From Phycicoccus sp. Root101 (GTDB lineage Bacteria > Actinomycetota > Actinomycetes > Actinomycetales > Dermatophilaceae), in NCBI RefSeq assembly GCF_001426245.1, contig NZ_LMCM01000006.1, forward strand, positions 408,865-472,864: a stretch of DNA of 64,000 bases, in the 5' to 3' direction. Under the pieces are notes generated by a model that did no database searches, was not told the origin of the DNA, and saw only the letters and a program-made list of their open reading frames with translations. Position numbers and translations under genes: made by a program. This document shows, in pieces, positions 1 through 64,000 of the stretch. Every line of letters begins with the position of its first letter. Positions within the stretch are counted from its first letter, which is position 1.

Positions 1-31
1 GGTGCTCCTGGAGGTCGAGGGTTACTGATAC

Positions 32-68
32 CGACGGTAGCAGGTACGGCTGGTACCTGCTACCGTCG
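32..68. promoter_or_regulatory. Palindromic operator/promoter of the TetR gene
   Basis: A perfect 16-bp inverted repeat (arms 32-47 and 53-68) with a 5-nt spacer stands immediately before the TetR start. The right arm contains TACCGT (61-66), placed 7 nt before the GTG, as expected for the -10 box of a leaderless mRNA. By symmetry the left arm carries the same box on the minus strand (34-39). On the minus strand an AGGAG at 5-9 suggests a divergent gene starting just outside the window. Binding of the adjacent TetR protein here is inferred from family habit. Confidence 0.75.
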
Positions 69-73
69 ACAGC

Positions 74-724
74 GTGAGCACCACCACCGACGGTCGCAGC
101 ACCCGCTGGGACGAGCACCGCGCCAGCCGGCGCCGTGAGCTCGTCGAGGCCACCCTGCGCGCCATCCGGGAGCACGGTGCCGGGGTCGGCATGGACGACA
201 TCGCGGCGGCAGCCGGCACGTCCAAGACGGTCTTCTACCGCCACTTCACCGACCGCTCCGGCCTGTATGCCGCCGTGTCGGAGAGCGTGGATGCGCGGAT
301 CCTGCGCGACCTCGGGTCCGCCATGGGGGGCGGGTCGCCCGACCTCGCCCGCGCCGGGGGGTCACCCCGGGCGATCATCGCCGCGGCGATCGACTCCTAC
401 CTCGCCCTCGTCGAGCGCGATCCGGAGGTCTACCGCTTCGTCGTCAACGCCCCCCTGCTCGACGCCCCGTCCGGTGGCGACCCCGCCCTGGCCGTGACGA
501 GCCACATCGCCGACCAGATGTCCGCGCTGATCGGCGCAGCCCTCGCCTCGGTCGGCCGCGACACCTCGCCCGCCGCGGTGTGGGGGGCCGGCGTCGTGGG
601 CATGGTCCGGGCGGCTGCCGACCAGTGGCTGGCGGACCCCTCGCTGACCCGCGCCGACCTCACCGCACACCTCACCGACCTGGCCTGGGGCGGACTGTCC
701 GCCGCCTGGTCCGACCCGTCCTGA
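74..724 (+). CDS. TetR family transcriptional regulator
   Basis: This is a 216-residue TetR-type repressor. The N-terminal helix-turn-helix spans about residues 20-66, with the typical run DDIAAAAGTSKTVFYRHF at 41-58. The remaining two thirds are the helical ligand-binding domain, which diverges between members, so the ligand cannot be read. The GTG start follows a TACCGT box by 7 nt and there is no Shine-Dalgarno site, so the mRNA is probably leaderless. The gene lies 17 nt before an acyl-CoA oxidase-type gene and next to a large palindrome. Autoregulation and control of fatty acid oxidation by an acyl-CoA-like ligand are inferences from this context. Confidence 0.9.
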   Translation: MSTTTDGRSTRWDEHRASRRRELVEATLRAIREHGAGVGMDDIAAAAGTSKTVFYRHFTDRSGLYAAVSESVDARILRDLGSAMGGGSPDLARAGGSPRAIIAAAIDSYLALVERDPEVYRFVVNAPLLDAPSGGDPALAVTSHIADQMSALIGAALASVGRDTSPAAVWGAGVVGMVRAAADQWLADPSLTRADLTAHLTDLAWGGLSAAWSDPS

Positions 725-741
725 TCGTCCAAGGAGCCACC

Positions 742-2658
742 ATGACCGACCTTGCCACCGAGCTGCGCCGCGCCCTCGACGGGCGGTGGGCCCACATCAA
801 GGACGAGGCCCGCACCGACCTGTCCCCCAGCGACTTCGCCGCCCCCGAGGCGGAGCTGACCATGGAGGAGTACCGCGCGCGGGTCGCCGACCAGGTCCAG
901 AAGATCGCCGCGACCGGTCACCCCGCGCGCGGCTTCCCCAAGGAGGCCGGCGGCAACGGCGACCTCGGCGGGTCGGTGACGGCGTTCGAGATGCTCGGCC
1001 ACGCCGACCTGTCGGTCATGGTCAAGGCCGGCGTGCACTGGGGCCTCTTCGGTGGCGCGGTGGCCAACCTCGGCACCGCCGGGCACCACGCGGCATACCT
1101 GCCTCGCATCATCGACGCCACGCTCCCGGGCTGCTTCGCGATGACGGAGACCGGGCACGGCTCCGACGTGCAGTCGCTCGGCACCACGGCGACGTACGAC
1201 CCCGCGACCGACGAGCTCGTCGTCAACACGCCGGACCTGCGCAGCCGCAAGGACTACATCGGTGGCGCCGCCCGCGACGGCAGGCTCGCCGCGGTCTTCG
1301 CCCAGCTCATCACCGACGGTGAGAGCCACGGCGTGCACTGCGTCCTCGTGCCCATCCGCGACGAGGACGGCACGCCCCTGCCCGGCGTCACCATCGGCGA
1401 CTGCGGGGCCAAGGCAGGCCTGGCGGGCGTGGACAACGGCCGGCTGTCCTTCGACCACGTCCGGGTGCCGCGCACCAACCTGCTCAACCGGTACGGCGAC
1501 ATCGACGACCAGGGGCGGTACACCTCCCCCATCGAGAACTCGACCCGCCGTTTCTTCACCATGCTCGGCACCCTCGTCCGCGGCCGGGTCAGCGTCGCCG
1601 GTGCCGCGGGCTCGGCCACGCGGACCGCGCTCACCCTCGCCGTGACGTATGCCGGTCACCGCCGCCAGTTCACCCCGCCCGGTGCCGAGGACGAGGTCGT
1701 CCTGCTCGACTACCGGGCCCACCAGCGCAAGCTCCTCCCGGCCCTCGCGAAGTCCTACGCCCTCCAGCTCGCCCAGAACGAGCTCGTCTCGCTGATGCAC
1801 GACGTCCAGAGCGCTCCCGACGAGGTCGACGAGCACGGCCAGCGCGAGCTCGAGGCCCGTGCCGCCGGCATCAAGGCGGTCTCCACGGCCCACGCCACCA
1901 CGACCATCCAGATGTGCCGGGAGGCCTGCGGTGGCGCGGGGTACCTCGCCGTCAACCGGCTGCCCGCGCTCAAGGCCGACACCGACGTGTTCACGACCTT
2001 CGAGGGCGACAACACGGTGCTGCTCCAGCTCGTCGCCAAGGGCCTGCTGACCGACTACCGCGACAGCTTCGGCAACCTCGACACCCTCGGGATGGTGCGC
2101 TTCGGGGCCCGCCAGTTCGCCGGGGCCGTCATCGAGCGAACGGCTGCCCGCGGGTTGGTCGAGCGCCTGGTCGCCGCGGCGCCGGGACGCGACAGCGAGA
2201 AGGGGCCCACCGACCGCGGTTGGCAGCTGGCGCTGTTCGAGGACCGCGAGCGGCACCTGCTCGAGACCCTCGCCCTGCGGCTGCGCAAGGCGGGCAAGCC
2301 GGGCGCCGACCTCTTCGAGGTCTTCAACCTCGCCCAGGACCACGTCGTCGAGGCGGCCCGCGCCCACGTCGACCGCACCATCCTCGAGGCCTTCGTCGCC
2401 GGCATCGACGCCTGCGAGGACCGCACGGCGGCGGCGATGCTCTCCACCGTGTGCGACCTCTACGCGCTGAGCCAGATCGAGGCCGACAAGGGCTGGTACC
2501 TCGAGCACGGCCGGATCACCCCGGCCCGGAGCAAGCAGGTCACCGCCGCGGTCAACGACCTCTGCGCGACCCTGCGACCGCACGCCCAGGAGCTGGTCGA
2601 CGCGTTCGGCATCCCGAAGGAGTGGCTGGGGACCGAGCTGCTCGCTCCGCTGGACTAG
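742..2658 (+). CDS. Acyl-CoA oxidase/dehydrogenase family flavoprotein
   Basis: This 638-residue protein should oxidise acyl-CoA to 2-enoyl-CoA with FAD, the first step of beta-oxidation. Length and architecture fit acyl-CoA oxidases (N-terminal helical, beta-barrel and two C-terminal ACOX domains) rather than the ~390-residue dehydrogenases. The conserved flavin-side motif CFAMTETGHGSDV lies at 131-143, and REACGGAGY followed by TFEGDNTVLLQ near residue 420 contains the catalytic Glu region. An AAGGAG (731-736) sits 5 nt before the ATG. It is cotranscribed with the TetR gene. Whether electrons go to oxygen or to an electron-transfer flavoprotein cannot be told. Its TAG stop shares the CTAG tetramer with the convergent VOC gene. 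Confidence 0.88.
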   Translation: MTDLATELRRALDGRWAHIKDEARTDLSPSDFAAPEAELTMEEYRARVADQVQKIAATGHPARGFPKEAGGNGDLGGSVTAFEMLGHADLSVMVKAGVHWGLFGGAVANLGTAGHHAAYLPRIIDATLPGCFAMTETGHGSDVQSLGTTATYDPATDELVVNTPDLRSRKDYIGGAARDGRLAAVFAQLITDGESHGVHCVLVPIRDEDGTPLPGVTIGDCGAKAGLAGVDNGRLSFDHVRVPRTNLLNRYGDIDDQGRYTSPIENSTRRFFTMLGTLVRGRVSVAGAAGSATRTALTLAVTYAGHRRQFTPPGAEDEVVLLDYRAHQRKLLPALAKSYALQLAQNELVSLMHDVQSAPDEVDEHGQRELEARAAGIKAVSTAHATTTIQMCREACGGAGYLAVNRLPALKADTDVFTTFEGDNTVLLQLVAKGLLTDYRDSFGNLDTLGMVRFGARQFAGAVIERTAARGLVERLVAAAPGRDSEKGPTDRGWQLALFEDRERHLLETLALRLRKAGKPGADLFEVFNLAQDHVVEAARAHVDRTILEAFVAGIDACEDRTAAAMLSTVCDLYALSQIEADKGWYLEHGRITPARSKQVTAAVNDLCATLRPHAQELVDAFGIPKEWLGTELLAPLD

Positions 2659-3076
2659 GGGGCGCGCAGCAGCGTGCGGCCGTCGTCGGTGACGGTCCAG
2701 AACGGGTTGTGGGCGACCTCCCAGGGGTGGCCCTCGGGGTCGACGAAGATGCCGGAGTACCCGCCCCACACCGTGTCGGCGCCGCCGCGGCCGATGGTGG
2801 CCCCGGCTGCGCGGGCCTCCTCGAGGACGGAGTCGACCTCTGCAGGGCTGGCGACGTTGAGCGCCAGCGTCACCCCGCCCCAGCCGCCGTCATCGGTGAC
2901 CACCGAGTCCTCGGCCAGGGCGGTCCGGTCCCAGAGCGCGAGGACGATGCCACCGCACTGGAAGAACGCCACCTCGTCCTCGTCGTTGCCCCGGCGCCAG
3001 CCGAGCGCGGTGTAGAACGCCTCGGCGCGGGCGAGGTCGCCCACGCCGAGGGTGACCAGCGAGATCCGCTGGTCCA

Positions 3077-3077
<1 letters not shown>
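2655..3077 (-). CDS. VOC family protein (glyoxalase/bleomycin-resistance fold)
   Basis: This 140-residue protein has the vicinal oxygen chelate fold: an N-terminal RISLVTLGVGDLARAEAFY unit and a C-terminal module ending in FVDPEGHPWEVAHNP. The chosen ATG overlaps the tmsB stop as TGATG, so translation is probably coupled; an upstream in-frame start at 3092 would lie inside tmsB. The substrate is unknown and the family includes many enzymes and binding proteins. It is the last gene of the leftward tms run. It is not the TmsC protein of some tms operons as far as I can judge, so a role in lipid methylation is only contextual. Confidence 0.85.
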
Positions 3078-4386
<1,309 letters not shown>

Positions 4387-4390
<4 letters not shown>

Positions 4391-5805
4391 GTGCGTCGCA
4401 CCGCCTTGGAGTAGAGATCGAGCAGTCGGGAACGGGGGTCGTACCTGGCCTTGAGCGCCGCGTACGTCGCGCCGCCGTAGTGCTGCCAGAACTCACCCTC
4501 GTCGTAGTAGGAGTCGGAGTAGAGGGACTTGTGGCCGTCGAGCTCGGTGACCTTCGCCTCGATGAGGCGGTTGGTCGCGCCGGGGTCGTCGGGGTCGCGG
4601 GGGACGCTGGACCAGAAGCCGACGTTGACGTACGTCTCCCCGGGCCGCAGGGGGTAGAGGGGCCAGCTGCCGGAGCTGCGCACGGGGCAGAGCCAGATCG
4701 GCTCGATCGGCACCTCGCGCAGGAACCACTCGACGAACTCGGCCGTGCGCCCGAGCGGCACCTCGATGTCCTGCACGACGCGTTCGCGCGGTGGCCGGCC
4801 CTTGCGGGCCTCGAGCCGGTCGGCCACGTCGAACCGGTGGTCGAGCGCGATGAGCTTCCAGTAGGACGCGCTGTTGCGGAACCGCTTCGGCCACAGCCGA
4901 CGGATGCCCGGCCGCTGCACCCCGAACGCCCTGCTGCACCAGAACCAGTCGGTGTCCCAGCGCCACAGGTAGTCGTGGGTGGTGAGCAGGTCGGTGCGCG
5001 GGCGAGCACCGTCGTGCTGGATCGACCGGTAGTAGACGTCCATGCCGGTGTAGTCGCTGGGCGCCCCCGTGAGGGGTGAGCGCCGCCCCAGCGTGAGGTA
5101 GGCCTCGGTGGCGGAGAACACCACGCCGTCGAGGTAGTCGACCCGCTCCCCCTCGTGCTCCCCGGTGTCGACGACGGCACCCATCGCCGTGACGAGCGAC
5201 TCGAGGTCGTGGAACCGCAGGTGCCGCAGCGCCACCGCCGCATCGACCTCCTCCAGGGAGATGCGCAGCCGGGTGGCGTAGCCGAGCGTCCCGTAGGAGT
5301 TGGGGAAGCCGTGGAACAGGTCCGCGTGCTCCCCCTCGGGGCGGGCGGTCACGATCTCGCCGCTGCCCGTGAGGATGTCCATCTCGAGCACGGACTCGTG
5401 CGGCAGCCCGCTGCGGAACGACGTCGACTCGATGCCCAGTCCCGTGACCGCTCCGCCGAGGGTGATCGTCTTCAGCTGCGGGACGACGAGTGGTGCCAGC
5501 CCGTGCGCGAGCGTGGCGTCCACGAGGTCGGCGTACGTGCACATGCCCTGGACGTCGGCCGTGCGGGCCACCGGGTCGACCGACAGCACGCCACCGAGCC
5601 CGGAGACGTCCAGGCCGGGGGCGTCGGTCCTGGCCCGGGCCCGGAACAGGTTGGACGTCTTCTTCGCGAGCCGCACCGTGGCATCGGCCGGTATGGCGCG
5701 GTAGCTCGCCGCCAGCCGTGCGACGGCGGCCTCGTGCGCGGCCGCAGGCACCATCGGAAGCGGTGCCGACCGCCCCTGCCCCGTTGTCGTCGTCAAGCTG
5801 ACCAC
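4387..5805 (-). CDS. tmsA: FAD-binding reductase for 10-methyl fatty acid synthesis
   Basis: This 472-residue FAD-binding oxidoreductase has a PCMH-type FAD domain (about 40-200; SNLFRAR and LKTITLGGAVTGLGIES). Characterised TmsA/BfaA proteins reduce the 10-methylene intermediate made by TmsB to the 10-methyl chain, using NADPH. The gene overlaps tmsB by 4 nt, so the two are translationally coupled. The GTG start at 5805 has no clear Shine-Dalgarno site but a TAAGGT box 6 nt upstream (5812-5817 on the minus strand), so the pair may have its own leaderless promoter as well as read-through from MOSC. The product, tuberculostearate-like lipid, is a typical actinobacterial membrane component. Confidence 0.88.
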
Positions 5806-5837
5806 TGCTCGACCTTATGCCGCGCGTGCAACAGTCG

Positions 5838-6191
5838 TCACGCGGGTTCTTGATCCGTGGTCACGGGGTCCCCCACCCGCACCGTGCCGCGGCGGCTCAC
5901 CGCGGCATACACCCCGGGGCAGCCGCCGGCGGGGCCGGTGACGTCGAGCACGACCTCCCCCACGCGCAGCACCGAGCCCACGGTCGCGGCGAGGTCGGCC
6001 GAGGCCAGCGTGACGACCACGTTGGCCCGGGTATCGTCGCGGACGTCCTCGGCGGCGATGACCTGCACGGGTGCCTTCTTGCGGCGGTCGCCCTCCAGAC
6101 CCGCGTCGTCGACGACGACGGCCTCGAGTGTGAGGCCGGGCTCGCCCTTGACGGGGTACGTGTGCAGGCTCTGGACCGTCGGCGTCGCCAT
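5838..6191 (-). CDS. Short MOSC domain protein
   Basis: This 117-residue protein consists of little more than a MOSC (molybdenum cofactor sulfurase C-terminal) domain. It has the opening HTYPVKG, the central GLEGDRRKKAPVQVI and the Cys-containing GGCPGVYAAV near the end. MOSC proteins handle sulfur or molybdenum cofactor in sulfuration and N-hydroxylated compound reduction, but the small stand-alone forms have no firm function. The ATG overlaps the upstream stop as TGATG. The position 32 nt upstream of tmsA could be read-through only; no link to lipid methylation is shown. Confidence 0.85.
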   Translation of the reverse strand: MATPTVQSLHTYPVKGEPGLTLEAVVVDDAGLEGDRRKKAPVQVIAAEDVRDDTRANVVVTLASADLAATVGSVLRVGEVVLDVTGPAGGCPGVYAAVSRRGTVRVGDPVTTDQEPA

Positions 6192-6451
6192 CAGACCCCC
6201 TCGGGTGCCGACGCCAGGGCGGTGTCGATGGCATCGCGGAGCCGGGTGGCCGACGCACGGGTCAGCTCGACCGCGACCCGCTGCCCCGGTCCTCTCGAAG
6301 GGTCGGCCAGGTCGATGTTGAGGGTGTGCTCGGCCATGGCGTGGACGGGGTGGTCGTAGTAGACGGTCGCGTCGCTGACGTGGAACCACTGGCCCCCCGG
6401 GCCCTTGGCGCTGCCGTCGACGGACTCGGTCACGGTGGCGTACGTGCACAC
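6191..6451 (-). CDS. Conserved small protein, DUF6295-like
   Basis: This 86-residue protein begins MCTYATVTESVDGSAKG and continues with WFHVSDATVYYDHPVHA, a pattern I recall from a conserved actinobacterial family of unknown function (DUF6295). There is no signal peptide or membrane segment. A Cys at position 2 and several His residues might bind a metal, but this is speculation. The GTG start is one nucleotide after the dienelactone hydrolase stop and its own stop overlaps the MOSC start, so the three genes form one operon. The recollection of the family name was not checked. Confidence 0.75.
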   Translation of the reverse strand: MCTYATVTESVDGSAKGPGGQWFHVSDATVYYDHPVHAMAEHTLNIDLADPSRGPGQRVAVELTRASATRLRDAIDTALASAPEGV

Positions 6452-6452
6452 G

Positions 6453-7205
6453 TCAGGCCCCTTGCGTGGAGAGGTGGGTGGCGAAGAACGTGGCGATGCG
6501 TTCCCAGCCGTCGTTGGCGGCCTCGGGCCGGTAGGACGGTCGGTCCACCGCGAAGAACGCGTGCGGCGCGCCCTCGTAGGAGTGGAACTCGTGCGGCTTC
6601 CCCAGCTCGGTCAGGCGCGTGTCGAGCTCGGCGACGTGCTCGGGGCTGGGGGTCTTGTCGTCCGCTCCGAAGAGGCCGAGCAGCGGCGCGCGCAGTCCGG
6701 GGAGCTGGTCCACGAGGTTGGTCACCTTGAGCGGGAACCCCTCCGGCGGCGTGCCCGTGACGAACGCCCCGTAGCAGTCCACCGCCGCGTCGACGTCGAG
6801 GTGGCAGGCGGCCAGGACGCTCTGGCGGCCGCCGGAGCAGTACCCGATGACACCGACCTTCCCGTTGCTGCTCGGGAGTGACCGCAGGTGTGCCGCGGCA
6901 CCACCGACGTCGCCGACGAGCCGCGCATCCGGGACCCCGCCGTTCGCCCGGGCGGTCGCGGCCGCGTCGGACGGGTCGGCGCCGGGAGCCTCGCGCCAGT
7001 AGAGGTTCGGGCAGATCGCGTCGTACCCCAGCTCGGCGAACCGGCGCACGATCTCCTTGGTGGCCCGGTCGTAGCCGGGCATGTGGTGGATCACCACGAC
7101 CCCGCCGCGGGGGGCGTCGCCGTCGGGCCGGGCGAGGTAGGCCTCGATCTCGTCGCCGTCGGCGCCGGCGATCCGGATGGTTGTGGTGTGCATCGAGTCG
7201 CTCAC
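6453..7205 (-). CDS. Dienelactone hydrolase family protein
   Basis: This 250-residue alpha/beta hydrolase has the dienelactone hydrolase signature. The nucleophile elbow is GYCSGG (Cys in place of Ser, as in true dienelactone hydrolases), the acid lies in LFGADD and the His in APHAFF. Known members open dienelactones in chlorocatechol breakdown, but many paralogues act on other esters. The GTG at 7205 has a TAGCAT box 7 nt upstream (leaderless type); an ATG 12 nt further in (7193) is the alternative, with GGAGG 12 nt before it. It heads the leftward run that continues through DUF6295-like and MOSC to tmsAB. Confidence 0.88.
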   Translation of the reverse strand: MSDSMHTTTIRIAGADGDEIEAYLARPDGDAPRGGVVVIHHMPGYDRATKEIVRRFAELGYDAICPNLYWREAPGADPSDAAATARANGGVPDARLVGDVGGAAAHLRSLPSSNGKVGVIGYCSGGRQSVLAACHLDVDAAVDCYGAFVTGTPPEGFPLKVTNLVDQLPGLRAPLLGLFGADDKTPSPEHVAELDTRLTELGKPHEFHSYEGAPHAFFAVDRPSYRPEAANDGWERIATFFATHLSTQGA

Positions 7206-7283
7206 CCTCCGGATGCTATTCCTCGGTTGCTCGCCGCCGCGCCCCTCCCCTCGTCCGGACCGCCTCCACCGGAGGACCCGCCG

Positions 7284-7454
7284 TCAGGGGTGGGCGGCCT
7301 GCTGCGCCACCGCCTGGCAGCTCGTCCCCGTGGTCGTGCCCTCGAAGACCTGGTCGAGGTCGATCCCCTGCTTGACGGCCACCGCCCCGAGGAGCTGGCA
7401 CATGGCCTGGACCTCGTCGAGGGTCGTGGTGCCGCTGCCGGTGTCCGCCCTCAT
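7284..7454 (-). CDS. Small hypothetical protein (56 aa)
   Basis: This 56-residue reading frame begins MRADTGSGTTTLDEV and ends QAVAQQAAHP. A GGGAGG lies 9 nt before the ATG, which supports translation; the longer in-frame extension reaches into the tRNA gene and is not credible. The protein is acidic in the middle (GIDLDQVFEG), has two Cys residues and no membrane segment. I recognise no family. It lies between tRNA-Val and the dienelactone hydrolase gene, in the same direction, and could be read from the tRNA promoter region only if the hairpin at 7529-7565 leaks. Confidence 0.5.
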   Translation of the reverse strand: MRADTGSGTTTLDEVQAMCQLLGAVAVKQGIDLDQVFEGTTTGTSCQAVAQQAAHP

Positions 7455-7528
7455 GTTCGCCCGCCTCCCGTATGACGCGACGAGACCCCGCGGGGATGCG
7501 GAACCTGCCGCGGAACCCACCCGCAACG

Positions 7529-7565
7529 CGTCGAAGCCCTCCCCGGAACGGGAAGGGCTTCGACG
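7529..7565. terminator. Hairpin downstream of tRNA-Val
   Basis: Arms 7529-7540 and 7554-7565 are perfect 12-bp complements with a 13-nt loop that can pair a little further. It lies 27 nt beyond the 3' end of the tRNA. There is no T tract, which is common for actinobacterial hairpin terminators. A terminator or tRNA 3' processing barrier is likely. Confidence 0.65.
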
Positions 7566-7591
7566 GACGGCGTGGGCGGCTGGTGCCGACC

Positions 7592-7668
7592 TGGTGGACG
7601 TGAAGGGACTCGAACCCATGGCCTCTCGCGTGTGAAGCGAACGCTCTAACCAACTGAGCTACACGTCC
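7592..7668 (-). tRNA. tRNA-Val (anticodon CAC)
   Basis: The minus strand folds into a complete 77-nt cloverleaf. The acceptor stem pairs GGACGTG (5' end at 7668) with CACGTCC, followed by the discriminator A and an encoded CCA (7594-7592). The anticodon loop is TTCACAC, giving CAC, which reads the valine codon GUG, abundant in this genome. The T arm holds GGGTTCGAGTCCC with one T-T mismatch in the outer stem. No other tRNA is seen nearby. Confidence 0.96.
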
Positions 7669-7753
7669 AGGTGCCCTTGCGGGCCTGCCGAAGAATAGCG
7701 GGAGCGGGTGCGATGGGCGAAATCCGGGGGTCTGTCGGGGCGTCGCCGACGGG

Positions 7754-8251
7754 TCAGAGGCCGGGCAGGGAGTTCAGCCAGTCCTCGATGACGTCCGGCA
7801 GGAACCCGGGCACGCCCGACAGGAGGAACAGCCCGTAGAACACGAGCGCCACCAGCGCTGCGGTCAGGAGCCCGACGAGGCCCTTGACCCAGAGCGGCTT
7901 GGGGCCGATCCAGTCGTTCCAGTCGGCGAGGCGCGCCTTGCCCCAGTCGAGCAGCCGCTGGGCCCACTCGAACTCCGACGCCAGGATGCCGATGCCGACG
8001 AAGACGATCAGCCAGCCGGGTCCCGGAGCGGGCACGGCGATGAGTCCGGCGATGGTGACGAGGGCGCCGACGATCCCCACGACCCACTTGTAGATGCGGT
8101 GGCTGTGGGGGTTCGAGCGGATCTTGCGCCGCCACTCCCAGTCCTTCTCCCGGTCGTTCTCCCGGTCTCGTGACCGGCGTCGTTCGTCGGAGGGCGACTG
8201 CTGCTGGTCCTGCCTGGCCTCGGGGGTGCGGCCCCGTGTCTGGTCGGTCAC
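7754..8251 (-). CDS. PGPGW (TIGR02611) family membrane protein
   Basis: This 165-residue protein has a very charged N-terminal 45 residues (Arg/Asp/Glu/Gln rich), then a membrane hairpin around 55-85 containing PAPGPGW, the signature of the PGPGW/TIGR02611 actinobacterial family, and another hydrophobic segment around 125-150. The function of the family is unknown. The GTG start overlaps the pabC stop by 4 nt (GTGA), so it is the third gene of the pabB-pabC operon. The genetic link to folate synthesis is positional only. Confidence 0.85.
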   Translation of the reverse strand: MTDQTRGRTPEARQDQQQSPSDERRRSRDRENDREKDWEWRRKIRSNPHSHRIYKWVVGIVGALVTIAGLIAVPAPGPGWLIVFVGIGILASEFEWAQRLLDWGKARLADWNDWIGPKPLWVKGLVGLLTAALVALVFYGLFLLSGVPGFLPDVIEDWLNSLPGL

Positions 8252-9090
8252 GGATCCATTCTCTCCTGACAGAGCCGGGCGAACACCTCGGCCGCGCGCC
8301 GGGTCACCGGGCCCACCTCGAGGGTGCGGTCGTCGACGGCGTGGATCGCCAGGACGTCCTTGGTGCTGCTCGTGATGAACACCTCGTCGGCGCTGTCGAG
8401 GACGTCCAGCGGCAAGGCCTCCTCGACGACCTCCATCCCGTCCTCACGGCACCACTCGATGGTGACCTCGCGGGTGATGCCGGCGAGGCAGCCGGAGTCC
8501 AGCGGCGGCGTGCGCAGCACCCCGTCGACGACGACGAAGATGTTGGACCCGGTGCACTCGCACAGCTCCCCACGGGTGTTCGCGAACACCGCCTCGATCG
8601 CCCCACACTTCTTGGCGTACGCGAGGGCGACGACGTTCTCGGCATACGAAGTCGTCTTGAGGCCGGCGACGGCGGAGCGCTCGTTGCGCGTCCACGGGGT
8701 GACGGCGACCGAGGCGCTCGCCGGCGGTCGCGGTTGGGCGCCGGCGGTGACGATGTACGTGAGTGGGCTGTCGTCCCGGTCGGACCCGAGTGGGCCGGCT
8801 CCTCCGGTGACGGAGTAGCGCAGCCGACCGAACTCGATCGGGTCGCCCGCGGACAGCACCGCATCGATGCCTTCGGCGAGGCGGTCGTGGTCGGCCGGCG
8901 GCAGGCCGAGCCCGGCCATCGTGCGGTCGAGCCGACGGGCGTGGCGGGTTGCCGCGAACACCTGCCCGTGGTCGACCTTCGCGGTCTCGAACGCCCCGTC
9001 CCCGACGGTCACCCCGTGGTCGAGCGCCGCGATGGACGGCTCGTCCACCCCTGTCAGCCGACCGTTGACCCAGACCCTCACGCTGCTCAT
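8248..9090 (-). CDS. pabC: Aminodeoxychorismate lyase (class IV aminotransferase)
   Basis: This 280-residue pyridoxal-phosphate enzyme has the fold of branched-chain and D-amino acid aminotransferases. The PLP lysine is expected at Lys145 in GLKTTSYAENV, and the phosphate-binding region is in SGCLAGITRE. PabC releases pyruvate from 4-amino-4-deoxychorismate to give p-aminobenzoate for folate. The ATG overlaps the pabB-like stop (ATGA), and this pairing is the main reason to prefer PabC over a branched-chain or D-amino acid aminotransferase, which cannot be separated by motif alone. Confidence 0.83.
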   Translation of the reverse strand: MSSVRVWVNGRLTGVDEPSIAALDHGVTVGDGAFETAKVDHGQVFAATRHARRLDRTMAGLGLPPADHDRLAEGIDAVLSAGDPIEFGRLRYSVTGGAGPLGSDRDDSPLTYIVTAGAQPRPPASASVAVTPWTRNERSAVAGLKTTSYAENVVALAYAKKCGAIEAVFANTRGELCECTGSNIFVVVDGVLRTPPLDSGCLAGITREVTIEWCREDGMEVVEEALPLDVLDSADEVFITSSTKDVLAIHAVDDRTLEVGPVTRRAAEVFARLCQERMDP

Positions 9091-10133
9091 GCGTCCACCC
9101 TCCCAGATGCGAGCCCGACCAGCCGTGCGGCCTTGACCCGGGTCTCCTCCCACTCACCCGCGGGGTCCGATCCCCACGTGATGCCTGCACCGGTACCGAA
9201 CCGCAACCACCGTCGGCCGTCCGCGCCCCGCTCTGCCCAGAACGTCCGGATGCCGACGGCGAGTTCCGCCGTGCCCGCATCGGCGTCGACCCACCCGACG
9301 GCCCCGCAGTACGGACCGCGAGGGACCGGTTCGAGGTCGGCGATGGCCTGCAGGGCAGTGTGTTTCGGTGCGCCGGACACCGACCCGGGTGGGAAGGTGG
9401 CGGCCATGACGTCCTCCCAGCTCGCCCCGGGACGCAGCTCGCCGGAGACCGTCGACACGAGGTGCACGAGGCCGGGGTGCTCCTCCGGTGCGCAAAGATG
9501 GTCGACCCGCACGGTGCCGGGGCGGCTGACGTGCGACAGGTCGTTGCGCACCAGGTCGACGATCATGACGTTCTCGGCGTAGTCCTTGGGCAGCATCGCC
9601 TCGAGGTGGGTCGCGGTGCCCTTGATGGGCCGCGACTCCAGCTGGTCACCGTCGCGCAGCAGGAACGCCTCCGGGCTCGCGCACACGACGTCGAGTCCCG
9701 CGTCCGGCACGTGGATGCGCGAGGCGTATGGCGCGGGGTTGCCCCGCGCGAGCAGCTGCGCCAGGCCGTCGAGGTCGGCCTCCTCGGCCAGCTCGTGCGA
9801 CATCACCCGGCAGAGGTTGACCTGGTAGACGGTGCCGGCGGCGATGCGGTCGCGGATCTCCCGCACCCCTGCGAGGTAGCCCGCCTCGTCGAGGCTGGTG
9901 CCCCACTCCCCGCGCAGCGGCACCCACGGCACGGTGCGCGCCTTCGGCGGCTGACGCGTCACGTGGGCGAACCGCACGGCAGTGACCGACCCCTCGAACT
10001 CGGCGACCACGGCCCAGAACCCCGAGCCCAGGCCGTCGAGCGCCTCCAGCCCGGACAGGTCCCGACGCACCTCGACGGGCCCGGTCGCGACGAGCGACCC
10101 GAACCGCCCGTGTCCCGATGCGGCCGCCTCCAC
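9087..10133 (-). CDS. pabB: Aminodeoxychorismate synthase component I
   Basis: This 348-residue chorismate-binding enzyme carries the family motifs PIKGTATHLEAML, VDLVRNDLSHVSRPGTV and FPPGSVSGAPK. It should aminate chorismate to 4-amino-4-deoxychorismate together with a glutamine amidotransferase encoded elsewhere. It is shorter than typical PabB (~450 residues) because the N-terminal half is reduced; this is common in actinobacterial PabB-like proteins. The GTG start has TAGGAT 7 nt upstream on the minus strand, suggesting a leaderless message. Isochorismate or anthranilate synthase is unlikely given the downstream pabC. Confidence 0.88.
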   Translation of the reverse strand: MEAAASGHGRFGSLVATGPVEVRRDLSGLEALDGLGSGFWAVVAEFEGSVTAVRFAHVTRQPPKARTVPWVPLRGEWGTSLDEAGYLAGVREIRDRIAAGTVYQVNLCRVMSHELAEEADLDGLAQLLARGNPAPYASRIHVPDAGLDVVCASPEAFLLRDGDQLESRPIKGTATHLEAMLPKDYAENVMIVDLVRNDLSHVSRPGTVRVDHLCAPEEHPGLVHLVSTVSGELRPGASWEDVMAATFPPGSVSGAPKHTALQAIADLEPVPRGPYCGAVGWVDADAGTAELAVGIRTFWAERGADGRRWLRFGTGAGITWGSDPAGEWEETRVKAARLVGLASGRVDA

Positions 10134-10168
10134 GATGGCGATCCTAGGGCGACCTACACTCGGCGCTC

Positions 10169-11359
10169 ATGCGCCCACTCGCAGCGGTCACCGCTGCCGC
10201 CCTCGCGGTCACGCTCACGGCCTCCTGCTCCGCGGGCGCCTCCGACGGGACCGCCACCAGCCGGACGGGCAGCCCGAGCACCCGGCCCGGCGGGACCCCG
10301 AGTGCGAGCGGCACGTCCGCCACGACCACGACGCGCGCGCCCGGGACGTCGTCGACGACGGCGTCGCCCAGCTCCACCACGGCCGCCCGGCCGAGCGACC
10401 CGAACACCCTGACGATGGCGTTCGCCGGGGACGTCCACTTCGAGGACTACCTCGCCCCCCTGGCGTCACGTCCCGACGGCCTCGCCGAGCTGCAGGACTC
10501 CCTCGGCGCCGCCGACCTCGCCATGGTCAACCTGGAGACGGCGATCACGACGCGAGGGACGAAGATCGGCAAGGAGTTCCATTTCCGGGCCCCCGCCTCG
10601 GCGCTGAGGACCGTGCAGGGCGCCGGGGTCGACGCCGTGAGCATGGCCAACAACCACGGCGTGGACTACGGACCGGTCGGGCTGCAGGACACCCTCGCCG
10701 CGAAGCGGACGAGCCCCATCCCGGTCGTGGGCATCGGCGCCGACGAGGACGAGGCCTTCGCCCCGGCGGTCCTGTCGGCCAAGGGCCTGCGGGTCGCTGT
10801 CTTCGGCGCCTCCGAGGTCTTCGAGATGACCCTCTCGCGCTACTCGGCCGGACCGGGCAAGGGCGGCATCGCCAGCGCCGCCCCGGTGACCCGGCTGCGC
10901 AGGGCCGTTGCCGCAGCGTCCAGGAAGTACGACGTGGTCGTGGTCTTCCTGCACTGGGGACTGGACTACCAGAAGTGCCCCGACCCGCTGTCCGCGGAGA
11001 CCGCGCAGGTCCTCGAGGAGGCAGGAGCCGACATCATCGTCGGCGGCCACTCCCACCGGGTCAACGGCGCCGGGTGGCTCGGGCGCTCCTACGTCGCGTA
11101 CGGGCTCGGCAACTTCGTGTGGTGGCGCAGCAAGGAGCCGGACTCCAGGTCCGGCGTGCTCACCTTGTCCCTGGACGTCAAGGCCGCGAAGGGCACCGGG
11201 TCGAACGGCCACAGCGTGGTGCGCACCGCGAGCTGGACGCCCATGCTCATCGGCATCGACGGCATACCCCGTCGTCCGGGGGCCGCGGACACCAAGCGGC
11301 TCCACGGGCTCTGGGAGCAGGCGAACGCGTGCACCGGGCTCGAGTCCCGGCCGAGCTGA
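10169..11359 (+). CDS. CapA-like lipoprotein (metallophosphatase-type PGA_cap domain)
   Basis: This 396-residue lipoprotein has a signal peptide ending in the lipobox region LTASC (Cys20). A Ser/Thr/Pro-rich linker follows to about residue 78. The rest is a PGA_cap domain with AGDVHFED, NLETAI, NNHGVDYG, HWGLDY, GGHSHRVNG and GLGNFVW, the metal-binding motif set of the CapA/PgsA family. CapA takes part in poly-gamma-glutamate capsule export in Bacillus, but most actinobacterial homologues stand alone and have no proven role. The ATG has TACACT 8 nt upstream and is probably leaderless. No capBC genes are nearby, so a capsule function is not implied. Confidence 0.88.
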   Translation: MRPLAAVTAAALAVTLTASCSAGASDGTATSRTGSPSTRPGGTPSASGTSATTTTRAPGTSSTTASPSSTTAARPSDPNTLTMAFAGDVHFEDYLAPLASRPDGLAELQDSLGAADLAMVNLETAITTRGTKIGKEFHFRAPASALRTVQGAGVDAVSMANNHGVDYGPVGLQDTLAAKRTSPIPVVGIGADEDEAFAPAVLSAKGLRVAVFGASEVFEMTLSRYSAGPGKGGIASAAPVTRLRRAVAAASRKYDVVVVFLHWGLDYQKCPDPLSAETAQVLEEAGADIIVGGHSHRVNGAGWLGRSYVAYGLGNFVWWRSKEPDSRSGVLTLSLDVKAAKGTGSNGHSVVRTASWTPMLIGIDGIPRRPGAADTKRLHGLWEQANACTGLESRPS

Positions 11360-11365
11360 CGTGCG

Positions 11366-11384
11366 CCGCGCACCCCGTGCGCGG
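11366..11384 (+). terminator. GC hairpin after the CapA-like gene
   Basis: An 8-bp perfect stem (11366-11373 and 11377-11384) with a 3-nt loop begins 7 nt after the stop codon. No T tract follows. The same stem sequence, CCGCGCAC/GTGCGCGG, recurs at 24398-24416 below the riboswitch. Confidence 0.6.
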
Positions 11385-11408
11385 GGAATGGATGTGACAC
11401 CTCGCGGG

Positions 11409-11436
11409 TTGATGTAGTTGAATTCGCAACTACCTA
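11409..11436 (+). promoter_or_regulatory. Promoter with MarR-type palindrome
   Basis: A 7-bp inverted repeat GTAGTTG-N6-CAACTAC (11414-11433) lies just upstream of the luciferase-like gene. It resembles operators of MarR-family repressors. A TTGATG (11409-11414) and TACCTA (11431-11436) spaced by 16 bp can serve as -35 and -10, with the palindrome across the spacer, so a bound repressor would block RNA polymerase. No MarR gene is adjacent. Confidence 0.6.
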
Positions 11437-11453
11437 CACGAGAGGCGAGACCG

Positions 11454-12545
11454 ATGCAGTTCGGGATCTTCACCGTCGGCGACCTGACCACCGACCCCAC
11501 CACGGGCACCACCGTCAGCGAGCACCAGCGCGTCAAGGACACCGTCGAGCTCGCCAAGCACGTCGAGCAGGTCGGGCTGGACGTCTTCGCGACCGGTGAG
11601 CACCACAACCCCCCGTTCGTGCCGTCCTCCCCCACCACGACGCTGGGATTCATCGCCGCCCAGACCTCGCGGCTGCTGCTGTCCACCTCGACGACCCTCA
11701 TCACGACGAACGACCCCGTGAAGATCGCCGAGGACTACGCGACGCTGCAGCACCTCGCCGACGGTCGTGTCGACCTCATGATGGGCCGCGGCAACACCGG
11801 CCCGGTGTACCCGTGGTTCGGCAAGGACATCCGCGACGGCATCGCCCTCGCCGTGGAGAACTACGCGCTGCTGCGCCGGCTCTGGACCGAGGACGTCGTC
11901 ACCTGGGAGGGCAAGTACCGCACCCCGTTGCAGTCCTTCACCGCCACCCCGCGCCCGCTCGACGGCATCGCGCCGTTCGTCTGGCACGGCTCGATCCGCA
12001 GCCCCGAGATCGCCGAGCAGGCGGCCTACTACGGCGACGGCTTCTTCCACAACAACATCTTCTGGCCGATGAGCCACACCCGTCAGATGGTCGCGCTCTA
12101 CCGTCGCCGCTTCGAGCACTACGGCCACGGCTCGGCCGACCAGGCCATCGTCGGCCTCGGTGGGCAGGTCTTCATGCGGGCCAACAGCCAGGACGCGGTG
12201 CGGGAGTTCCGCCCGTACTTCGACAACGCCCCCGTCTACGGCCACGGCCCGTCGCTGGAGGAGTTCAGCCGGGAGACGCCCCTCACGGTGGGTTCGCCCC
12301 AGCAGGTCATCGAGCGGTATGCCGCGATGGCCGACTCCGTCGGCGACTACCAGCGCCAGCTCTTCCTCATCGACCACGCGGGGCTGCCGCACTCGACCGT
12401 GATGGAGCAGGTCGAGATCCTCGGCACGCAGGTCGTCCCCGAGCTGCGCAGGATCGCCGCCGCCCGCAAGCCGGCCCACGTGCCGGACGCCCCGACCCAC
12501 GCCAGCCGCCTCGCCGCGGCCCGATCCCTGGAGGTCTCCCGATGA
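11454..12545 (+). CDS. LLM class flavin-dependent monooxygenase, CE1758 type
   Basis: This 363-residue protein is a luciferase-like (F420/FMN) oxidoreductase. The barrel opens with MQFGIFTVGD and has TGEHHNPPF, TLITTNDP and the conserved DLMMGRGNTGPVYPWFG. Together with the next gene it matches the two-component set known as CE1758/CE1759, in which the reductase supplies reduced FMN to the monooxygenase. The substrate is unknown. AGAGG precedes the ATG by about 8 nt, and the stop overlaps the reductase start (ATGA). A MarR-type palindrome in the promoter suggests induction by a small, perhaps aromatic or electrophilic, compound; this is inference. Confidence 0.88.
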   Translation: MQFGIFTVGDLTTDPTTGTTVSEHQRVKDTVELAKHVEQVGLDVFATGEHHNPPFVPSSPTTTLGFIAAQTSRLLLSTSTTLITTNDPVKIAEDYATLQHLADGRVDLMMGRGNTGPVYPWFGKDIRDGIALAVENYALLRRLWTEDVVTWEGKYRTPLQSFTATPRPLDGIAPFVWHGSIRSPEIAEQAAYYGDGFFHNNIFWPMSHTRQMVALYRRRFEHYGHGSADQAIVGLGGQVFMRANSQDAVREFRPYFDNAPVYGHGPSLEEFSRETPLTVGSPQQVIERYAAMADSVGDYQRQLFLIDHAGLPHSTVMEQVEILGTQVVPELRRIAAARKPAHVPDAPTHASRLAAARSLEVSR

Positions 12546-13189
12546 CGAGTCCCCTGTCGTCCCAGTCGCGCCCACGCCGGGTCGTGGTGGTCCAGGCGGG
12601 CCTCGGACAGCCGTCGTCGACCCGCCTGCTCGGCGAGCGGCTCGCCGCCGCCACCCGCGACGCGCTGCTCGAGCGCGGGCAGGAGGCGACCGTCGACGTG
12701 GTCGACCTCCGTGAGCACGCCCACGACCTGGCGAACGCGCTCCTCACCGGCTTCCCCAGCGGTGCGCTGCGTGAGGCCGTCGACGCCGTCGCCTCGGCCG
12801 ACGCCGTGATCGCGGTGACGCCGGTGTTCCAGGCGTCCTACAGCGGCCTGTTCAAGACCTTCTTCGACGTCCTCGACGAGGGTTCCCTGCGGGGCACCCC
12901 GGTGCTGATGGCGGCCACCGCAGGCACTGCCCGCCACTCCCTGGTCCTCGAGCACGCGATGCGTCCGATGTTCGCCTACCTCAAGGCCGTGACGGTCCCG
13001 ACGGGTGTGTTCGCGGCGTCCGAGGACTGGGGCGGTGGCGACCCGGGCCAGGGGCTGTCCACCCGTGTCGAGGTCGCCGCGGCCGAGCTCGCCGACCTCG
13101 TGTCGGGGCGTGCCGCTGCGGCGGCACCGGCCCGCAGCGGCACCGAGCTCGCCGACCCGGTGCCCTTCGAGGAGCTGCTGGCCCGCTGA
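12542..13189 (+). CDS. NAD(P)H-dependent FMN reductase, CE1759 type
   Basis: This 215-residue flavodoxin-like reductase has the phosphate-binding loop LGQPSSTRLLGE near the N-terminus and the loop TPVFQASYSGLFKTFFD around residues 96-112, both typical of NADPH-dependent FMN reductases. It should supply reduced FMN to the preceding luciferase-like enzyme, to which it is coupled by an ATGA overlap. The C-terminal 30 residues are Ala-rich and probably disordered. No signal peptide is present, so it acts in the cytoplasm. Confidence 0.88.
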   Translation: MTSPLSSQSRPRRVVVVQAGLGQPSSTRLLGERLAAATRDALLERGQEATVDVVDLREHAHDLANALLTGFPSGALREAVDAVASADAVIAVTPVFQASYSGLFKTFFDVLDEGSLRGTPVLMAATAGTARHSLVLEHAMRPMFAYLKAVTVPTGVFAASEDWGGGDPGQGLSTRVEVAAAELADLVSGRAAAAAPARSGTELADPVPFEELLAR

Positions 13190-13215
13190 ACCCACGCCGG
13201 GATGTCGCTTGTGCC

Positions 13216-13282
13216 CCGGTAGCAGCACGGAAACGCCGGTATCCGCTACGTCAGATTGCTGATGCCGCCGTGCTGCCACCGG
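13216..13282 (+). terminator. Long-range imperfect hairpin after the FMN reductase gene
   Basis: A 15-nt arm at 13216-13230 can pair with 13268-13282 with one G-T pair; the 37-nt loop between can fold further. It starts 26 nt after the reductase stop and ends 76 nt before the next start. It is probably a terminator, though a regulatory leader element of the next operon is possible. Confidence 0.4.
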
Positions 13283-13358
13283 GCGCACCCTGAGTCATCC
13301 GCAGCGAATTCCTCCGACTCGTGCCGTGGACAGGATCACCACACGGAGGTGGGCAGAG

Positions 13359-14378
13359 ATGGCAGTCGTCAGTGCGTTGCCGGAGCCGAACGAAGGCGAC
13401 CGGCACGGACCACGTGGGGAGCCCGAGCTCCGGCTCGGGCCCGAGACGCTGGCACGCATCAGCGCGGTCGCGGCGCAGCCCGGACAGGCCTGGCGCAGCG
13501 AGCCGCTCGCCCGCAAGAAGGCGTTCGCCCGGCGCCGCGGGGAGCCGGTCGCCAAGGACGCCGCGGCGCCCGACGTCGATGCGGCCCTCGAGCGCATCTT
13601 CCAGAACGCCGACTTCCTCGCCGGGGCGTGGCTGAGCACCGGCGCGACCAAGGCCGATGCCGTGGCGAAGATCAACACCACCAGCGAGCTCGGCACGGGG
13701 TTCCTCGTGTCGCCCTGGCTGCTGATGACCAACAACCACGTCATCGACTCACCCGAGACGGCCTCCGGGTCGGTGGCGTGGTTCCGCTACGTCGAGGACG
13801 CCGACGGCAACATCACCCCGCGCAAGGTCGCCCTGCAGCCCGAGCGCTGCTTCGTGACGAGCCCCCGCGATGCCCTCGACTACACGGTCGTCGCTGTGGC
13901 GCCGCTGGACGGCCAGCCCCCGGGTCAGCAGTTCGGTTCGATCCCGCTGCACGGCGGCGTGGGCAAGATCGTGGTGGGCCAGAACGTCAACGTGATCCAG
14001 CATCCGTCGGGTCGCACACGGGAGATCTGCGTCCGCAACAACCTGCTGCTCGAGGTCGTCGACGACACCTTCGTCCTCTATGGCGCCGACACCGAGCCGG
14101 GCTCGTCCGGGTCACCCGTCCTCAGCGACACGTGGGAGCTCGTGGCCCTCCACCACGCCAGCGAGCAGAAACGCAACGCGCAGAACCAGTACGTCGACGC
14201 CGAGGGCAACCTCGCCACCGACGAGACGCCGGAGTCCAAACGGGTCTGGGTCGCCAACAAGGGAATCCGGGTCTCCGCACTGGTCGCCGACCTCCGTGCG
14301 CGGACCCTCGACGAGAGCAACGGCACCGAGGCTAAGGACCTCGTCGGCCAGATGCTCGGACTGGGAGGAAACATATGA
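13359..14378 (+). CDS. Cytoplasmic trypsin/V8-like serine protease
   Basis: This 339-residue protein has a chymotrypsin-fold peptidase domain from about residue 110. The triad is readable: His128 (LLMTNNHVID), Asp174 (DALDYTVV) and Ser252 (EPGSSGSPV). There is no signal peptide; the first 100 residues are charged and helical. GGAGG stands 9 nt before the ATG; an upstream GTG (13326) is less likely. It is the first of five tightly packed genes and overlaps the next by 4 nt. Leaderless trypsin-like proteases of this kind are known in bacterial conflict and immune gene sets, but no sensor or nuclease is beside this one, so that role is an inference. Confidence 0.85.
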   Translation: MAVVSALPEPNEGDRHGPRGEPELRLGPETLARISAVAAQPGQAWRSEPLARKKAFARRRGEPVAKDAAAPDVDAALERIFQNADFLAGAWLSTGATKADAVAKINTTSELGTGFLVSPWLLMTNNHVIDSPETASGSVAWFRYVEDADGNITPRKVALQPERCFVTSPRDALDYTVVAVAPLDGQPPGQQFGSIPLHGGVGKIVVGQNVNVIQHPSGRTREICVRNNLLLEVVDDTFVLYGADTEPGSSGSPVLSDTWELVALHHASEQKRNAQNQYVDAEGNLATDETPESKRVWVANKGIRVSALVADLRARTLDESNGTEAKDLVGQMLGLGGNI

Positions 14379-15403
14379 GCACCGCCCTGCTCCTCATCCA
14401 CGGTCGCAGCCAGCAGATGCCTGCGGGGAGCGACCGCAGTGACGCCGCGGTCGCCGACTACGTCGCCCGCAAGAAGCGCGAGTGGCTGGCCGGGCTCGCC
14501 AAGGGGGCGACCCTCGCCGGACGGGCCCAGCCCGACGCCGGCGCCGTCTACTTCCCCTACTACGGCAACGTCCTCGCGGACCGGATCGCCGCCCACGAGA
14601 AGGCCGGTGGAACGGCGCCACAGCTCGAGGGGCTCGACGTCGCCGCCCAGGCGAAGGCCACCGGGGAAGACCTCCTGCTCGACGGCGCCGCCGAGATCGG
14701 CTTCGTCGCCTCCCGCCGGCTGGAACAGACCGACCCCGAGCTGGCCGGTGCTGCCCGGGACGTGGAGAAGGCCCGGGCCAGCGGCGAGGAGGCGTCGTGG
14801 GGCGACCTGCTGCGCCCCAAGGTCGTGCGGGAGGCGTTGCGCTTCATCAGCGACAAGACCGGTGCGCCGCAGGCGATCATCACGAGGTTCCTGTCCGACG
14901 TGGCCTACTACCTCGAGGACGACGCCATGCGGGACGCCGTCCAGGAGGTCGTGTCCGCCGCCATCGCGCAGGCCTCTGCCGACGGCCACACCGACCTCGT
15001 CGTCGTCGGCCACAGCCTCGGCAGCTGTGTGGCCTACGACGCCCTGCAGCGCTACACCCCCGGACCTCGCGTGCGGCTGCTGGTCACGGCCGGCTCCCCC
15101 GACGGGTACGCGGTCGTGAAGCGGAACCTCTGGGGCGGCGCCGAAGGGGACGCGGACCGCGGCATACCGGGGGGGATCGAACCGGTCGGTGGAACGCTCA
15201 GGTGGCTCAACGCCTACGACGAGCACGACGTCGTGGCGCTGGTGCACCCGCTGACCCCCTTGTTCGCACCGGGCAGTGACGCGATGCGGGACGAACGGGC
15301 GCAGAACCCCTCGGACCCGCACTCCATCCAGGACTACCTCTCGGACCCCGATGTCGCGGCAGCCGTCCTCGACGCGGTCGGTGCGGCGCAGGAGGTTCCA
15401 TGA
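14375..15403 (+). CDS. Alpha/beta hydrolase (lipase-like)
   Basis: This 342-residue protein has an alpha/beta hydrolase core. The N-terminus ALLLIHGRS carries the oxyanion loop and VVVGHSLGS (Ser near 214) the nucleophile elbow; an Asp in AYDEHD and a His in DPHSIQDY are candidates for the rest of the triad. About 130 residues between the first strand and the elbow are an unusual helical insertion. No signal peptide is seen. The start overlaps the protease stop (ATGA), and the stop overlaps the CHAP-like gene. The substrate could be a lipid or a peptide/ester; nothing decides this. Confidence 0.82.
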   Translation: MSTALLLIHGRSQQMPAGSDRSDAAVADYVARKKREWLAGLAKGATLAGRAQPDAGAVYFPYYGNVLADRIAAHEKAGGTAPQLEGLDVAAQAKATGEDLLLDGAAEIGFVASRRLEQTDPELAGAARDVEKARASGEEASWGDLLRPKVVREALRFISDKTGAPQAIITRFLSDVAYYLEDDAMRDAVQEVVSAAIAQASADGHTDLVVVGHSLGSCVAYDALQRYTPGPRVRLLVTAGSPDGYAVVKRNLWGGAEGDADRGIPGGIEPVGGTLRWLNAYDEHDVVALVHPLTPLFAPGSDAMRDERAQNPSDPHSIQDYLSDPDVAAAVLDAVGAAQEVP

Positions 15404-16323
15404 CCTCGACCGAGGGGACGGACGTCCACACCAACAGCCTCGGTGAGCCCGAGGACGAGCCCGTGCAGACCGACAACGGCCCCAAGGAGGGCGACGGCGA
15501 GGTCCCCGACCAGGACGCGGTCGAGCTCCCCTCACCCGGCGAGCACGAGGCCGCGGGCCTGGCCGGTGCGGTCCTCGCCGAGGCCCTGCGCCACCGCGGG
15601 ACCATCGAGGACCCGGTCGGCAGCAACCGGCAGCCGTTCGGGGCGCAGTACGGCTGGAACGGTGTCGCCTGGTGCAACATCTTCGTGTCCCGCGTGGGGT
15701 TCGGGGTGGCCGGCGACTACGACCTGCTGGGCAAGTTCGCCTCCACCGTGGCGTGCGCGCGGTGGTGGGACGGCCAAGGGCGGTTCGGCCACGAACCCCG
15801 TCCGGGCGCCGCGGTGTTCTTCGACTGGGACGGCGGTCGCCGGATCGACGCCATCGACCACATCGGGCTCGTCGTCGAACCCCTCGCGAACGGACGCGTC
15901 CGCACGATCGAGGGCAACGCCGCCATCCCCGGCAAGAGCGACGGCGTCTGGGTCCACGACCGCTCGACCCGCTTCATCGTGGGCTACGGCTACCCCGCGT
16001 ACTCGGGAGCGGTGCCACTCACCAAGGCGGCTGCCACGCAGGGCCGTGGTGACGCCGCGACGGCCTCCCGCGGGACCGCCCGAGCCCCGGTGGGGACGCC
16101 CCCGCCGTTCCCGGGACTGATGAGGAAGGGGTCCACCGGCCCGGGGGTGCTGGCCCTCCAGCGCCGCCTCGTCCAGCGCGGGTGGGAGCTCGACGCCGAC
16201 GGCGAGTTCGGGCCCGTGACCGACCGCGTCGTCCGCGGGTTCCAGCAGGACAAGGGGCTCGAGGTGGACGGTGAGGTCGGGCCGAGGACGTGGTCCGCGC
16301 TCTGGACCACCCCGGTGACCTAG
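15400..16323 (+). CDS. CHAP-like amidase with C-terminal peptidoglycan-binding domain
   Basis: This 307-residue protein starts with an acidic disordered region (1-50). A NlpC/P60-CHAP-like domain follows, with Cys92 in GVAWCNIF, His154 in AIDHIGLVVE and a polar residue in EGN (171-173). A PG_binding_1 domain occupies 238-302 (two-repeat helical motif ending in GPRTWSALW). The domains point to cleavage and binding of cell wall peptides, yet there is no signal peptide, so it is either released by lysis, exported by a non-Sec route, or used inside the cell. It overlaps the hydrolase gene by 4 nt. Phage endolysins are similar but no phage genes surround it. Confidence 0.85.
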   Translation: MTSTEGTDVHTNSLGEPEDEPVQTDNGPKEGDGEVPDQDAVELPSPGEHEAAGLAGAVLAEALRHRGTIEDPVGSNRQPFGAQYGWNGVAWCNIFVSRVGFGVAGDYDLLGKFASTVACARWWDGQGRFGHEPRPGAAVFFDWDGGRRIDAIDHIGLVVEPLANGRVRTIEGNAAIPGKSDGVWVHDRSTRFIVGYGYPAYSGAVPLTKAAATQGRGDAATASRGTARAPVGTPPPFPGLMRKGSTGPGVLALQRRLVQRGWELDADGEFGPVTDRVVRGFQQDKGLEVDGEVGPRTWSALWTTPVT

Positions 16324-16336
16324 GGACGGACGACCC

Positions 16337-17086
16337 GTGATGAGGACGCACCGCGCTTCGCACCGCACGTCACGACCTGCCCGGTCGCACGCGGCGGCGG
16401 TGCTGGCCGTCGGGGTGCTCCTGCTGGGTGGGTGCGCGGCGAGCGGTGGCTCGGGTGGTGCGACCGCAGCCGGCGACCCCGGCAACGGCTCCTCGCAGGC
16501 GTCCGGGGACAGCGAGACCTTCGACTCCCCCGAACCCGAGCCCACGACCCCGGACAGCTCCGACAGCTCGACCTCGGACGACGCCCCGGCGATCGCGGTG
16601 GCCAGGCTCCCCATCGGCGGCGATGCGCAGGACGACGGTGACGACCCCCGGCTCCAGTGCGCCCACGTCACGTGGATCGCCAGTCCCGACGGGCAGATCC
16701 CGCGGGGGACCGGCATCGAGATCACCCGGGTGCTGTTCGACCCCGCGTCGTTCGAGGCGGTCGACCAGGGGTGCGGCTCGGAACGCCCGAGCTGCCTGCA
16801 CTACGTCTTCCGGACATCGGCCCTGCAGTGCGACCTCCCCGTCCGGGCCACCGGCGACGTCGCCCAGGACGCGAACCCCTCGCTCGGCTTCGCCGGCCTC
16901 GTCTTCTGCCCCGACCCGACCTCGGCGACGTGTCGGCACTTCGTCGGCGCGCTCGCGAACGAGCAGCAGCTCTCGGTGTCGCTCAACGTGCCGCAGCTGC
17001 CGCCCGGGTCCGGCGATGCCAGCACCGACACGAGCAGCGACTCGGGCACCGACACGGGCACGGACGCCACGACCGACGGCGGATGA
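16337..17086 (+). CDS. Lipoprotein of unknown function
   Basis: This protein of 249 residues has a signal peptide with lipobox LLLGGC (Cys33). A Gly/Ser/Thr/Asp-rich linker runs to about residue 85, then a globular domain with six cysteines, suggesting disulfides, and an Asp/Ser/Thr-rich C-terminal tail. I recognise no family. The GTG at 16337 or the ATG at 16340 can start it, 13 nt after the CHAP-like gene. It overlaps the following membrane gene (ATGA). Its surface location places one member of this operon outside the membrane, where a wall hydrolase would act. Confidence 0.8.
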   Translation: MMRTHRASHRTSRPARSHAAAVLAVGVLLLGGCAASGGSGGATAAGDPGNGSSQASGDSETFDSPEPEPTTPDSSDSSTSDDAPAIAVARLPIGGDAQDDGDDPRLQCAHVTWIASPDGQIPRGTGIEITRVLFDPASFEAVDQGCGSERPSCLHYVFRTSALQCDLPVRATGDVAQDANPSLGFAGLVFCPDPTSATCRHFVGALANEQQLSVSLNVPQLPPGSGDASTDTSSDSGTDTGTDATTDGG

Positions 17087-17925
17087 TGGCCGCCGACGAG
17101 CCGGCCCGCGGGGTCTCGTGGGACCGCGTCTACAGCGTGGCCGGCAACATCGTGGCGCCCGCCACCGCACTGAGCACCCTGCTGTTCTACTTCGGCTACG
17201 TCTCGACCCGGGCGCAGTACCTCTACTTCGGGCTGGACGTCGACACGATCGGGCTCTCGACCCAGAGCTTCGTCATGCGCAGCCCGGGTCCGCTGCTCGT
17301 GCCGCTGCTCGTCCTGGTCCTGCTGGTGGCCGGTGCCATCGCCGCGAACCGCTGGCTCGCGCCGCGACTGACGCGACGCGCCTCGCTCGCCCTCGCCGTC
17401 GGAATGGGGCTCCTCGCCGCCGGGCTCGTGCTGCTGTTCGCCTACGCGATGGTCGGCCGGTGGCCGTACTACCCCTTGGTCACGCCAGTCCTCATGGCGC
17501 TGGGAGGCACCGTCACGGCATACACCCTGGGGTTGCGTGGGAGCTCGATCCGGCTGCGGGTCGCCCTCTGGATCACCGTGGCGGCAGCCGTTTTCTGGGC
17601 CAACGCCACCGTGGCCCAGTGGTCGGGGACGGGACTGGCGCAGGAGCAGGCGGGGCACCTCGAGGACCTCCCGCGGGTCGTCGTCGACACCCGCGAACGG
17701 TTGTACCTGCGCAGCCCCGACATCACCGAGACGGCCTTGCCGGTCGAGGAGGGACAGACCTTCCGCTACCGGTACCGAGGGCTGCGCCTGCTGGTCCAGA
17801 ACGGCGACCGGATGTTCCTCGTCCCCTGCTCCGAGCAGGTCTCCCCCTGCCCGCACCGGCCAGGCAGCGCGACGATCGTCGTGCGGTGGAACGACAGCAC
17901 GCGGGTCCAGTTCGTCGCCCCCTGA
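17083..17925 (+). CDS. Polytopic membrane protein, unknown function
   Basis: This 280-residue protein has about five hydrophobic segments in the first 175 residues (around 18-40, 62-84, 98-120, 128-146 and 156-172). An extracytoplasmic C-terminal domain of about 100 residues follows, with a Cys pair in VPCSEQVSPCPH. Strings such as FYFGYVSTRAQYLYFGLD resemble actinobacterial membrane proteins of unknown role, but I cannot name the family. Its ATG overlaps the lipoprotein stop. It closes the five-gene operon; lipoprotein and membrane protein may form a surface complex, which is inference. Confidence 0.8.
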   Translation: MMAADEPARGVSWDRVYSVAGNIVAPATALSTLLFYFGYVSTRAQYLYFGLDVDTIGLSTQSFVMRSPGPLLVPLLVLVLLVAGAIAANRWLAPRLTRRASLALAVGMGLLAAGLVLLFAYAMVGRWPYYPLVTPVLMALGGTVTAYTLGLRGSSIRLRVALWITVAAAVFWANATVAQWSGTGLAQEQAGHLEDLPRVVVDTRERLYLRSPDITETALPVEEGQTFRYRYRGLRLLVQNGDRMFLVPCSEQVSPCPHRPGSATIVVRWNDSTRVQFVAP

Positions 17926-17937
17926 ACGCCCCCCGGC

Positions 17938-18162
17938 TCAGCGGTCGCGGTTGCGGGGGTGCTGCCGGGCCCGGCGCTCGTTGCCGCGCCGGTAGTTCCC
18001 GGTCACCCGCGCCATGAGCTCCTGCGGGTCACCGCGCTGCGCGTCCTCGAGGAACTCCGCCGCGCGACGTCCGCGCAGCACGGAGGCGAGGCGGCCGTGG
18101 TGCGTCACCACGACCTCTTCGCCGCGTCGCTCGAACGCGAACCCCTCCGGTGGTCCTGCCAT
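17938..18162 (-). CDS. Small conserved actinobacterial protein
   Basis: This 74-residue basic protein starts MAGPPEGFAFERRGEEVVV and ends with a stretch rich in Arg, Gly and Asn (TGNYRRGNER, then RQHPRNR). I recall this type as widespread in high-GC actinobacteria, without a known function. The beta-rich first half with HHGRLASVLRGRRA suggests a small nucleic-acid-binding fold, an inference. The ATG has TACCCT 6 nt upstream, so it is probably leaderless. It is convergent with the five-gene operon, 12 nt from its end. Confidence 0.75.
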   Translation of the reverse strand: MAGPPEGFAFERRGEEVVVTHHGRLASVLRGRRAAEFLEDAQRGDPQELMARVTGNYRRGNERRARQHPRNRDR

Positions 18163-18319
18163 GCCGTGAGGGTATGGCGCGTGGCCCCCGGTGTCGCGCG
18201 GGTTTCAGAGCTTGCCGAGGATCGTCATCGTCCGCTCCCACGCTCGTCGTCGTCGCCGTCACGAGACAGGAGGTCCACACCCCTCGCCCTGATACGCGCT
18301 GCCCCATAGATTGGCTCGC

Positions 18320-19087
18320 ATGAGTGCACTTGAGCGTTTCTCCCTCGCGGGCCGCGTCGCCGTCGTGACCGGAGGGACGCGCGGGCTCGGTGCCGGGTTC
18401 GCCGAGGCGCTCGGGGACGCCGGCGCCAGCGTGGTCCTCGTCGGACGTGACGTGTCCGCAGCGGAGGGTGTGCTCGCGACGTTGCGCGCCAAGGACATCC
18501 GCACCGAGTTCGTCGAGGCCGACGTCACCGTGCCCGACGACGTCCAACGCGTGCTCGACGCGACGCTCGCAGCCTTCGGGCGGGTCGACATCCTCGTCAA
18601 CAACGCCGGTGCCTGCGTCCACGCGCCCGCCCTGGACGTCACGCCGGAGGACTGGCGGGCCGTCATGGCGGTCAACGTCGACGCCGTGTGGACCTGCTCG
18701 CAGACGTTCGGTCGTCACTTCGTCGCCGAGGGGTCCGGGTCGATCGTCAACATCGGCTCGATGTCGGGCTTCATCGTCAACCGACCACAGTGGCAGCCCG
18801 CGTACAACGCCTCGAAGGCCGCGGTCCACCACCTGACCCGCAGCCTCGCCGCCGAGTGGGCGCCGCACGGAGTCCGGGTCAACGCCCTCGCCCCCGGCTA
18901 CATCAAGACCGACATGTCGCCGGTCGACGACCCGAAGTTCCGCCAGCACTGGATCGAGGACGCACCGATGCGGCGCTACGGCACCGTCGAGGAGCTCGCG
19001 CCCGCCGTGGTCTTCCTCGCCAGCGACGCGTCGTCGTTCGTCACGGGGTCGGTCCTCGTGGCCGACGGCGGGTACACCACGTTCTGA
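18320..19087 (+). CDS. SDR family oxidoreductase
   Basis: This 255-residue short-chain dehydrogenase has the Rossmann motif TGGTRGLG (17-24), NNAG near 95, the catalytic Ser in NIGSMSG and YNASK. It reduces or oxidises a carbonyl/hydroxyl with NAD(P)(H). The overall pattern (AVNVDAVWTCSQ, PGYIKTDM) is near gluconate 5-dehydrogenase or sugar/polyol dehydrogenases, but SDR substrate calls by eye are weak. TAGATT stands 7 nt before the ATG, without a Shine-Dalgarno site, so the mRNA is likely leaderless. It is followed by osmC-like and CorA-like genes in the same direction. Confidence 0.88.
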   Translation: MSALERFSLAGRVAVVTGGTRGLGAGFAEALGDAGASVVLVGRDVSAAEGVLATLRAKDIRTEFVEADVTVPDDVQRVLDATLAAFGRVDILVNNAGACVHAPALDVTPEDWRAVMAVNVDAVWTCSQTFGRHFVAEGSGSIVNIGSMSGFIVNRPQWQPAYNASKAAVHHLTRSLAAEWAPHGVRVNALAPGYIKTDMSPVDDPKFRQHWIEDAPMRRYGTVEELAPAVVFLASDASSFVTGSVLVADGGYTTF

Positions 19088-19122
19088 CCCACCCCCATCC
19101 ACCCACACCGTCAGGAGAAGTC

Positions 19123-19548
19123 ATGGCCACCACCCGCAACGCCTCGGCCCACTGGGAGGGCTCCCTCATGGAGGGTGCCGGGAGCGTCACCCTCGACTCG
19201 TCCGGCCTCGGGACGTACGACGTGACCTGGCCCTCGCGCGCGGAGGAGGCGAACGGCAGGACCAGTCCGGAGGAGCTCATCGCAGCAGCGCACTCGACCT
19301 GCTTCTCGATGGCGCTCTCGCACGGGCTGGCCCAGGCGGGCACGCCGGCCACGTCGATCGACACCACCGCGGCAGTGACGTTCCAACCGGGCACCGGCAT
19401 CACCGGGGTCGCGCTCACGGTCACGGGTGTCGTCCCCGGACTGACGGCCGAGCAGTTCGACGAGGCCGCCCAGGCCGCCAAGGCGGGCTGCCCGGTGAGC
19501 CAGGCGCTGTCGGTGCCCATCACGCTGGAGTCCAGCTTCAGCGAGTGA
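19123..19548 (+). CDS. OsmC/Ohr family peroxidase
   Basis: This 141-residue protein is an OsmC-type thiol peroxidase acting on organic hydroperoxides in the cytoplasm. The two reactive cysteines are in AHSTCFSMALS and AAKAGCPVSQAL. The N-terminal ASAHWEGSLMEGAG is typical of OsmC rather than Ohr. AGGAG stands 5 nt before the ATG. It is separated from the SDR gene by 35 nt and from the CorA-like gene by 10 nt. Confidence 0.92.
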   Translation: MATTRNASAHWEGSLMEGAGSVTLDSSGLGTYDVTWPSRAEEANGRTSPEELIAAAHSTCFSMALSHGLAQAGTPATSIDTTAAVTFQPGTGITGVALTVTGVVPGLTAEQFDEAAQAAKAGCPVSQALSVPITLESSFSE

Positions 19549-19558
19549 GCCGGGACCG

Positions 19559-20542
19559 GTGGACACCTGGCTGGTGACGGCGGACGGGATCGAACCTCAC
19601 CCGTCCTCGGACATCGCCGCGCTGCTGGCCCGCCCCGAGGGCTTCGTCTGGGTGGACGCCCCGGACTTCGACGACGAGGTGGAGCACGTCCTGCGGGACG
19701 TGCTCCACGCGCACCCGTTGGTGCTCAAGGCCTGCCGAGAGCGCAACTTCGTCCCGACGGTCCACGGGTACGAGGACCACACCTTCGTCGTCGTGCACAC
19801 GCCGCTCCCCGGGGAGGGCGGGCACGTCCACATGCTCGAGCTCGACCAGCTCGTCGGTGCCCGCTACCTCGTCACCGTCCACGGCCCACGCAACCCCGCC
19901 GTCCCCGCGTCCGAGGCCACCGCCCAGACCGATGCCGTCCGCGAACGCATCGCCGCGGGACGGCTCCGGCCCACCACTCCCGGGGACCTCTCGTACGCGA
20001 TCGGGTCGGCCATGGCGCGGCGGCAGAGCGAGGTGGTGCGCTCGGTGGCAGCCCGTCTCCCCGCCCTCGAGATGCAGGTCATGGGATCGGACTTCCGGCA
20101 GCCGGAGGTGCTGCTCGAGCAGCTGTTCCTCCTCCGCCACGAGCTCCTGATCTCCCGGACGCAGGCGGGGCAGGCCCACGAGATCTTCGGCAGGCTCGCC
20201 TCGCTGGACCGCTTCTCCTCCACGCAGTCCCGGCGCCATGCCCAGGACCTGAGTGAGCAGTTCGACCGGGTGCGCAGCCTCGCCGACGGCGAGAGCGCGT
20301 TCCTGTTCGGCGTCATCGAGCTCTACCAGACCCGGGTCACGACGAAGATGACCGTGGCGATGGAGCGGCTGGCGGTCATCGCCGCGATCACGCTGCCGGT
20401 CACCGCCATCGCCTCGGTCTACGGGATGAACGTGATCGTCAACCAGAGCACCCACTGGGTCCAGCTCGTCGTCGTCCTCGCCGTGATGACGTCGATCAGC
20501 CTCTGGCTGCTGCGCTGGGCCCGCCGCCAGGGCTGGTGGTGA
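19559..20542 (+). CDS. CorA family magnesium/divalent cation transporter
   Basis: This 327-residue protein has the CorA architecture. A large cytoplasmic N-terminal alpha/beta domain is followed by a long helix and two membrane segments (about 274-296 and 301-321). The signature YGMN stands between them (SVYGMNVIVN), and the C-terminus is basic (RWARRQGWW). It should form a pentameric Mg2+ channel. The GTG start is 10 nt after the OsmC stop without a strong Shine-Dalgarno site; coupling by re-initiation is possible. Confidence 0.9.
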   Translation: MDTWLVTADGIEPHPSSDIAALLARPEGFVWVDAPDFDDEVEHVLRDVLHAHPLVLKACRERNFVPTVHGYEDHTFVVVHTPLPGEGGHVHMLELDQLVGARYLVTVHGPRNPAVPASEATAQTDAVRERIAAGRLRPTTPGDLSYAIGSAMARRQSEVVRSVAARLPALEMQVMGSDFRQPEVLLEQLFLLRHELLISRTQAGQAHEIFGRLASLDRFSSTQSRRHAQDLSEQFDRVRSLADGESAFLFGVIELYQTRVTTKMTVAMERLAVIAAITLPVTAIASVYGMNVIVNQSTHWVQLVVVLAVMTSISLWLLRWARRQGWW

Positions 20543-20548
20543 CCTCGG

Positions 20549-20755
20549 TCAGTCCTCGTGGAGGGTGCGGTGACGACCGCCCCGCAGGCCGCTGAGGGCC
20601 AGCACGACCCCGACGACCGCGACGACCGGGCCGATGACGGCCCACAGGGTCACGCCGCTCATCACGCTGCCGCCGAGGACGTCGATGCCCTGGAGGAACC
20701 AGACCACCCCGATGAGGACGAGGAAGGCACCGAGGGCCACGCGCACAGGCTTCAT
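20549..20755 (-). CDS. Small membrane protein (68 aa)
   Basis: This 68-residue protein has two hydrophobic segments, about 7-24 and 32-54, joined by a Gly-rich turn, with a basic C-terminus. It resembles small actinobacterial membrane proteins that start MKPVRVALGAFLVLIGVVW; the function is unknown. The ATG is preceded by TAGGGT 6 nt upstream on the minus strand, a leaderless-type arrangement. It is convergent with the CorA-like gene. Confidence 0.75.
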   Translation of the reverse strand: MKPVRVALGAFLVLIGVVWFLQGIDVLGGSVMSGVTLWAVIGPVVAVVGVVLALSGLRGGRHRTLHED

Positions 20756-20787
20756 ACCGCGACCCTAACCCCGCACCGCCTCCGCGG

Positions 20788-20825
20788 CTGGTCGGGCGCC
20801 TCTCCCTCGCGAGGCGCCCGACCAG
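20788..20825 (-). terminator. Terminator hairpin of the nrdAB operon
   Basis: Arms 20788-20802 and 20811-20825 form a perfect 15-bp GC-rich stem with an 8-nt loop, 3 nt after the nrdB stop. No T tract follows, in keeping with other hairpins here. It should end the nrdAB transcript before the small membrane protein gene. Confidence 0.8.
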
Positions 20826-20828
20826 GGC

Positions 20829-21872
20829 TCAGAAGTCCTCGTCGAACCCGACCGAGCCGCTGACCCCCATCTGGTAGGCGGACACGCGGCGCTCGAAGAA
20901 GTTCGACAGCTCCTGCACGTCCTGGAGCTCCATGAACGCCAGCGGGTTCTTCGAGCCGTACTCCGGCGCGAGGCCGAGCTGCTCGAGCCGTCGGTCGGCG
21001 ACCGACTCGAGGTACGTGCGCATGTCCGCGGTGGACAGGCCCGCCACTCCCCCGCCGAGCAGGTCCTCGGCGAACTGCGCCTCGGCGTCCACGGCGGCCC
21101 GGATCATCGCCCGCACCTGGTCGGCGAGCTCGTCGTCGAACAGGTCGGGCTCCTCGGCCCGCACCGTGTCGACGACGTCGAAGGCGAACGCCATGTGCAT
21201 CGACTCGTCGCGGAACACCCAGTTGGTGCCGCTGGCCAGCCCGTTGAGCAGACCCCGGGACCGCAGGAAGTAGACGTACGCGAAGGCGCCGTAGAAGAAC
21301 AACCCCTCGATGCACGCGGCGAAGCAGATCAGGTTGAGCAGGAACGCCCTGCGGTGCTCACGCGTCTCGAGCTGGTCGAGCTCGAACACGGTGTCGATCC
21401 ACTCGAAGCAGAAGTCCGCCTTGGCCTTGATCGACGGGATGTTGTCGACCGCGGCGAACGCCTCGTGCCGCTCCTTCTCGTCAGGCACGTAGGTGTCGAG
21501 CAGCGTCAGGTAGAACTGCACGTGCACGGCCTCCTCGAACAGCTGACGGCTGAGGTAGAGCCGTCCCTCCGGTGAGTTGACGTGCTGGTAGAGGTTGAGG
21601 ACGAGGTTGTTCGCGACGATCGTGTCGCCGGTCGCGAAGAACGCCACCAAACGGCTGACGAGGTGTCGTTCGGCCGCCGTGAGCCGCTGGAGGTCCTTGA
21701 GGTCGCTGTGCAGGTCCACCTCCTCCACGGTCCAGGTGTTCTTGATGGCGTCGCGGTACCGCTCGTAGAAGTGCGGGTAGCGCATCGGCCGCAGGGTGAG
21801 GTTCATCCCGGGGTCGAGCAGCATCTTCGTGGCGGTCGGGCCGGTCGTGGTGGTGTCGGTCGTGGTGGTCAT
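20829..21872 (-). CDS. nrdB: Ribonucleotide reductase class I, beta subunit
   Basis: This 347-residue R2-type subunit houses the diiron(or dimetal)-tyrosyl radical cofactor. Metal ligands are readable: Asp in FFATGDTIVANN, Glu and His in LFEEAVHVQFY, and later Glu and His in FRDESMHMAF. The Tyr four residues after the first His occupies the position of the radical tyrosine. The C-terminus SVGFDEDF is the usual acidic tail that docks to the alpha subunit. The ATG overlaps the nrdA stop (ATGA). It supplies deoxyribonucleotides aerobically together with NrdA. Confidence 0.93.
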   Translation of the reverse strand: MTTTTDTTTTGPTATKMLLDPGMNLTLRPMRYPHFYERYRDAIKNTWTVEEVDLHSDLKDLQRLTAAERHLVSRLVAFFATGDTIVANNLVLNLYQHVNSPEGRLYLSRQLFEEAVHVQFYLTLLDTYVPDEKERHEAFAAVDNIPSIKAKADFCFEWIDTVFELDQLETREHRRAFLLNLICFAACIEGLFFYGAFAYVYFLRSRGLLNGLASGTNWVFRDESMHMAFAFDVVDTVRAEEPDLFDDELADQVRAMIRAAVDAEAQFAEDLLGGGVAGLSTADMRTYLESVADRRLEQLGLAPEYGSKNPLAFMELQDVQELSNFFERRVSAYQMGVSGSVGFDEDF

Positions 21873-24274
21873 TCGCAGGCCTCGCAGCTCTCGGGGTTCT
21901 CGAGGGAGCACGCGATGGCTGCCTCGTCGGTGACGGTGGGTGGGGCGGCGGTCAGGCCGATCGTGGCCTGCTGGATGCGCGTGGCCGGGCGGGACCTCAG
22001 GTAGTAGGTCGTCTTGAGCCCGGCCTTCCACGCGTAGAGGTACATCGAACTGAGCTTCCCGATGGTCGGTGACGCGAGGAAGAGGTTGAGCGACTGGCTC
22101 TGGTCGATGTACGGCTGGCGCGCGGCCGCCAGCTCGATGAGCGCCTTCTGCGGCAGCTCCCACGCCGTGCGGAAGAGGTGGCGGACGTCCTCGGGGATCG
22201 CCGTGATGCCCTGCACCGACCCCTCGCTGCGCTTGATCGCCTCACGCACCTCGGGGGTCCACAGGTCGCGCGCCTTGAGCTCGCGCACCAACGCCGTGTT
22301 GACCTGGAGGAACTCCCCCGACAGCGTCTCCCGCTTGAACAGCGTCGACACCTGCGGCTCGATGCACTCGTACACCCCGGCGATCGACGCGATGGTCGCC
22401 GTCGGCGCGATGGCGATGAGCAGGGAGTTGCGAAGACCGTTTTCTTTGATGGCCTTCCGCAGCTCCGTCCAACGCTCCGCCTGCGTCGGGGTCACGTCCC
22501 AGAGGTCCGGCTGGAGATCGCCGCGAGCCGCGCGCGTCTGCTCGTATGCAGGGTGCGGACCGTGCACGGAGGCCAGCTCGGTCGACCGCTCGAGCGCCGA
22601 GAGGTAGACCTCCTCGGCGATGCGGGTGGACAGCTCCTTGGCCTCGTCGGAGTCGAACGGCAGCCGCAGGGCGAAGAAGACGTCCTGCAGCCCCATCACC
22701 CCGAGTCCCACGGGGCGCCAGCGCGGGTTGGAGGCCGCCGACTCCTCGCTCGGGTAGTAGTTGATGTCGATGACCCGGTCGAGGTAGGTCACCGCGGTGC
22801 GGACGGTGGCGCGCAGCTTCGCCCAGTCGACGGCATCGCGGCCGGTGGTGAGGTGCTGGGCGAGGTTGACCGAGCCGAGGTTGCAGACCGCGGTCTCGTC
22901 GTTGCTGGAGACCTCGATGATCTCCGTGCAGAGGTTGGACAGGTGGACCACCGGTGAGCCAACCACCTGGTCGTCGCTGGTCTGGTTGCAGGTGCGGTTG
23001 CTGGCGTCCTTGAACGTCATCCAGCCGTTGCCCGTCTGGGCGAGGGTCCGCATCATCTTGCCGTAGAGCTCGCGCGCGCTGACGGTGCGCACCACGCGGC
23101 CGTCGCGCTCCGCGGCGGCATACGCGGCCTCGAAGGCGGGGCCCCACAGGTCGGGGAGCTCGGGCACCTGGTCGGGGTCGACCAGGCTCCACTGCTCGTC
23201 CGCCTCCACCCGGCGCATGAACTCGTCGGGGATCCAGTTGGCGAGGTTGAGGTTGTGGGTGCGCCGTGCGTCCTCGCCGGTGTTGTCACGCAGCTCGAGG
23301 AACTCCTCGATGTCGGGGTGCCACGGCTCGAGGTAGACACAGGCCGCACCCTTGCGACGGCCGCCCTGGTTGACGGCGGAGACCGACGAGTCGAGCGTGC
23401 GCAGCCACGGGACGATGCCGTTGGAGTGGCCGTTCGTGCCCCGGATCAGGGCGCCTCGCGAGCGGACCCGGGACCACGAGATCCCAATGCCCCCAGCGAA
23501 CTTCGAGAGCTTCGCGACCTGGGCGTAGCGGTCGTAGATCGACTCGAGCTGGTCCTGCGGCGAGTCCACGAGGTAGCACGAGGACATCTGGGTGTGCCGC
23601 GTGCCGGAGTTGAACAGTGTGGGCGAGCTGGGCAGGTAGGCCAGCGATGCCATCAGCCGGTAGAAGGCGATGGCCTCCTGCGGGGTGCGCGAGAGGCCGC
23701 AGGCGACGCGCAGCAGGAAGTACTGCGGGGTCTCGATGACGCTGCGGGTCTCGGGGTGCCGCAGCAGGTAGCGGTCGTACACGGTCCGCAGCCCGAAGTA
23801 CTCGAAGCGACGGTCGTTCGACACGTCGACGGCGTGGTCGAGCTTGCGGGCGTTGGCCTCCACGAAGGCGGCCGTCTCGTCGCCGATGAGGCCCTCGAGG
23901 TGGCCGAGGCGGACGGCCTGGCTGAACGACGCGATCTGCTGTCCGCGCACCTCCTTGTCGATGTAGTTGGACAGCAGGCGCGCGGCGAGCCGCGAGTACT
24001 CCGGCTCGCTCGCCGTCATCTCCGCAGCGGTCTGGATGGACAGGCGGTCGAGCTCGGCGGTCGTCGCACCGTCGTAGAGGCCGCTGATCGTGCGGGTGGC
24101 GATCGCCATGGGGTCGACCTCGCCGAGGTCGTCGCACCAGCGCTCGACGGCGCGGACGATCTTCATGACGTCGACGGGTTCGCTGTCGCCGTTGCGCTTG
24201 CGCACGGCCATGCTCGTCCGACGGGTGGGGGTGGTGCTGGTGGTCGACGGGTCGACCACGGGGGTCTGGGTCAT
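21869..24274 (-). CDS. nrdA: Ribonucleotide reductase class I, alpha subunit
   Basis: This 801-residue large subunit reduces ribonucleoside diphosphates. An ATP-cone occupies about residues 20-115 (MAVRKRNGDSEPVDVMKIV region), implying allosteric activity control. The active site shows SSCYLV, NLCTEII (Asn, Cys, Glu) and PTATIASIAGVYECIEP. The C-terminal CEACE holds the redox Cys pair. The ATG has AGGAG about 6 nt upstream; the much longer open frame upstream runs through the riboswitch and is not real. The leader holds a cobalamin riboswitch, so expression should fall when B12 is plentiful, as known for Streptomyces nrdABS, where a B12-dependent class II enzyme then takes over. Confidence 0.94.
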   Translation of the reverse strand: MTQTPVVDPSTTSTTPTRRTSMAVRKRNGDSEPVDVMKIVRAVERWCDDLGEVDPMAIATRTISGLYDGATTAELDRLSIQTAAEMTASEPEYSRLAARLLSNYIDKEVRGQQIASFSQAVRLGHLEGLIGDETAAFVEANARKLDHAVDVSNDRRFEYFGLRTVYDRYLLRHPETRSVIETPQYFLLRVACGLSRTPQEAIAFYRLMASLAYLPSSPTLFNSGTRHTQMSSCYLVDSPQDQLESIYDRYAQVAKLSKFAGGIGISWSRVRSRGALIRGTNGHSNGIVPWLRTLDSSVSAVNQGGRRKGAACVYLEPWHPDIEEFLELRDNTGEDARRTHNLNLANWIPDEFMRRVEADEQWSLVDPDQVPELPDLWGPAFEAAYAAAERDGRVVRTVSARELYGKMMRTLAQTGNGWMTFKDASNRTCNQTSDDQVVGSPVVHLSNLCTEIIEVSSNDETAVCNLGSVNLAQHLTTGRDAVDWAKLRATVRTAVTYLDRVIDINYYPSEESAASNPRWRPVGLGVMGLQDVFFALRLPFDSDEAKELSTRIAEEVYLSALERSTELASVHGPHPAYEQTRAARGDLQPDLWDVTPTQAERWTELRKAIKENGLRNSLLIAIAPTATIASIAGVYECIEPQVSTLFKRETLSGEFLQVNTALVRELKARDLWTPEVREAIKRSEGSVQGITAIPEDVRHLFRTAWELPQKALIELAAARQPYIDQSQSLNLFLASPTIGKLSSMYLYAWKAGLKTTYYLRSRPATRIQQATIGLTAAPPTVTDEAAIACSLENPESCEACE

Positions 24275-24397
24275 CCTGCTCTCTCCTCGCGAGCGAATCG
24301 GTGCCGCGGGCGCGAGGGGGACGACGACGCAGCCGTGCCGGCACACCGACACGGGACTGCAGAAGCCGGGTGACCCACCCTCGAGGCCACGACTCAA

Positions 24398-24416
24398 CCG
24401 CGCACGGTGTGCGCGG
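24398..24416 (-). terminator. Expression-platform hairpin below the riboswitch
   Basis: An 8-bp perfect stem (24398-24405 and 24409-24416) with a 3-nt loop lies right after the B12 box on the minus strand and is followed by TTGAGT. It is placed where a riboswitch-controlled terminator is expected, 124 nt upstream of nrdA. Alternative pairing with the riboswitch was not modelled. Confidence 0.5.
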
Positions 24417-24418
24417 CC

Positions 24419-24655
24419 GCTGGCAGGTCTTCGGACTCGTGGACCCGTCGTTGCCGGCTCCCCCGACCGTCCGTGGACGGTCCTGGGACCCGGCGAGACA
24501 CCTACTGGCCGTCGCTTCCCACACGCCGAGGCGTGCAGTGCTTGGTGACGACTGTCGTTTCCACTCACCGCTGCGGGGCAGTCCCGGACTCGCACCGGGT
24601 TCCCTCTTGCCCCGGGTCCCGTGTGCACGGGACCCGGACCAGCGAGACACACCAT
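24419..24655 (-). ncRNA. Cobalamin (AdoCbl) riboswitch
   Basis: Read on the minus strand, the leader contains the conserved blocks of a cobalamin riboswitch in order: GGGAACCCGGTGCGAGTCC, CTGCCCCGCAGCGGTGAG, a variable stem region, and the B12 box with GAGTCCGAAGACCTGCC at its 3' end (24421-24440). It lies between nrdA and a divergent lipoprotein gene and reads toward nrdA. Cobalamin binding should reduce nrdAB expression. The outer limits are approximate. Confidence 0.93.
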
Positions 24656-24724
24656 ATGCGGGTGACGGGGGCGATTGACAGCACCACATGTGGGGTCCGC
24701 GTGTCGCCGCCCTACGCTTCCTCC

Positions 24725-25954
24725 GTGCCCGCACTCCCCCGGCCCCGGCGACCGGTCCGCCACCCGTCGGCTGCCCCTTCGACAGCCCCGGCCACCGGAC
24801 GGAGGCGAGTCCTCGCGCTGGTGCTCGCCGCCACGACGCTGGCCGGGTGCACCGCGACGCCCTCGCGGACCGGCGGCGGGACCGGACCCCGGGTCTCGAC
24901 GCAGGCGGCATACCCGCGGCTCACGCCCTCGTGCCCGGTGGTCACGGGCACGACCCCGCCGGCGGTGACGGTGGACGAGCTCAACCGCGTCGTCGCCGGG
25001 CTCGACCTGCCCCTGTGGCAGGCCGGTGACATCGGCGCCAGCACGAGGCTGCCGGACGGTCGGATCGTGTGGGTCTTCGGCGACACCGTCCGTCGCGATG
25101 ACGTCCGTCCCCGGGTCGTCGCCAACTCGATGCTGGTGACGAGCGGCTTGTGCACCTCGCAGGTGCAGACGCGGGACAGTGGTCCGGTCATCCGCGACCG
25201 CGAGGACGGTGTCGTGCACTGGCCCATGTCCGTCGCCACCCTGCGACGCGGCGATCGGACCCTGCTCGTGGTCATCTCGGCGCGCATCCGCAGAGGCACG
25301 GCCGGCGCTCTCGACTTCACGTATCTCGGTAGCAGCGCAACGGTTTTCGACGCCACGACGGCCGGGTCTCCGCAGCTGCAGAGCCAGCTCGACATCACCC
25401 CGGACAGCACGGCGGCCGACCAGGTCAACTGGGGTTCGGCGATGACGGTCCAGGGTCGGTGGATCTACGTCTACGGCACGCGGTTGCCCGGGCGGACCTC
25501 CTTCGGACGAGCCCTGTACGTCGCCCGCGCCCCGGCCGCCGACGCGCGGGACCGCGGCACCTGGCAGTTCTGGGACGGCGTGCGCTGGTCGCTCGACCCC
25601 GACTCCGCGACGGCTGTGCTCCCGGCTGAGGGTGGGGTGTCGCAGACCCTGTCGGTCGACGTCGTGGACGGGCGTTTCGTCGTCGTCTCGAAGCGCGACG
25701 GCGACCTCGGCAGCACGGTCTACTCGTGGACGTCGGGCTCGCCCACCGGGCCGTGGACCCCGAGGCGTGGGGTCCGTGCCGAGTTCCGCGACCCCGCCGG
25801 GCAGCTGCGTTACGCACCCCTGGCCCATCCCGGCATACGGCTGGCAGACGGACGGCTCCTCATCTCGATCTCGCGCAACACCACCGACTTCGGTCGACTG
25901 CTGTCCCAGCCCACCCTGGGGCGCCCGGTGTTCGCGGAGATCGACCGCCCCTGA
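24725..25954 (+). CDS. Secreted lipoprotein, DUF4185/five-bladed-propeller-like
   Basis: This 409-residue protein has a long Pro/Arg-rich N-terminus, then a signal segment ending in the lipobox TTLAGC (Cys42). The mature part contains repeated blades with DGRIVWVFGDT, QVNWGSAM, YVYGTRLPG and GPWTPRRGV, reminiscent of DUF4185/glycosidase-like beta-propellers. The function is unknown; sugar binding is a guess from the fold. The GTG has TACGCT 6 nt upstream (leaderless type) and a TTGACA further up at 24675-24680. It is transcribed away from the riboswitch. Confidence 0.75.
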   Translation: MPALPRPRRPVRHPSAAPSTAPATGRRRVLALVLAATTLAGCTATPSRTGGGTGPRVSTQAAYPRLTPSCPVVTGTTPPAVTVDELNRVVAGLDLPLWQAGDIGASTRLPDGRIVWVFGDTVRRDDVRPRVVANSMLVTSGLCTSQVQTRDSGPVIRDREDGVVHWPMSVATLRRGDRTLLVVISARIRRGTAGALDFTYLGSSATVFDATTAGSPQLQSQLDITPDSTAADQVNWGSAMTVQGRWIYVYGTRLPGRTSFGRALYVARAPAADARDRGTWQFWDGVRWSLDPDSATAVLPAEGGVSQTLSVDVVDGRFVVVSKRDGDLGSTVYSWTSGSPTGPWTPRRGVRAEFRDPAGQLRYAPLAHPGIRLADGRLLISISRNTTDFGRLLSQPTLGRPVFAEIDRP

Positions 25955-25986
25955 CCGCGGCAGGACCTCGCTGCGGCCCGCGGGAA

Positions 25987-26000
25987 GGGACCTAGGTCTC
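25987..26000 (+). promoter_or_regulatory. DosR-like box
   Basis: GGGACCTAGGTCTC is nearly a perfect palindrome and resembles the DosR/DevR binding site of mycobacteria. It stands 44 nt before the open frame of the truncated beta-CASP gene and 32 nt after the preceding stop. Confidence 0.55.
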
Positions 26001-26043
26001 TGCCCGGGTGTCGCCACCGACGACGACAGTGGGGTGAGCACAG

Positions 26044-26730
26044 GTGCACCACCGCTCTCGAGCGAGGAGCCCGAGCATGTGCCCGACCGAGTCTCCGACC
26101 ATGTGCCCGACCGAGTCCCCGACCGAGTCCCCGACGACGTCCGCGCCCCACACCCCCTCGCGGGGAGGGCGGGCCCTCCGGCTCGTGTCGTGCGCGGTCC
26201 GGGACCTGGTCCCCGTCGAGCTGCACCCGTCCCCCGCGCGGGTCGGCGTCAGCGACGACCTCGTGCAGCTGCCGGGGTTGCGCACCCTCCCGACCGCACA
26301 GGAGTCGGAACGGGTCAACCGCCCCAAGGAGCCGAGCATCATCGTCTCCTCGTCCGGGATGGCGTCCGGCGGGAGGGTCGTGCACCACCTGCGCACCCTC
26401 CTCCCTGACCGCCGCAACACCGTCGTCCTGACGGGCTACCAGGCCGTCGGCACCCGGGGTCGGGCGCTCGCCGAGGGCGCCCACGAGGTCAAGATCGCCG
26501 GGGCGTACGTCCGGGTGCGGGCCGAGGTCGTCCAGGACCAGGGCTTCTCGGTACACGCCGACGCCGACGAGCTGGTCGCGTGGGTCATCGGTCTCGTCCA
26601 GCCGCCCGAGGCGGTCTTCGTGACGCACGGCGAGCCGCAGGCCGCCGCCGCGCTGGCCGACCGGTTGCGTCGGGAGACGGGTGCGACGGTCGTCGTCGCG
26701 CGCCTCGGGGAGCGCGTCGTCGTCCCCTGA
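26044..26730 (+). pseudogene. Truncated beta-CASP/MBL-fold RNA nuclease
   Basis: From about residue 65 the 228-residue frame matches the C-terminal half of beta-CASP metallo-beta-lactamase RNases. It has IIVSSSGMASGGRVVHHL, TGYQAVGTRGR, then FSVHADADELVAW and VFVTHGEPQAA. The N-terminal metallo-beta-lactamase domain with its HxHxDH metal site is absent. The N-terminus of the present frame is low-complexity sequence encoded by tandem DNA repeats, not protein homology. I therefore call it a 5'-deleted gene. A DosR-like box upstream suggests that the intact gene belonged to the dormancy cluster. The remnant keeps an open frame and could still be translated, but should lack nuclease activity. Confidence 0.75.
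26076..26135 (+). repeat. 24-bp tandem repeat
   Basis: Two 24-bp copies (26076-26099 and 26100-26123) differ at one base and are followed by a half copy (26124-26135). They encode the MCPTESPT-type start of the truncated nuclease frame and may mark the deletion junction. Confidence 0.85.
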
Positions 26731-26733
26731 GGA

Positions 26734-26765
26734 CCGGCGGGGATCAGTGCCGGCGGGGATCAGTG
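26734..26765 (+). repeat. 16-bp tandem duplication
   Basis: Two identical 16-bp units (26734-26749 and 26750-26765) plus a partial third lie at the convergent junction of the nuclease remnant and a universal stress protein gene. The second copy holds the stop codon of the latter. Confidence 0.85.
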
Positions 26766-27701
26766 CCGGCGGTCGGGTTCGACCGCGGCGGCCGCGACCT
26801 GGTCGGGTCGGGGCACCGGGACGGCGTCGGGCGCGACGACGTGGGGCGGGACGACCAGCACGTCGCAGGGCATCCGGTCGAGGACGCCACGGGCGACGGA
26901 CCCGCTGATGAGTCCTGCGAGCCGACCTTCCCCGTGGGTCCCCACGACGACCAGGTCGTGGGGTCCGGCGTGGGACAGCAGCGCCGGCACCGGTCGTTCG
27001 ACCTCGACGACGACCCGGGCCAGGGAGTGGTCGGGCGACCGCTGGGCCAACAGGAGGTCGCCGTGCCGCTCCCAGACACCCCGCGCGAGCAGGTGCAGCT
27101 CGGTGTCCGTCCGCGGGACGGCGTGCACGACCGTGAGGGCCCAGCCCCGGAGCTGGGCCGCCTCGACGGCGACACGCAGCACGACGGCGGCGCTCGGTTC
27201 GTCGTCGACGCCCACGACGACCACCGGGTGCGGCCCGCCGACCCGGTGGACCGCGCCAGCCCCGGGCCTCGGGCCGGCCACGAGCACGGGGCACCGAAGG
27301 CGGCGGACGAGCTGTTCGCTGGTCGAGCCGGAGGCGAAGGCCCCGAGTCCCCCGGAGCCGTGCCGGCCCACGACGAGCAGGGCCGTCCCCCCGGCGAGCC
27401 CGTCGAGCTGGGGGGAGTCCACCTCCGTGGCGGTGAGGGCCGTGACAGGGACCCGGTCGCCCACGCGCTCGAGCGCACGACACCCGATCGCACCGGCCCA
27501 CAGCGCGCCTTCGGCGCTCGCCCGGGACCAGTCGCGCAGGTCGTGCAGCCCGGCGCCGCGACCGTCCTCGACGGTGAGGACGACCAGCGGGAGCGCTCGG
27601 CGCCGAGCCTCCTCGACGGCCACGTCGACCGCCTCGACGGACTCCCAGGACCCGTCGCACCCGACGACGACCGCCAGGCCCTCCTCCGGCCGCGTCGTCA
27701 T
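26760..27701 (-). CDS. Universal stress protein, two-domain
   Basis: This 313-residue protein consists of two UspA domains in tandem (about 8-145 and 155-290). The second keeps the ATP-binding pattern VVVGTHGEGRLAGLISGSVARGVL (a G-x2-G-x9-G-S/T type signature); the first has the same pattern at VVGRHGSGGLGAFASGSTSEQL. Such tandem Usp proteins are regular members of DosR regulons and help survival in hypoxia. The ATG overlaps the stop of the upstream FMN-binding gene (ATGA), and the two share the promoter region holding a DosR-like box at 28186-28199. Confidence 0.9.
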   Translation of the reverse strand: MTTRPEEGLAVVVGCDGSWESVEAVDVAVEEARRRALPLVVLTVEDGRGAGLHDLRDWSRASAEGALWAGAIGCRALERVGDRVPVTALTATEVDSPQLDGLAGGTALLVVGRHGSGGLGAFASGSTSEQLVRRLRCPVLVAGPRPGAGAVHRVGGPHPVVVVGVDDEPSAAVVLRVAVEAAQLRGWALTVVHAVPRTDTELHLLARGVWERHGDLLLAQRSPDHSLARVVVEVERPVPALLSHAGPHDLVVVGTHGEGRLAGLISGSVARGVLDRMPCDVLVVPPHVVAPDAVPVPRPDQVAAAAVEPDRRH

Positions 27702-28150
27702 GGTGTCGCCGGGCCGGACGGCTCGCTGCGGTGGACGCCGCCGGCGACGGCGAACCGACGCCCGCTGACCTCGTCCGCCTCGACCCGCAGGAAGTGCGGC
27801 TTCACCGAGTCGTGCCACGGGAACAGCGGCAGGGACAGGGCCTCGAGGACGTCGTGCAGCCGGGACACCTCGGCCGCCCGGCCCTTGACGACGACGCTCC
27901 ACGCAGTGGCGGTGGCCACGTCGTACCCGTCGACCTCGAACGCCACGAGGTGGCCCAGGGCGCTCTCGAGCTTGGTGCCGGCAGCGGTGCGGATGACGAT
28001 CGACGCGTGGTCGACGACGTGGTTGACCGGGAAGATCTCCGGCTGGCCGTCGATGGCCGTCGCGAGCCGTCCGACGACGGCCTCGCGCAGCAGGGCCCAG
28101 CACTCGTGCCGGGGGATCTCGTGGGTGGCGGGTGCGGTGCTCGTGGTCAT
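27698..28150 (-). CDS. Pyridoxamine 5'-phosphate oxidase family protein
   Basis: This 150-residue split-barrel protein is of the FMN/F420-binding pyridoxamine-phosphate-oxidase-like type. It has the N-terminal ECWALLREAVVGRLATAIDG and the central FPVNHVVDHASIVIRTAAGTK. The same family occurs in mycobacterial DosR regulons (Rv2004c/Rv3131 neighbours and similar), where the reaction is not settled. The ATG at 28150 follows a DosR-like box by about 36 nt. It overlaps the downstream Usp gene and is divergent from another Usp gene. Confidence 0.85.
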   Translation of the reverse strand: MTTSTAPATHEIPRHECWALLREAVVGRLATAIDGQPEIFPVNHVVDHASIVIRTAAGTKLESALGHLVAFEVDGYDVATATAWSVVVKGRAAEVSRLHDVLEALSLPLFPWHDSVKPHFLRVEADEVSGRRFAVAGGVHRSEPSGPATP

Positions 28151-28185
28151 GACAGCAGCGTCCTCCCGGCCCGCAACAGCCGTAT

Positions 28186-28225
28186 GGGGCGAAGGTCCCG
28201 TGCCCACGTCCGGGACCTTCGCCCC
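28186..28225. promoter_or_regulatory. Inverted pair of DosR-like boxes
   Basis: The same 14-mer, GGGACCTTCGCCCC, occurs at 28212-28225 on the plus strand and at 28186-28199 on the minus strand, centre to centre 26 bp. The pair lies between two divergent genes of the dormancy cluster (FMN-binding protein and Usp), about 36 and 59 nt from their starts. It should allow one regulator, DevR, to activate both. Confidence 0.82.
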
Positions 28226-28284
28226 TCCCGCCGATGCCCCCTCAGGGCGACCGTGGGCAGGCAGGAGAGCGAGAGGAGCTGGTC

Positions 28285-29163
28285 ATGAACAGGTTGGACG
28301 AACCACCGCGGCACGCCGTGGTCGTCGGGGTCGACGGGTCGGCGGCCGCCCACCGGGCGCTGGACGTCGCCGTCGAGGAGGCCCGTCGCCTGCGTCGGCC
28401 CCTGCACGTCCTGCACGCGACAGGTGTGGGGATCGTGCCCTGGACGACCGAGCGGCTGGAGGCGCAGGACCTCGTCGCCGAGGCGGCAGCCCGTCAGGCG
28501 CGCGAGGCCGCGCCCGACCTCGAGGTGACCCGCGGGACCGTCGTCGCCGACCCGGCTGCAGCGCTCGTCGACGCCAGCCGGACGGCCGACCTCGTCGTCG
28601 TCGACTCGGGTGGTCTCGGCCGCGCCTCCGGGCTGCTCCTGGGCTCGACCAGTCGCGCCGTCGCCGCGCACGCCCGCTGCCCCGTGCTGCTGGCTCCGCA
28701 CCGGGGTGACTGGAAGGCCCACGGACCGGTCGTCGTCGGCGTGGACGCCTCGGAGCAGTCGATGCCCGCTGTCGCCTGGGCGTTCGCCGAGGCCTCCTCC
28801 CGCGAGGCTCCCCTGCTCGCTGTCCACACGTGGTGGTGGGAGGAGCCCGACCCGTTCCTGTCGGGGCGCGACTGGGAGGGCGAGTGGCGCGACGTCGCCG
28901 AGTCCCAACGACTCGAGGTCGCCGAGATGCTGGCCGGGTGGCAGGAGAAGTACCCCGACGTCCACGTCGCCACCACCCTCGTCCGCGGCCACGCCGCGAC
29001 GATCCTCGCCGAGGAGTCGCGCGACGCCCAGTTGCTCGTCGTCGGGACACGCGGCCGCGGTGGCTTCCGGGGTCTGCTCCTGGGTTCGGTGAGCGCGTCG
29101 CTCGTGACGCACGCCCGGTGCCCCCTGACCGTCGTGCCGTCCAGCCATCCGGGCACCCCCTGA
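28285..29163 (+). CDS. Universal stress protein, two-domain
   Basis: This 292-residue protein has two UspA domains (about 10-140 and 148-288). The second carries the full nucleotide motif VVGTRGRGGFRGLLLGSVS; the first has a degenerate one (VVDSGGLGRASGLLLGSTS). AGGAG stands 7 nt before the ATG. A DosR-like box is 59 nt upstream and another gene of the cluster starts on the other side. It is followed after 55 nt by a second split-barrel gene, so Usp and FMN-binding proteins are paired twice in this cluster. Confidence 0.92.
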   Translation: MNRLDEPPRHAVVVGVDGSAAAHRALDVAVEEARRLRRPLHVLHATGVGIVPWTTERLEAQDLVAEAAARQAREAAPDLEVTRGTVVADPAAALVDASRTADLVVVDSGGLGRASGLLLGSTSRAVAAHARCPVLLAPHRGDWKAHGPVVVGVDASEQSMPAVAWAFAEASSREAPLLAVHTWWWEEPDPFLSGRDWEGEWRDVAESQRLEVAEMLAGWQEKYPDVHVATTLVRGHAATILAEESRDAQLLVVGTRGRGGFRGLLLGSVSASLVTHARCPLTVVPSSHPGTP

Positions 29164-29218
29164 CCACCGGGGGCGGCACCCCTGCCACCCCGTCCACCCC
29201 TTCGGACAAGGAGCTCCC

Positions 29219-29701
29219 ATGAACGACCTCGACACCTCCCCCGCCGTCCCCGGCGCCGTCCCTCGGGAAGGGCCGGGCACCGCATACGCCACCGACCACA
29301 CGGGCCTGCGGGTCCTCGACCTGGAGGACTGCCTGAACCGTCTGGGGGCGGCCCCCGTCGGCCGCCTGGCGTTCCCACTCGACGGCGAGATCGCGGTGCT
29401 CCCCGTCAACCACCTGCTCGACGGGGTGGACATCTGCTTCCGGACCGCCGGAGGCTCCAAGATCCAGGCCGCGCTGGACGGGGACGCCGTGTCCTTCCAG
29501 GTCGACGAGTGGGACGCGGCAGCCCGTTCGGGCTGGTCCGTGCTCGTGCACGGGACGGCCGCGGTCGTCACCGACGAGGCCGAGGCCGCTCGGCTGGTCT
29601 CGCTTGCCCGTCGTCCGTGGGTCAGGCTCGACGAGCGCGAGGCGCGCTGGGTCCGGGTGTCCACCCGTCAGGTCACCGGTCGGATGCTCCTGCCCGGCTG
29701 A
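29219..29701 (+). CDS. Pyridoxamine 5'-phosphate oxidase family protein
   Basis: This 160-residue split-barrel protein resembles the one at 27698-28150: DCLNRLGAAPVGRLAFPLDG and LPVNHLLDGVDICFRTAGGSK correspond in order. It should bind FMN or F420 as a dimer; the reaction is unknown. AAGGAG precedes the ATG by 7 nt. It is cotranscribed with the preceding Usp gene and convergent with devR. Confidence 0.88.
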   Translation: MNDLDTSPAVPGAVPREGPGTAYATDHTGLRVLDLEDCLNRLGAAPVGRLAFPLDGEIAVLPVNHLLDGVDICFRTAGGSKIQAALDGDAVSFQVDEWDAAARSGWSVLVHGTAAVVTDEAEAARLVSLARRPWVRLDEREARWVRVSTRQVTGRMLLPG

Positions 29702-29707
29702 CGTCGG

Positions 29708-29760
29708 TGGTGGGCTCGAAGGTGCGCTCGAAGGTGGGCTCGTGGTGGGCTCGGTGGTGG
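29708..29760. repeat. Imperfect short tandem repeats
   Basis: The 90-nt gap between two convergent genes is filled by imperfect copies of GGTGGGCTCGAA and GTGGTGGGCTCG units. No protein or hairpin is apparent in it. Confidence 0.7.
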
Positions 29761-29790
29761 ACCCGGCCCCGCGGATGCCTTCCCGGTCGC

Positions 29791-30447
29791 CTACGGGACG
29801 GCGCGCCCGCCGCGACCACCGGCGCCGTGGGTGGCGACGTAGACGGCGGCCTGCGTGCGTCGCTCCATGTTCATCTTGGCCAGGACCGACGTGACGTAGT
29901 TCTTCACCGTCTTCTCCGCCAGGGACATGGCCTCGCCGATCTGGCGGTTGGTCAGCCCTGCGGCGATGTGGTCGAGGATGCGGCGCTCCTGGGGGCTGAG
30001 GGACCGCAGCCGGGGGTCGGCGTCGTGGTCCTGCGACCAGTCGGTGCGCACCCGACGTGCCCGCTCGGGGTCCAGCAGGTTCTCGCCGCGGGCGACCCGC
30101 TCGATGGCCTCGACGAGACCGTTGCCACGGATGTCCTTGAGCAGGTACCCGGCGGCACCGGCCAGGATCGCAGCCGTGAGCGCGGTGTCGTCGTCGAACG
30201 ACGTCAGGATCAGCCCGGCGATGGACGGGTCGACCGACCGCACCTGGCGGCACGCCTCGATCCCGGACCCGTCGGGGAGCCGGGCGTCGAAGATCGCCAC
30301 GTCGGGGCGCAGCGCCGGGATGCGACGGGCGGCCTCCTGGGCCGACCCCGACTCCCCGATCACCGTGAAACCCGGTGTGCCCTCGAGCAGCTCACGCAGG
30401 CCACGGCGCACGATCTCGTGGTCGTCCAGGAGGAAGATCGTCGTCAT
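29791..30447 (-). CDS. devR: DevR/DosR-type response regulator
   Basis: This 218-residue NarL/LuxR-family regulator has a receiver domain (1-120) with Asp54 in IFDARLPDGSG as the phosphorylation site, and Lys in YLLKDIRG. The LuxR-type helix-turn-helix (about 150-212) reads LTNRQIGEAMSLAEKTVKN, then MERRTQAAVY, very close to what I recall of Mycobacterium tuberculosis DosR, including the DNA-contacting KTVKN. It should be phosphorylated by the neighbouring DevS-like kinase in hypoxia and bind the 14-bp boxes found in this cluster. It starts 68 nt after the kinase stop on the same strand, with a perfect palindromic box between its start and the kinase's last codons. Confidence 0.93.
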   Translation of the reverse strand: MTTIFLLDDHEIVRRGLRELLEGTPGFTVIGESGSAQEAARRIPALRPDVAIFDARLPDGSGIEACRQVRSVDPSIAGLILTSFDDDTALTAAILAGAAGYLLKDIRGNGLVEAIERVARGENLLDPERARRVRTDWSQDHDADPRLRSLSPQERRILDHIAAGLTNRQIGEAMSLAEKTVKNYVTSVLAKMNMERRTQAAVYVATHGAGGRGGRAVP

Positions 30448-30514
30448 GGTGCTCCTTCGGGCGTGCTGGTGGTGGCGACGATGACGCCGAGACCACGATG
30501 ACACCTGGCGGCGC

Positions 30515-32239
30515 TCACGCCCGGGACCATGGTCCCCCCGGTCGGGCAGCACGACCGGCAGGGGCCGCACCGCCGCCCGTGGGGACGCTCCACGTGAGGC
30601 GGGTGCCGCACGGGTGTGCGGCACTGACGGCGCACTGACCGCCCCGGGCCGCAGCGCGCTCGGCGAGGTTGGCCAGGCCGCTGCGCCGGCCGGTCGCCGG
30701 TGCGCCGACGCCGTCGTCGACGATGACGACCTCGAGGCTCGGCCCCATCGACACCCGGACCGTCGCCGAGGTCGCCTGCGCGTGACGGGCCACGTTGGCC
30801 AGACCCTCGCGGACCACCGCCGCCACGTCCTGCTCCTGCTCCGGGGTGATGCCCACGGCCTCACCGAACAGCTCCAGCCGCGCCGCGAAGCCCAGCACGT
30901 CGGTGTAGCTGCCGACCAGCTCCTCCAGCCGACCCCGCAGGCCGGTCGGCGCCGGGAGGGGGGTCAGCTGGTAGATGGCCTGCCTGATGTCCTTGATGGC
31001 GAGGTCGAGCTCCCCCACCGCCTCCTCGAGCCGGGACCGCACCATCGGGTGCTGCGCCAGCCGCCCGCTGGCCTGGAGGGACAGCCCCGTGGCGAAGAGC
31101 CGCTGGATCACGTGGTCGTGCATGTCCCGGGCGATGCGCTCCCGGTCCTCCAGCAGGGCGACCACGGCCCGGTCCTTCTGGGCGCTGGCCGCCACCAGCG
31201 CGAGTCCCACGTGCTGGGCGAACTCCTGCAACGGCCCGAGCACCCCGGACGCCACGTCCTGGTCGGCCGACTCCCAGCAGACCAGCAAGGCCCCCACGGG
31301 GGTGGCTCCGGCGACGATCGGCACGAGCGCGGTCGGGCCGGAGCTCTCGACCCCGGTGATGGCCACGACGTCGTCGACGATCTCCGCCACCGCGGCCTGC
31401 TGCTCCCCCGGGATGAGCAGCAGGGGCTGGCGGACGTCACGCACCTGCTCCCAGTGCGGTCCGGTCAGGGTGCCGAAATCGCCTCTCCCGTCAGGGATCT
31501 CGACGGCACCGCTGTCACGCCGGTGCACCACTGCGACCACCGGCGGCAGCCCTTCGCGCTCCAGGGCGATGGCGCAGGCCCTCGCACCCGACACGCGGCA
31601 GACCTGGTCGGCGACGACCCCCAGGGCGGCGGTCTCGGTCTCCCCCTCGAGCAGCGCCTGGGTCACGTCGGCCACGGCCTGCGCCCACTGGCGCTGGACC
31701 TGGGTGCGTTCGTAGAGGCGGGCGTTCTCGATGGCCACACCCGCGGCAGCGGCCAGGGCCACGACGAGCTCCTGGTCCTCGTCGGAGAACTCGGGCGCCC
31801 CCTCCTTCACCGCCAGGTACAGGTTGCCGAACACCTCGTCCCGGACGCGGATCGGTGCGCCGAGGAAGCTGCTCATCGGCGGGTGGTTGGGCGGGAACCC
31901 GTACGAGTCGGGGTGGGACGTGATGTCGGCGATCCGGCGCGGACGCGGGTCGCGGATGAGCAGGCCGAGCACGCCGTGCCCGCGGGGTGGGTCGCCGATC
32001 CGTTGCCGTTCCTCCTCCCCCAGGCCGTGGGTGATGAACTCCATCAGGTGGTCGCGATCCGGTGCCAGGACCCCCAGAGCGCCGTACCGGGCGCCCACCA
32101 GCGTGCACGCGGACCGGACGATGCGCGTGAGCACCTCGGAGAGCTCGAGCCCGGCGCTGACCGCGATGACCGCGTCCAGCAGGCCATCGGTCTGCGGTGA
32201 GGACGGGACAGGGACTGCGTGGGGTTCGCCGGGGTCCAT
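30515..32239 (-). CDS. devS: DevS/DosS-type redox/hypoxia histidine kinase
   Basis: This 574-residue cytoplasmic kinase has two GAF domains (about 30-180 and 195-365), a HisKA_3 dimerisation domain with the phosphorylated His in ARDMHDHVIQRLF, and a HATPase_c domain with REGLANVARHA and VDDGVG. GAF-A contains NHPPMSSFLGAPIRVRDE; His119 there seems to correspond to the haem ligand His149 of DosS, so haem-based sensing of oxygen, NO or CO is likely. The ATG has TATCCT 6 nt upstream and is probably leaderless. The C-terminal 30 residues are low complexity and overlap a DosR box. Confidence 0.9.
   Translation of the reverse strand: MDPGEPHAVPVPSSPQTDGLLDAVIAVSAGLELSEVLTRIVRSACTLVGARYGALGVLAPDRDHLMEFITHGLGEEERQRIGDPPRGHGVLGLLIRDPRPRRIADITSHPDSYGFPPNHPPMSSFLGAPIRVRDEVFGNLYLAVKEGAPEFSDEDQELVVALAAAAGVAIENARLYERTQVQRQWAQAVADVTQALLEGETETAALGVVADQVCRVSGARACAIALEREGLPPVVAVVHRRDSGAVEIPDGRGDFGTLTGPHWEQVRDVRQPLLLIPGEQQAAVAEIVDDVVAITGVESSGPTALVPIVAGATPVGALLVCWESADQDVASGVLGPLQEFAQHVGLALVAASAQKDRAVVALLEDRERIARDMHDHVIQRLFATGLSLQASGRLAQHPMVRSRLEEAVGELDLAIKDIRQAIYQLTPLPAPTGLRGRLEELVGSYTDVLGFAARLELFGEAVGITPEQEQDVAAVVREGLANVARHAQATSATVRVSMGPSLEVVIVDDGVGAPATGRRSGLANLAERAAARGGQCAVSAAHPCGTRLTWSVPTGGGAAPAGRAARPGGPWSRA
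30523..30536 (-). promoter_or_regulatory. Perfect palindromic DosR-like box
   Basis: GGGACCATGGTCCC is a perfect 14-bp palindrome 76 nt upstream of the devR start, inside the last codons of devS. It is well placed for autoregulation of devR from an internal promoter. Confidence 0.65.
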
Positions 32240-32350
32240 GGCCCGAGGATAGGCCGGGCCGGCGGCGCGGGACCGGTGTGCCGCGAACGGCACCGCTGCG
32301 GCGGCACACCGGCCGTGCCCGGTGCCGGACCTCGACGGGCGACGGTGGGC

Positions 32351-32364
32351 GGGACCTTCGCCCG
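32351..32364 (+). promoter_or_regulatory. DosR-like box
   Basis: GGGACCTTCGCCCG matches 13 of 14 positions of the box pair at 28186-28225. It lies 36 nt before the start of the single-domain Usp-like gene, and 111 nt from the devS start on the other strand. Confidence 0.78.
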
Positions 32365-32400
32365 TGTCGGTCCGCGCGCAGGTTCGCAGAGACTGGCCCC

Positions 32401-32883
32401 ATGACCAACGTGCCTCGACCCAGCCACCCCGACCCGACCGCGCGAGAGGTGGTCGTCGGCCTCGTCAACGACGGCATGGCACTGGGTGTCGCCGTCCGGG
32501 GGGTCGAGCTGGCCGCGAGCCTGGGCGCCTCGATCCGGTTCGTCCAGGTCGTGCCGGTGGGGCTCGACCCCACCGAGCGGGCCGAGGCCGAGAGCGCGAC
32601 GTTCGCGGCCGGGCTCAAGGCGTTGCGCCACGGGAAGCACCGTGGCGTGACCTTCGAGTCACCCGCCGGCGACCCCGCGGTCGTCCTCGTCGAGCGCAGC
32701 TCCAAGGCCGTCGGGCTGGTCGTGGGGCAGGACCGGAGCAGCGACGACACGGGTCCCGGTGGGACGCAGGTGGGTGCCTACTGCTCGGCGCACGCACGGT
32801 GCCCGGTGCACGTCGTGCCGCGTGCCGCCACATCGAACGTCAGGGACCAAAGCCACTGGGAGACAGCGGCATCCGGCTCCTAA
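32401..32883 (+). CDS. Universal stress-like protein, single domain
   Basis: This 160-residue protein has a UspA-like alpha/beta fold: VVVGLVNDGMALGVAVRGVELA at the start and CSAHARCPVHVVPR at the end. The nucleotide loop is degenerate (VGQDRSSDDTGPGG), so ATP binding is doubtful. It follows a DosR-like box by 36 nt, and its ATG has no strong Shine-Dalgarno site. It is followed by the DoxX-like gene after 93 nt. The C-terminal tail contains a box-like sequence that may serve the next gene. Confidence 0.75.
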   Translation: MTNVPRPSHPDPTAREVVVGLVNDGMALGVAVRGVELAASLGASIRFVQVVPVGLDPTERAEAESATFAAGLKALRHGKHRGVTFESPAGDPAVVLVERSSKAVGLVVGQDRSSDDTGPGGTQVGAYCSAHARCPVHVVPRAATSNVRDQSHWETAASGS

Positions 32884-32907
32884 CGTCATGACTGGGCCCT
32901 TGGCGCC
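32843..32907 (+). promoter_or_regulatory. Two possible DosR-like boxes upstream of the DoxX-like gene
   Basis: GGGACCAAAGCCAC (32843-32856, inside the 3' end of the Usp-like gene) and GGGCCCTTGGCGCC (32894-32907) both resemble the box, 120 and 69 nt before the DoxX-like start. The match is weaker than for the boxes at 28186-28225. Confidence 0.5.
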
Positions 32908-32976
32908 ACGGCGCCGAGGGAGGGGTCGCTCGACCCCGTCCCAACGGCCCCAGCCATGCCTGACAAGGAGAAGACG

Positions 32977-33561
32977 ATGTCCACCATCTCGCGCCACCGC
33001 GGATCGACCAGTACCACCAAGGCGCCTCAGGAACCCTCCCAGCAGCAGGGTCTGGGTACCGCCCTCGGACTCCTTCGCCTCGCCCTGGGATGGGTGTTCC
33101 TGTGGGCCTTCCTGGACAAGCTGTTCGCCCTCGGGTTCGCCACCGGGAGGGACGCCAAGACCGGCGTGGTCGACCGGTTCGGCGATGCCGCCTGGGTCAA
33201 CGGGGGCTCACCCACCAAGGGGTTCCTGACGTTCGGGACCGCCGGACCGCTCAAGGACTTCTACGGCAGCTTCGCCGGCGCGGCCTGGGCCGACTGGCTG
33301 TTCATGCTCGGCCTGTTCGGCATCGGCGTCGCGTTGGTCCTCGGCGTGGGGATGCGCATCGCGACCGTGGCCGGCTCGGCCATGCTGGTGATGATGTGGA
33401 GCGCCTACCTGCCCCCGGACAACAACCCCTTCATGGACGACCACCTCGTGTACGCCCTGGCCCTGGTCGTCCTGCTCGCCTCGGGTGCCGGGAAGCACCT
33501 CGGTCTAGGGAGGGCGTGGAACCGCCTGACCGTCGTGCGGCACCACCGCTGGCTGCGCTAG
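32977..33561 (+). CDS. DoxX-like membrane protein
   Basis: This 194-residue protein has about four membrane segments (about 35-55, 96-118, 122-145 and 158-172). The N-terminal segment reads ALGLLRLALGWVFLWAFLDK, typical of DoxX/DoxD-like proteins (thiosulfate:quinone oxidoreductase-like or oxidative stress-linked). In several actinobacteria such proteins accompany DosR regulons. AAGGAG stands 5 nt before the ATG at 32977; an upstream ATG (32956) is less well placed. It lies behind two possible DosR boxes and ends at a strong bidirectional hairpin. Confidence 0.82.
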   Translation: MSTISRHRGSTSTTKAPQEPSQQQGLGTALGLLRLALGWVFLWAFLDKLFALGFATGRDAKTGVVDRFGDAAWVNGGSPTKGFLTFGTAGPLKDFYGSFAGAAWADWLFMLGLFGIGVALVLGVGMRIATVAGSAMLVMMWSAYLPPDNNPFMDDHLVYALALVVLLASGAGKHLGLGRAWNRLTVVRHHRWLR

Positions 33562-33574
33562 CACCAGCCGGCTC

Positions 33575-33616
33575 GAGGACGACCGCGGCACCACCTCCGG
33601 TGTCGCGGTCGTCCTC
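33575..33616. terminator. Bidirectional terminator hairpin
   Basis: Arms 33575-33592 and 33599-33616 form an 18-bp stem (one G-T pair) with a 6-nt loop, between the convergent DoxX-like and CBS-BON genes. It is the longest stem in the window and serves both directions. Confidence 0.85.
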
Positions 33617-33629
33617 CGTCCGGCTCGCG

Positions 33630-34274
33630 TCAGGCGCCCGCACCACCCGGCTGACCGCTCGAGGGGTCCTGGTCACCGACCACGCCACCGGTGACGACCA
33701 CGCGGCGCACCCCGGCGACCGCCGACGCCATCACCTGCGCGAGGCGGGCCTCGCGCCCACCCCGCGTGCCGGACACCGTCACCTCGCCCTCGGCGACGCT
33801 CACCGACCAGCGGGCCCGGCCCAGGGCTGCGAACTCCCTCGTGAGGTGCCGGCGGATCACGCTGTCCGACGTGGTCATCGACTGCAGGATGTCGCTGCGG
33901 CTGACCATCCCGACCAGGACCCGGTCCCGGGTCACGGGAACACTCTTCCAGCCGGTGTCGGCCAGCAGCTGCCCGAGCTCCGCCACGTCCGAGGTCTCCA
34001 GCACGGTCACGGGGTCGGGGGTCATCACCTCGTCCACGAGCCGTGGCCACGGCCCGGCCTCGATCTCCATGGGACGCAGGTGCGCCCGCGGGTCCGGGGT
34101 GAGGTGCAGCCGCAGGATGTCGGCCTCGCTGACGATGCCGACCACCCGGTGGTCGGCATCGACGACGGGGAGCGCGGACAGCTTGGCCCGGGCCAGCAGC
34201 TGGATCGCCAGCTCGAGGGTGCTCCCCGTGCGGACGCTGTGGGCCGGGACGGTCATGAGCTCGCGCACCAGCAT
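33630..34274 (-). CDS. CBS-pair and BON domain protein
   Basis: This 214-residue protein has two CBS domains (about 5-60 and 76-135; ELMTVPAHSVRTGSTL and EVMTPDPVTVLETSDV) that may bind adenine nucleotides, and a C-terminal BON domain (about 140-200; WSVSVAEGEVTVSG). The hypoxic response protein Hrp1 of M. tuberculosis, a DosR target, is also a CBS-pair protein but lacks BON. AAGGAG stands 6 nt before the ATG. A DosR-like palindrome lies 60 nt upstream, shared with the divergent Usp gene. Confidence 0.88.
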   Translation of the reverse strand: MLVRELMTVPAHSVRTGSTLELAIQLLARAKLSALPVVDADHRVVGIVSEADILRLHLTPDPRAHLRPMEIEAGPWPRLVDEVMTPDPVTVLETSDVAELGQLLADTGWKSVPVTRDRVLVGMVSRSDILQSMTTSDSVIRRHLTREFAALGRARWSVSVAEGEVTVSGTRGGREARLAQVMASAVAGVRRVVVTGGVVGDQDPSSGQPGGAGA

Positions 34275-34326
34275 GGAGTCTCCTTCGAGGGAAGTGGTGA
34301 CCCCACCCTGTCGGTCGTCGATGGAG

Positions 34327-34354
34327 CGGCACAGGGACCAAGTGCCCTGTGCCG
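34327..34354. promoter_or_regulatory. DosR-like box within a larger palindrome
   Basis: The box GGGACCAAGTGCCC (34334-34347) sits inside an inverted repeat with 10-bp arms at 34327-34336 and 34345-34354. It is between the divergent CBS-BON gene (53 nt) and the Usp gene at 34410 (56 nt). Confidence 0.72.
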
Positions 34355-34409
34355 ACAGGGATCTCGCAGCCACCGTGGACTCCACAGAGACGAGAACCAG
34401 GAGCACTCC

Positions 34410-35393
34410 ATGGACACCAACCACCGCACCGTGGTCGTCGGCATCGACCTGTCCCACACCAGCGAGCTGGCCCTCGAGTGGGCTGCCGTCGAAGCCGCCC
34501 GCAGCCGCTGCCGACTGCTGGTCGTGCACACCTACTCGCTGCCGACCTACCCCGCCGTCAGGGCCGGCGTGCCCGGGGGGACCGTCGTGACGGACCTCGA
34601 CGACTCGGTCAGGAGGGCAGCGGTCGACGCCGCCACACAGGCTGCGGCGCGCGTCCGCAGTGCACACCCCGGGCTCGAGGTCGCCGTGGAGACGGGCGCC
34701 GGGTCGCCGGCCGAGGCCCTGGTGGGCGCCTCACGCGACGCCGCCCTGGTCGTGGTCGGGGCGCGCGGGCTCGGTCCCCTGCGGGGCCTGCTCATGGGTT
34801 CGGTCTCCACCCACGTCTGCGCCCACGCGCACAGCCCGGTCGTCGTGGTCCACGAGGCGGCGACCCGTTCCGTCCCGGACGCGCGGGTCGTGGTCGGCGT
34901 CGACGGCACCGAGACCTCGGTGGCCGCACTCGCCTTCGCCTTCGAGCAGGCGGCCTCCCGCGGGGTCGGGATCACCGTCGTGCACACCTGGCAGCTCGAC
35001 GCGGTCGAGGGCGCCTCGGCCTCCATGGCGTGGTCGGTCGACTGGGAGCAGGCCGGTGAGCAGGAGCGGTCGGTCACGTCCGAGGCCCTCGCCGGGTTCG
35101 GGGAGCAGTACCCCGACGTCGACGTCCGACGGTCGGTGGTGCAGGGACACCCCGTCGAGGAGCTGGCCCGGCTGAGCGAGAACGCCTGCCTGCTCGTGGT
35201 GGGCACCCGTGGGCGCGGCGTCGTCTCGGGTTGGGTCAAGGGTTCGGTGTCGCAGGCCGTCGTCAGGGCGGCCCACTGCCCCGTCGCCGTCGTGCACCCC
35301 TCCGGGAGCGAGGCGTCGGAGGAGCACCAGCGGCACGGCCACAGCCCCAGGGGCATCCGGCTCCCTGTGCCACCGGTGCGCGAACGCCTCTGA
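34410..35393 (+). CDS. Universal stress protein, two-domain
   Basis: This 327-residue protein has two UspA domains (about 6-145 and 155-295), both with intact nucleotide motifs: VVVGARGLGPLRGLLMGSVSTHV and LVVGTRGRGVVSGWVKGSVSQAV. The C-terminal 25 residues are a polar tail. AGGAG lies 7 nt before the ATG, and a DosR-like palindrome is 56 nt upstream. The other strand of the same promoter serves the CBS-BON gene. The protein is likely cytoplasmic and ATP binding. Confidence 0.92.
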   Translation: MDTNHRTVVVGIDLSHTSELALEWAAVEAARSRCRLLVVHTYSLPTYPAVRAGVPGGTVVTDLDDSVRRAAVDAATQAAARVRSAHPGLEVAVETGAGSPAEALVGASRDAALVVVGARGLGPLRGLLMGSVSTHVCAHAHSPVVVVHEAATRSVPDARVVVGVDGTETSVAALAFAFEQAASRGVGITVVHTWQLDAVEGASASMAWSVDWEQAGEQERSVTSEALAGFGEQYPDVDVRRSVVQGHPVEELARLSENACLLVVGTRGRGVVSGWVKGSVSQAVVRAAHCPVAVVHPSGSEASEEHQRHGHSPRGIRLPVPPVRERL

Positions 35394-35396
35394 CCG

Positions 35397-35819
35397 TCAG
35401 CCGGTCGGGGCGGTCAGCTCCAGCGCGACACCGTCGGGGTCGCGGAACTCCAGGATCGACATCCGGCCCAGGTCCTTGATGTCCTCGTGGGCGACACCGA
35501 GCTCGTCGAGGGTGGTCGCGGCCGCCTCGAGCTCCGCCAAGGACGCGACGGCGAAGGCCACGTGGTCCAGGCCCACGCGGTCCTCGGAGAACTCGTCGGA
35601 CTCCGGCGCGACGGGACGCAGGCCGAACAGGCCCCCGCCGAACGTGTAGATCACTCCCCCGTAGAGGAACGCGAGCTGCTCACGGGTCTGCTCGTCGGCG
35701 CCCTCGGGCACCTCGAAGGCGACGTCCCACCCGAAGACGGCGTCGTAGAACTCCTTCGACCGGGCGAGGTCGGTGACGGTGAGGCGGACGTGGGCGAATC
35801 CTTCGACGGGTACGGGCAC
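35397..35819 (-). CDS. VOC family protein
   Basis: This 140-residue protein has two VOC half-modules. The first starts GFAHVRLTVTDLARSKEFYDAVFGW and the second VGLDHVAFAVASLAELEAA, ending FRDPDGVALELTAP. Candidate metal ligands are His in FAHV, His in LDHV and Glu in ALEL. The GTG at 35819 has GAGGG 7 nt upstream and is preferred over the GTG at 35837. The substrate is unknown. Its promoter faces the DUF4118 gene; a weak DosR-like sequence (35867-35880) lies between them. Confidence 0.85.
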   Translation of the reverse strand: MPVPVEGFAHVRLTVTDLARSKEFYDAVFGWDVAFEVPEGADEQTREQLAFLYGGVIYTFGGGLFGLRPVAPESDEFSEDRVGLDHVAFAVASLAELEAAATTLDELGVAHEDIKDLGRMSILEFRDPDGVALELTAPTG

Positions 35820-35916
35820 GTGACCACCCTCGCACACACCGACATCCGGCGTATGGATCGCGTCAAGGCCCCTTGACCCTTGCCGACCGGCGCGGCGTCA
35901 TGGAGGTGTGACCACC

Positions 35917-36690
35917 ATGACGGCGTCCTCGGGCCGCCCCCTCGTCCTCGGCCTCGCGGCCAGCCTCCCGCTGCTCGCGTGCCTCGCCCTCACCACGGTG
36001 CGTGCCGAGGTCGCCAACGCGCCGGCCGTCCTGGTCCTCGTGGTCCTCGTCGTCGCGGCGGCGTCCACCGGACTGCGCTCGGCCGGGTTGCTCGCTGCTG
36101 CCTCGGCAGCCGTCTGGTTCGACGTCCTGCTGACCCGACCCTACGGACAGCTCGCGATCCACGACCGCGAGGACCTCGAGGCGATGGCCCTGCTCATGCT
36201 GGTCGGCGTGGCCGTCACCGAGCTGTCCCTGTGGGGGCGGCGGCAGCAGGCCCGCGCGAGCCGGGCCTCGGGCTTCCTGGACGGCCTCGTCGCGAGCGCC
36301 GACGCAGCCCAGGGAGCGGACCGCCCCGTCGACGTCCTCGTGGCCGACGTGTGTGAGCGGATCACCGCCGTCCTCGGGCTGGACCGGTGCCGTTTCCAGG
36401 CCGTCCCGGCAGGGCCGGGGGTGCCGCGGTTGTCGCGCACCGGCGCCCTGACCGGCCGCGGCAGCAGCCACGACGTCGACCGCGACGGCCTGCCCGTGGA
36501 CACGGAGGTCGCCGTGGAGGTCACCGCCGCCGGCGAGGTCCTCGGCACCTTCCTGCTCACGGCCGCCTCGCGCGTCATCCGCCCGACCCGCGACCAGCGC
36601 CGCACCGCCGTGCTGCTGGCCGACCAGGTGGCGACCGCGCTGGTGACGCGGCCCCGCCCGGACCTCAGGCGGTCGTCGGCGGCGCAGTGA
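35917..36690 (+). CDS. DUF4118 membrane sensor without kinase
   Basis: This 257-residue protein has four membrane segments in the first 105 residues and the KdpD-type DUF4118 motif GLLAAASAAVWFDVLLTRPY. A short GAF-like cytoplasmic part follows (about 120-245), but no histidine kinase domain. It is like the sensor half of KdpD-type or DUF4118-GAF kinases. GGAGG stands 10 nt before the ATG; the GTG at 35908 lies too close to it. The stop overlaps by 26 nt with the convergent PAS-SpoIIE gene. It might pass a signal to that protein by contact; this is speculation. Confidence 0.78.
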   Translation: MTASSGRPLVLGLAASLPLLACLALTTVRAEVANAPAVLVLVVLVVAAASTGLRSAGLLAAASAAVWFDVLLTRPYGQLAIHDREDLEAMALLMLVGVAVTELSLWGRRQQARASRASGFLDGLVASADAAQGADRPVDVLVADVCERITAVLGLDRCRFQAVPAGPGVPRLSRTGALTGRGSSHDVDRDGLPVDTEVAVEVTAAGEVLGTFLLTAASRVIRPTRDQRRTAVLLADQVATALVTRPRPDLRRSSAAQ

Positions 36691-38743
36691 GGGGATGGTG
36701 GTAGGCCAGCGAGACCAGCTCGAGGACGATCGCTGCCGGGCTGCCCGGTTCGGCGACGATGACCAGCTGCTTGCGGTTGGCGAGCAGCTGCTCGCGAACC
36801 TCGAACAACGCCCGGACCCCGGCGCTGGCGAGCTGGTGCACCCCGGTCAGGTCGATCGTCAGGGAACGCACCCCACCACGCGCAGCCCCCAGCAGTGCCG
36901 CCCTCGCGCGCTCGGCGGTGTCGAGGTCGACGGTCCCGGTGAGGCGCACGACCGGCCCCTCGTCGCAGTCGTCCACGACCACCTCGAAGTCGACCTCGGG
37001 GAAGTCACCCTCCCGCGTCTCGTCGTGCAGCAGGCTCCGGCCCGAGGCCATCACGGCGTCTCGGTGCGCCCGGTGACGCAGGACGACGGTCGTCCCGCGG
37101 TCCCCCTCCGGGGCGTTCGCGGACTGGGGCGGGTGCAGGACCTCGGCCTCGTCGACGACCTGCGACATGAGCAGCAGGCCCCGTCCTCCCGTCGCCGCCT
37201 TCGACGGCGGCGCCTGCCAGCGCCCTTCGTCGCCGACGCGCACCGCGATTCCTCCCGTCGGCAGGACCGAGGCGATGAGGTTGAGCACCCCCGGTCGTCC
37301 CACCGGGTAGGCGTGCTCGATGACGTTGGTGACGGCCTCGGTCACGGCCAGCTCGAGGGCGAACCGGTCCGCCGCCGACGGCCCGAGCGCAGCCAGCCAC
37401 GCCCCGAACGCGGCGTTGACCTGGTGCAGGCTCTCTCGCGTCGCGGTCAGGCGCAGGTCGAGGTCCTCGACCCGCCGGGCGAGGCGCTGGGCGACGAGCA
37501 CCGTCACGTCGTCCTCGTGGCCGCTTCGCGTCATCAGCTCCATGGTGAGCTCGGCCACGCGGTCGGCCGCGGAGGCTGCGGCGTTCACGGGCAGGCTGCG
37601 GTTGACCATGGCGTCGGACGCCACCTTGCTCAGCTCCCGGACGCCGTCGTCCAGGGAGTGTCCGGTGCGCTCGACGAGGCCATCGCTGTAGAGCAGGACG
37701 ACCTCACCCCGGGCCAGCGTGGTGTGGGCCAGCGACTGGATCGCCCCCGTCCCCAACGGTCCCCCGGCGCCGGCATCGAGCAGGCGGGTGGTCCCGTCCT
37801 CGGCCAGCACGAGCGGAGCGGGGTGACCGCACCGGCCGTAGACGACCTTCCCGGTCTCGGGATCGAGGAGCACCACCACCACGGTGGCCGCACGCATGGT
37901 CGGGTTGTGCGCCGCATACGCGTCGAGGCGGCCGAGCACCGCCTCGAGCTCACGTTCGGTGCGCAGCAGCTCCTCGAGCACCGCCCTCAGCTGGCCCATC
38001 GCAGCGGAGGCCGCGACGCCGTGGCCGACCACGTCGCCCACCACGAGCGCGAGCATGCCGGAGTCGAGGACGAAGGCGTCGAACCAGTCGCCGCCGGCGG
38101 CCTGGTCGTGCGCGGCGACGAGGTAGCGCGCGGCGATCGTGGCCGTGGGCAGGACCGGCAGCGACATGGACAGCAGGGCGCGCTGCAGCTCCACGACGAC
38201 GTCGTGCACCGCCTCGTACCGCTCCTGCTCGTGTGCGGTGCGCAGGGCCGCCTCGTGACGTTCGTGGACGCGGTCGGTGACGTCGACCACCGAGCACACG
38301 GCGCCGATGGTCCGGCCGTCGGCGTCGCGCCGTGGGGTGACGGTGAAGTCGACGTAGATCTCGTGGAGCTGGTCGGTGTCGTCCCGCCGGATCTGGAACC
38401 GCCACTCCGAACCGACGTGCGTCTCGCCCGAGGAGTAGACCCGGTCGAGGATCTCGAGGAACTGCTGGCCCTCGAGCTCCGGCATGACCTGGCTCCACGG
38501 CTGGCCGATGAAGGCCTCACGGCCGACGTAGTGGCGGTACGGCGCGTTGGCGGCAACCGCCACGTGCTCCGGTCCCTCCCACGCGACGACCATCACGCCG
38601 AGCTGGTCGAAGACGTCCCGAACGGTGTCTGCGGCGCCCACCCGGGCGTCCGTGGCCGCGCGTTGGCGAGCCTCGGCGCTGTCCCCGGTGACGGCTCCTC
38701 CAAGGTCCTGACCTGCGCGTACATGGTCCGATCGTGCATCCAC
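36665..38743 (-). CDS. PAS-SpoIIE phosphatase-HATPase-STAS fusion
   Basis: This 692-residue protein joins four modules. A PAS domain (about 40-160) is followed by a SpoIIE/PP2C phosphatase (about 190-400; AAGGDWFDAF, VVGDVVGHGVAA, GHEDDVTVLV), an RsbW-like HATPase_c (about 420-555; AVTEAVTNVIEHAYP, GGRGLLLMSQVVD) and a STAS domain (about 585-690; VRLTGTVDLDTAERAR, TGVHQLASAGVRAL). It thus combines phosphatase, anti-sigma kinase and anti-anti-sigma parts of a partner-switching pathway in one chain. The GTG start has no good Shine-Dalgarno site. A DosR-like sequence (38851-38864) lies upstream. The controlled sigma factor is not in the window. Confidence 0.88.
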   Translation of the reverse strand: MDARSDHVRAGQDLGGAVTGDSAEARQRAATDARVGAADTVRDVFDQLGVMVVAWEGPEHVAVAANAPYRHYVGREAFIGQPWSQVMPELEGQQFLEILDRVYSSGETHVGSEWRFQIRRDDTDQLHEIYVDFTVTPRRDADGRTIGAVCSVVDVTDRVHERHEAALRTAHEQERYEAVHDVVVELQRALLSMSLPVLPTATIAARYLVAAHDQAAGGDWFDAFVLDSGMLALVVGDVVGHGVAASAAMGQLRAVLEELLRTERELEAVLGRLDAYAAHNPTMRAATVVVVLLDPETGKVVYGRCGHPAPLVLAEDGTTRLLDAGAGGPLGTGAIQSLAHTTLARGEVVLLYSDGLVERTGHSLDDGVRELSKVASDAMVNRSLPVNAAASAADRVAELTMELMTRSGHEDDVTVLVAQRLARRVEDLDLRLTATRESLHQVNAAFGAWLAALGPSAADRFALELAVTEAVTNVIEHAYPVGRPGVLNLIASVLPTGGIAVRVGDEGRWQAPPSKAATGGRGLLLMSQVVDEAEVLHPPQSANAPEGDRGTTVVLRHRAHRDAVMASGRSLLHDETREGDFPEVDFEVVVDDCDEGPVVRLTGTVDLDTAERARAALLGAARGGVRSLTIDLTGVHQLASAGVRALFEVREQLLANRKQLVIVAEPGSPAAIVLELVSLAYHHPLTAPPTTA

Positions 38744-38850
38744 GGGGCGACAGTACCTCTCGAGGGGCAGCCGAGGGGGAACTGGTCCCGGACCACGACG
38801 ACGACATCCGGGCCCGCATCGCCGGGCCGTCGTCCGGAATGGCCCGGATC

Positions 38851-38864
38851 GGGCCCTGTGTCCC
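38851..38864. promoter_or_regulatory. Possible DosR-like box
   Basis: GGGCCCTGTGTCCC keeps the outer GGG/CCC and inner CC of the box, about 10 of 14 positions. It lies between the divergent SpoIIE fusion gene (108 nt) and the monooxygenase gene (83 nt). It is the last such site in the cluster. Confidence 0.4.
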
Positions 38865-38946
38865 GTCCCACTGCCACTTCGCGCTCACCTGCGGCCCGGA
38901 CCACGCGGACCTAGTGTGGGGAGCACCCGACCCGAGAGGCACCACC

Positions 38947-39240
38947 ATGACCGAGCTCCACGTCGTCGCCACCATTCCTGCCAAGCCCGGGTCGGAGGAG
39001 ACCGTTCGAGCCCTGCTCACCACGCTCGCCGCCGCCACCCGCGAGGAGGAGGGCTGCCTGGCCTACGACCTGTTCGAGTCCGGGGCCGCTCCCGGGACGT
39101 TCGTCACGCTGGAGCGGTGGCGCGCTCAGGCCGACCTCGACGCCCACCTCACGACGCCGCACATCGCCGAGGCCATGACCGCCAGCGCCGACCACCTCGG
39201 CGGAGACATCGCCATCCACCCCCTGAGCCCGGTCGCCTGA
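38947..39240 (+). CDS. Antibiotic biosynthesis monooxygenase (ABM) domain protein
   Basis: This 97-residue ferredoxin-like dimeric protein is of the YgiN/ABM type: ELHVVATIPAKPGSEETVRALL, then EEGCLAYDLFES and FVTLERWRAQADLDAHLTTPH. Members act on quinols or polyketides without cofactors, or as small sensor enzymes. GAGAGG lies about 9 nt before the ATG. A possible DosR-like box is 83 nt upstream. It stands alone, convergent with the GH13 gene. Confidence 0.88.
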   Translation: MTELHVVATIPAKPGSEETVRALLTTLAAATREEEGCLAYDLFESGAAPGTFVTLERWRAQADLDAHLTTPHIAEAMTASADHLGGDIAIHPLSPVA

Positions 39241-39281
39241 GGCCGGTCGACCGGACCGCACCCCTCCCGGACGCGGCGGCG

Positions 39282-40964
39282 TCAGCCCGGACTGACCCAG
39301 GCCGTCGCGTCCGCCGGCAGGGCGCCGTCCTCGAGCGGGATGCTCGACAGGAGGACGGTGCAGCCCTCGAGCGGTACCGACTGTCCCGAGAGGTTCACGA
39401 CGCAGCGCAGGGACGCCCCCCGCTCGAAGTCCAGCACCCCTGACGACGACTCCCGCCAGGCAAGTCCCGCCGCAGCGAGCCCGGGGAGCTCGTGCCGCAG
39501 CCGAAGTGCCTCGCGGTGCAACGACAGGGTGGAGCCGGGGTCGGCGAGCTCGGCCTCGACCGTGAGGTCGCGCCAGGACTCGGGCTGCGGGAGCCACGGG
39601 TCGACGCCCTCGGGCGAGAACCCGAACGGCGGCTCGGTGCCGGACCACGGCAGCGGCACGCGGCAGCCGTCTCGACCTCGCATCTCCCCGCCGCTGCGCA
39701 GGAACATGGGGTCCTGCAGGACCTCGTCCGGCAGGTCGTCGACGTTGGGGAGGCCGAGCTCCTCACCCTGGTAGATGTAGGCGCCCCCGGGCAGCGCGAG
39801 CATGAGCATCGCGGCCGCCCGCGCCCGGCGGGTGCCCAGCTCGAGGTCGGGGACCTCGCCCTCACCATCGGTGATGAAGTACGAGCTCGTCGTCGTCCGG
39901 CCGTACCTCGTCACCGGCCGGATCTCGTCGTGGCTCGTCAGCACCCAGGTGGCGGGGATGCCCATGGGGGCGAAGGACGCGAGCGTGTCGTCGATGACCG
40001 TGCGCAGCGCGGTGGCCTCCCACGGACCCTTGAGGTAGGGGAAGTTGAACGCCGTGTGCATCTCGTCGGGGCGCAGGTACTTGCTCAGCCGTTCCGGGGT
40101 GCTGACGACGGCCTCGGCGACGAACACGCGCTCCCCGTCGTAGGAGTCGGCGATCGCGCGCCAGCGGCGGAAGATCTCGTGGACGGTCTCGACGTCCCAG
40201 TGGGGGTTGTCGTCCCAGTCCACGGTGCGGAACTGCAGCACCCCGCCGTAGTCGGCGTCGGGCAGGCCGGCCTTCTTGGACATGGCCGGGGCGGCGTCGA
40301 TCCGCAGGCCGTCGACCCCTCGGTCGAACCAGAACCGCAGCACGTCGTCGAAGTCGTCGAGGACGTCGGGGTTGCTCCAGTCGAGGTCCGGCTGCTCGGG
40401 GGCGAAGAGGTGCAGGTACCACTGGCCCGGGGACCCGTCCGGCTCGGTGACCCGGCTCCACGCCGGTCCACCGAAGGCGCTGATCCAGTTGTTCGGCGGC
40501 TCGTCGCCACCGTCGCCGCGGCCGTCGCGGAAGAAGTACCGCGCCCGTTCCGGTGCGCCGCGTCCTCCGGCGAGCGCCGCGAGGAACCACGGGTGCTGGT
40601 CGGAGGTGTGGTTGGGGACGAGGTCGATGATGACGCGCAGTCCGAGGGCCCGGGCGTCGCGCAGCACCGCGTCGGCGTCCTCCAGGGTCCCGAACATCGG
40701 GTGGATGTCCGTGAAGTCGCTGACGTCGTACCCACCGTCGGCCATCGGCGAGGGGAACCACGGGGAGATCCAGAGCCCGTCGACACCGAGGTCGGCGAGG
40801 TAGGGCAGGCGTTCCCGCAGCCCGGGCAGGTCGCCCTCGCCGTCACCGTTCCCGTCGGCGAAGCTGCGCGGGTAAACCTGGTACATCACGGCACTGCGCC
40901 ACCACGCCTCGGCCCCGTCGGGGCCCGGCGACTCGGTGCCGGAGGTGTCCGCGGCGCTGCTCAT
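39282..40964 (-). CDS. Alpha-glucosidase, GH13 family
   Basis: This 560-residue enzyme is a GH13 oligo-1,6-glucosidase/alpha-glucosidase-like protein. It has the usual motifs: DLVPNHTSDQHPWF, GLRIDAAPAM (nucleophile Asp), VFVAEAVV (acid Glu) and LTSHDEIRPVTRYG with the transition-state Asp. It should release glucose from maltose-like oligosaccharides in the cytoplasm; no signal peptide is present. The ATG follows CAGGAG by 6 nt. No sugar transporter or LacI gene is adjacent. A perfect 16-bp hairpin stands about 100 nt upstream and may be an operator. Confidence 0.93.
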   Translation of the reverse strand: MSSAADTSGTESPGPDGAEAWWRSAVMYQVYPRSFADGNGDGEGDLPGLRERLPYLADLGVDGLWISPWFPSPMADGGYDVSDFTDIHPMFGTLEDADAVLRDARALGLRVIIDLVPNHTSDQHPWFLAALAGGRGAPERARYFFRDGRGDGGDEPPNNWISAFGGPAWSRVTEPDGSPGQWYLHLFAPEQPDLDWSNPDVLDDFDDVLRFWFDRGVDGLRIDAAPAMSKKAGLPDADYGGVLQFRTVDWDDNPHWDVETVHEIFRRWRAIADSYDGERVFVAEAVVSTPERLSKYLRPDEMHTAFNFPYLKGPWEATALRTVIDDTLASFAPMGIPATWVLTSHDEIRPVTRYGRTTTSSYFITDGEGEVPDLELGTRRARAAAMLMLALPGGAYIYQGEELGLPNVDDLPDEVLQDPMFLRSGGEMRGRDGCRVPLPWSGTEPPFGFSPEGVDPWLPQPESWRDLTVEAELADPGSTLSLHREALRLRHELPGLAAAGLAWRESSSGVLDFERGASLRCVVNLSGQSVPLEGCTVLLSSIPLEDGALPADATAWVSPG

Positions 40965-41061
40965 GGGCTACTCCTGGAACGGATCGGGAACGGATCGGTG
41001 ACGGGCCGCCCACGGCTCGCCCTCGGCTGCGGAACCGAACCTAGTGGGCACGGTCCTGCGC

Positions 41062-41099
41062 GGACAGGGGTATGGCGCCGCCGCGCCATACCCCTGTCC
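41062..41099. promoter_or_regulatory. Perfect 16-bp inverted repeat in a divergent promoter region
   Basis: Arms 41062-41077 and 41084-41099 are exact complements around a 6-nt loop. Each arm ends with GTATGGC (or its complement), the word discussed in the findings. It lies in the 274-nt region between the GH13 gene and the histidine kinase gene. It could be an operator, a leader hairpin or a terminator of an upstream antisense RNA; nothing decides. Confidence 0.75.
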
Positions 41100-41238
41100 C
41101 CCCACTGGTGCGGCGCGTTGGTGGGATAACGGGCCGCGTTCGTGCAGAATCGCCCTCGTCCCCTCCCCCCGGCCGAGAGTCAGGTGTTCGCGTGTCCGTT
41201 GCGCGCGTCGTGCCCGTCCCGAGCCCGGGACGGACCCC

Positions 41239-43452
41239 GTGAGGTCCGGCAGCCACCGCCCCACACCCGCACGCCGAGCCGCCGACGGCCACCCGGACGT
41301 CCCGCAGGGCGCCAGCGCCACCGTGCACGTCCGCGAGCCCGTGGTCAGGGTCGGCCCGGACGGGGCCCTGCGCACCTGGTTCGACGGGCTGCCCGACGGG
41401 GTCCGCCCCGTCGTGGCCCTCACCGGCCTGCTGGGCACCGTCCTCGCGCTCACCAGCACCTCCGTGGTCCTGGCCCCGTCGGGATCCAGCGTGGCGGCGT
41501 GGTGGCCGGCCGCAGGGGTCTCCGTTGCTGCGCTCCTCTGGCTGCGCGGGCGGCAGCGCTGGGTGCTCGGCGCCGGGCTGTTCGTGGTCTCCGTCATCGG
41601 CAACCTCCTCGGTGACCGGTCCCTGCCCGTCGCACTCGGGTTCGCTGCCGCGAACCTCGCCGAGACCGTCGTCGTCACCGTCCTGCTCGTCCGCGCCGGC
41701 GGGGCCCGGACCGCACTCGCGTCGATGGCCGGACTCGGTCACTTCCTCAAGGCGTGCACGGCGGGGGTCGCGGTCATCGCCGTGGGAGCCGGTGTCACCG
41801 TCCAGCTCTCCGGCACCGGGGACTTCCTCGACGTGGCCCGCGCCGTCGGCGCCTCGCACGGGGCGGCCCTCCTGCTGGTGCTGCCGTGGTTCCTCGGCGC
41901 CTCTCCGACGCCGCGCCGGCGCCGGACCGAGCGCATCACCCAGTGGCTGGCCCTGCTGGCCGTGGTCGCGCTCGTCTTCGCCCCGGGACAGAGCCTGCCA
42001 CTGGCCTTCGTCCCGTTCGTCCCGCTGATGTGGGGCGCGGTGCGGATGGGCCAGCGCACGGTCTGTGCGCAGCTCGTGACGGCAGGCATCCTCGGCACCG
42101 TGCTCAGCTCCCTGGGAGGAGGGCCGTTCGCGCACATGTCGGCGGGTCGGCCGCCCGAGGTCATCACGGCCCTGGTGCAGGCGTTCGTGGTCAGCGCGGC
42201 CCTCCTCGTCCTCCCCCTGTCCGTGGCCATCCGGCAGCGCCAGGTCGCGATGACCGAGCTGGAGCGCAGCGAGGCGTTGTTCCGCCACGGCTTCAACGGC
42301 GCGCGAGTCGGCATGCTGCTGCTGCGTAGACGAGAGGGTGCCCTGCGGGTGGTCGAGCTCAATGCCGTGGCCCTGCGCCTGCTCACGGGCGACGACGCAC
42401 GCACCGAGGCCGACCTGCTGGACGAGAGCTGGTCGCTGCTGCTCGACCCCGTGAGCGCCCTCGAGGTCGACTCCGTGGTCCCGGGGTCCCCCGTGTCGGT
42501 GCTCAGCGACGACGAGGCCTCACCTGGCTGGCAGGGCGAGGTGCAGGTGGCGCGTCCCTCGCGGGCCTGGCTCGAGGTGACGCTGTCCCCCCTCGACGAG
42601 TACGGCGGCGACCTCTACACGGCCCAGCTCGTCGACGTCACCGAGCGGCGCGAGGCCGAGGCCCAGCTGCGCTCGGCCCTGGACAAGGAGCGTCGGGCGG
42701 TGGAACGGCTCACCGAGCTCGACCAGGCCAAGGACGACTTCGTCACCAACATCAGCCACGAGCTGCGCACGCCGATCACCAGCGTCATCGGCTACGCGGA
42801 GATGCTCACCGAGGGTGACGCCGGGGACCTCAACCGCCTCCAGCTGAGCATGGTCGAGAAGGTCGAGCGCAACGCCGGCCGCCTGCTGTCCCTCATCGAG
42901 GACGTGCTGGCGGTGTCGCGGGTCGATGCGGGCAGCTTCTCGTTCACCCCCACCGAGGTCGACGTCGTCCACTGCTCGTGGCAGGCGTGCGAGGCCCTCG
43001 AGAAGATGGCTCGCGACGCCGAGGTCACCCTGGCCGTCGTCGCGCCCCACGACCCCGTCCTCGTCGCCGGCGACGTGGGACAGCTGGAGCGGGCCCTGCT
43101 CAACCTGGCCTCCAACGCCGTGAAGTTCACCCCCGCGGGTGGTCGGGTGACCGTGCGCGTCGACGAGACCCACGACGACACCGTGCGGATCGCGGTGGAG
43201 GACACCGGCATGGGCGTCCCCGAGGCCGAGGCGCACCGCCTGTTCGAGCGGTTCTTCCGGTCCAGCACGGCCCAGGCCGAGGCCATCCAGGGCACGGGAC
43301 TCGGCCTGACCATCGTCAGCTCCATCGCGCGAGCCCACCACGGCGAGATCGACTACGCGCCGCGGCCCGGCGGCGGGTCGGTCTTCACGATCACGCTGCC
43401 CCGCATCCACGCCACCGGGGTGCGGGCGCCGGCCCGGGGCCACCTCGGCTAG
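41239..43452 (+). CDS. MASE1-like membrane histidine kinase with PAS domain
   Basis: This protein of about 737 residues starts with a membrane region of eight or so segments of MASE1 type (about 45-330). A PAS domain (about 350-480) and a HisKA domain with NISHELRTPITSVIGYAEML follow, then a HATPase_c domain (LNLASNAVKFTPAGGR, EDTGMGV, GTGLGLTIV). It should autophosphorylate on the His of SHELRTP; no response regulator is adjacent, so it is an orphan kinase. The GTG start at 41239 is uncertain; the open frame extends to 41044 across the hairpin. The TAG stop shares a CTAG with the convergent acyl-CoA dehydrogenase gene. Confidence 0.88.
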   Translation: MRSGSHRPTPARRAADGHPDVPQGASATVHVREPVVRVGPDGALRTWFDGLPDGVRPVVALTGLLGTVLALTSTSVVLAPSGSSVAAWWPAAGVSVAALLWLRGRQRWVLGAGLFVVSVIGNLLGDRSLPVALGFAAANLAETVVVTVLLVRAGGARTALASMAGLGHFLKACTAGVAVIAVGAGVTVQLSGTGDFLDVARAVGASHGAALLLVLPWFLGASPTPRRRRTERITQWLALLAVVALVFAPGQSLPLAFVPFVPLMWGAVRMGQRTVCAQLVTAGILGTVLSSLGGGPFAHMSAGRPPEVITALVQAFVVSAALLVLPLSVAIRQRQVAMTELERSEALFRHGFNGARVGMLLLRRREGALRVVELNAVALRLLTGDDARTEADLLDESWSLLLDPVSALEVDSVVPGSPVSVLSDDEASPGWQGEVQVARPSRAWLEVTLSPLDEYGGDLYTAQLVDVTERREAEAQLRSALDKERRAVERLTELDQAKDDFVTNISHELRTPITSVIGYAEMLTEGDAGDLNRLQLSMVEKVERNAGRLLSLIEDVLAVSRVDAGSFSFTPTEVDVVHCSWQACEALEKMARDAEVTLAVVAPHDPVLVAGDVGQLERALLNLASNAVKFTPAGGRVTVRVDETHDDTVRIAVEDTGMGVPEAEAHRLFERFFRSSTAQAEAIQGTGLGLTIVSSIARAHHGEIDYAPRPGGGSVFTITLPRIHATGVRAPARGHLG

Positions 43453-44621
43453 ACGAAGGCGCCGATGCCGGTGATCTCGCGGCCGACGATGAGGGTGTTG
43501 ATCTCGCGCGTGCCCTCGTAGGAGTAGATCGCCTCCGCGTCCGCCACGAACCGGCCGACCTGGTGGTCGAGCAGGATCCCGTTGCCGCCCAACAGCTCGC
43601 GGGCATAGCCCACGGTCTCGCGCATGCGCACGGTGCAGAACGCCTTCGCCAGGGAGGCCTGGGCGTCGGTGGCCTTCCCCGCGTCCTGCAGGTGGCTCAG
43701 CTGCACGCACAGGGCTGCCGAGGCCGTCGTGTTGCCGAGCATCTGGACCAGCAGGTCCTGGATGAGCTGGAACCCACCGATCTTCTGCCCGAACTGCTCC
43801 CGCTCGGTGGCGTAGGCCAGCGCGTGCTCGTAGGCACCCAGCGCACAGCCCACCGCCATCCAGGCCACCCCGGCCCGGGTCATGAGCAGGACCCGACCGG
43901 TGTCGTCGAAGGAGTTCGCGTGCTGCAGCCGGTTTGCCTCGGGCACCCGCACCCCGTCGAGCGTGATGTGCGCGTTCTGCACGACGCGCAGCGCGATCTT
44001 GTCGCCGATCGCCTCGGTGCTGAACCCCGGGGTGTCCTTCTCGACGACGAACCCGAGCACCTCGTCGCTGGCCGTGTCGCGCGCCCAGATGATCGTCAGG
44101 TCGGCGAAGGTCGCGTTGCCGATCCACTTCTTCTCGCCGTCGAGCACCCACTCGTCGCCGTCGCGGGTGGCGGTGGTGGTCAACCCACCGGCGGCACCCG
44201 ACCCGGCGTCGGGCTCGGTGAGCCCGAAGGCACCGATCTTCTCCCACCGCGCCATGGCCGGGAGCCAGCGCTCCTTCTGCTCGTCGGACCCGCAGAGGTG
44301 GATCGAACCCATGGCCAGGCCGCTGTGGACGCCGTGGAACGTCGCGATCGACGGGTCGACCCTGGCCATCTCCATCGCGAGCATCCCGTCGAGCAGGAAC
44401 CTGCGCTTGCCCCCACCGGGTCCGTCGAACGCGAGGCCTGCCGTGCCCAGGGCCGCCAGCCCCGGGATGATCTCGAACGGGAAGGTCGCGTGCACCCAGT
44501 GGTCGGTGATGATCGGTGCCACCTCGCGAGCGAGGAACTCCCTCATCCCCAGCAGGACCTCGCGCTCGTCGTCGTCGAGGTGGCCTTCGAGGCCGTAGAA
44601 GTCAGTCGTCGGTGCGCCCAT
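43449..44621 (-). CDS. Acyl-CoA dehydrogenase family protein (glutaryl-CoA dehydrogenase-like)
   Basis: This 390-residue flavoenzyme has the acyl-CoA dehydrogenase fold. It shows GAFGLTEPDAGSGA, KKWIGNATFADL, REQFGQKIGGFQL and ELLGGNGIL, then YSYEGTREINTLIVGREITG with the catalytic Glu in YEGT. The spacing resembles glutaryl-CoA dehydrogenase and related enzymes, but substrate is not certain. TAGCGT lies 8 nt before the ATG on the minus strand. The start lies 20 nt inside the end of the homocysteine methyltransferase gene, so the two overlap in the same direction. Electrons should pass to an electron-transfer flavoprotein. Confidence 0.88.
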   Translation of the reverse strand: MGAPTTDFYGLEGHLDDDEREVLLGMREFLAREVAPIITDHWVHATFPFEIIPGLAALGTAGLAFDGPGGGKRRFLLDGMLAMEMARVDPSIATFHGVHSGLAMGSIHLCGSDEQKERWLPAMARWEKIGAFGLTEPDAGSGAAGGLTTTATRDGDEWVLDGEKKWIGNATFADLTIIWARDTASDEVLGFVVEKDTPGFSTEAIGDKIALRVVQNAHITLDGVRVPEANRLQHANSFDDTGRVLLMTRAGVAWMAVGCALGAYEHALAYATEREQFGQKIGGFQLIQDLLVQMLGNTTASAALCVQLSHLQDAGKATDAQASLAKAFCTVRMRETVGYARELLGGNGILLDHQVGRFVADAEAIYSYEGTREINTLIVGREITGIGAFV

Positions 44622-45504
44622 GCTCCAGCACGCTAGCCGCGATCGCCCGCACGTGCCGGTCGTCGGTGCCGCAGCAGCCCCCGACCACGTCCACGGCCGG
44701 CATCCGTTGCAGCAACGCGGCATACGCCCGGCCGAGCTCGTCCGGGTCGCCGGCGTCCAGCTCCTCGGCGGCGTCGAGCTGTGCGTGGCTCATCCGGGAG
44801 GCGTTGCCGCGGAACCCGACCAGTCGGCCGACCCAGTCCCCGTCGTCGAGGGCGGGCGCGACGTGGTCGGGGTGCGCGCAGTTCACCATGAAGCCCGTCG
44901 CCGACCCGTCCGTCTCGTGGTCCACCACCTCCACGGCCTCCCGCAGGCCGACGCCGCCGGGAAGGCGACCGTCGGTCTCCACCGTGAACGACACCACTGC
45001 CGGGATCCCCACGTCGCGAGCCGCCCGGACGAACCCGACCGCCTCCGCGACGTACGTGACCGTCAGCAGGGCGACCTGGTCCGCGCCCGCCTCGGCGAGC
45101 GCCGCGACCTGCGGCCGGTGGTAGGACTGCGCCCCTTCGACCGTCATCTCGTGGCCCACGACGTACCCGTCGCCCCGGGGGCCGAGGACGCCGTTGACGC
45201 TGGCCGAGGGCAGCTGGTCGGCGAGCTCCCGGGCGAACTGCACGGCCTCCGTGTTGACCTCGCGCAGCGCCGCCTCGTCGTACCCCAGCCGGGTGCCCCA
45301 GTCCGGGTTCGCGCGCCACGTCACCGTGTCGACGAGGAAGTGGGCTCCCGTCCCGCGGGCCAGCTCGAGGTATGGCGCCCAGTACGTCCGGAGCGCGGCC
45401 CGCCCCTGATCGTCGTCGAGCAGCGGGAAGGCGGCGAAGTCCGGCAGGTCGAGGCCCTGGTGGAAGATCAGCGAGGTCTCGAGGCCGCCGTCGGTGAGGC
45501 GCAC
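44602..45504 (-). CDS. Homocysteine S-methyltransferase family protein
   Basis: This 300-residue zinc-dependent methyltransferase begins with RLTDGGLETSLIFHQG. The Zn-binding cysteines are in MVNCAHPDH and VVGGCCGTDD, as in MmuM/BhmT-type enzymes that move a methyl group from S-methylmethionine or a betaine to homocysteine. The GTG start has TACCGT 6 nt upstream (leaderless type). The stop lies 20 nt inside the acyl-CoA dehydrogenase gene that follows. No other methionine genes are close. Confidence 0.88.
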   Translation of the reverse strand: MRLTDGGLETSLIFHQGLDLPDFAAFPLLDDDQGRAALRTYWAPYLELARGTGAHFLVDTVTWRANPDWGTRLGYDEAALREVNTEAVQFARELADQLPSASVNGVLGPRGDGYVVGHEMTVEGAQSYHRPQVAALAEAGADQVALLTVTYVAEAVGFVRAARDVGIPAVVSFTVETDGRLPGGVGLREAVEVVDHETDGSATGFMVNCAHPDHVAPALDDGDWVGRLVGFRGNASRMSHAQLDAAEELDAGDPDELGRAYAALLQRMPAVDVVGGCCGTDDRHVRAIAASVLEHGRTDD

Positions 45505-45590
45505 CCGTCCACGGTAGACCGGCCCGTCGCTCGCGTCGACGGGCTCGCGCGTCCGTTGCCGCCCCGGTGCGGCAGGATGGGTGCGCTGCC

Positions 45591-45640
45591 GGGATCCCAC
45601 GGACTCCCAGGGAACCCACGGGAACCCACGGAACCCCGGA
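45591..45640 (+). repeat. Five degenerate 10-bp repeats
   Basis: Consecutive decamers GGGATCCCAC, GGACTCCCAG, GGAACCCACG, GGAACCCACG and GAACCCCGGA follow one another in the promoter region between two divergent genes, one repeat per DNA helical turn. The rest of the 273-nt gap (45505-45777) shows only a gggggag Shine-Dalgarno site before the CNNM gene. Confidence 0.65.
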
Positions 45641-45777
45641 GGGCACACCGGCGTTGCCACCACCGAGTGACCCTGTCCGCACCAGAGCACCCGACCACGG
45701 AGATCCATGGAACCCCCCAGTACGCCGGGACGCGCCCGGCGCGTCGGTCCCACCCCACCCCACGGGGGAGCTGACGC

Positions 45778-47193
45778 GTGACCGCGGTGCTGTCCCTCCT
45801 GCTCGGCATCCTCGTCGTCCTGCTCATCACCGCCCTCACCGGCTACTTCGTGGCCCAGGAGTTCGCCTACATGGCCGTGGACCGGTCGCGCCTGGCCTCC
45901 CGTGCCGAGGCCGGTGACCCGGTCGCCGCCCGCGCCCTGGCGGTCACCCGGCGCACGTCCTTCATGTTGTCCGGAGCCCAGCTCGGCATCACCGTCACCG
46001 GGCTCGTGGTCGGTTACGTGGCCGAACCGCTGATCGGTGAGTCCCTCTCGGACCTGCTCGGTGGCACGCCCGTGCCGACCGGTGTCGGACTGGCCGTCGG
46101 CACGGTGATCGCCCTCGGGTTCTCCACCGTGGTGCAGATGGTCTTCGGTGAGCTCTTCCCGAAGAACCTCGCCATCGCCCGGCCCGAGCCGATCGCGCGC
46201 TGGCTGTCGCGGTCGACGACGATCTACCTCACGGTCTTCGGGTGGCTGATCCAGGTGTTCGACCGGGCGTCCAACGTCCTGCTGCGTGCCCTGGGCATCC
46301 AGCCGGTCCACGACGTCGAGCACTCCGCGAGTGCCCGCGACCTCGAGCACATCGTGGCGGAGTCGCGCGAGAGCGGAGACCTCTCCCCCGAGCTGTCGCT
46401 GCTGCTCGAACGCGTCCTCGACTTCCCCCGGCGCGACGTCGAGCACGCGATGGTCCCCCGTCCGCGGGTGGACACGGTCGACCCGCGCCACACCGTCGAC
46501 GACGTCCGCAGCCTCATGGCGGCCGGCCACTCCCGCTACCCCGTGCTGGCCGAGGACGGAAACAGCGTGCTGGGGGTGGTCGAGCTGTACGACGTGCTCG
46601 CCACCTCCGGCCTCGGCGCCCGGTCGGTCACCGAGCTCATGCAGGAGCCGGTCGTGGTGCCGACGACGATGGCCCTGCCCGACGCAGTCCGCGAGCTCGT
46701 GGGGCGACGGCGTGAGCTGGCCTGCGTGATCGACGAGTACGGCTCGTTCGCCGGCATCCTCACGCTCGAGGACATGGCGGAGGAGCTCGTGGGCGAGCTG
46801 ACGGACGAGCACGACGACGCCGTGTCGGAGCCGGTCCCCGCACCCGACGCGGACGGTTCGTGGCTGCTCTCCGGCGACCTGCCCCTGGACGAGGCCGAGC
46901 GCCTGCTGGGCCGAGCCCTCCCCGTCGGTGACCACGAGACCGTGTCCGGCCTCGTCATCGCCCACCACGGGGCGCTGCCGGACCCCGGTGACACCGTGGT
47001 CGTCGAGCTGCCGATCGACCCGGCCGAGCTGGCCGAGGACGGCGAGCCGACGCCCTACGTCGCCGTCATCGAGGTGCTCGAGGTCGAACGGTATGTTCCC
47101 GCGAGCGTCCGACTGCGGGTCGAGCGGGCCCCCGAGCCGCAGAGCGGCGAGGCGGATGCCGCTGGACCGCACCAGCCCGAGGAGCAGTCATGA
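45778..47193 (+). CDS. CNNM/CorC (HlyC-CorC) family membrane protein
   Basis: This 471-residue protein has an N-terminal CNNM/DUF21 membrane domain (1-190; TALTGYFVAQEFAYMAVDRSR, QLGITVTGLVVGY, ELFPKNLAIARPEP). Two CBS domains follow (about 220-345; MVPRPRVDTVDPRHTVDD, IDEYGSFAGILTLEDM), then a CorC_HlyC domain (about 360-450). Such proteins are linked with Mg2+/Co2+ transport or Na+/Mg2+ exchange. GGGGGAG lies 7 nt before the GTG. It overlaps the second CNNM gene by 4 nt; the pair probably works as a heteromer. Confidence 0.9.
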   Translation: MTAVLSLLLGILVVLLITALTGYFVAQEFAYMAVDRSRLASRAEAGDPVAARALAVTRRTSFMLSGAQLGITVTGLVVGYVAEPLIGESLSDLLGGTPVPTGVGLAVGTVIALGFSTVVQMVFGELFPKNLAIARPEPIARWLSRSTTIYLTVFGWLIQVFDRASNVLLRALGIQPVHDVEHSASARDLEHIVAESRESGDLSPELSLLLERVLDFPRRDVEHAMVPRPRVDTVDPRHTVDDVRSLMAAGHSRYPVLAEDGNSVLGVVELYDVLATSGLGARSVTELMQEPVVVPTTMALPDAVRELVGRRRELACVIDEYGSFAGILTLEDMAEELVGELTDEHDDAVSEPVPAPDADGSWLLSGDLPLDEAERLLGRALPVGDHETVSGLVIAHHGALPDPGDTVVVELPIDPAELAEDGEPTPYVAVIEVLEVERYVPASVRLRVERAPEPQSGEADAAGPHQPEEQS

Positions 47194-48197
47194 GCAACAC
47201 CTGGGTGATCCTCGCGGCCACCGTCGCCATCATCGCGCTGTCCGCGTTCTTCGTCGCGATCGAGTTCGCGCTCATGTCGGCCAAGCGGCACCGGCTCCAG
47301 GACGCGGCGCACCACAGCCGGGCCGCACGTGCCGCGCTGCGCAGCTCGCACGAGCTGACCCTGCTGCTCGCCGGCTCCCAGCTCGGCATCACCGTCTGCA
47401 CCCTGGCCCTCGGTGCGATCACCAAGCCGGCGGTCCACCACTGGTTCATGCCGCCGCTGGAGGCCACCGGCCTGCCGGTCTGGGCCGCCGACGTCGTCGC
47501 CTTCGTCCTCGCCCTGGTGGTGGTGACGTTCCTGCACCTCGTCGTGGGCGAGATGGCGCCGAAGTCGTGGGCGATCGCCCACCCCGAGCGTTCCGCCACG
47601 ATGCTGGCGCTGCCGATGCGGGGGTTCATGTGGGCGACCCGGCCCCTGCTGCGGTCCCTCAACGCGGTCGCCAACTGGTGCCTGCGCCGGGTCGGGGTCG
47701 AGCCGACGGACCAGGTGGCCTCGGGCCGCAGCCCCGAGGACCTGCGGTCCCTTCTGGAGCACTCCACCAGCGTCGGGACGCTCGACACGGCGTACTCCGC
47801 CCAGCTCTCCGGGGCGCTGGACCTCCAGACGCTCACGCTGGCGGACCTGGTCGACGACCACGGGGCCCTGACCTCGGTCGGGGTCGATGCGACGGCGGCC
47901 GACCTCTGGGAGACCTCGCGGCGCACCGGCCACCTCCGGGTCCTGGTCCGCGACGGACGCAGCGTCCTGGGCGTCGTCCACGTCCGCGACGCCCTCACCT
48001 CGGATCCCGGGCAACCGGTGACCGTGATCATGCGCCACCCCGAGACGATGCCACCGGGTGCCCTGGTCCACCAGGCCCTGACCCGGATGAAGCAGACCAG
48101 CACCCAGCTGGTCGTCGTGGCCGAACCGGGCGGCCCTGCGCTCGGGGTGGTCGGGGTCCCCGACATCCTGCAACGCCTGATGCCCGAACCGGCCTGA
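47190..48197 (+). CDS. CNNM family membrane protein, short form
   Basis: This 335-residue protein has the CNNM membrane domain (FFVAIEFALMSAKRHRLQ, GSQLGITVCTLALGAITKP, GEMAPKSWAIAHPER) and a degenerate CBS pair (about 215-330). It lacks the C-terminal CorC_HlyC domain of its neighbour. The ATG overlaps the upstream stop (ATGA). Paired long and short CNNM genes are common in actinobacteria; a heteromeric transporter is the likely arrangement, not shown by experiment here. Confidence 0.9.
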   Translation: MSNTWVILAATVAIIALSAFFVAIEFALMSAKRHRLQDAAHHSRAARAALRSSHELTLLLAGSQLGITVCTLALGAITKPAVHHWFMPPLEATGLPVWAADVVAFVLALVVVTFLHLVVGEMAPKSWAIAHPERSATMLALPMRGFMWATRPLLRSLNAVANWCLRRVGVEPTDQVASGRSPEDLRSLLEHSTSVGTLDTAYSAQLSGALDLQTLTLADLVDDHGALTSVGVDATAADLWETSRRTGHLRVLVRDGRSVLGVVHVRDALTSDPGQPVTVIMRHPETMPPGALVHQALTRMKQTSTQLVVVAEPGGPALGVVGVPDILQRLMPEPA

Positions 48198-48208
48198 CCG
48201 GCTGCGGG

Positions 48209-49177
48209 CTAGAACCCCGCGGGGGCGTGCGGCACGTACGACGCCTCGAGTCTCGCGACCTCGTCGTCGGTGAGCTCCAGGTCCAGGGCCGCCACGGCGT
48301 CCTCGAGGTGGCCCACCCGGGTCGCCCCGACGATCGGTGCGGTCACCACCGGGTTCCGCAGCACCCAGGCCAGCGCGACCTGCGCCCTGGGCACGCCCCT
48401 GGCCGCCGCCACCTCGCCCACGGCGTCGACGACGGCCCGGTCGGCCTCGCCGTACAGGGTCCGGCCGAACTCGTCGGTCTCGCTGCGACTGGTCTGCTCG
48501 CCCCACTCCCGGGTGAGCAGGCCGCGCGCCAGTGGGCTCCACGGGATGACCCCCACCCCCTGGTCGGCGCACAGCGGCAGCATCTCGCGCTCCTCCTCGC
48601 GGTTGAGGAGGTTGTAGTGGTCCTGCATCGACACGAACGGCGTCCACCCGTTGGCCCGTGCGGTCTCCTGCGCCTTGGCGAACTGCCACGCCCACATCGA
48701 CGACGCCCCGAGGTAGCGCACCTTCCCCGACCGGACGACGTCGTGCAGTGCCTCCATCGTCTCCTCGACCGGCGTGTGCGGGTCCCAGCGGTGGATCTGG
48801 TAGAGGTCGACGAAGTCGGTGCCCAGGCGCGCGAGGCTGGCGTCGATGGCGGCGAGGATCGCCTTGCGGGACAGCCCGGCGCCGTTCGGCCCGTCGTGCA
48901 TGCGGCCGTGCACCTTGGTCGCGACGACGAACTCGTCGCGGCGCCCGTACTCCGCCAGGGCGCGTCCGACGATCTCCTCGCTGCTGCCTGCCGAGTAGAC
49001 GTTCGCGGTGTCGAAGAACGTGATCCCCGCCTCCACGGCCTGACGCAGCAGTGGCCGGCTGGCCTCCTCGTCGAGGGTCCAGGAGTGGTTGCCCCGGTCC
49101 GGCTCGCCGAAGCTCATGCACCCCAGCACGAACCGTGAGACATCCAGTCCGGTGGATCCGAGCTTCACGTACTCCAT
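48209..49177 (-). CDS. Aldo/keto reductase
   Basis: This 322-residue NADPH-dependent oxidoreductase has the (beta/alpha)8 barrel of the family. It starts MEYVKLGSTGLDVSRFVLG, with Asp in FFDTANVY, the catalytic Tyr in the same motif, Lys in VATKVHG and His in YQIHRWD. The phosphate-binding end has VTAPIVGATRVGHLED. GAGAGG precedes the ATG by about 5 nt; an upstream GTG is less likely. It is convergent with the CNNM genes and divergent from the formamidase-like gene. The substrate is unknown. Confidence 0.92.
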   Translation of the reverse strand: MEYVKLGSTGLDVSRFVLGCMSFGEPDRGNHSWTLDEEASRPLLRQAVEAGITFFDTANVYSAGSSEEIVGRALAEYGRRDEFVVATKVHGRMHDGPNGAGLSRKAILAAIDASLARLGTDFVDLYQIHRWDPHTPVEETMEALHDVVRSGKVRYLGASSMWAWQFAKAQETARANGWTPFVSMQDHYNLLNREEEREMLPLCADQGVGVIPWSPLARGLLTREWGEQTSRSETDEFGRTLYGEADRAVVDAVGEVAAARGVPRAQVALAWVLRNPVVTAPIVGATRVGHLEDAVAALDLELTDDEVARLEASYVPHAPAGF

Positions 49178-49302
49178 GGGGTCCTCTCCGCAGGGGCCAC
49201 GGCCGGACGGCTGTGGCAGGGTCGGTCCCATCGTCACCTCGGCTGCCCCGCACCGCCACCCGGCACCAGCCCACCACCACCCGGACCACCACCTGGAGCA
49301 CC

Positions 49303-50229
49303 GTGATCCACCACCTCCCCGTCAGCCCCGCCACCGTCGTCGAGACCGTCTCCCGGGACAGCCCCCCGGTGCTCACGGTGCAACCCGGTGACACCGTCGT
49401 CCTGGAGTCGCTCGACTCGGGCGGCCACCTCGAGCGCCAGACCTTCCCCGGTGAGGACCGCCCGCGGATGTTCACTCCCCGCCGTGGTCACTGCCTGACC
49501 GGGCCCGTGGCCGTCGACGGAGCGCGTCCCGGCGACGTGCTCGCGGTGCACTTCTCCGCCATCGACCCCGGTCCGTGGGGCTGGACCGCCTCCGGCGGCG
49601 CCGACTCGTGGCTCAACCACCGTCTCGGACTGGGCGAGGGGCACGGTGGGCACCTCCTGTGGGAGGTCGACACCTCCGCGGGCCTGGCCCGCAGCCACCT
49701 CGGGTATGCCGTGCCGCTGGCACCGTTCCTGGGCGTCGTCGGCGTGGCGTGCGACGTCGACGGAGAGCTGTCGACCGTGCCCCCGAGGCCGGAGAGCGGC
49801 GGCAACATGGACTGCCGCGACCTCGTGGCCGGTTCGACGCTGTTCCTGCCCGTCAACGTCCCGGGCGCCCTCCTCACGGCGGGCGACGGCCACGCGGCCC
49901 AGGGCCACGGAGAGGTCGGCGGGACCGCGATCGAGTGCCCGATGACGACGACGATGGCGCTCGACGTCGTCGTCGACCCGCCGTTGCGGACCGTGCACGC
50001 GCTCACCCCGACCGCCCGGCTGACCCTGGGGTTCGACACCGACCTCAACACCGCGACCGCTGCCGCCCTCGACGCGATGGTCACGTGGATGGAGTCGCTG
50101 CTCTCGGTCACCCGCGCCGAGGCCCTGGCGCTGTCGAGCGCAGCGGTCGACCTGCACGTCACCCAGGTCGCCAACCAGACCTGGGGTGTGCACGCCTCAC
50201 TCGGCCACGAGGCCCTGCTGCGCGGGTGA
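49303..50229 (+). CDS. Acetamidase/formamidase family protein
   Basis: This 308-residue protein is of the FmdA/AmdA family, which hydrolyses formamide or acetamide to ammonia. The N-terminal VLTVQPGDTVVLES, the central PLAPFLGVVGVACD and RPESGGNMDCRDL, and GHAAQGHGEVGGTAIECPM are the family landmarks. GGAG stands 5 nt before the GTG. It is monocistronic between an aldo/keto reductase and a PEP-mutase-like gene. A role in amide nitrogen use is the family default. Confidence 0.9.
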   Translation: MIHHLPVSPATVVETVSRDSPPVLTVQPGDTVVLESLDSGGHLERQTFPGEDRPRMFTPRRGHCLTGPVAVDGARPGDVLAVHFSAIDPGPWGWTASGGADSWLNHRLGLGEGHGGHLLWEVDTSAGLARSHLGYAVPLAPFLGVVGVACDVDGELSTVPPRPESGGNMDCRDLVAGSTLFLPVNVPGALLTAGDGHAAQGHGEVGGTAIECPMTTTMALDVVVDPPLRTVHALTPTARLTLGFDTDLNTATAAALDAMVTWMESLLSVTRAEALALSSAAVDLHVTQVANQTWGVHASLGHEALLRG

Positions 50230-50242
50230 CCCTCCCGGGCCG

Positions 50243-51019
50243 TCAGTTGAGCTTGCGGGTGCCCTCCGGCAGTCCGCCACCGGCATACACGTCCTCGGCG
50301 AGCTCGGCCAGCGCCGTCAGGGCGACGTTCTGGCTCCACGGGCCGTAGGAGACCCGGGCGACGCCCAGCTCCTGGAGGCGGGCCAGCGGCACCGAACCGG
50401 GGATGCCGATGACGTTGACCTTCTGGGGGCCGAGCTCGTCGACGAGCCGGCTCACCATGGCCTCGTCCAGGGGTCCCGGGACGAAGAACGTCGAGGCTCC
50501 GGCGTCGAGGTAGGCGCGGCCGCGCGCAGCGGCCTCGTCGAGGACCTCCTGCGGGTCGCGGTCCCCGGCCTTGACGAAGGCGTCGGTGCGGGCGTTGAGG
50601 ACGAAGGGGATGCCGGCCCTCTCCCCGGCGGCGACGGCAGCCTCGACCGCACGGACCGAGTCGGCCAGCGGCTTCATCTGGTCCTCGAGGTTCGCCCCGA
50701 CGATGCCGACGTCGATCGCGCGGCTCACCGTCTCCCCCGCGTCGCCGTAGCCGCCCTCGAGGTCGGCGGTCACGGGCAGGTCGACCGCGGCCGCGATCCG
50801 GCCGACGGCCTCGATCATGAGGTCGCGCGGGATCTGCTCGCCGTCGGGGTAGCCGTAGGAGGCGGCGATCGAGTGGCTGGCGGTCGCCAGCGCCTTGGTG
50901 CCGGGGGTGTCCGCGACCACCTTCGCGGTGATGACGTCCCAGACGTTGACGACGAGCAGCAGTTCGGGGTCGGTGTGGAGTCGGAGGAGCTCACGGGCCT
51001 TGTCGGCATTGGAGGTCAT
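50243..51019 (-). CDS. Isocitrate lyase/PEP mutase family protein
   Basis: This 258-residue protein has the PEP mutase/isocitrate lyase barrel. It shows VVNVWDVITAKVV at the start, DLEGGYGDAGETV as the divalent-metal/substrate loop, and NLEDQMKPL and LNARTDAFV later. Members make or cleave C-C or P-C bonds of 2-oxo-acids; this sub-branch (often called PEP mutase-like) has no fixed substrate. TAATTT lies 6 nt before the ATG, so the mRNA is probably leaderless. It is convergent with the formamidase-like gene by 13 nt. Confidence 0.9.
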   Translation of the reverse strand: MTSNADKARELLRLHTDPELLLVVNVWDVITAKVVADTPGTKALATASHSIAASYGYPDGEQIPRDLMIEAVGRIAAAVDLPVTADLEGGYGDAGETVSRAIDVGIVGANLEDQMKPLADSVRAVEAAVAAGERAGIPFVLNARTDAFVKAGDRDPQEVLDEAAARGRAYLDAGASTFFVPGPLDEAMVSRLVDELGPQKVNVIGIPGSVPLARLQELGVARVSYGPWSQNVALTALAELAEDVYAGGGLPEGTRKLN

Positions 51020-51128
51020 GACTTGAAATTACCTGAGCCAGAACGAATCGGCCTTCCGAGCGCGAACTGGGACAAGGCGACGCCCACCCCTTCCCATGGC
51101 TGGCGCGGGGCGGCTGGGCGGCGCGAGG

Positions 51129-52016
51129 ATGACCCTCGTGGACGACCGACCCGGGCGGCGCCGCCCGACCTCCGCACCCATGCGGGTCGTGTGGGCCGTG
51201 GTCGCCTTCGCCGGGGCCGGGGTGCTGGGACTGCTGCTGGTCCTGCCCCGGACCCGGGTCCTGCGCCCACGCCGAGTCCTGGCCTGCGACCTGTGCCAGC
51301 GTCGTCACCGCCGCCTGCTCGCGGCGATGGTCGTCCTCGCCCTGCTGTCGGTCGTGGGGCTCGGGCTCCGGGTGTCGCAGAAGGCGCGGGCACTGCCGGC
51401 CTGCGTGGCACCGATCTCGATCTCGGAGGGACGGACCATCGCCGACCCGGTCATGCCGGCCCGGTCGTCGGTGCGCTCGCGCGTCAGGTCGCTGCTCACC
51501 GCCCCGGTCAGCGGGCTGGCGCTGGGGTTCGCCGAGCTCAAGGGGCGTGGGCTGTGCAGCGTCGGCGACCCACAGATCACGCTGGCCTTCATCCCGGCCG
51601 CCAAGGACCTCCCCGGCAGCATGGTCGGCGAGGTGTTCCTCGCCTCCCCCACCCCCCGCGTGAACCCGGTCCGCGCCAGGCTCCTGGCGCAGCACGAGTC
51701 CCGCCACGTGGACCAGTGGGCGGTGTTCACCCTCGTCGGTGGCATCGCCCTGCTGCCTGTCGCGTACCTCGTCGACGACACCCTGTTCCCCGGGTCGGAG
51801 AACCACTTCGAGCAGGCAGCCGGACTCGACGACGGCGGCTACCGACCGGTGCCCGACCCACCCGTCGGGCCACAACGATGGGCCGTCGGGCTGTGGGTCG
51901 GCGTGCTGCTGCTCCTCGCACGACGCCGGATCCGCTGGGCGGTGCGCACCGCGGTCCGGCGGCGCAGCACGCACAGCCCTGGGCGCTGCCCGGTCCACAC
52001 GACCGGCTGGACCTGA
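51129..52016 (+). CDS. Membrane protein with HExxH metalloprotease motif
   Basis: This protein of about 295 residues has hydrophobic segments at roughly 18-38, 65-82, and around 215-235 after the active-site region, with a basic C-terminus. LLAQHESRHVDQWAVF gives HExxH (HESRH), the zinc-binding motif of many metallopeptidases. A third ligand, perhaps Glu in ENHFEQAAG 35 residues on, is plausible. I recognise no family. An upstream ATG at 51096 is the alternative start. The gene is divergent from the PEP-mutase-like gene. Confidence 0.7.
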   Translation: MTLVDDRPGRRRPTSAPMRVVWAVVAFAGAGVLGLLLVLPRTRVLRPRRVLACDLCQRRHRRLLAAMVVLALLSVVGLGLRVSQKARALPACVAPISISEGRTIADPVMPARSSVRSRVRSLLTAPVSGLALGFAELKGRGLCSVGDPQITLAFIPAAKDLPGSMVGEVFLASPTPRVNPVRARLLAQHESRHVDQWAVFTLVGGIALLPVAYLVDDTLFPGSENHFEQAAGLDDGGYRPVPDPPVGPQRWAVGLWVGVLLLLARRRIRWAVRTAVRRRSTHSPGRCPVHTTGWT

Positions 52017-52222
52017 GGGGCTGGATCGGTGCTGCCGTCGCAGGCCACGTCGGCACGAGCGGGCGTTGCTGACGCTCGGCGGAGGAAGGCCATCGCAGGA
52101 ACCGCCCGTCCGTGGATCGACGTCGTCCGATGCGTGCGCCCATGAGCCCTGCTACCGTCCGAGAATCGCCCCGGACCCCGGCGGGTCCTGCATCGACCCC
52201 GCCCGTGGAAGGTCCACCTCCG

Positions 52223-52489
52223 ATGACCGCATCTGTCGACGCCACCTCGCCGGTCCCCTTCGACCCGGGTGCCATCACCTCCACCGTTCCCCCACTCGAG
52301 CTCGAGCTCATGACCGCCATCGCCGAGGACGCCGGCCGCGCCGCCGCCTCGGGGTCCGACGCATCCCCGTTCGACGCCTCACCCGCCATGCGCGTCGTGT
52401 GCCGAACCCCCGGGGGTGGGCGGATGGTCGCCGCCGCGCGGCTCTACCGGGCCGCGTACCAAGGCGCCCTCGAACCCGACCTGGACTGA
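52223..52489 (+). CDS. Small hypothetical protein (88 aa)
   Basis: This frame of 88 residues begins MTASVDATSPVPFDPGA and includes a helical stretch LELELMTAIAEDAGRAAA and CRTPGGGRMVAAARLYRAAY. No family, signal peptide or membrane segment is recognised. The ATG has AAGG 12 nt upstream. A TACCGT box at 52152-52157 could start the transcript about 60 nt upstream. Starts at 52112 or 52142 are possible but weaker. It faces the GH31 gene. Confidence 0.5.
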   Translation: MTASVDATSPVPFDPGAITSTVPPLELELMTAIAEDAGRAAASGSDASPFDASPAMRVVCRTPGGGRMVAAARLYRAAYQGALEPDLD

Positions 52490-52551
52490 GCCGGCGTCAC
52501 CAGGACGTCGAGTGGTTGACGCACCCCTGCGCGCAGATGTCGCGGGACCGG

Positions 52552-54969
52552 TCAGAGCACGAAGGTCGCCATGAACTCCTCTGCACCCACGGGCAGCACC
52601 GCCACCGCGTCCCGGACCGGCACCTCGGTCCCGTCCAGGTCCACGCTCGCCGGGGCAGCCCCGTGCAGCACGAGGTGGAATGCGCTACGCCGGAACTGCG
52701 GATAGCCCTCGCCCTCCACCCCGGCCCGCAGCGACACCGAGGCACCGTCCCGCGTCAGCGTGAACGTCGTCCGCCAGGCAGCCCCCTGCACCGACGCGGT
52801 CGTCAGGCCGTCGTCCTCGACCAGTCGTGACGTGTGCACACCGTCCGACCGGGGGACGAAGACGTGCAGCTCGACCGCCTCGGGGTGGTGGCCGTCGGTC
52901 GATGCCGGGGCCTCCACCCACATCGGCACGACCGCTCCCCCACGGGCGTAGACCGGGATGCGGTCCATCGGTGTCGCGGCCACGACGAACGAGCGGCCGG
53001 GCAGCACCTCGTCGGAGTGCCAGTCGAACCAGTCCCCTTCGGGCAGGTAGACCTGCCGGGAGGTCGTCCCGGCGTCGATCACCGGGGCGACGAGCAGGTC
53101 GGTCCCGAACAGGTACTGGTCGTCGATGTCGCGGACGGTGCCGTCGTACTGGTGGTCGAACACCAGGGGCCGCTGCACCGGCTCACCGGTCTCGGAGGCC
53201 CGGACGAATGCTGTGTAGATGTAGGGCAGCAGGCGGTACCTCAGGCGCACCGCCTCGCGGACGAGGTCCTGGACCACCGGCCCGAACGCCCAGGCGTACT
53301 GGTCGACGTTCCCCATCATCGAGTGGTTGCGGCAGAACGGTGTCAGCACGCCGTACTGCATCCACCGGGTGAAGAGCTCGGGGTCGGAGCTGCCCGCGAA
53401 CCCACCCACATCTGCACCGACGAACGCCTGGCCCGACACCCCGAAACCAGAACCCATGGCGATGCTCAGCCAGAGGTGGTCCCACCGGGAGAGGTTGTCG
53501 CCCATCCAGTTCGCGGCATACCGCTGGATGCCCGCGAACCCGGCGCGCGACAGGATGAACGTGCGCAGCTCCGGCATCGCTGCCCGCAGGCCCTCGGTGG
53601 TGCCCATGGCCATGAGCAACGCGTACTGGTTGCGGTAGCGGTCGTGGGCGAACTCGCCGTGCCCGAACCGCATGCCGTCGGGCGCGATCGACCCGGTGGC
53701 CGGCTCGTTCATGTCGTTCCAGATCCCGGCCAGGCCGGACTGGACGTGCCTGGCGTTGAGCTCTCCCCACCACGCGCGCGCCTCGGGCGTGACGAAGTCC
53801 GGGAACGCGGTGTTGCCGGGCCAGACCTGGCCGATGTAGGTGTCACCGCCCTCGGTCCGGCAGAAGACGTCGCGCTCGAGCCCGTCGTCGAACACGGCGT
53901 ACCCCGGGTCCCACTTCACGCCGGGGTCGATGATGGTGATCACCTTGAACCCCTGGTCGGACAGCCGCTCCAGCATCCCCGGGGCGTCGGGGAACTTGTC
54001 GGTGTCCCAGGTGAAGACGCGGTAGCCGTCCATGTAGTCGATGTCGAGCCACAGTGCGTCACACGGGATCTCGTCGTCCCGGTGCCGCTGGCCGAGCGCC
54101 TCGACCGCCTCCTGGGTGTAGTCGAACCAACGGCACTGGTGGTAGCCCAGCGACCACAGGGGAGGGAGCTGGGTGCGTCCCGTGAGCGCGGTGTACCCCG
54201 TGAGGATCGCGGGCATGTCCGGGCCCGCGAAGATGTACTCGGTCCACTGACCGCCGCGGAAGGTCATGCGGTACTCGTCGTGGGCGGAGAACTCGTACTC
54301 ACCCCGGTACCCGTTGTCCATGAACGACCCGGCCATCGTCCCCGCCGGGTAGGTCTGGTGGTAGAAGAACGGGATCGTCACGTAGAACGGGTCGAACTCG
54401 ACGCTGGTGCGGTCGCCGCGCGGGTCACCCGCTTCCTTGCCGGCGGTGAACTCCCCTGCCGCGTCAGGGCTGAGGACGTCGGTGTTCCACATCGTGAAGT
54501 CCCGACCCTTGCGGTTGTGCCGTCCCGACTTCTCCCCCAGCCCGAAGACGGCGTCCTCCTGCCGACAGCGCCGACGAATCGTGAAGGTGTCGTTGAGCGT
54601 GGCGTACCCCCAGTAACGGCCGTGCTCGTCGGCAGCGGTCTCCACCACCGCGGTGCCGTCGGTGCGGTGCACGTCGAGGCGGAACGGCTCCAGCCACAAC
54701 GACACGACCATCGCGGAGGTCCTGACGGTCACCCGCTGGTCGTCGCGGTCCACGGTGAAGTCGACCGGGCCCGACAGCGGGTCGACGCAGACCGCGAACG
54801 TCGGCTCCTCGTCGAACACCCCGCCACGGCTCATCTTCACGCGCACGACGTCGTCGCTGACGAGGTCCACCCGCAGCTGTTCGGTCTCCACCTCGGCGAG
54901 CAGCCCGCGGTCCGTGGCCGTCACCTCCCCGACCTTCTCGAAGCGGATGAAGTGGTCGGTCTGCAGCAC
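52552..54969 (-). CDS. Alpha-glucosidase/xylosidase, GH31 family
   Basis: This 805-residue glycoside hydrolase has the N-terminal beta-domain (1-220), then the barrel with ALWLDIDYMDGYRVFTWD and the nucleophile Asp in IWNDMNEPA, followed by SRAGFAGIQRYAANWMGDN and the later FVGADVGGF. The C-terminal beta-domains include DLLVAPVID and YLPEGDWFDWHSDE. No signal peptide is present, so it acts on internalised oligosaccharides. The GTG start has GAGAGG 7 nt upstream. The substrate (alpha-1,4-glucan, isoprimeverose, other) is not fixed. It has no transporter neighbour. Confidence 0.92.
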   Translation of the reverse strand: MLQTDHFIRFEKVGEVTATDRGLLAEVETEQLRVDLVSDDVVRVKMSRGGVFDEEPTFAVCVDPLSGPVDFTVDRDDQRVTVRTSAMVVSLWLEPFRLDVHRTDGTAVVETAADEHGRYWGYATLNDTFTIRRRCRQEDAVFGLGEKSGRHNRKGRDFTMWNTDVLSPDAAGEFTAGKEAGDPRGDRTSVEFDPFYVTIPFFYHQTYPAGTMAGSFMDNGYRGEYEFSAHDEYRMTFRGGQWTEYIFAGPDMPAILTGYTALTGRTQLPPLWSLGYHQCRWFDYTQEAVEALGQRHRDDEIPCDALWLDIDYMDGYRVFTWDTDKFPDAPGMLERLSDQGFKVITIIDPGVKWDPGYAVFDDGLERDVFCRTEGGDTYIGQVWPGNTAFPDFVTPEARAWWGELNARHVQSGLAGIWNDMNEPATGSIAPDGMRFGHGEFAHDRYRNQYALLMAMGTTEGLRAAMPELRTFILSRAGFAGIQRYAANWMGDNLSRWDHLWLSIAMGSGFGVSGQAFVGADVGGFAGSSDPELFTRWMQYGVLTPFCRNHSMMGNVDQYAWAFGPVVQDLVREAVRLRYRLLPYIYTAFVRASETGEPVQRPLVFDHQYDGTVRDIDDQYLFGTDLLVAPVIDAGTTSRQVYLPEGDWFDWHSDEVLPGRSFVVAATPMDRIPVYARGGAVVPMWVEAPASTDGHHPEAVELHVFVPRSDGVHTSRLVEDDGLTTASVQGAAWRTTFTLTRDGASVSLRAGVEGEGYPQFRRSAFHLVLHGAAPASVDLDGTEVPVRDAVAVLPVGAEEFMATFVL

Positions 54970-55186
54970 GGGAGGACCTCTCGGCAGGTGTGGGGAGGGC
55001 GGGAAGGGCGGCCCGGTTCCGGGTCCGGGCACCGGACGGCGAGGTATGGCGCGCGCACCGGTCCGCCGTCGCGGGCGCCGCAACATTCTGGTGCCGGTGC
55101 CCCCGAGGAGTCCACCACCGTCCCCCGGCGAGACAAGTCGCCAGAAACCTGCCGACGCCCGTCCATACGGGCGTACAGTGCGAGGC

Positions 55187-56170
55187 GTGCTGTCCGGCGA
55201 CCCGGTGGCCGCTCCCGACGACCATGCGGTGATCTTCTACGACCACGACTCCGAGATCGTCTCGGCGGTGGCCGGGTACGCGCATGAGGGCCTGCAGTCC
55301 GGGGAGGTCGTCCTCCTCATCGCCACGGCGACGCACGCACCGGTGATCCTCGAGGTCCTGTCGGCACTAGGCTCCGACGTCGCCGAGGCCACCGCGCGTG
55401 GCACGCTCCACCTGCGCGACGCGGCCGCAACCCTGGCCCAGTTCCGGGCCGAGGGCGAGCTGGATCTCGAGCGGTTCGAGTCCCACCTGCGCGAGCTGCT
55501 CGCCTCCGTGACGACCAAGGACACCCGCGCCCGCGTCTTCGGTGAGCTGGTCGCCCTGCTCTGGGAGGAGGGTGAGGTCGCCGCCGCGATCGGGCTCGAG
55601 TCCGCCTGGAACACCGTGCTGACCGGTCACCGGACCGGCCTGCTCTGCGCCTACCCCACCGCCCTCCTCGCCTCCGCGGGCCTGCCGGGCATCCGCGAGA
55701 CCTGCGTCCGGCACTCCGAGGTGCACGCACCACCCGGGTACGGCTCCCTCCGCCCCCTCCCGGAGGACCCGGGCGCCCTGGTCCACGACCTCACGACCGC
55801 CCAGCGCACCGAGGTCTTCGTTCCCACCACCACGGCCGTGATCGCGGCCCGCCGCTTCGTGGGCGCCACGCTCGAGCACTGGGACCTCGACCACGTGGCA
55901 CCGGACGCTCTGCTGCTCGTCTCCGAGCTGGCCACGAACGCCGTGCTGCACGCCGAGTCACCGTTCCGGGTCTTCCTGCACCACAGCCCGGGCGTGCTGC
56001 ACCTGTCGGTCCACGATGCCCAGCGCGGATGGTTCGAGCTGGGCCACCCCTCGGCCGGCGAGGTCAACGGGCGCGGCGTGAGCATCGTCGAGGCCGTCGC
56101 CGACCGGTGGGGCTGCGACGCGGTCTCGGACGGCAAGGTCGTCTGGGCCGAGCTGCCGACCGGCGCCTGA
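55187..56170 (+). CDS. MEDS sensor-HATPase anti-sigma-type regulator
   Basis: This 327-residue protein starts with a MEDS domain (about 10-165; DHAVIFYDHDSEIVSAVAGY, LLIATATHAPVI), the P-loop-like sensory unit of DcmR/MEthanogen-type regulators. A HATPase_c_2 domain of RsbW type follows (about 215-325; LLVSELATNAVLHAESPF, NGRGVSIVEAVADRWG). It probably phosphorylates an anti-sigma factor antagonist. The GTG has TACAGT 7 nt upstream, so it is probably leaderless. It is a separate gene from the SpoIIE fusion at 36665-38743, but belongs to the same type of pathway. Confidence 0.85.
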   Translation: MLSGDPVAAPDDHAVIFYDHDSEIVSAVAGYAHEGLQSGEVVLLIATATHAPVILEVLSALGSDVAEATARGTLHLRDAAATLAQFRAEGELDLERFESHLRELLASVTTKDTRARVFGELVALLWEEGEVAAAIGLESAWNTVLTGHRTGLLCAYPTALLASAGLPGIRETCVRHSEVHAPPGYGSLRPLPEDPGALVHDLTTAQRTEVFVPTTTAVIAARRFVGATLEHWDLDHVAPDALLLVSELATNAVLHAESPFRVFLHHSPGVLHLSVHDAQRGWFELGHPSAGEVNGRGVSIVEAVADRWGCDAVSDGKVVWAELPTGA

Positions 56171-56252
56171 CTACCGGGCACCGACCGCGCGGGCGCACGT
56201 CACCCGGGCGTCGTGGCTCACGCCATACGGGCACCGCACCGGGAGCGGGCGC

Positions 56253-56879
56253 TCACCATCCGACGTCCGCGGCCTCGGCCGGCTCCTCGGGTCTGGCTGC
56301 CATCCGGCGGACGATGACGAGCATCACGAGCATCCCGGCCACTCCCATGACCACCGCCCAGGTGAGCTGGGACCGGGTGGCGCTGGTCCTCGGCGCCTCG
56401 CGGAGCCCGGACCGCGCGGCCTCGGCGGGAGCTCCCGGCACGACGACGGTCGCCGGGAGGGGTGACGGACTCGCCACGTCGCTGATGGACCCGTCGTCGC
56501 CGACCACGAACCCGATGCTCTGCAGGCCCTTGCTCTTGCGGACGGCGTCGACCTCGAGCTGCCACCGCCCGGGGGTCGCGTGCACGGTGCCCCGCCACTG
56601 CCCACGGGCACCCTTGGTCTCGCTGAGCGTGAGCGGGCGGGACTCGGCCGTGTCGGGCAGGTACGCCACGGCACGGACGGTCTCGCCGACGACGGGATCG
56701 CTGTCGGGGTAACGGATCGAGGCCGTGACCACCACGTCACCACCGCTGCCGGACACCTGCAGCACGATGGTCGAGATGGGTGAGTGGGCCGAGGCAGGCG
56801 CCTGCCCGAGCCACACCAGGTGGGCCACCACGAGCACCGCCAGCAGCAGCACGCGTGGCCACCGTGACGACGCGTGCAT
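56253..56879 (-). CDS. Exported CopC/FixH-like protein with C-terminal anchor
   Basis: This 208-residue protein has a signal peptide (1-32, ending ASA), an extracytoplasmic beta-sandwich (about 33-125; ISTIVLQVSGSGGDVVVTASIRY), a Pro/Ala/Ser linker and a C-terminal membrane segment (about 172-192). The sandwich resembles CopC or FixH/YtkA-like domains found beside copper or cytochrome oxidase genes. It is divergent from a polytopic membrane protein gene at 57072. Copper handling is a guess. Confidence 0.7.
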   Translation of the reverse strand: MHASSRWPRVLLLAVLVVAHLVWLGQAPASAHSPISTIVLQVSGSGGDVVVTASIRYPDSDPVVGETVRAVAYLPDTAESRPLTLSETKGARGQWRGTVHATPGRWQLEVDAVRKSKGLQSIGFVVGDDGSISDVASPSPLPATVVVPGAPAEAARSGLREAPRTSATRSQLTWAVVMGVAGMLVMLVIVRRMAARPEEPAEAADVGW

Positions 56880-57071
56880 GGGACCTCCCGGAGCCGACGG
56901 ACCGCAGCCGGTCCGCGTCCAGAGTCTAGGGTCGCCAGCCCGTCGACGGCGGAGATTTCTCCGCGGGTCCACCAGGTCGCGGCCTCGCCGAAACACCGGT
57001 GGCCGGGCACGTCCCGGCAGTACCGTTCAGGGACCGTCGCGCACGACGGCCGGCCCCCGGAGGAACCGCCC

Positions 57072-58400
57072 GTGACCCCTGTGCTGAACCCCGCCGCGTG
57101 GGTCGCGCACGGGGTGGGCAAGCGCGAGGACCTGCCGCTGCCGTTCCCCCTGGTCGTCGCCGGCGCGTCCGTCGCCCTCGTGGTCTCGTTCGTGGCCCTG
57201 GGAGCACTCTGGCGCACCCCGCGCCTGCACCCGGGTGGCGGCCACCCCCTCCCTGCCACGACGGCCAGGCTCCTGGACAGCCGGTGGCTGCGGGGCGGCG
57301 CCGTCGCCCTCGCGCTCGCCCTGTCGGCCTGGACCCTGATGGCCCTGGTCGCCGGGGCCGACAACGCCAACAACCCCACGCCGTACGTCGTCTACGTCTG
57401 GCTCTGGATCGGGCTGCCGTTCCTGTCCCTGGTGCTGGGTCCCGTCTGGAGGGTGCTCAACCCCCTCCGCGCGCTCTTCCTCCTCCTGTGCCGGGCGGGC
57501 GGACTGGACCCGCTCAACGGCATCCTGCGGTACCGGCTGGGCTACTGGCCGGCCGCCGCCGGGCTCTTCGCGTTCACCTGGCTCGAGCTCATCGCGCCCG
57601 ACCGCACGACGCGAGCCGTCCTCCTGCCCACGATCCTCGGCGTCATGCTGCTCACCCTCCTCGGCGCGGTGGTGTTCGGTCCACGCTGGTTCGAACGGGC
57701 CGACCCCTTCGAGGTCCTGTCCTCCCTCTACGGCGCGCTCAGCCCGTTGGGGCGACGACCCGACCGCACGTGGGTCGTCCGCACCCCGCTGCACGGCGTG
57801 GACCGGATCGAGGCCGATCACGGGCTGCTGGCGACGGTGTCCGTCCTGCTCGGCGGCACGGCGTACGACGGCTTCTCCGGGCTCACCGCGTGGTTCAGCT
57901 GGACGCAGTCGTCGGCCTCCCCGGTGGCGGCGCAGACCCTGGGCCTCCTCGGGTTCTGCGTGCTGGTGGCCGGGACGCTGGCGGCCGCAGCAGGGCTGGC
58001 GGCCAGGATCGCGGGCGTCGTGTCGCTGCGCGGGTGCGCCACGGCGTTCGCCCCGTCGCTGGTGCCCATCGCCGCGGGGTACGTCGTCGCGCACTACTGG
58101 TCCCTGTGGGTCTACGGCGGACAGCTCACCCTCGCCCTGCTGTCCGACCCGCTCGGCACCGGCGCCAACTGGCTCGGGACGCGTGGACTGACCCCCGGCT
58201 CCGCCCTCATCGGCCCGACGTTCGTCGCCTGCCTGCAGGTGACGGCCATCGTCACGGGCCACGTCCTGGGCATCGTCCACGCCCACGAACGCGCCCTGCG
58301 CCTGTTCGACCGGAAGGCGGCCGTCCGCGGCCAGGTCCCCATGCTCGTGGTGATGGTCGGCTACACGTGTGGTGGCCTGGTCCTGCTGTTCGCGGCGTGA
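57072..58400 (+). CDS. Polytopic membrane protein (unknown family)
   Basis: This 442-residue protein has 10-12 hydrophobic segments over its whole length, with polar loops such as FGPRWFERADPFEVLSSLYG. I cannot name the family; distant resemblance to membrane oxidase-associated proteins is not firm. GGAGG stands 9 nt before the GTG. Neighbouring CopC/FixH-like protein (divergent) and this one may be functionally linked, as they are often close in actinobacteria as far as I recall, but this was not checked. Confidence 0.75.
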   Translation: MTPVLNPAAWVAHGVGKREDLPLPFPLVVAGASVALVVSFVALGALWRTPRLHPGGGHPLPATTARLLDSRWLRGGAVALALALSAWTLMALVAGADNANNPTPYVVYVWLWIGLPFLSLVLGPVWRVLNPLRALFLLLCRAGGLDPLNGILRYRLGYWPAAAGLFAFTWLELIAPDRTTRAVLLPTILGVMLLTLLGAVVFGPRWFERADPFEVLSSLYGALSPLGRRPDRTWVVRTPLHGVDRIEADHGLLATVSVLLGGTAYDGFSGLTAWFSWTQSSASPVAAQTLGLLGFCVLVAGTLAAAAGLAARIAGVVSLRGCATAFAPSLVPIAAGYVVAHYWSLWVYGGQLTLALLSDPLGTGANWLGTRGLTPGSALIGPTFVACLQVTAIVTGHVLGIVHAHERALRLFDRKAAVRGQVPMLVVMVGYTCGGLVLLFAA

Positions 58401-58409
58401 CCCTGCGGC

Positions 58410-58697
58410 TCAGGTGTCGACGCAGAGGTGGACGGTCACCACGTCGCCGACCTCGATCTGCTCGGCCCGCAGCACCGCGAACTTGAGCGGCACGGCATAC
58501 GCACCGTCCTTGGGGAACAACGAGGTCGTCCACGTCGTCGGCCCGATCCGGGCCCGCACGGGGATCATGCCCCAGCCGTAGCTCACGCGGGACGCGACCG
58601 CCTCGAGCGCCCCGCACTCCTCGTCGGGGACGGTGACGAAGTGCCACGGCGACGGCCCTCGCCAGAACCACACGTCACCGCTGAACTCGAGCTCCAT
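58410..58697 (-). CDS. DUF1905 domain protein
   Basis: This 95-residue protein matches the DUF1905 pattern: MELEFSGDVWFWRGPSPWHF, then VTVPDEECGALEAV, YGWGMIPVRARIG and TSLFPKDGAYAVPLK. DUF1905 proteins are small beta-barrels, without a known function. The ATG has TATCCT 6 nt upstream on the minus strand (leaderless type). It is convergent with the polytopic membrane gene by 9 nt and lies downstream of the DinB-like gene in the same direction. Confidence 0.88.
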   Translation of the reverse strand: MELEFSGDVWFWRGPSPWHFVTVPDEECGALEAVASRVSYGWGMIPVRARIGPTTWTTSLFPKDGAYAVPLKFAVLRAEQIEVGDVVTVHLCVDT

Positions 58698-58756
58698 CGC
58701 AGCAGGATAGGGAGCAGCCGGCTGCCCGGTCCGGAGCCGGTTCGCACCTGCGCCCG

Positions 58757-59371
58757 TCACGGTCGCCAGTCGCTGGGCGGGTCCTCGCCGACCAGTCCGT
58801 CGACGGCCTCCCGGAGGAGGTCGGCGTGCCCGGTGTGGCGGCCGTACTCCTCGACCAGGTCGAAGACCAGCCGACGCAGGCTCGCGTGCCGTCCGTCGGG
58901 GGCCGTCACATGGGCCTCCTGCTCCAGCCCACCCTCGGCGACCGCTGCGGCCAGGGTGGCCCGGGACCTCGCGACCGCGCCGTCCCACAGGGCGTACAGC
59001 TCCTCGGGCGTGTCGGCGGCGGCGGACCGGAAGTGCCACCCCTCGTCGTCGTCCTGGTCCATCTCCGTCCAGGGCGACCCCAGCGGCTCCCCCTTGAGCT
59101 TCGTCGTGAAGACGTGGTCCTCGCAGGCGGCCAGGTGCTTGAGCAGGCCTCCCAGGGTCAGGGACGACGCCCCGACGCTGGTGTCCAGGCCCTCGCGGTC
59201 GAGCCCGCCCGCCTTCCAGCGGAACGTCGTGCGCAGCCGGTCCAACGCTCCTGTCAGGTGCTCCAGCTCGGTGCCGGCGAACGGTGGTTCCCAGCTCGGC
59301 GGAACCCATTGCGCTGCAACGCCGTCCGGGGCGGCAGCCGGTCCGGTGTCGGTGCTCTGCTCGGTCGTCAT
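58757..59371 (-). CDS. DinB/DUF664 family protein
   Basis: This 204-residue four-helix protein has the metal-binding His pattern of DinB-like families: LLKHLAACEDHVF and EEYGRHTGHADLLREAV. Members act as thiol transferases (mycothiol- or bacillithiol-dependent) or have unknown function. The ATG at 59371 is preferred over the in-frame GTG/ATG at 59413. It is divergent from the WYL-type regulator with 61 nt between them, so that regulator may control it. Confidence 0.88.
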   Translation of the reverse strand: MTTEQSTDTGPAAAPDGVAAQWVPPSWEPPFAGTELEHLTGALDRLRTTFRWKAGGLDREGLDTSVGASSLTLGGLLKHLAACEDHVFTTKLKGEPLGSPWTEMDQDDDEGWHFRSAAADTPEELYALWDGAVARSRATLAAAVAEGGLEQEAHVTAPDGRHASLRRLVFDLVEEYGRHTGHADLLREAVDGLVGEDPPSDWRP

Positions 59372-59432
59372 GGGTGCACGGTACGGCGGGTTCCGGACGG
59401 ATCGCTTCCGCAACGTGTGCCAATCTGTTCAC

Positions 59433-60431
59433 GTGGACACCACGAACCCGACCGCCCGGGCCCTGCTCTGCCTGGAGCTGCTGCAGGACTCACCGGGCAT
59501 CACCGCGGACCGCCTCGGCGAGCGGCTCGGGGTCACGTCACGCGCGGCCCGCCGCTACGTCGGCATCCTCCGCGAGGCCGGGATCCCCGTCCAGTCCACC
59601 CGGGGCCCGTACGGCGGCTACCGCGTGGGTCGGGGTCTGCGGCTGCCCCCGCTGACGTTCAGCTCCGCCGAGGCGCTCGGTCTGGTCATGGCCGTTCTCG
59701 ACGGTCACCACGACGCCGGCAACCCCGCCGACCCCGTCGGCAGCGCCTTGGCCAAGATCCTCCGGGCCCTGCCCGACTCCGTTGCCGCACAGGCGGATGC
59801 CGTCCGCCGCACGGCTGCCTCCGCACCCGACCGGGCTGCGGCCCGCCCGGACCCGACCACGGCCGCCACCCTGGTGGACGCCAGCGCGGAGCACCACCGG
59901 GTCAGGGTCACCTACCACTCGGAGTCAGGTCGCACGTGGGACGTGGAGGTCGACCCGTGGGCGGTCGTCGTCCGCCACGGACGCTGGTACCTGCTCTGCC
60001 TCACCCGCCCCACGTCCGACGAGGCGGCGGTGCGGACGTACCGCGTCGACCGGGTCTCGGCCGTCGAGGTGCTCGACCTCACCTTCACCCCTCCCCCGGA
60101 CCTCGACCCCGTCGCCCTCCTCGAGCGGCACCTCGCGACGGGCTGGGAGTATGCCGTCGACGTCCTGGTCGAGGCCCCGGTCGAGATCGTGTCGCACTGG
60201 CTCCCCCGGGCGCTGGGGCGGCTCGAGCTGGTCGACGAGCGGACGACGCGGCTGGTCGGGACGACGAGCAGCCTGTGGTGGTACGCCGAGCAGCTGGCGG
60301 TGCTGCGCGCACCGTTCCGGATCGTCGGGTGCACCGAGCTCCAGGAGGTGGCCCGGGCCGTCGGCGCGCAGCTGCTGGCCGCCGGCACGCCGGGCGGTGC
60401 GGGTCAGCCCCAGAGCGCCAGCTCGTCCTGA
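59433..60431 (+). CDS. WYL domain transcriptional regulator
   Basis: This 332-residue protein has an N-terminal winged helix-turn-helix (about 5-60; ITADRLGERLGVTSRAARRYVGILREAG) with the YGGYRVGRG loop. A WYL domain (about 150-230; RVTYHSESGRTWDVEVDPW, GRWYLLCLTR, YRVDRVSAVEVLD) and a WCX C-terminal domain follow. Such proteins sense nucleic acid or small ligands. The GTG has CAATCT 6 nt upstream. It is divergent from the DinB-like gene, its probable target; its end overlaps the convergent carboxylesterase by 28 nt. Confidence 0.92.
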   Translation: MDTTNPTARALLCLELLQDSPGITADRLGERLGVTSRAARRYVGILREAGIPVQSTRGPYGGYRVGRGLRLPPLTFSSAEALGLVMAVLDGHHDAGNPADPVGSALAKILRALPDSVAAQADAVRRTAASAPDRAAARPDPTTAATLVDASAEHHRVRVTYHSESGRTWDVEVDPWAVVVRHGRWYLLCLTRPTSDEAAVRTYRVDRVSAVEVLDLTFTPPPDLDPVALLERHLATGWEYAVDVLVEAPVEIVSHWLPRALGRLELVDERTTRLVGTTSSLWWYAEQLAVLRAPFRIVGCTELQEVARAVGAQLLAAGTPGGAGQPQSASSS

Positions 60432-61909
60432 CGCGGCCAGGTCGACACCTTCACGGCGGACACGTCCGACGAGGGCTCCTCCGGCGACGCGCCGAACGTC
60501 CTGACGAGCGGCTCGTCGGGCGCCCAGGACGGCCACCCCGGGTCGCCACCCTTGGCGAACTCGACCCAGGCCCGGTGCATCGCGTCCGCCACCGGCTGCG
60601 GCGCCGCCCCACCCGCCATCAGCGCCCCGGCGCCGAGCGTGTCGAAGACGAACGGCAGCTCGAGGGCGTGGCAGGCGCCGAGGTCGGCCAACGGTGTCCG
60701 CCAGGCGAACTCGTACACGTGCACCGGCGCCCCGACGCCGTGCTGGGCCGCGGCGAGCTGCGCCGTGGGGACCCGGAAACCGGCATCGGTGAGGATGGCC
60801 GCAGCGACGTCGCCCGCAGACGCCTCAGGACGGTTGCGCACGTACGTCTCGACCGCGTGCTCCGGCCAGCCGTAGCGTGCTGCGAGGAACGGCAGGGCCG
60901 GCTCGGAGATCGTGGCGGCGACTCCGGTCGGCACCATGAACAGACGCATCTCCTCGGTCGTCGTGCCGATGAGCAGCGGCACCCCCGCGGCCGACCCCGC
61001 CGCGATCCGGGTCGCCGGGACCTCGGGCACGACGTCACCGTCCACGACGGGGAACAGACTCATGATGCCGAGACCGCCGCGCAGGACAGAGGAACCCCAG
61101 CGGGCCGGGTCGGGGTCGGCCTGGACCGCCAGCGTCAGGGCCCCCTGGGCCGCGGCAACGGCTTCGGGATCCAGCGCTGCGAACGCCTCCGCCGTGGCGG
61201 GCACACCGAGGATCGCAGCGAGCTCGACCCCCACCCGTCGGGCGTCCTCGAGTGCGCAGACGGCCGTGCCGCCTCCGGACTGGACGATGGCACGGTGGAA
61301 GAGACCTCCTGCAGCAGGCGAGGCCATCAGCGTCGCGACGCTCATGCCGCCCGCCGACTCACCGAAGACGGTCACGTCCTCGGGGTTGCCGCCGAACGCC
61401 GCGACGTTGTCGCGCACCCACCGCAGAGCGGCGACCTGGTCGCGGAGACCGAGGTTGGTGGGAGCACCGTCCAGCACGGCAAAGCCCGGCGCGCCGAGGC
61501 GGTAGTTGACCGAGACGAGGACGACCCCGTCACGGGCGAAGGCCGAACCGTCATACGTGGCAACGCTGTTCGCGCCTCGGACGAACGCCCCACCATGGAT
61601 CCAGACCATCACGGACAGGTCCGTCCCGCCCTCCGACGGCGCCCACACGCTGACGTTGAGGTACTCGTCCCCCGGGGCCACCGAGGCCGGCAGGAACTGG
61701 TCCATCGGGCTCGGGTACGCCGTCTGGGCTGCGCTCGGCCCGTGCACGCCCGCGTCGCGTTCCACCTCCCACGGCACGACGGGCTGCGGCAGCCGGTACC
61801 GGTCGGCGCCCACGGCCGGCGCGGCATACGGGAGTCCGAGGAAGGCGTCGACACCGTCGCGTCTGGTGCCGCGAGCGAGTCCACCGGTGACGTTCACGAC
61901 AGGGGCCAT
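60404..61909 (-). CDS. Carboxylesterase type B
   Basis: This 501-residue alpha/beta hydrolase is of the carboxylesterase/cholinesterase class. It has FLGLPYAAPAVGADRYR at the start, the oxyanion WIHGGAF, VNYRLGAPGF, the nucleophile elbow TVFGESAGG, and His in CHALELPFVF. A Glu in LIGTTTEEM completes the triad. No signal peptide is visible, so it is probably cytoplasmic; p-nitrobenzyl esterase-like names are usual for such proteins. ATG 61909 was chosen; the long open frame upstream runs into the opposite gene. Confidence 0.9.
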   Translation of the reverse strand: MAPVVNVTGGLARGTRRDGVDAFLGLPYAAPAVGADRYRLPQPVVPWEVERDAGVHGPSAAQTAYPSPMDQFLPASVAPGDEYLNVSVWAPSEGGTDLSVMVWIHGGAFVRGANSVATYDGSAFARDGVVLVSVNYRLGAPGFAVLDGAPTNLGLRDQVAALRWVRDNVAAFGGNPEDVTVFGESAGGMSVATLMASPAAGGLFHRAIVQSGGGTAVCALEDARRVGVELAAILGVPATAEAFAALDPEAVAAAQGALTLAVQADPDPARWGSSVLRGGLGIMSLFPVVDGDVVPEVPATRIAAGSAAGVPLLIGTTTEEMRLFMVPTGVAATISEPALPFLAARYGWPEHAVETYVRNRPEASAGDVAAAILTDAGFRVPTAQLAAAQHGVGAPVHVYEFAWRTPLADLGACHALELPFVFDTLGAGALMAGGAAPQPVADAMHRAWVEFAKGGDPGWPSWAPDEPLVRTFGASPEEPSSDVSAVKVSTWPRQDELALWG

Positions 61910-61969
61910 CTGCTCATCCAACCAGCCGTGGCCTGCCCCGGCACGGGAGCCGGTGGTTAGCCTGAGGCG

Positions 61970-62911
61970 GTGAGGCGCCCACCCGAGCACGACGACGTCA
62001 TCGCCGGCGCGGTGGCCGAGGCCGACCGGCGCCGTGACCGGTCCGACCGCGACCTCAGGACCACCGTCGCGCACTTCCGGGCCACCGTCGGCCCCGTCTG
62101 CACCGCCTGGGACCTCACCGCCCGCGCGTGGTTCGACGGCGGAGCGGGGGCTCCGACGCTCGACGTGGTGCGCGTGGACGGCACCGGGGCGGTGCTCAAG
62201 ATCGCGGACCCCGGCGCCCTCGACCGGGCTGCGACGGTCATGCTCGCCGCCGAGGGGCGTGGCTACGCCGAGGTCCTGGCCTGGGACGAGGCGGCCGGCG
62301 CCCTGCTGACCGAGCGGCTCGGCGCCGACCTCTGGACCGAGCACCGCACGGTGTCCGCGCAGGTCGAGGTGGTCGCGCCCCTGCTCCTCGAGGCGTGGCA
62401 GGTGCCGGCCGGGTCAGGGAAACGGTTCGAGGGCAAGGCTGCCGGTCTCGTGGCCATCCTCGACGACCTCGGACCCAGGTACGGCGGCGGACACGAGGGT
62501 GCCCTCGCCCTGGCCTCGGCCCACGCGCACGAGCTCGCGACGACAGAGCGACCGGAGGTGGTCTGCCACGGCGACCCGCACGGCGGGAACGTCCTGCGGC
62601 GAGGGACCGGCTGGGCCCTGATCGACCCGGACGGCTTCGTCGGGGAACGCGCCTACGACCTCGGGGTGGCGCTGCGCGACGCCTGCCACGAGCTGCGCGA
62701 CCTGGAGGAGGCCGAGCCCGGCTCGGGCACCGACCTGTTGCGACAGGGGTGCGAGCACGCCGCAGAGCTGGCCGGGGTGGAGGCGGAGCGTGTCTGGCGC
62801 TGGGCCTACGTCGAGCGGGTGACGACCGGGCTGTACCTCGCGTGGCACGGGTACCCGGAGGAGGCCCGGACGTTCCTCGACACCGCGAGCACGATCGCGG
62901 CCGGGGGCTGA
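61970..62911 (+). CDS. APH(6)/hydroxyurea kinase-like phosphotransferase
   Basis: This 313-residue kinase-like protein carries VVCHGDPHGGNVLRRGTGWALIDPDGFVGERAYDLG, the catalytic His-Gly-Asp and the Asp of the metal site in the APH fold (motif split here only by its length; it lies near residues 197-231). The sub-branch with FVGERAYDLGVALRD is that of streptomycin 6-phosphotransferases and hydroxyurea kinases. Resistance to an aminoglycoside is possible but not shown. The GTG has TAGCCT 6 nt upstream (leaderless type). Confidence 0.88.
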   Translation: MRRPPEHDDVIAGAVAEADRRRDRSDRDLRTTVAHFRATVGPVCTAWDLTARAWFDGGAGAPTLDVVRVDGTGAVLKIADPGALDRAATVMLAAEGRGYAEVLAWDEAAGALLTERLGADLWTEHRTVSAQVEVVAPLLLEAWQVPAGSGKRFEGKAAGLVAILDDLGPRYGGGHEGALALASAHAHELATTERPEVVCHGDPHGGNVLRRGTGWALIDPDGFVGERAYDLGVALRDACHELRDLEEAEPGSGTDLLRQGCEHAAELAGVEAERVWRWAYVERVTTGLYLAWHGYPEEARTFLDTASTIAAGG

Positions 62912-62913
62912 GG

Positions 62914-63189
62914 TCAGCCCTCGTGGTCGTGGGCGTACTCCACGTCGTACGCCGGTCCGAGCTCGAGCTGCAGGTCGCGCGACAGCCGGCGCCCGGAGCT
63001 GACCCAGTCCGAGTAGGAGTCCTGCTGCGGCGCGGTGCGGGTGCGGTCGTGCAGCTCCTCCCAGCGACGCGCCCAGGCGAGCAGGTCCGCGGTCAACCGC
63101 GGCGAGAGCGGGAGGGTCTCGAGGTCGACCATGCCCTGCTTGGTCCAGACCGGGTCCGCGTTCCAGTCGGCCATGACGGTGAGCTCCAT
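62914..63189 (-). CDS. Hypothetical protein (about 91 aa)
   Basis: This frame of 91 residues begins MELTVMADWNADPVWTKQG and contains SPRLTADLLAWARRWEELHD and SGRRLSRDLQLELG. It resembles small actinobacterial proteins of unknown function that start with a similar ADW..PVW pattern. In-frame starts at 63201 and 63249 are also possible; none has a clear Shine-Dalgarno site. It is convergent with the APH gene by 2 nt. No family name can be given. Confidence 0.65.
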   Translation of the reverse strand: MELTVMADWNADPVWTKQGMVDLETLPLSPRLTADLLAWARRWEELHDRTRTAPQQDSYSDWVSSGRRLSRDLQLELGPAYDVEYAHDHEG

Positions 63190-63310
63190 CCGGCAGACCA
63201 TGTCAGGGTCGCAGGGTCGCCACCTGCCGTTATGCGTGCCCTTTGCCATCTCCTTGACGACTCCGGACCATGTCGAGGACCAGCCGTGGGGCGAGGGGTG
63301 GGGTCGGCGC

Positions 63311-63907
63311 TCAGGCGCCGGAGGACCGCCCGGGGGCGCGCCCGGCGGCGCCCCCTTCCTCCCGCAGCCGTGGCTCCGTCCGGCGCTCGGGGTGGATGCC
63401 CCTTTTGTCCCGGTAGAAGGCTCGGACCTGGTCCATGACCACCACGACGTCCTCGTCCGCCACGATGGTCGGACCGAATCCCGCTGTGCGCGAGGGGCCG
63501 TCGATGAACGCCAGGGCGATCGGCAGCCGCGCCTCGCGGGCGATGCGCCAGAAGCCGGACTTCCAGTACTCGCCCTTCGTTCGGGTCCCCTCGGCGGCCA
63601 GGATCAGCAGGAACGGCTCTCCGCTGCGCGCCTCGCGCACGAGGTCCCGCACCACGGCACCGGGGTTCTCGCGGTCCAGGGAGACCCCGCCGAGCCGGGG
63701 CAGCAACCACCCCAACGGCCCCCTGAACAGGCTGTGCTTGATGAGGACCCGCGGGGTGACCCCGCCGCGCCACATGATCAGCAGCATCATGACGAAGTCC
63801 CAGTTGGACGTGTGGGGGGCCCCGACGAGGATGCCGCTGCGGGGCACCTCGCCGACGGCGGTCCACCGCGAGAGCCGCAGCACCGCCCTGGCCAGTCGGC
63901 TCCTCAT
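63311..63907 (-). CDS. 1-acyl-sn-glycerol-3-phosphate acyltransferase-like protein
   Basis: This 198-residue protein is of the PlsC/lysophospholipid acyltransferase fold. APHTSNWDF holds the HxxxxD active-site motif, and AAEGTRTKGEYWKSGF the glycerophosphate-binding EGTR. It is short, without the extended N-terminal membrane segment, and resembles small actinobacterial members of the family. It should acylate a lysophospholipid at the membrane. The ATG has GGGACG about 4 nt upstream. The C-terminal 20 residues are disordered. The last 93 nt of the window hold no gene that I can support. Confidence 0.88.
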   Translation of the reverse strand: MRSRLARAVLRLSRWTAVGEVPRSGILVGAPHTSNWDFVMMLLIMWRGGVTPRVLIKHSLFRGPLGWLLPRLGGVSLDRENPGAVVRDLVREARSGEPFLLILAAEGTRTKGEYWKSGFWRIAREARLPIALAFIDGPSRTAGFGPTIVADEDVVVVMDQVRAFYRDKRGIHPERRTEPRLREEGGAAGRAPGRSSGA

Positions 63908-64000
63908 GGCACGTCCCTTCGTGGGGCTTGCTGCCCCGAGGGGACCAACCTACGGGGCGCGGGCCGGCGCAGGGCCCGGTGGTCACCGACCGCGCCCACC

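Follow-up and report, generated by a model that had tools for sequence, protein, structure and literature searches.

A run of five genes, here designated A to E, lies on the forward strand of the 64,000-nucleotide stretch of Phycicoccus sp. Root101 DNA analysed here (the window), between genes for an NADPH-dependent FMN reductase (12542..13189, +) and a short-chain dehydrogenase (SDR; 18320..19087, +). Gene A (13359..14378, +) codes for a leaderless trypsin/V8-like serine protease of 339 aa, gene B (14375..15403, +) for a leaderless PGAP1-like alpha/beta hydrolase of 342 aa, gene C (15400..16323, +) for a leaderless protein of 307 aa with CHAP and PG_binding_1 domains, gene D (16337..17086, +) for a Cys-rich lipoprotein, and gene E (17083..17925, +) for its partner, a membrane protein whose C-terminal portion is soluble and which spans the membrane with at least three TM segments. 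The ATG of gene A at 13359 is preceded on its 5′ side by GGAGG and the stop codon ends at 14378; a longer alternative starting at GTG 13326 is possible but has no comparable ribosome site. The start codons of B and C, both with strong ribosome sites, lie in ATGA overlaps of 4 bases with the preceding gene, D and E overlap through the ATGA at 17083, and the gap between the stop codon of C and the start of D is 13 nt with a GTG 16337 start and 16 nt with an ATG 16340 start. The arrangement described in an earlier note on this DNA, five genes joined by ATGA overlaps or a 13-nt gap, is confirmed, the latter with the GTG start of D. A simple scan finds no hydrophobic segment in A, B or C, in agreement with their description there as leaderless, and third-position GC is high in all three (0.91, 0.91 and 0.94, respectively), as for genes of this region. 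Promoter, terminator and RNA-family scans gave no signal above chance.

The product of gene A matches Trypsin_2 in Pfam (E 1.7e-20), and the His/Asp/Ser triad that had been read as intact is H127-D174-S250, invariant in A3 and A4; the N-terminal ~85 residues have no assigned Pfam family. In the trypsin family of A, fusion or adjacency to a destructive hydrolase (nuclease, lipase or wall hydrolase) is common. In a sample of 396 actinobacterial genomes, all five non-self matches at E<=1e-45 are fusions to a hydrolase, three of them to a B-type hydrolase and two to Endonuclease_NS (NucA nuclease), and an endonuclease is annotated under the trypsin match in 26 of 60 plasmid records listed (63 in total, including some near-identical strains). 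Eleven plasmid neighbourhoods, a non-random set chosen by eye, were viewed. A cyanobacterial Geminocystis plasmid carries a group comprising a trypsin-GDSL lipase, a lysozyme-like GH19+PG_binding_1 protein, a lipoprotein, an Amidase_2 protein and a trypsin-M74 protein (murein endopeptidase), and the wall enzymes of this group have no hydrophobic leader; in a Hymenobacter canadensis plasmid an Amidase_2+PG_binding_1 gene adjoins a trypsin-S8 gene. The Rhizobium sp. 007 trypsin is flanked on both sides by genes annotated as nucleases, and that of Aulosira adjoins a VMAP-C/EAD8 protein. No lipase or wall partner was found in two Nostoc and one Tolypothrix plasmid neighbourhoods, and the absence of such partners from several of the cyanobacterial-plasmid neighbourhoods viewed counts against the lysis-module reading proposed below. 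One of the two Nostoc loci has a T5orf172 protein nearby, and the Nonomuraea neighbourhood is without annotation.

Gene B has sub-threshold Pfam matches only (PGAP1, 7.5e-5; Abhydrolase_6, 1.7e-4), and residues H9-G10, S214, D285 and H316 are present in 18 of 18 aligned homologues. The triad is S214-D285-H316, and there are ~12 additional residues behind the HG motif. The H9-W37 spacing is 28 in all four B proteins with a separate trypsin and 15–18 in the other 24 measured (of 31 sequences entered, L125 and L133, with guessed start coordinates, and L181, whose hydrolase is too divergent, could not be measured); this clade-specific insertion near the active-site motifs may simply mark a clade. 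The extra stretches of B are located around residues 14-31 and 246-272. The substrate of B could be a lipid, to judge from weak profile matches to PGAP1, phospholipase A2 and class 3 lipase.

Members of the hydrolase family of B regularly have a protease-type partner, fused or adjacent, whether trypsin, caspase-type or CHAT. There are several lines of evidence for this. First, all 12 non-self matches at E<=1e-40 in a sample of 396 actinobacterial genomes, like that searched with A, have a fused or adjacent partner: a fused trypsin in three (L123, L124, L127), and in nine (L125, L126, L128–L134) a caspase-type protein in which both the HG and DxC (His-Gly, Asp-x-Cys) motifs are present without exception. 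Five of these nine partners (L125, L126, L128, L133, L134) are recovered by profiles built without them; some partner profiles include the very loci they went on to match, and are not independent for L129–L132. Pfam Peptidase_C14 is absent for L129–L132 and for the actinobacterial WD40-type partners (for three, among the matches listed), profile-profile comparisons with Pfam-confirmed caspases are weak (probability 61% for L129, 28% for L130, 32% for L131, 6% for L132 and 49% for L030/L035), and the caspase nature of these proteins is weakly indicated, mainly by the two motifs. Second, seven of eight plasmid neighbourhoods of B homologues viewed, from 48 records, contain a protease-type partner (four caspase, two trypsin, one CHAT, and one with none). 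Third, Nocardia, three of the sampled genomes and a Streptomyces plasmid have a trypsin and a B homologue in a single ORF. None of the eight weaker B matches in the genome sample adjoins a trypsin or caspase-type partner; matches at E above 1e-35 were classed as other alpha/beta hydrolases, a cut that is not clean because L135, above it, has two trypsin genes ~4 kb off in the same gene run. Five B-like loci were found on viral contigs, and of the three that were profile-checked L145 and L146 have a caspase-type partner. No protease was found near the third, phage locus L143, nor near the B-like genes of L020, L033 and L034, and L032 has only a weak caspase-type match nearby, on the opposite strand; these loci, too, count against the lysis-module reading.

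Gene C resembles an endolysin. Its product carries PG_binding_1 (8e-17) and CHAP (1.4e-7) domains, which bears out the reading of a CHAP-like protein with a peptidoglycan-binding domain, and this CHAP plus PG-binding span is shared with actinophage endolysins such as Streptomyces phage Lilbooboo gp19. It differs from the phage proteins in three respects: identity to Streptomyces phage endolysins is only 30–35% over 69–77% of C (best 15 of 135 phage records), C has an additional acidic N-terminal extension, and there are no phage genes among its neighbours in the five-gene run or the ten flanking genes scanned. A CHAP protein suspected from a few residues in the third gene of a Rhodococcus plasmid was dropped after its reading frame had been read and searched.

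Genes D and E have no credible Pfam family. D has one N-terminal hydrophobic segment and a lipobox, LGGC, and E, which is 279 aa in length and ends in a long soluble tail, has three segments above threshold in the simple hydrophobicity scan. The five genes appear to be carried as one inserted block, which lies between housekeeping genes in three of 11 genus genomes; in three other relatives, all without A–E, the FMN reductase and SDR flanks are only 236–1070 bp apart. Strong matches to A and B are likewise restricted to three of the 11, and both relatives with the complete set, G138 and G140, keep the order of the five genes; in G140 (Pedococcus bigeumensis) a further frame for a membrane protein separates C from D. 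Outside the genus the association breaks down. E is present in 14 genomes of other genera, and in all 11 loci examined from among these it is without A, B or C nearby, a match to D adjoining it in six; in two of these E-bearing genomes an A-like gene (G044) or a B-like gene (G045) is on another contig. One five-part system, the joint set envisaged in the earlier note, is therefore rejected. Homologues without each other, named in that note as a refutation, are seen for D-E and in part for A and B: nucleases are found as partners of A too, and caspases as partners of B. Such partner-swapping of A and B is, however, just what characterises modular protease-effector systems. D and E are a separate envelope pair within the same insert as A–C; the pair may serve as an anchor or a guard, or may simply be a passenger.

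Several published systems are similar to A–C in part. The first is System 3 of Kaur et al. 2020 (PMC7159879), the NucA-trypsin system, for which a proteolytic cascade is proposed and lysozyme and papain-like peptidoglycan peptidase effectors are mentioned. The trypsin module is shared, and many A homologues are fused to or annotated with a NucA-type endonuclease; here, however, there is no Endonuclease_NS in A–E at E<=1 or in the ten flanking genes at E<=0.001, Pfam finds no EAD1 in A–E, and the partner is an alpha/beta hydrolase together with an endolysin-like protein. The second is the VMAP ternary system, for which the same paper states that VMAP proteins with a caspase domain always have a neighbouring alpha/beta-hydrolase gene. 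The invariant motifs of B are common to members beside Pfam-confirmed caspases, and at L134 a B homologue is paired with a caspase-type protein carrying VMAP-M2; B is thus probably in the same hydrolase family, likened here by its published description. The protease at our locus is nonetheless a trypsin, with no Peptidase_C14 match in A–E (the neighbour of B being Trypsin_2), and VMAP, MoxR and vWA components are absent from A–E and the ten flanking genes scanned. The third comprises the nuclease-protease pairs or canu loci (PMC12799240, Science 2025), where a protease is reported to activate a pro-nuclease in antiviral immunity, other proteolytically activated enzyme classes are considered possible, and active-site-blocking insertions are given as a hallmark. 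The two-gene logic of a protease with a gated hydrolase, trypsin and caspase being alternatives, would be common to both if B is gated as we suppose, whereas the effector there is an MBL-fold nuclease, without a match in A–E, in place of the alpha/beta and wall hydrolases of our locus. Finally, LypC (PMC13236601, Nat Microbiol 2026) combines trypsin-like (aa 1-335) and endonuclease (aa 354-662) domains; according to that paper, lysis of the cell depends on the peptidase site of LypC, the effector that finally lyses the cell is left open for LypABC, and some CARD-NLR variants have phospholipases in place of gasdermins. A, which we set beside LypC by description, provides the trypsin of such a CARD-NLR/gasdermin pairing, and B would be the membrane attacker only by virtue of its presumed lipid substrate, but no CARD or NLR protein is present among the genes scanned. 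Nor is there a STAND, EAD or VMAP sensor, or a NACHT or AAA match, among A–E or the ten flanking genes, nor did PADLOC return a defence-specific match at the locus; these negative results weigh against the lysis-module reading. A unit of trypsin, alpha/beta hydrolase and endolysin was not found in searches of open-licence papers, and A–C are a previously undescribed variant of the published protease-effector conflict systems.

On balance, and with modest confidence, we read A–C as a protease-gated lysis module. That A and B are translationally coupled is plain from their overlap, and tight coupling of all three genes is well supported; activation of B by A, the order of action, the trigger and an antiphage role are inferred. 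In the proposed sequence a trigger would render A active, and A would then process B, the cut falling perhaps in the clade-specific insertions next to B's active site. B would cleave membrane lipid from inside the cell, and through the leaky membrane C could reach the wall and cut it; B would take the role of a holin, because the membrane it opens gives C its access. The cell would lyse, most likely as abortive infection or another programmed death. The lack of leaders fits action of the three enzymes inside their own cell, by analogy with phage endolysins. Of the functions suggested earlier for the whole operon, a programmed lysis or abortive defence module fits A–C, given the fusions and adjacency of relatives of A and B to proteases and destructive enzymes, and does not extend to the separate D-E pair. 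No support was found for predation or for export by a non-Sec route.

The principal alternative is that A and B alone form a functional pair, a trypsin-gated hydrolase of a cytosolic conflict system, and that C, D and E are passengers sharing an insertion site. A-B without C in Rhodococcus (where no C was found with the pair), Nocardia and Streptomyces is as this would predict, as are the relatives of C outside the genus, which lack A-B beside them, and the separation of E from A–C; indeed, C is tied to A-B in this genus only (3 genomes), as far as examined. We nevertheless think it rather unlikely, since B and C overlap by ATGA with a strong ribosome site, C keeps its position in all three genus genomes carrying the block, and in both Geminocystis and Hymenobacter wall hydrolases without a leader are again found next to A-type trypsins. 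An operon for maintaining or remodelling the envelope, the latter also raised in the earlier note, in which wall hydrolase, lipase and protease act with D and E at the cell surface, accounts for two envelope proteins in the same gene run, but seems improbable when A–C have neither leader nor TM segment, strong A and B matches are so sparse in the genus, and relatives of A and B lie in caspase, STAND or nuclease contexts. Export of A–C by a non-Sec route against other cells would suit leaderless enzymes whose three activities could serve an attack on competitors; it is very improbable, there being no secretion gene among A–E or the ten flanking genes and no Pfam secretion-tag domain in A–E. Equally doubtful is the remnant of a prophage lysis cassette, with the leaderless, endolysin-like C as endolysin and E as holin: no phage gene is present among A–E or the ten flanking genes scanned, E has its long soluble tail and pairs with D in other genera with C not nearby, one actinophage lysis region viewed has no annotated counterpart of A or B, and a phage search with B returned only two weak records.

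The protease-gated lysis module may be taken one step further, although here we are tentative and would not call the proposal probable: A–C could be a lysis cassette that arose in cells, is complete in itself and needs no holin, a protease-activated lipase opening the membrane so that an endolysin captured from a phage can pass, and a single protease switch destroying both membrane and wall. If so, the operon on the Geminocystis plasmid would be the same device assembled separately, and effectors of this kind could be the executioners still missing from immune-like lysis systems, LypABC among them. The B family, with its exchangeable trypsin, caspase-type and CHAT partners, offers a marker for finding further systems of this kind, and with a trypsin coupled to both a wall hydrolase and a lipase-like enzyme in a small three-gene unit, two questions become testable: whether a protease can gate membrane and wall enzymes, and whether two such enzymes can act in sequence.

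The plus strand of the window carries a run of five genes, A to E, at 13359–17925 (contig C6 of the 4.4 Mb Phycicoccus genome), with ATGA overlaps at the A-B, B-C and D-E junctions and a C-D spacing of 13 or 16 nt; the upstream sequences contain clear ribosome sites for A, B and C and less clear ones for D and E. Pfam identifies Trypsin_2 in A and CHAP plus PG_binding_1 in C, matches B to alpha/beta-hydrolase families at sub-threshold level only, and gives no credible family for D or E. A scan of the protein sequences found no leader or transmembrane segment in A, B or C, and reads D as a lipoprotein and E as a membrane protein. The block is an insertion: the same flanking genes, encoding an FMN reductase and an SDR protein, are 236, 660 and 1070 bp apart in the genus genomes G144, G143 and G141. 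With A to E between them they are separated by 5133 bp in the genome of the window (G000), 7325 bp in G138 and 7138 bp in Pedococcus bigeumensis (G140). These six are the genus genomes in which the two are neighbours; of 11 genus genomes, all have a match to the reductase and, with the cut-off applied, 8 have one to the SDR gene. Ten genes around the block were scanned and match families of metabolic, transport, stress or capsule type, save one 74-aa gene without a family, and PADLOC matched two of its models there, one for an oxidoreductase and one for CorA, neither of them specific to defence. In P. bigeumensis an additional membrane-protein frame with seven hydrophobic segments, for which no Pfam family was found, lies between C and D (~9930–10949 of locus L002).

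B is a member of a hydrolase family linked to proteases. Its H9-G10, S214, D285 and H316 are invariant in all 18 homologues aligned (alignment A1). A family search matched B in 12 of 186 genomes, at 13 places: a trypsin is the partner at three, all in the host genus; a caspase-type protein is fused or adjacent at six (L026, L027, L029, L030, L031 and L035); a caspase-type ORF lies ~2 kb upstream at L028; and three have no convincing partner (none at L033 and L034; at L032 the match is weak and lies on the other strand). On plasmids B matched 48 records, and in the eight neighbourhoods viewed the neighbour is a Pfam C14 caspase in Hymenobacter, Sinorhizobium terangae, Agrobacterium and Leptolyngbya, a CHAT protein in S. 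fredii, and a trypsin in Rhodococcus (separate gene) and Streptomyces (fused), with no protease partner found in Nonomuraea. In a sample of 396 actinobacterial genomes the search with B gave 20 non-self rows at E<=1e-20, and each of the 12 that reach E<=1e-40 has a partner fused to or adjoining the B homologue: a trypsin in the same ORF in three, and in nine a protein with HG and DxC motifs 45–60 residues apart, a caspase-like arrangement. Five of these nine were recovered by profiles built without them; the other four (L129–L132) are larger AAA/STAND or WD40 proteins with no caspase domain among the Pfam matches listed, and profile-profile comparison with caspases gave only 61, 28, 32 and 6%. 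None of the eight weaker rows is adjacent to a trypsin or caspase-type partner, one of them (L135) having two trypsins ~4 kb away.

At L026 (5889–8972) in-house profiles place a caspase-type domain and a B-type hydrolase in one 1028-aa ORF; the portion scanned by Pfam gave neither at E<=0.001. By eye, the caspase proteins of L017, L019, L027, L125, L126 and L128, which are encoded next to B-type hydrolases, end in similar tails, mostly S-F/L-W-x-x-F/Y (E-F-W-T-T-L in L128) and then a helix-like stretch; this shared tail may serve for docking or as a substrate. A caspase and B-type pair is also present on a 10.9 kb viral contig from IMG/VR (L146, 2959–10200), and may be carried by an inovirus, since other genes there read by eye as an integrase, a replication protein and a Zot-like filamentous-phage protein.

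A, whose closest relatives of solved structure, judged by sequence, are V8/Spl-type proteases, belongs to an effector-linked trypsin family. An alignment of A-type trypsins (A4), run against a 396-genome phylum sample that has genomes in common with that used for B, gave five non-self loci at E<=1e-45: three trypsin-B fusions also found with B, and two trypsin-Endonuclease_NS fusions. A plasmid search matched 63 records, and an endonuclease is annotated under the trypsin in 26 of 60 among the matches listed, several of these being from near-identical strains. In the family search A matched seven non-genus genomes (G136, G176, G044, G170, G172, G173 and G036); the G136 match is a trypsin-Endonuclease_NS fusion, that in G176, which was scanned, is an EAD1-trypsin adjoining an AAA/NACHT protein, and G044, G170, G172 and G173 resemble the latter arrangement by eye.

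C resembles Streptomyces phage endolysins, with 135 phage records matched in all and a best identity of 35% among the matches listed, and its counterpart in the single phage region viewed is annotated as lysin A; A and B were not found in the Streptomyces and Nonomuraea records with C relatives. Wall and lipid enzymes recur with A-type trypsins. First, plasmid pGM3709_07 of Geminocystis sp. NIES-3709 has an operon-like run of five genes (L152, 1468–7431), in the order trypsin-GDSL lipase, GH19 plus PG_binding_1, TPR lipoprotein, Amidase_2 and trypsin-M74 murein endopeptidase. The GDSL match (1e-6) is slightly below Pfam's cut-off, the wall enzymes have no hydrophobic leader in a sequence scan, and the run is a second protease, lipase and wall-hydrolase set, in a cyanobacterium. 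Second, in a Hymenobacter canadensis plasmid (L182, 3315–9708) a trypsin-S8 fusion adjoins Amidase_2 plus PG_binding_1, the row continuing with an M19-like gene and another amidase-annotated gene. Third, a Qingshengfaniella alkalisoli plasmid (L181, 2944–5466) has an LCAT/PGAP1-like alpha/beta hydrolase N-terminal to a trypsin in one ORF, the reverse of the order in actinobacterial trypsin-hydrolase fusions.

Other arrangements were seen in passing. One Deinococcus taeanensis plasmid protein (L151, 4696–6300) combines a caspase domain and PG_binding_1. On a Streptomyces sp. NBC_01340 plasmid (L149, 5956–9971) a C-like CHAP and PG-binding gene is followed downstream by a small gene and then a caspase-like one, and by eye these two resemble a two-gene EACC1-type system. 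In other genomes of the family, C-like CHAP and PG-binding proteins (L099, 5134–9081; L100, 5052–7135) adjoin a ~455–481-aa protein with hydrophobic stretches and no assigned family, and in L099 also a 545-aa protein that is SGNH-like by eye.

The last two genes are a separable pair, since no A, B or C was found around E in any of the 11 non-genus loci fetched (stretches of 3.9 to 16 kb). The family search matched E in 17 of 186 genomes, 14 of them outside the genus, and the 11 loci are from these 14. A D match adjoins E in six of the 11, a lipoprotein-like gene that does not align lies beside E in three more, and in L083–L087 the pair adjoins a gene read as pta. Elsewhere in two of these E-bearing genomes there is a gene resembling A (G044) or B (G045). 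D and E may be an anchor or guard of the A-B-C system, or a passenger.

Sequence comparison shows a coupling of the parts A, B and C, and their most likely way of working is a chain that ends in lysis, each step of which we infer from family knowledge and published analogues. A would be kept inactive until a trigger and would then act on B; B would attack membrane lipid, its predicted substrate, from the inner side; and C would cross the membrane and cut peptidoglycan, lysing the cell. Long stretches beside the B active site are suggestive of gating. The HG motif lies 28 residues from W37 in all four B proteins with a separate trypsin (window, G138, P. bigeumensis and Rhodococcus) versus 15–18 in the 24 others measured, and S214 lies 60–63 residues from W277 versus 48–56 in all of those 24 but one, which has 61; the four are also one another's closest relatives in the measured set. 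Active-site-adjacent insertions are a proposed hallmark of gated enzymes in the relevant passages of PMC12799240, which also show nucleases activated by proteases.

Several elements of this chain have counterparts in published systems, as described in the passages of the sources that bear on them. VMAP systems contain caspase and alpha/beta hydrolase pairs, and a proteolytic cascade has been proposed for NucA-trypsin systems (PMC7159879); alpha/beta hydrolases have been named as effectors on membrane lipid (PMC8195603); and cell lysis depends on the peptidase site in a protein that joins a trypsin to an endonuclease (PMC13236601). What sets the window apart from the systems in those passages of PMC7159879, PMC8195603, PMC12799240 and PMC13236601 is the grouping of a stand-alone trypsin, a hydrolase and a leaderless endolysin-like enzyme.
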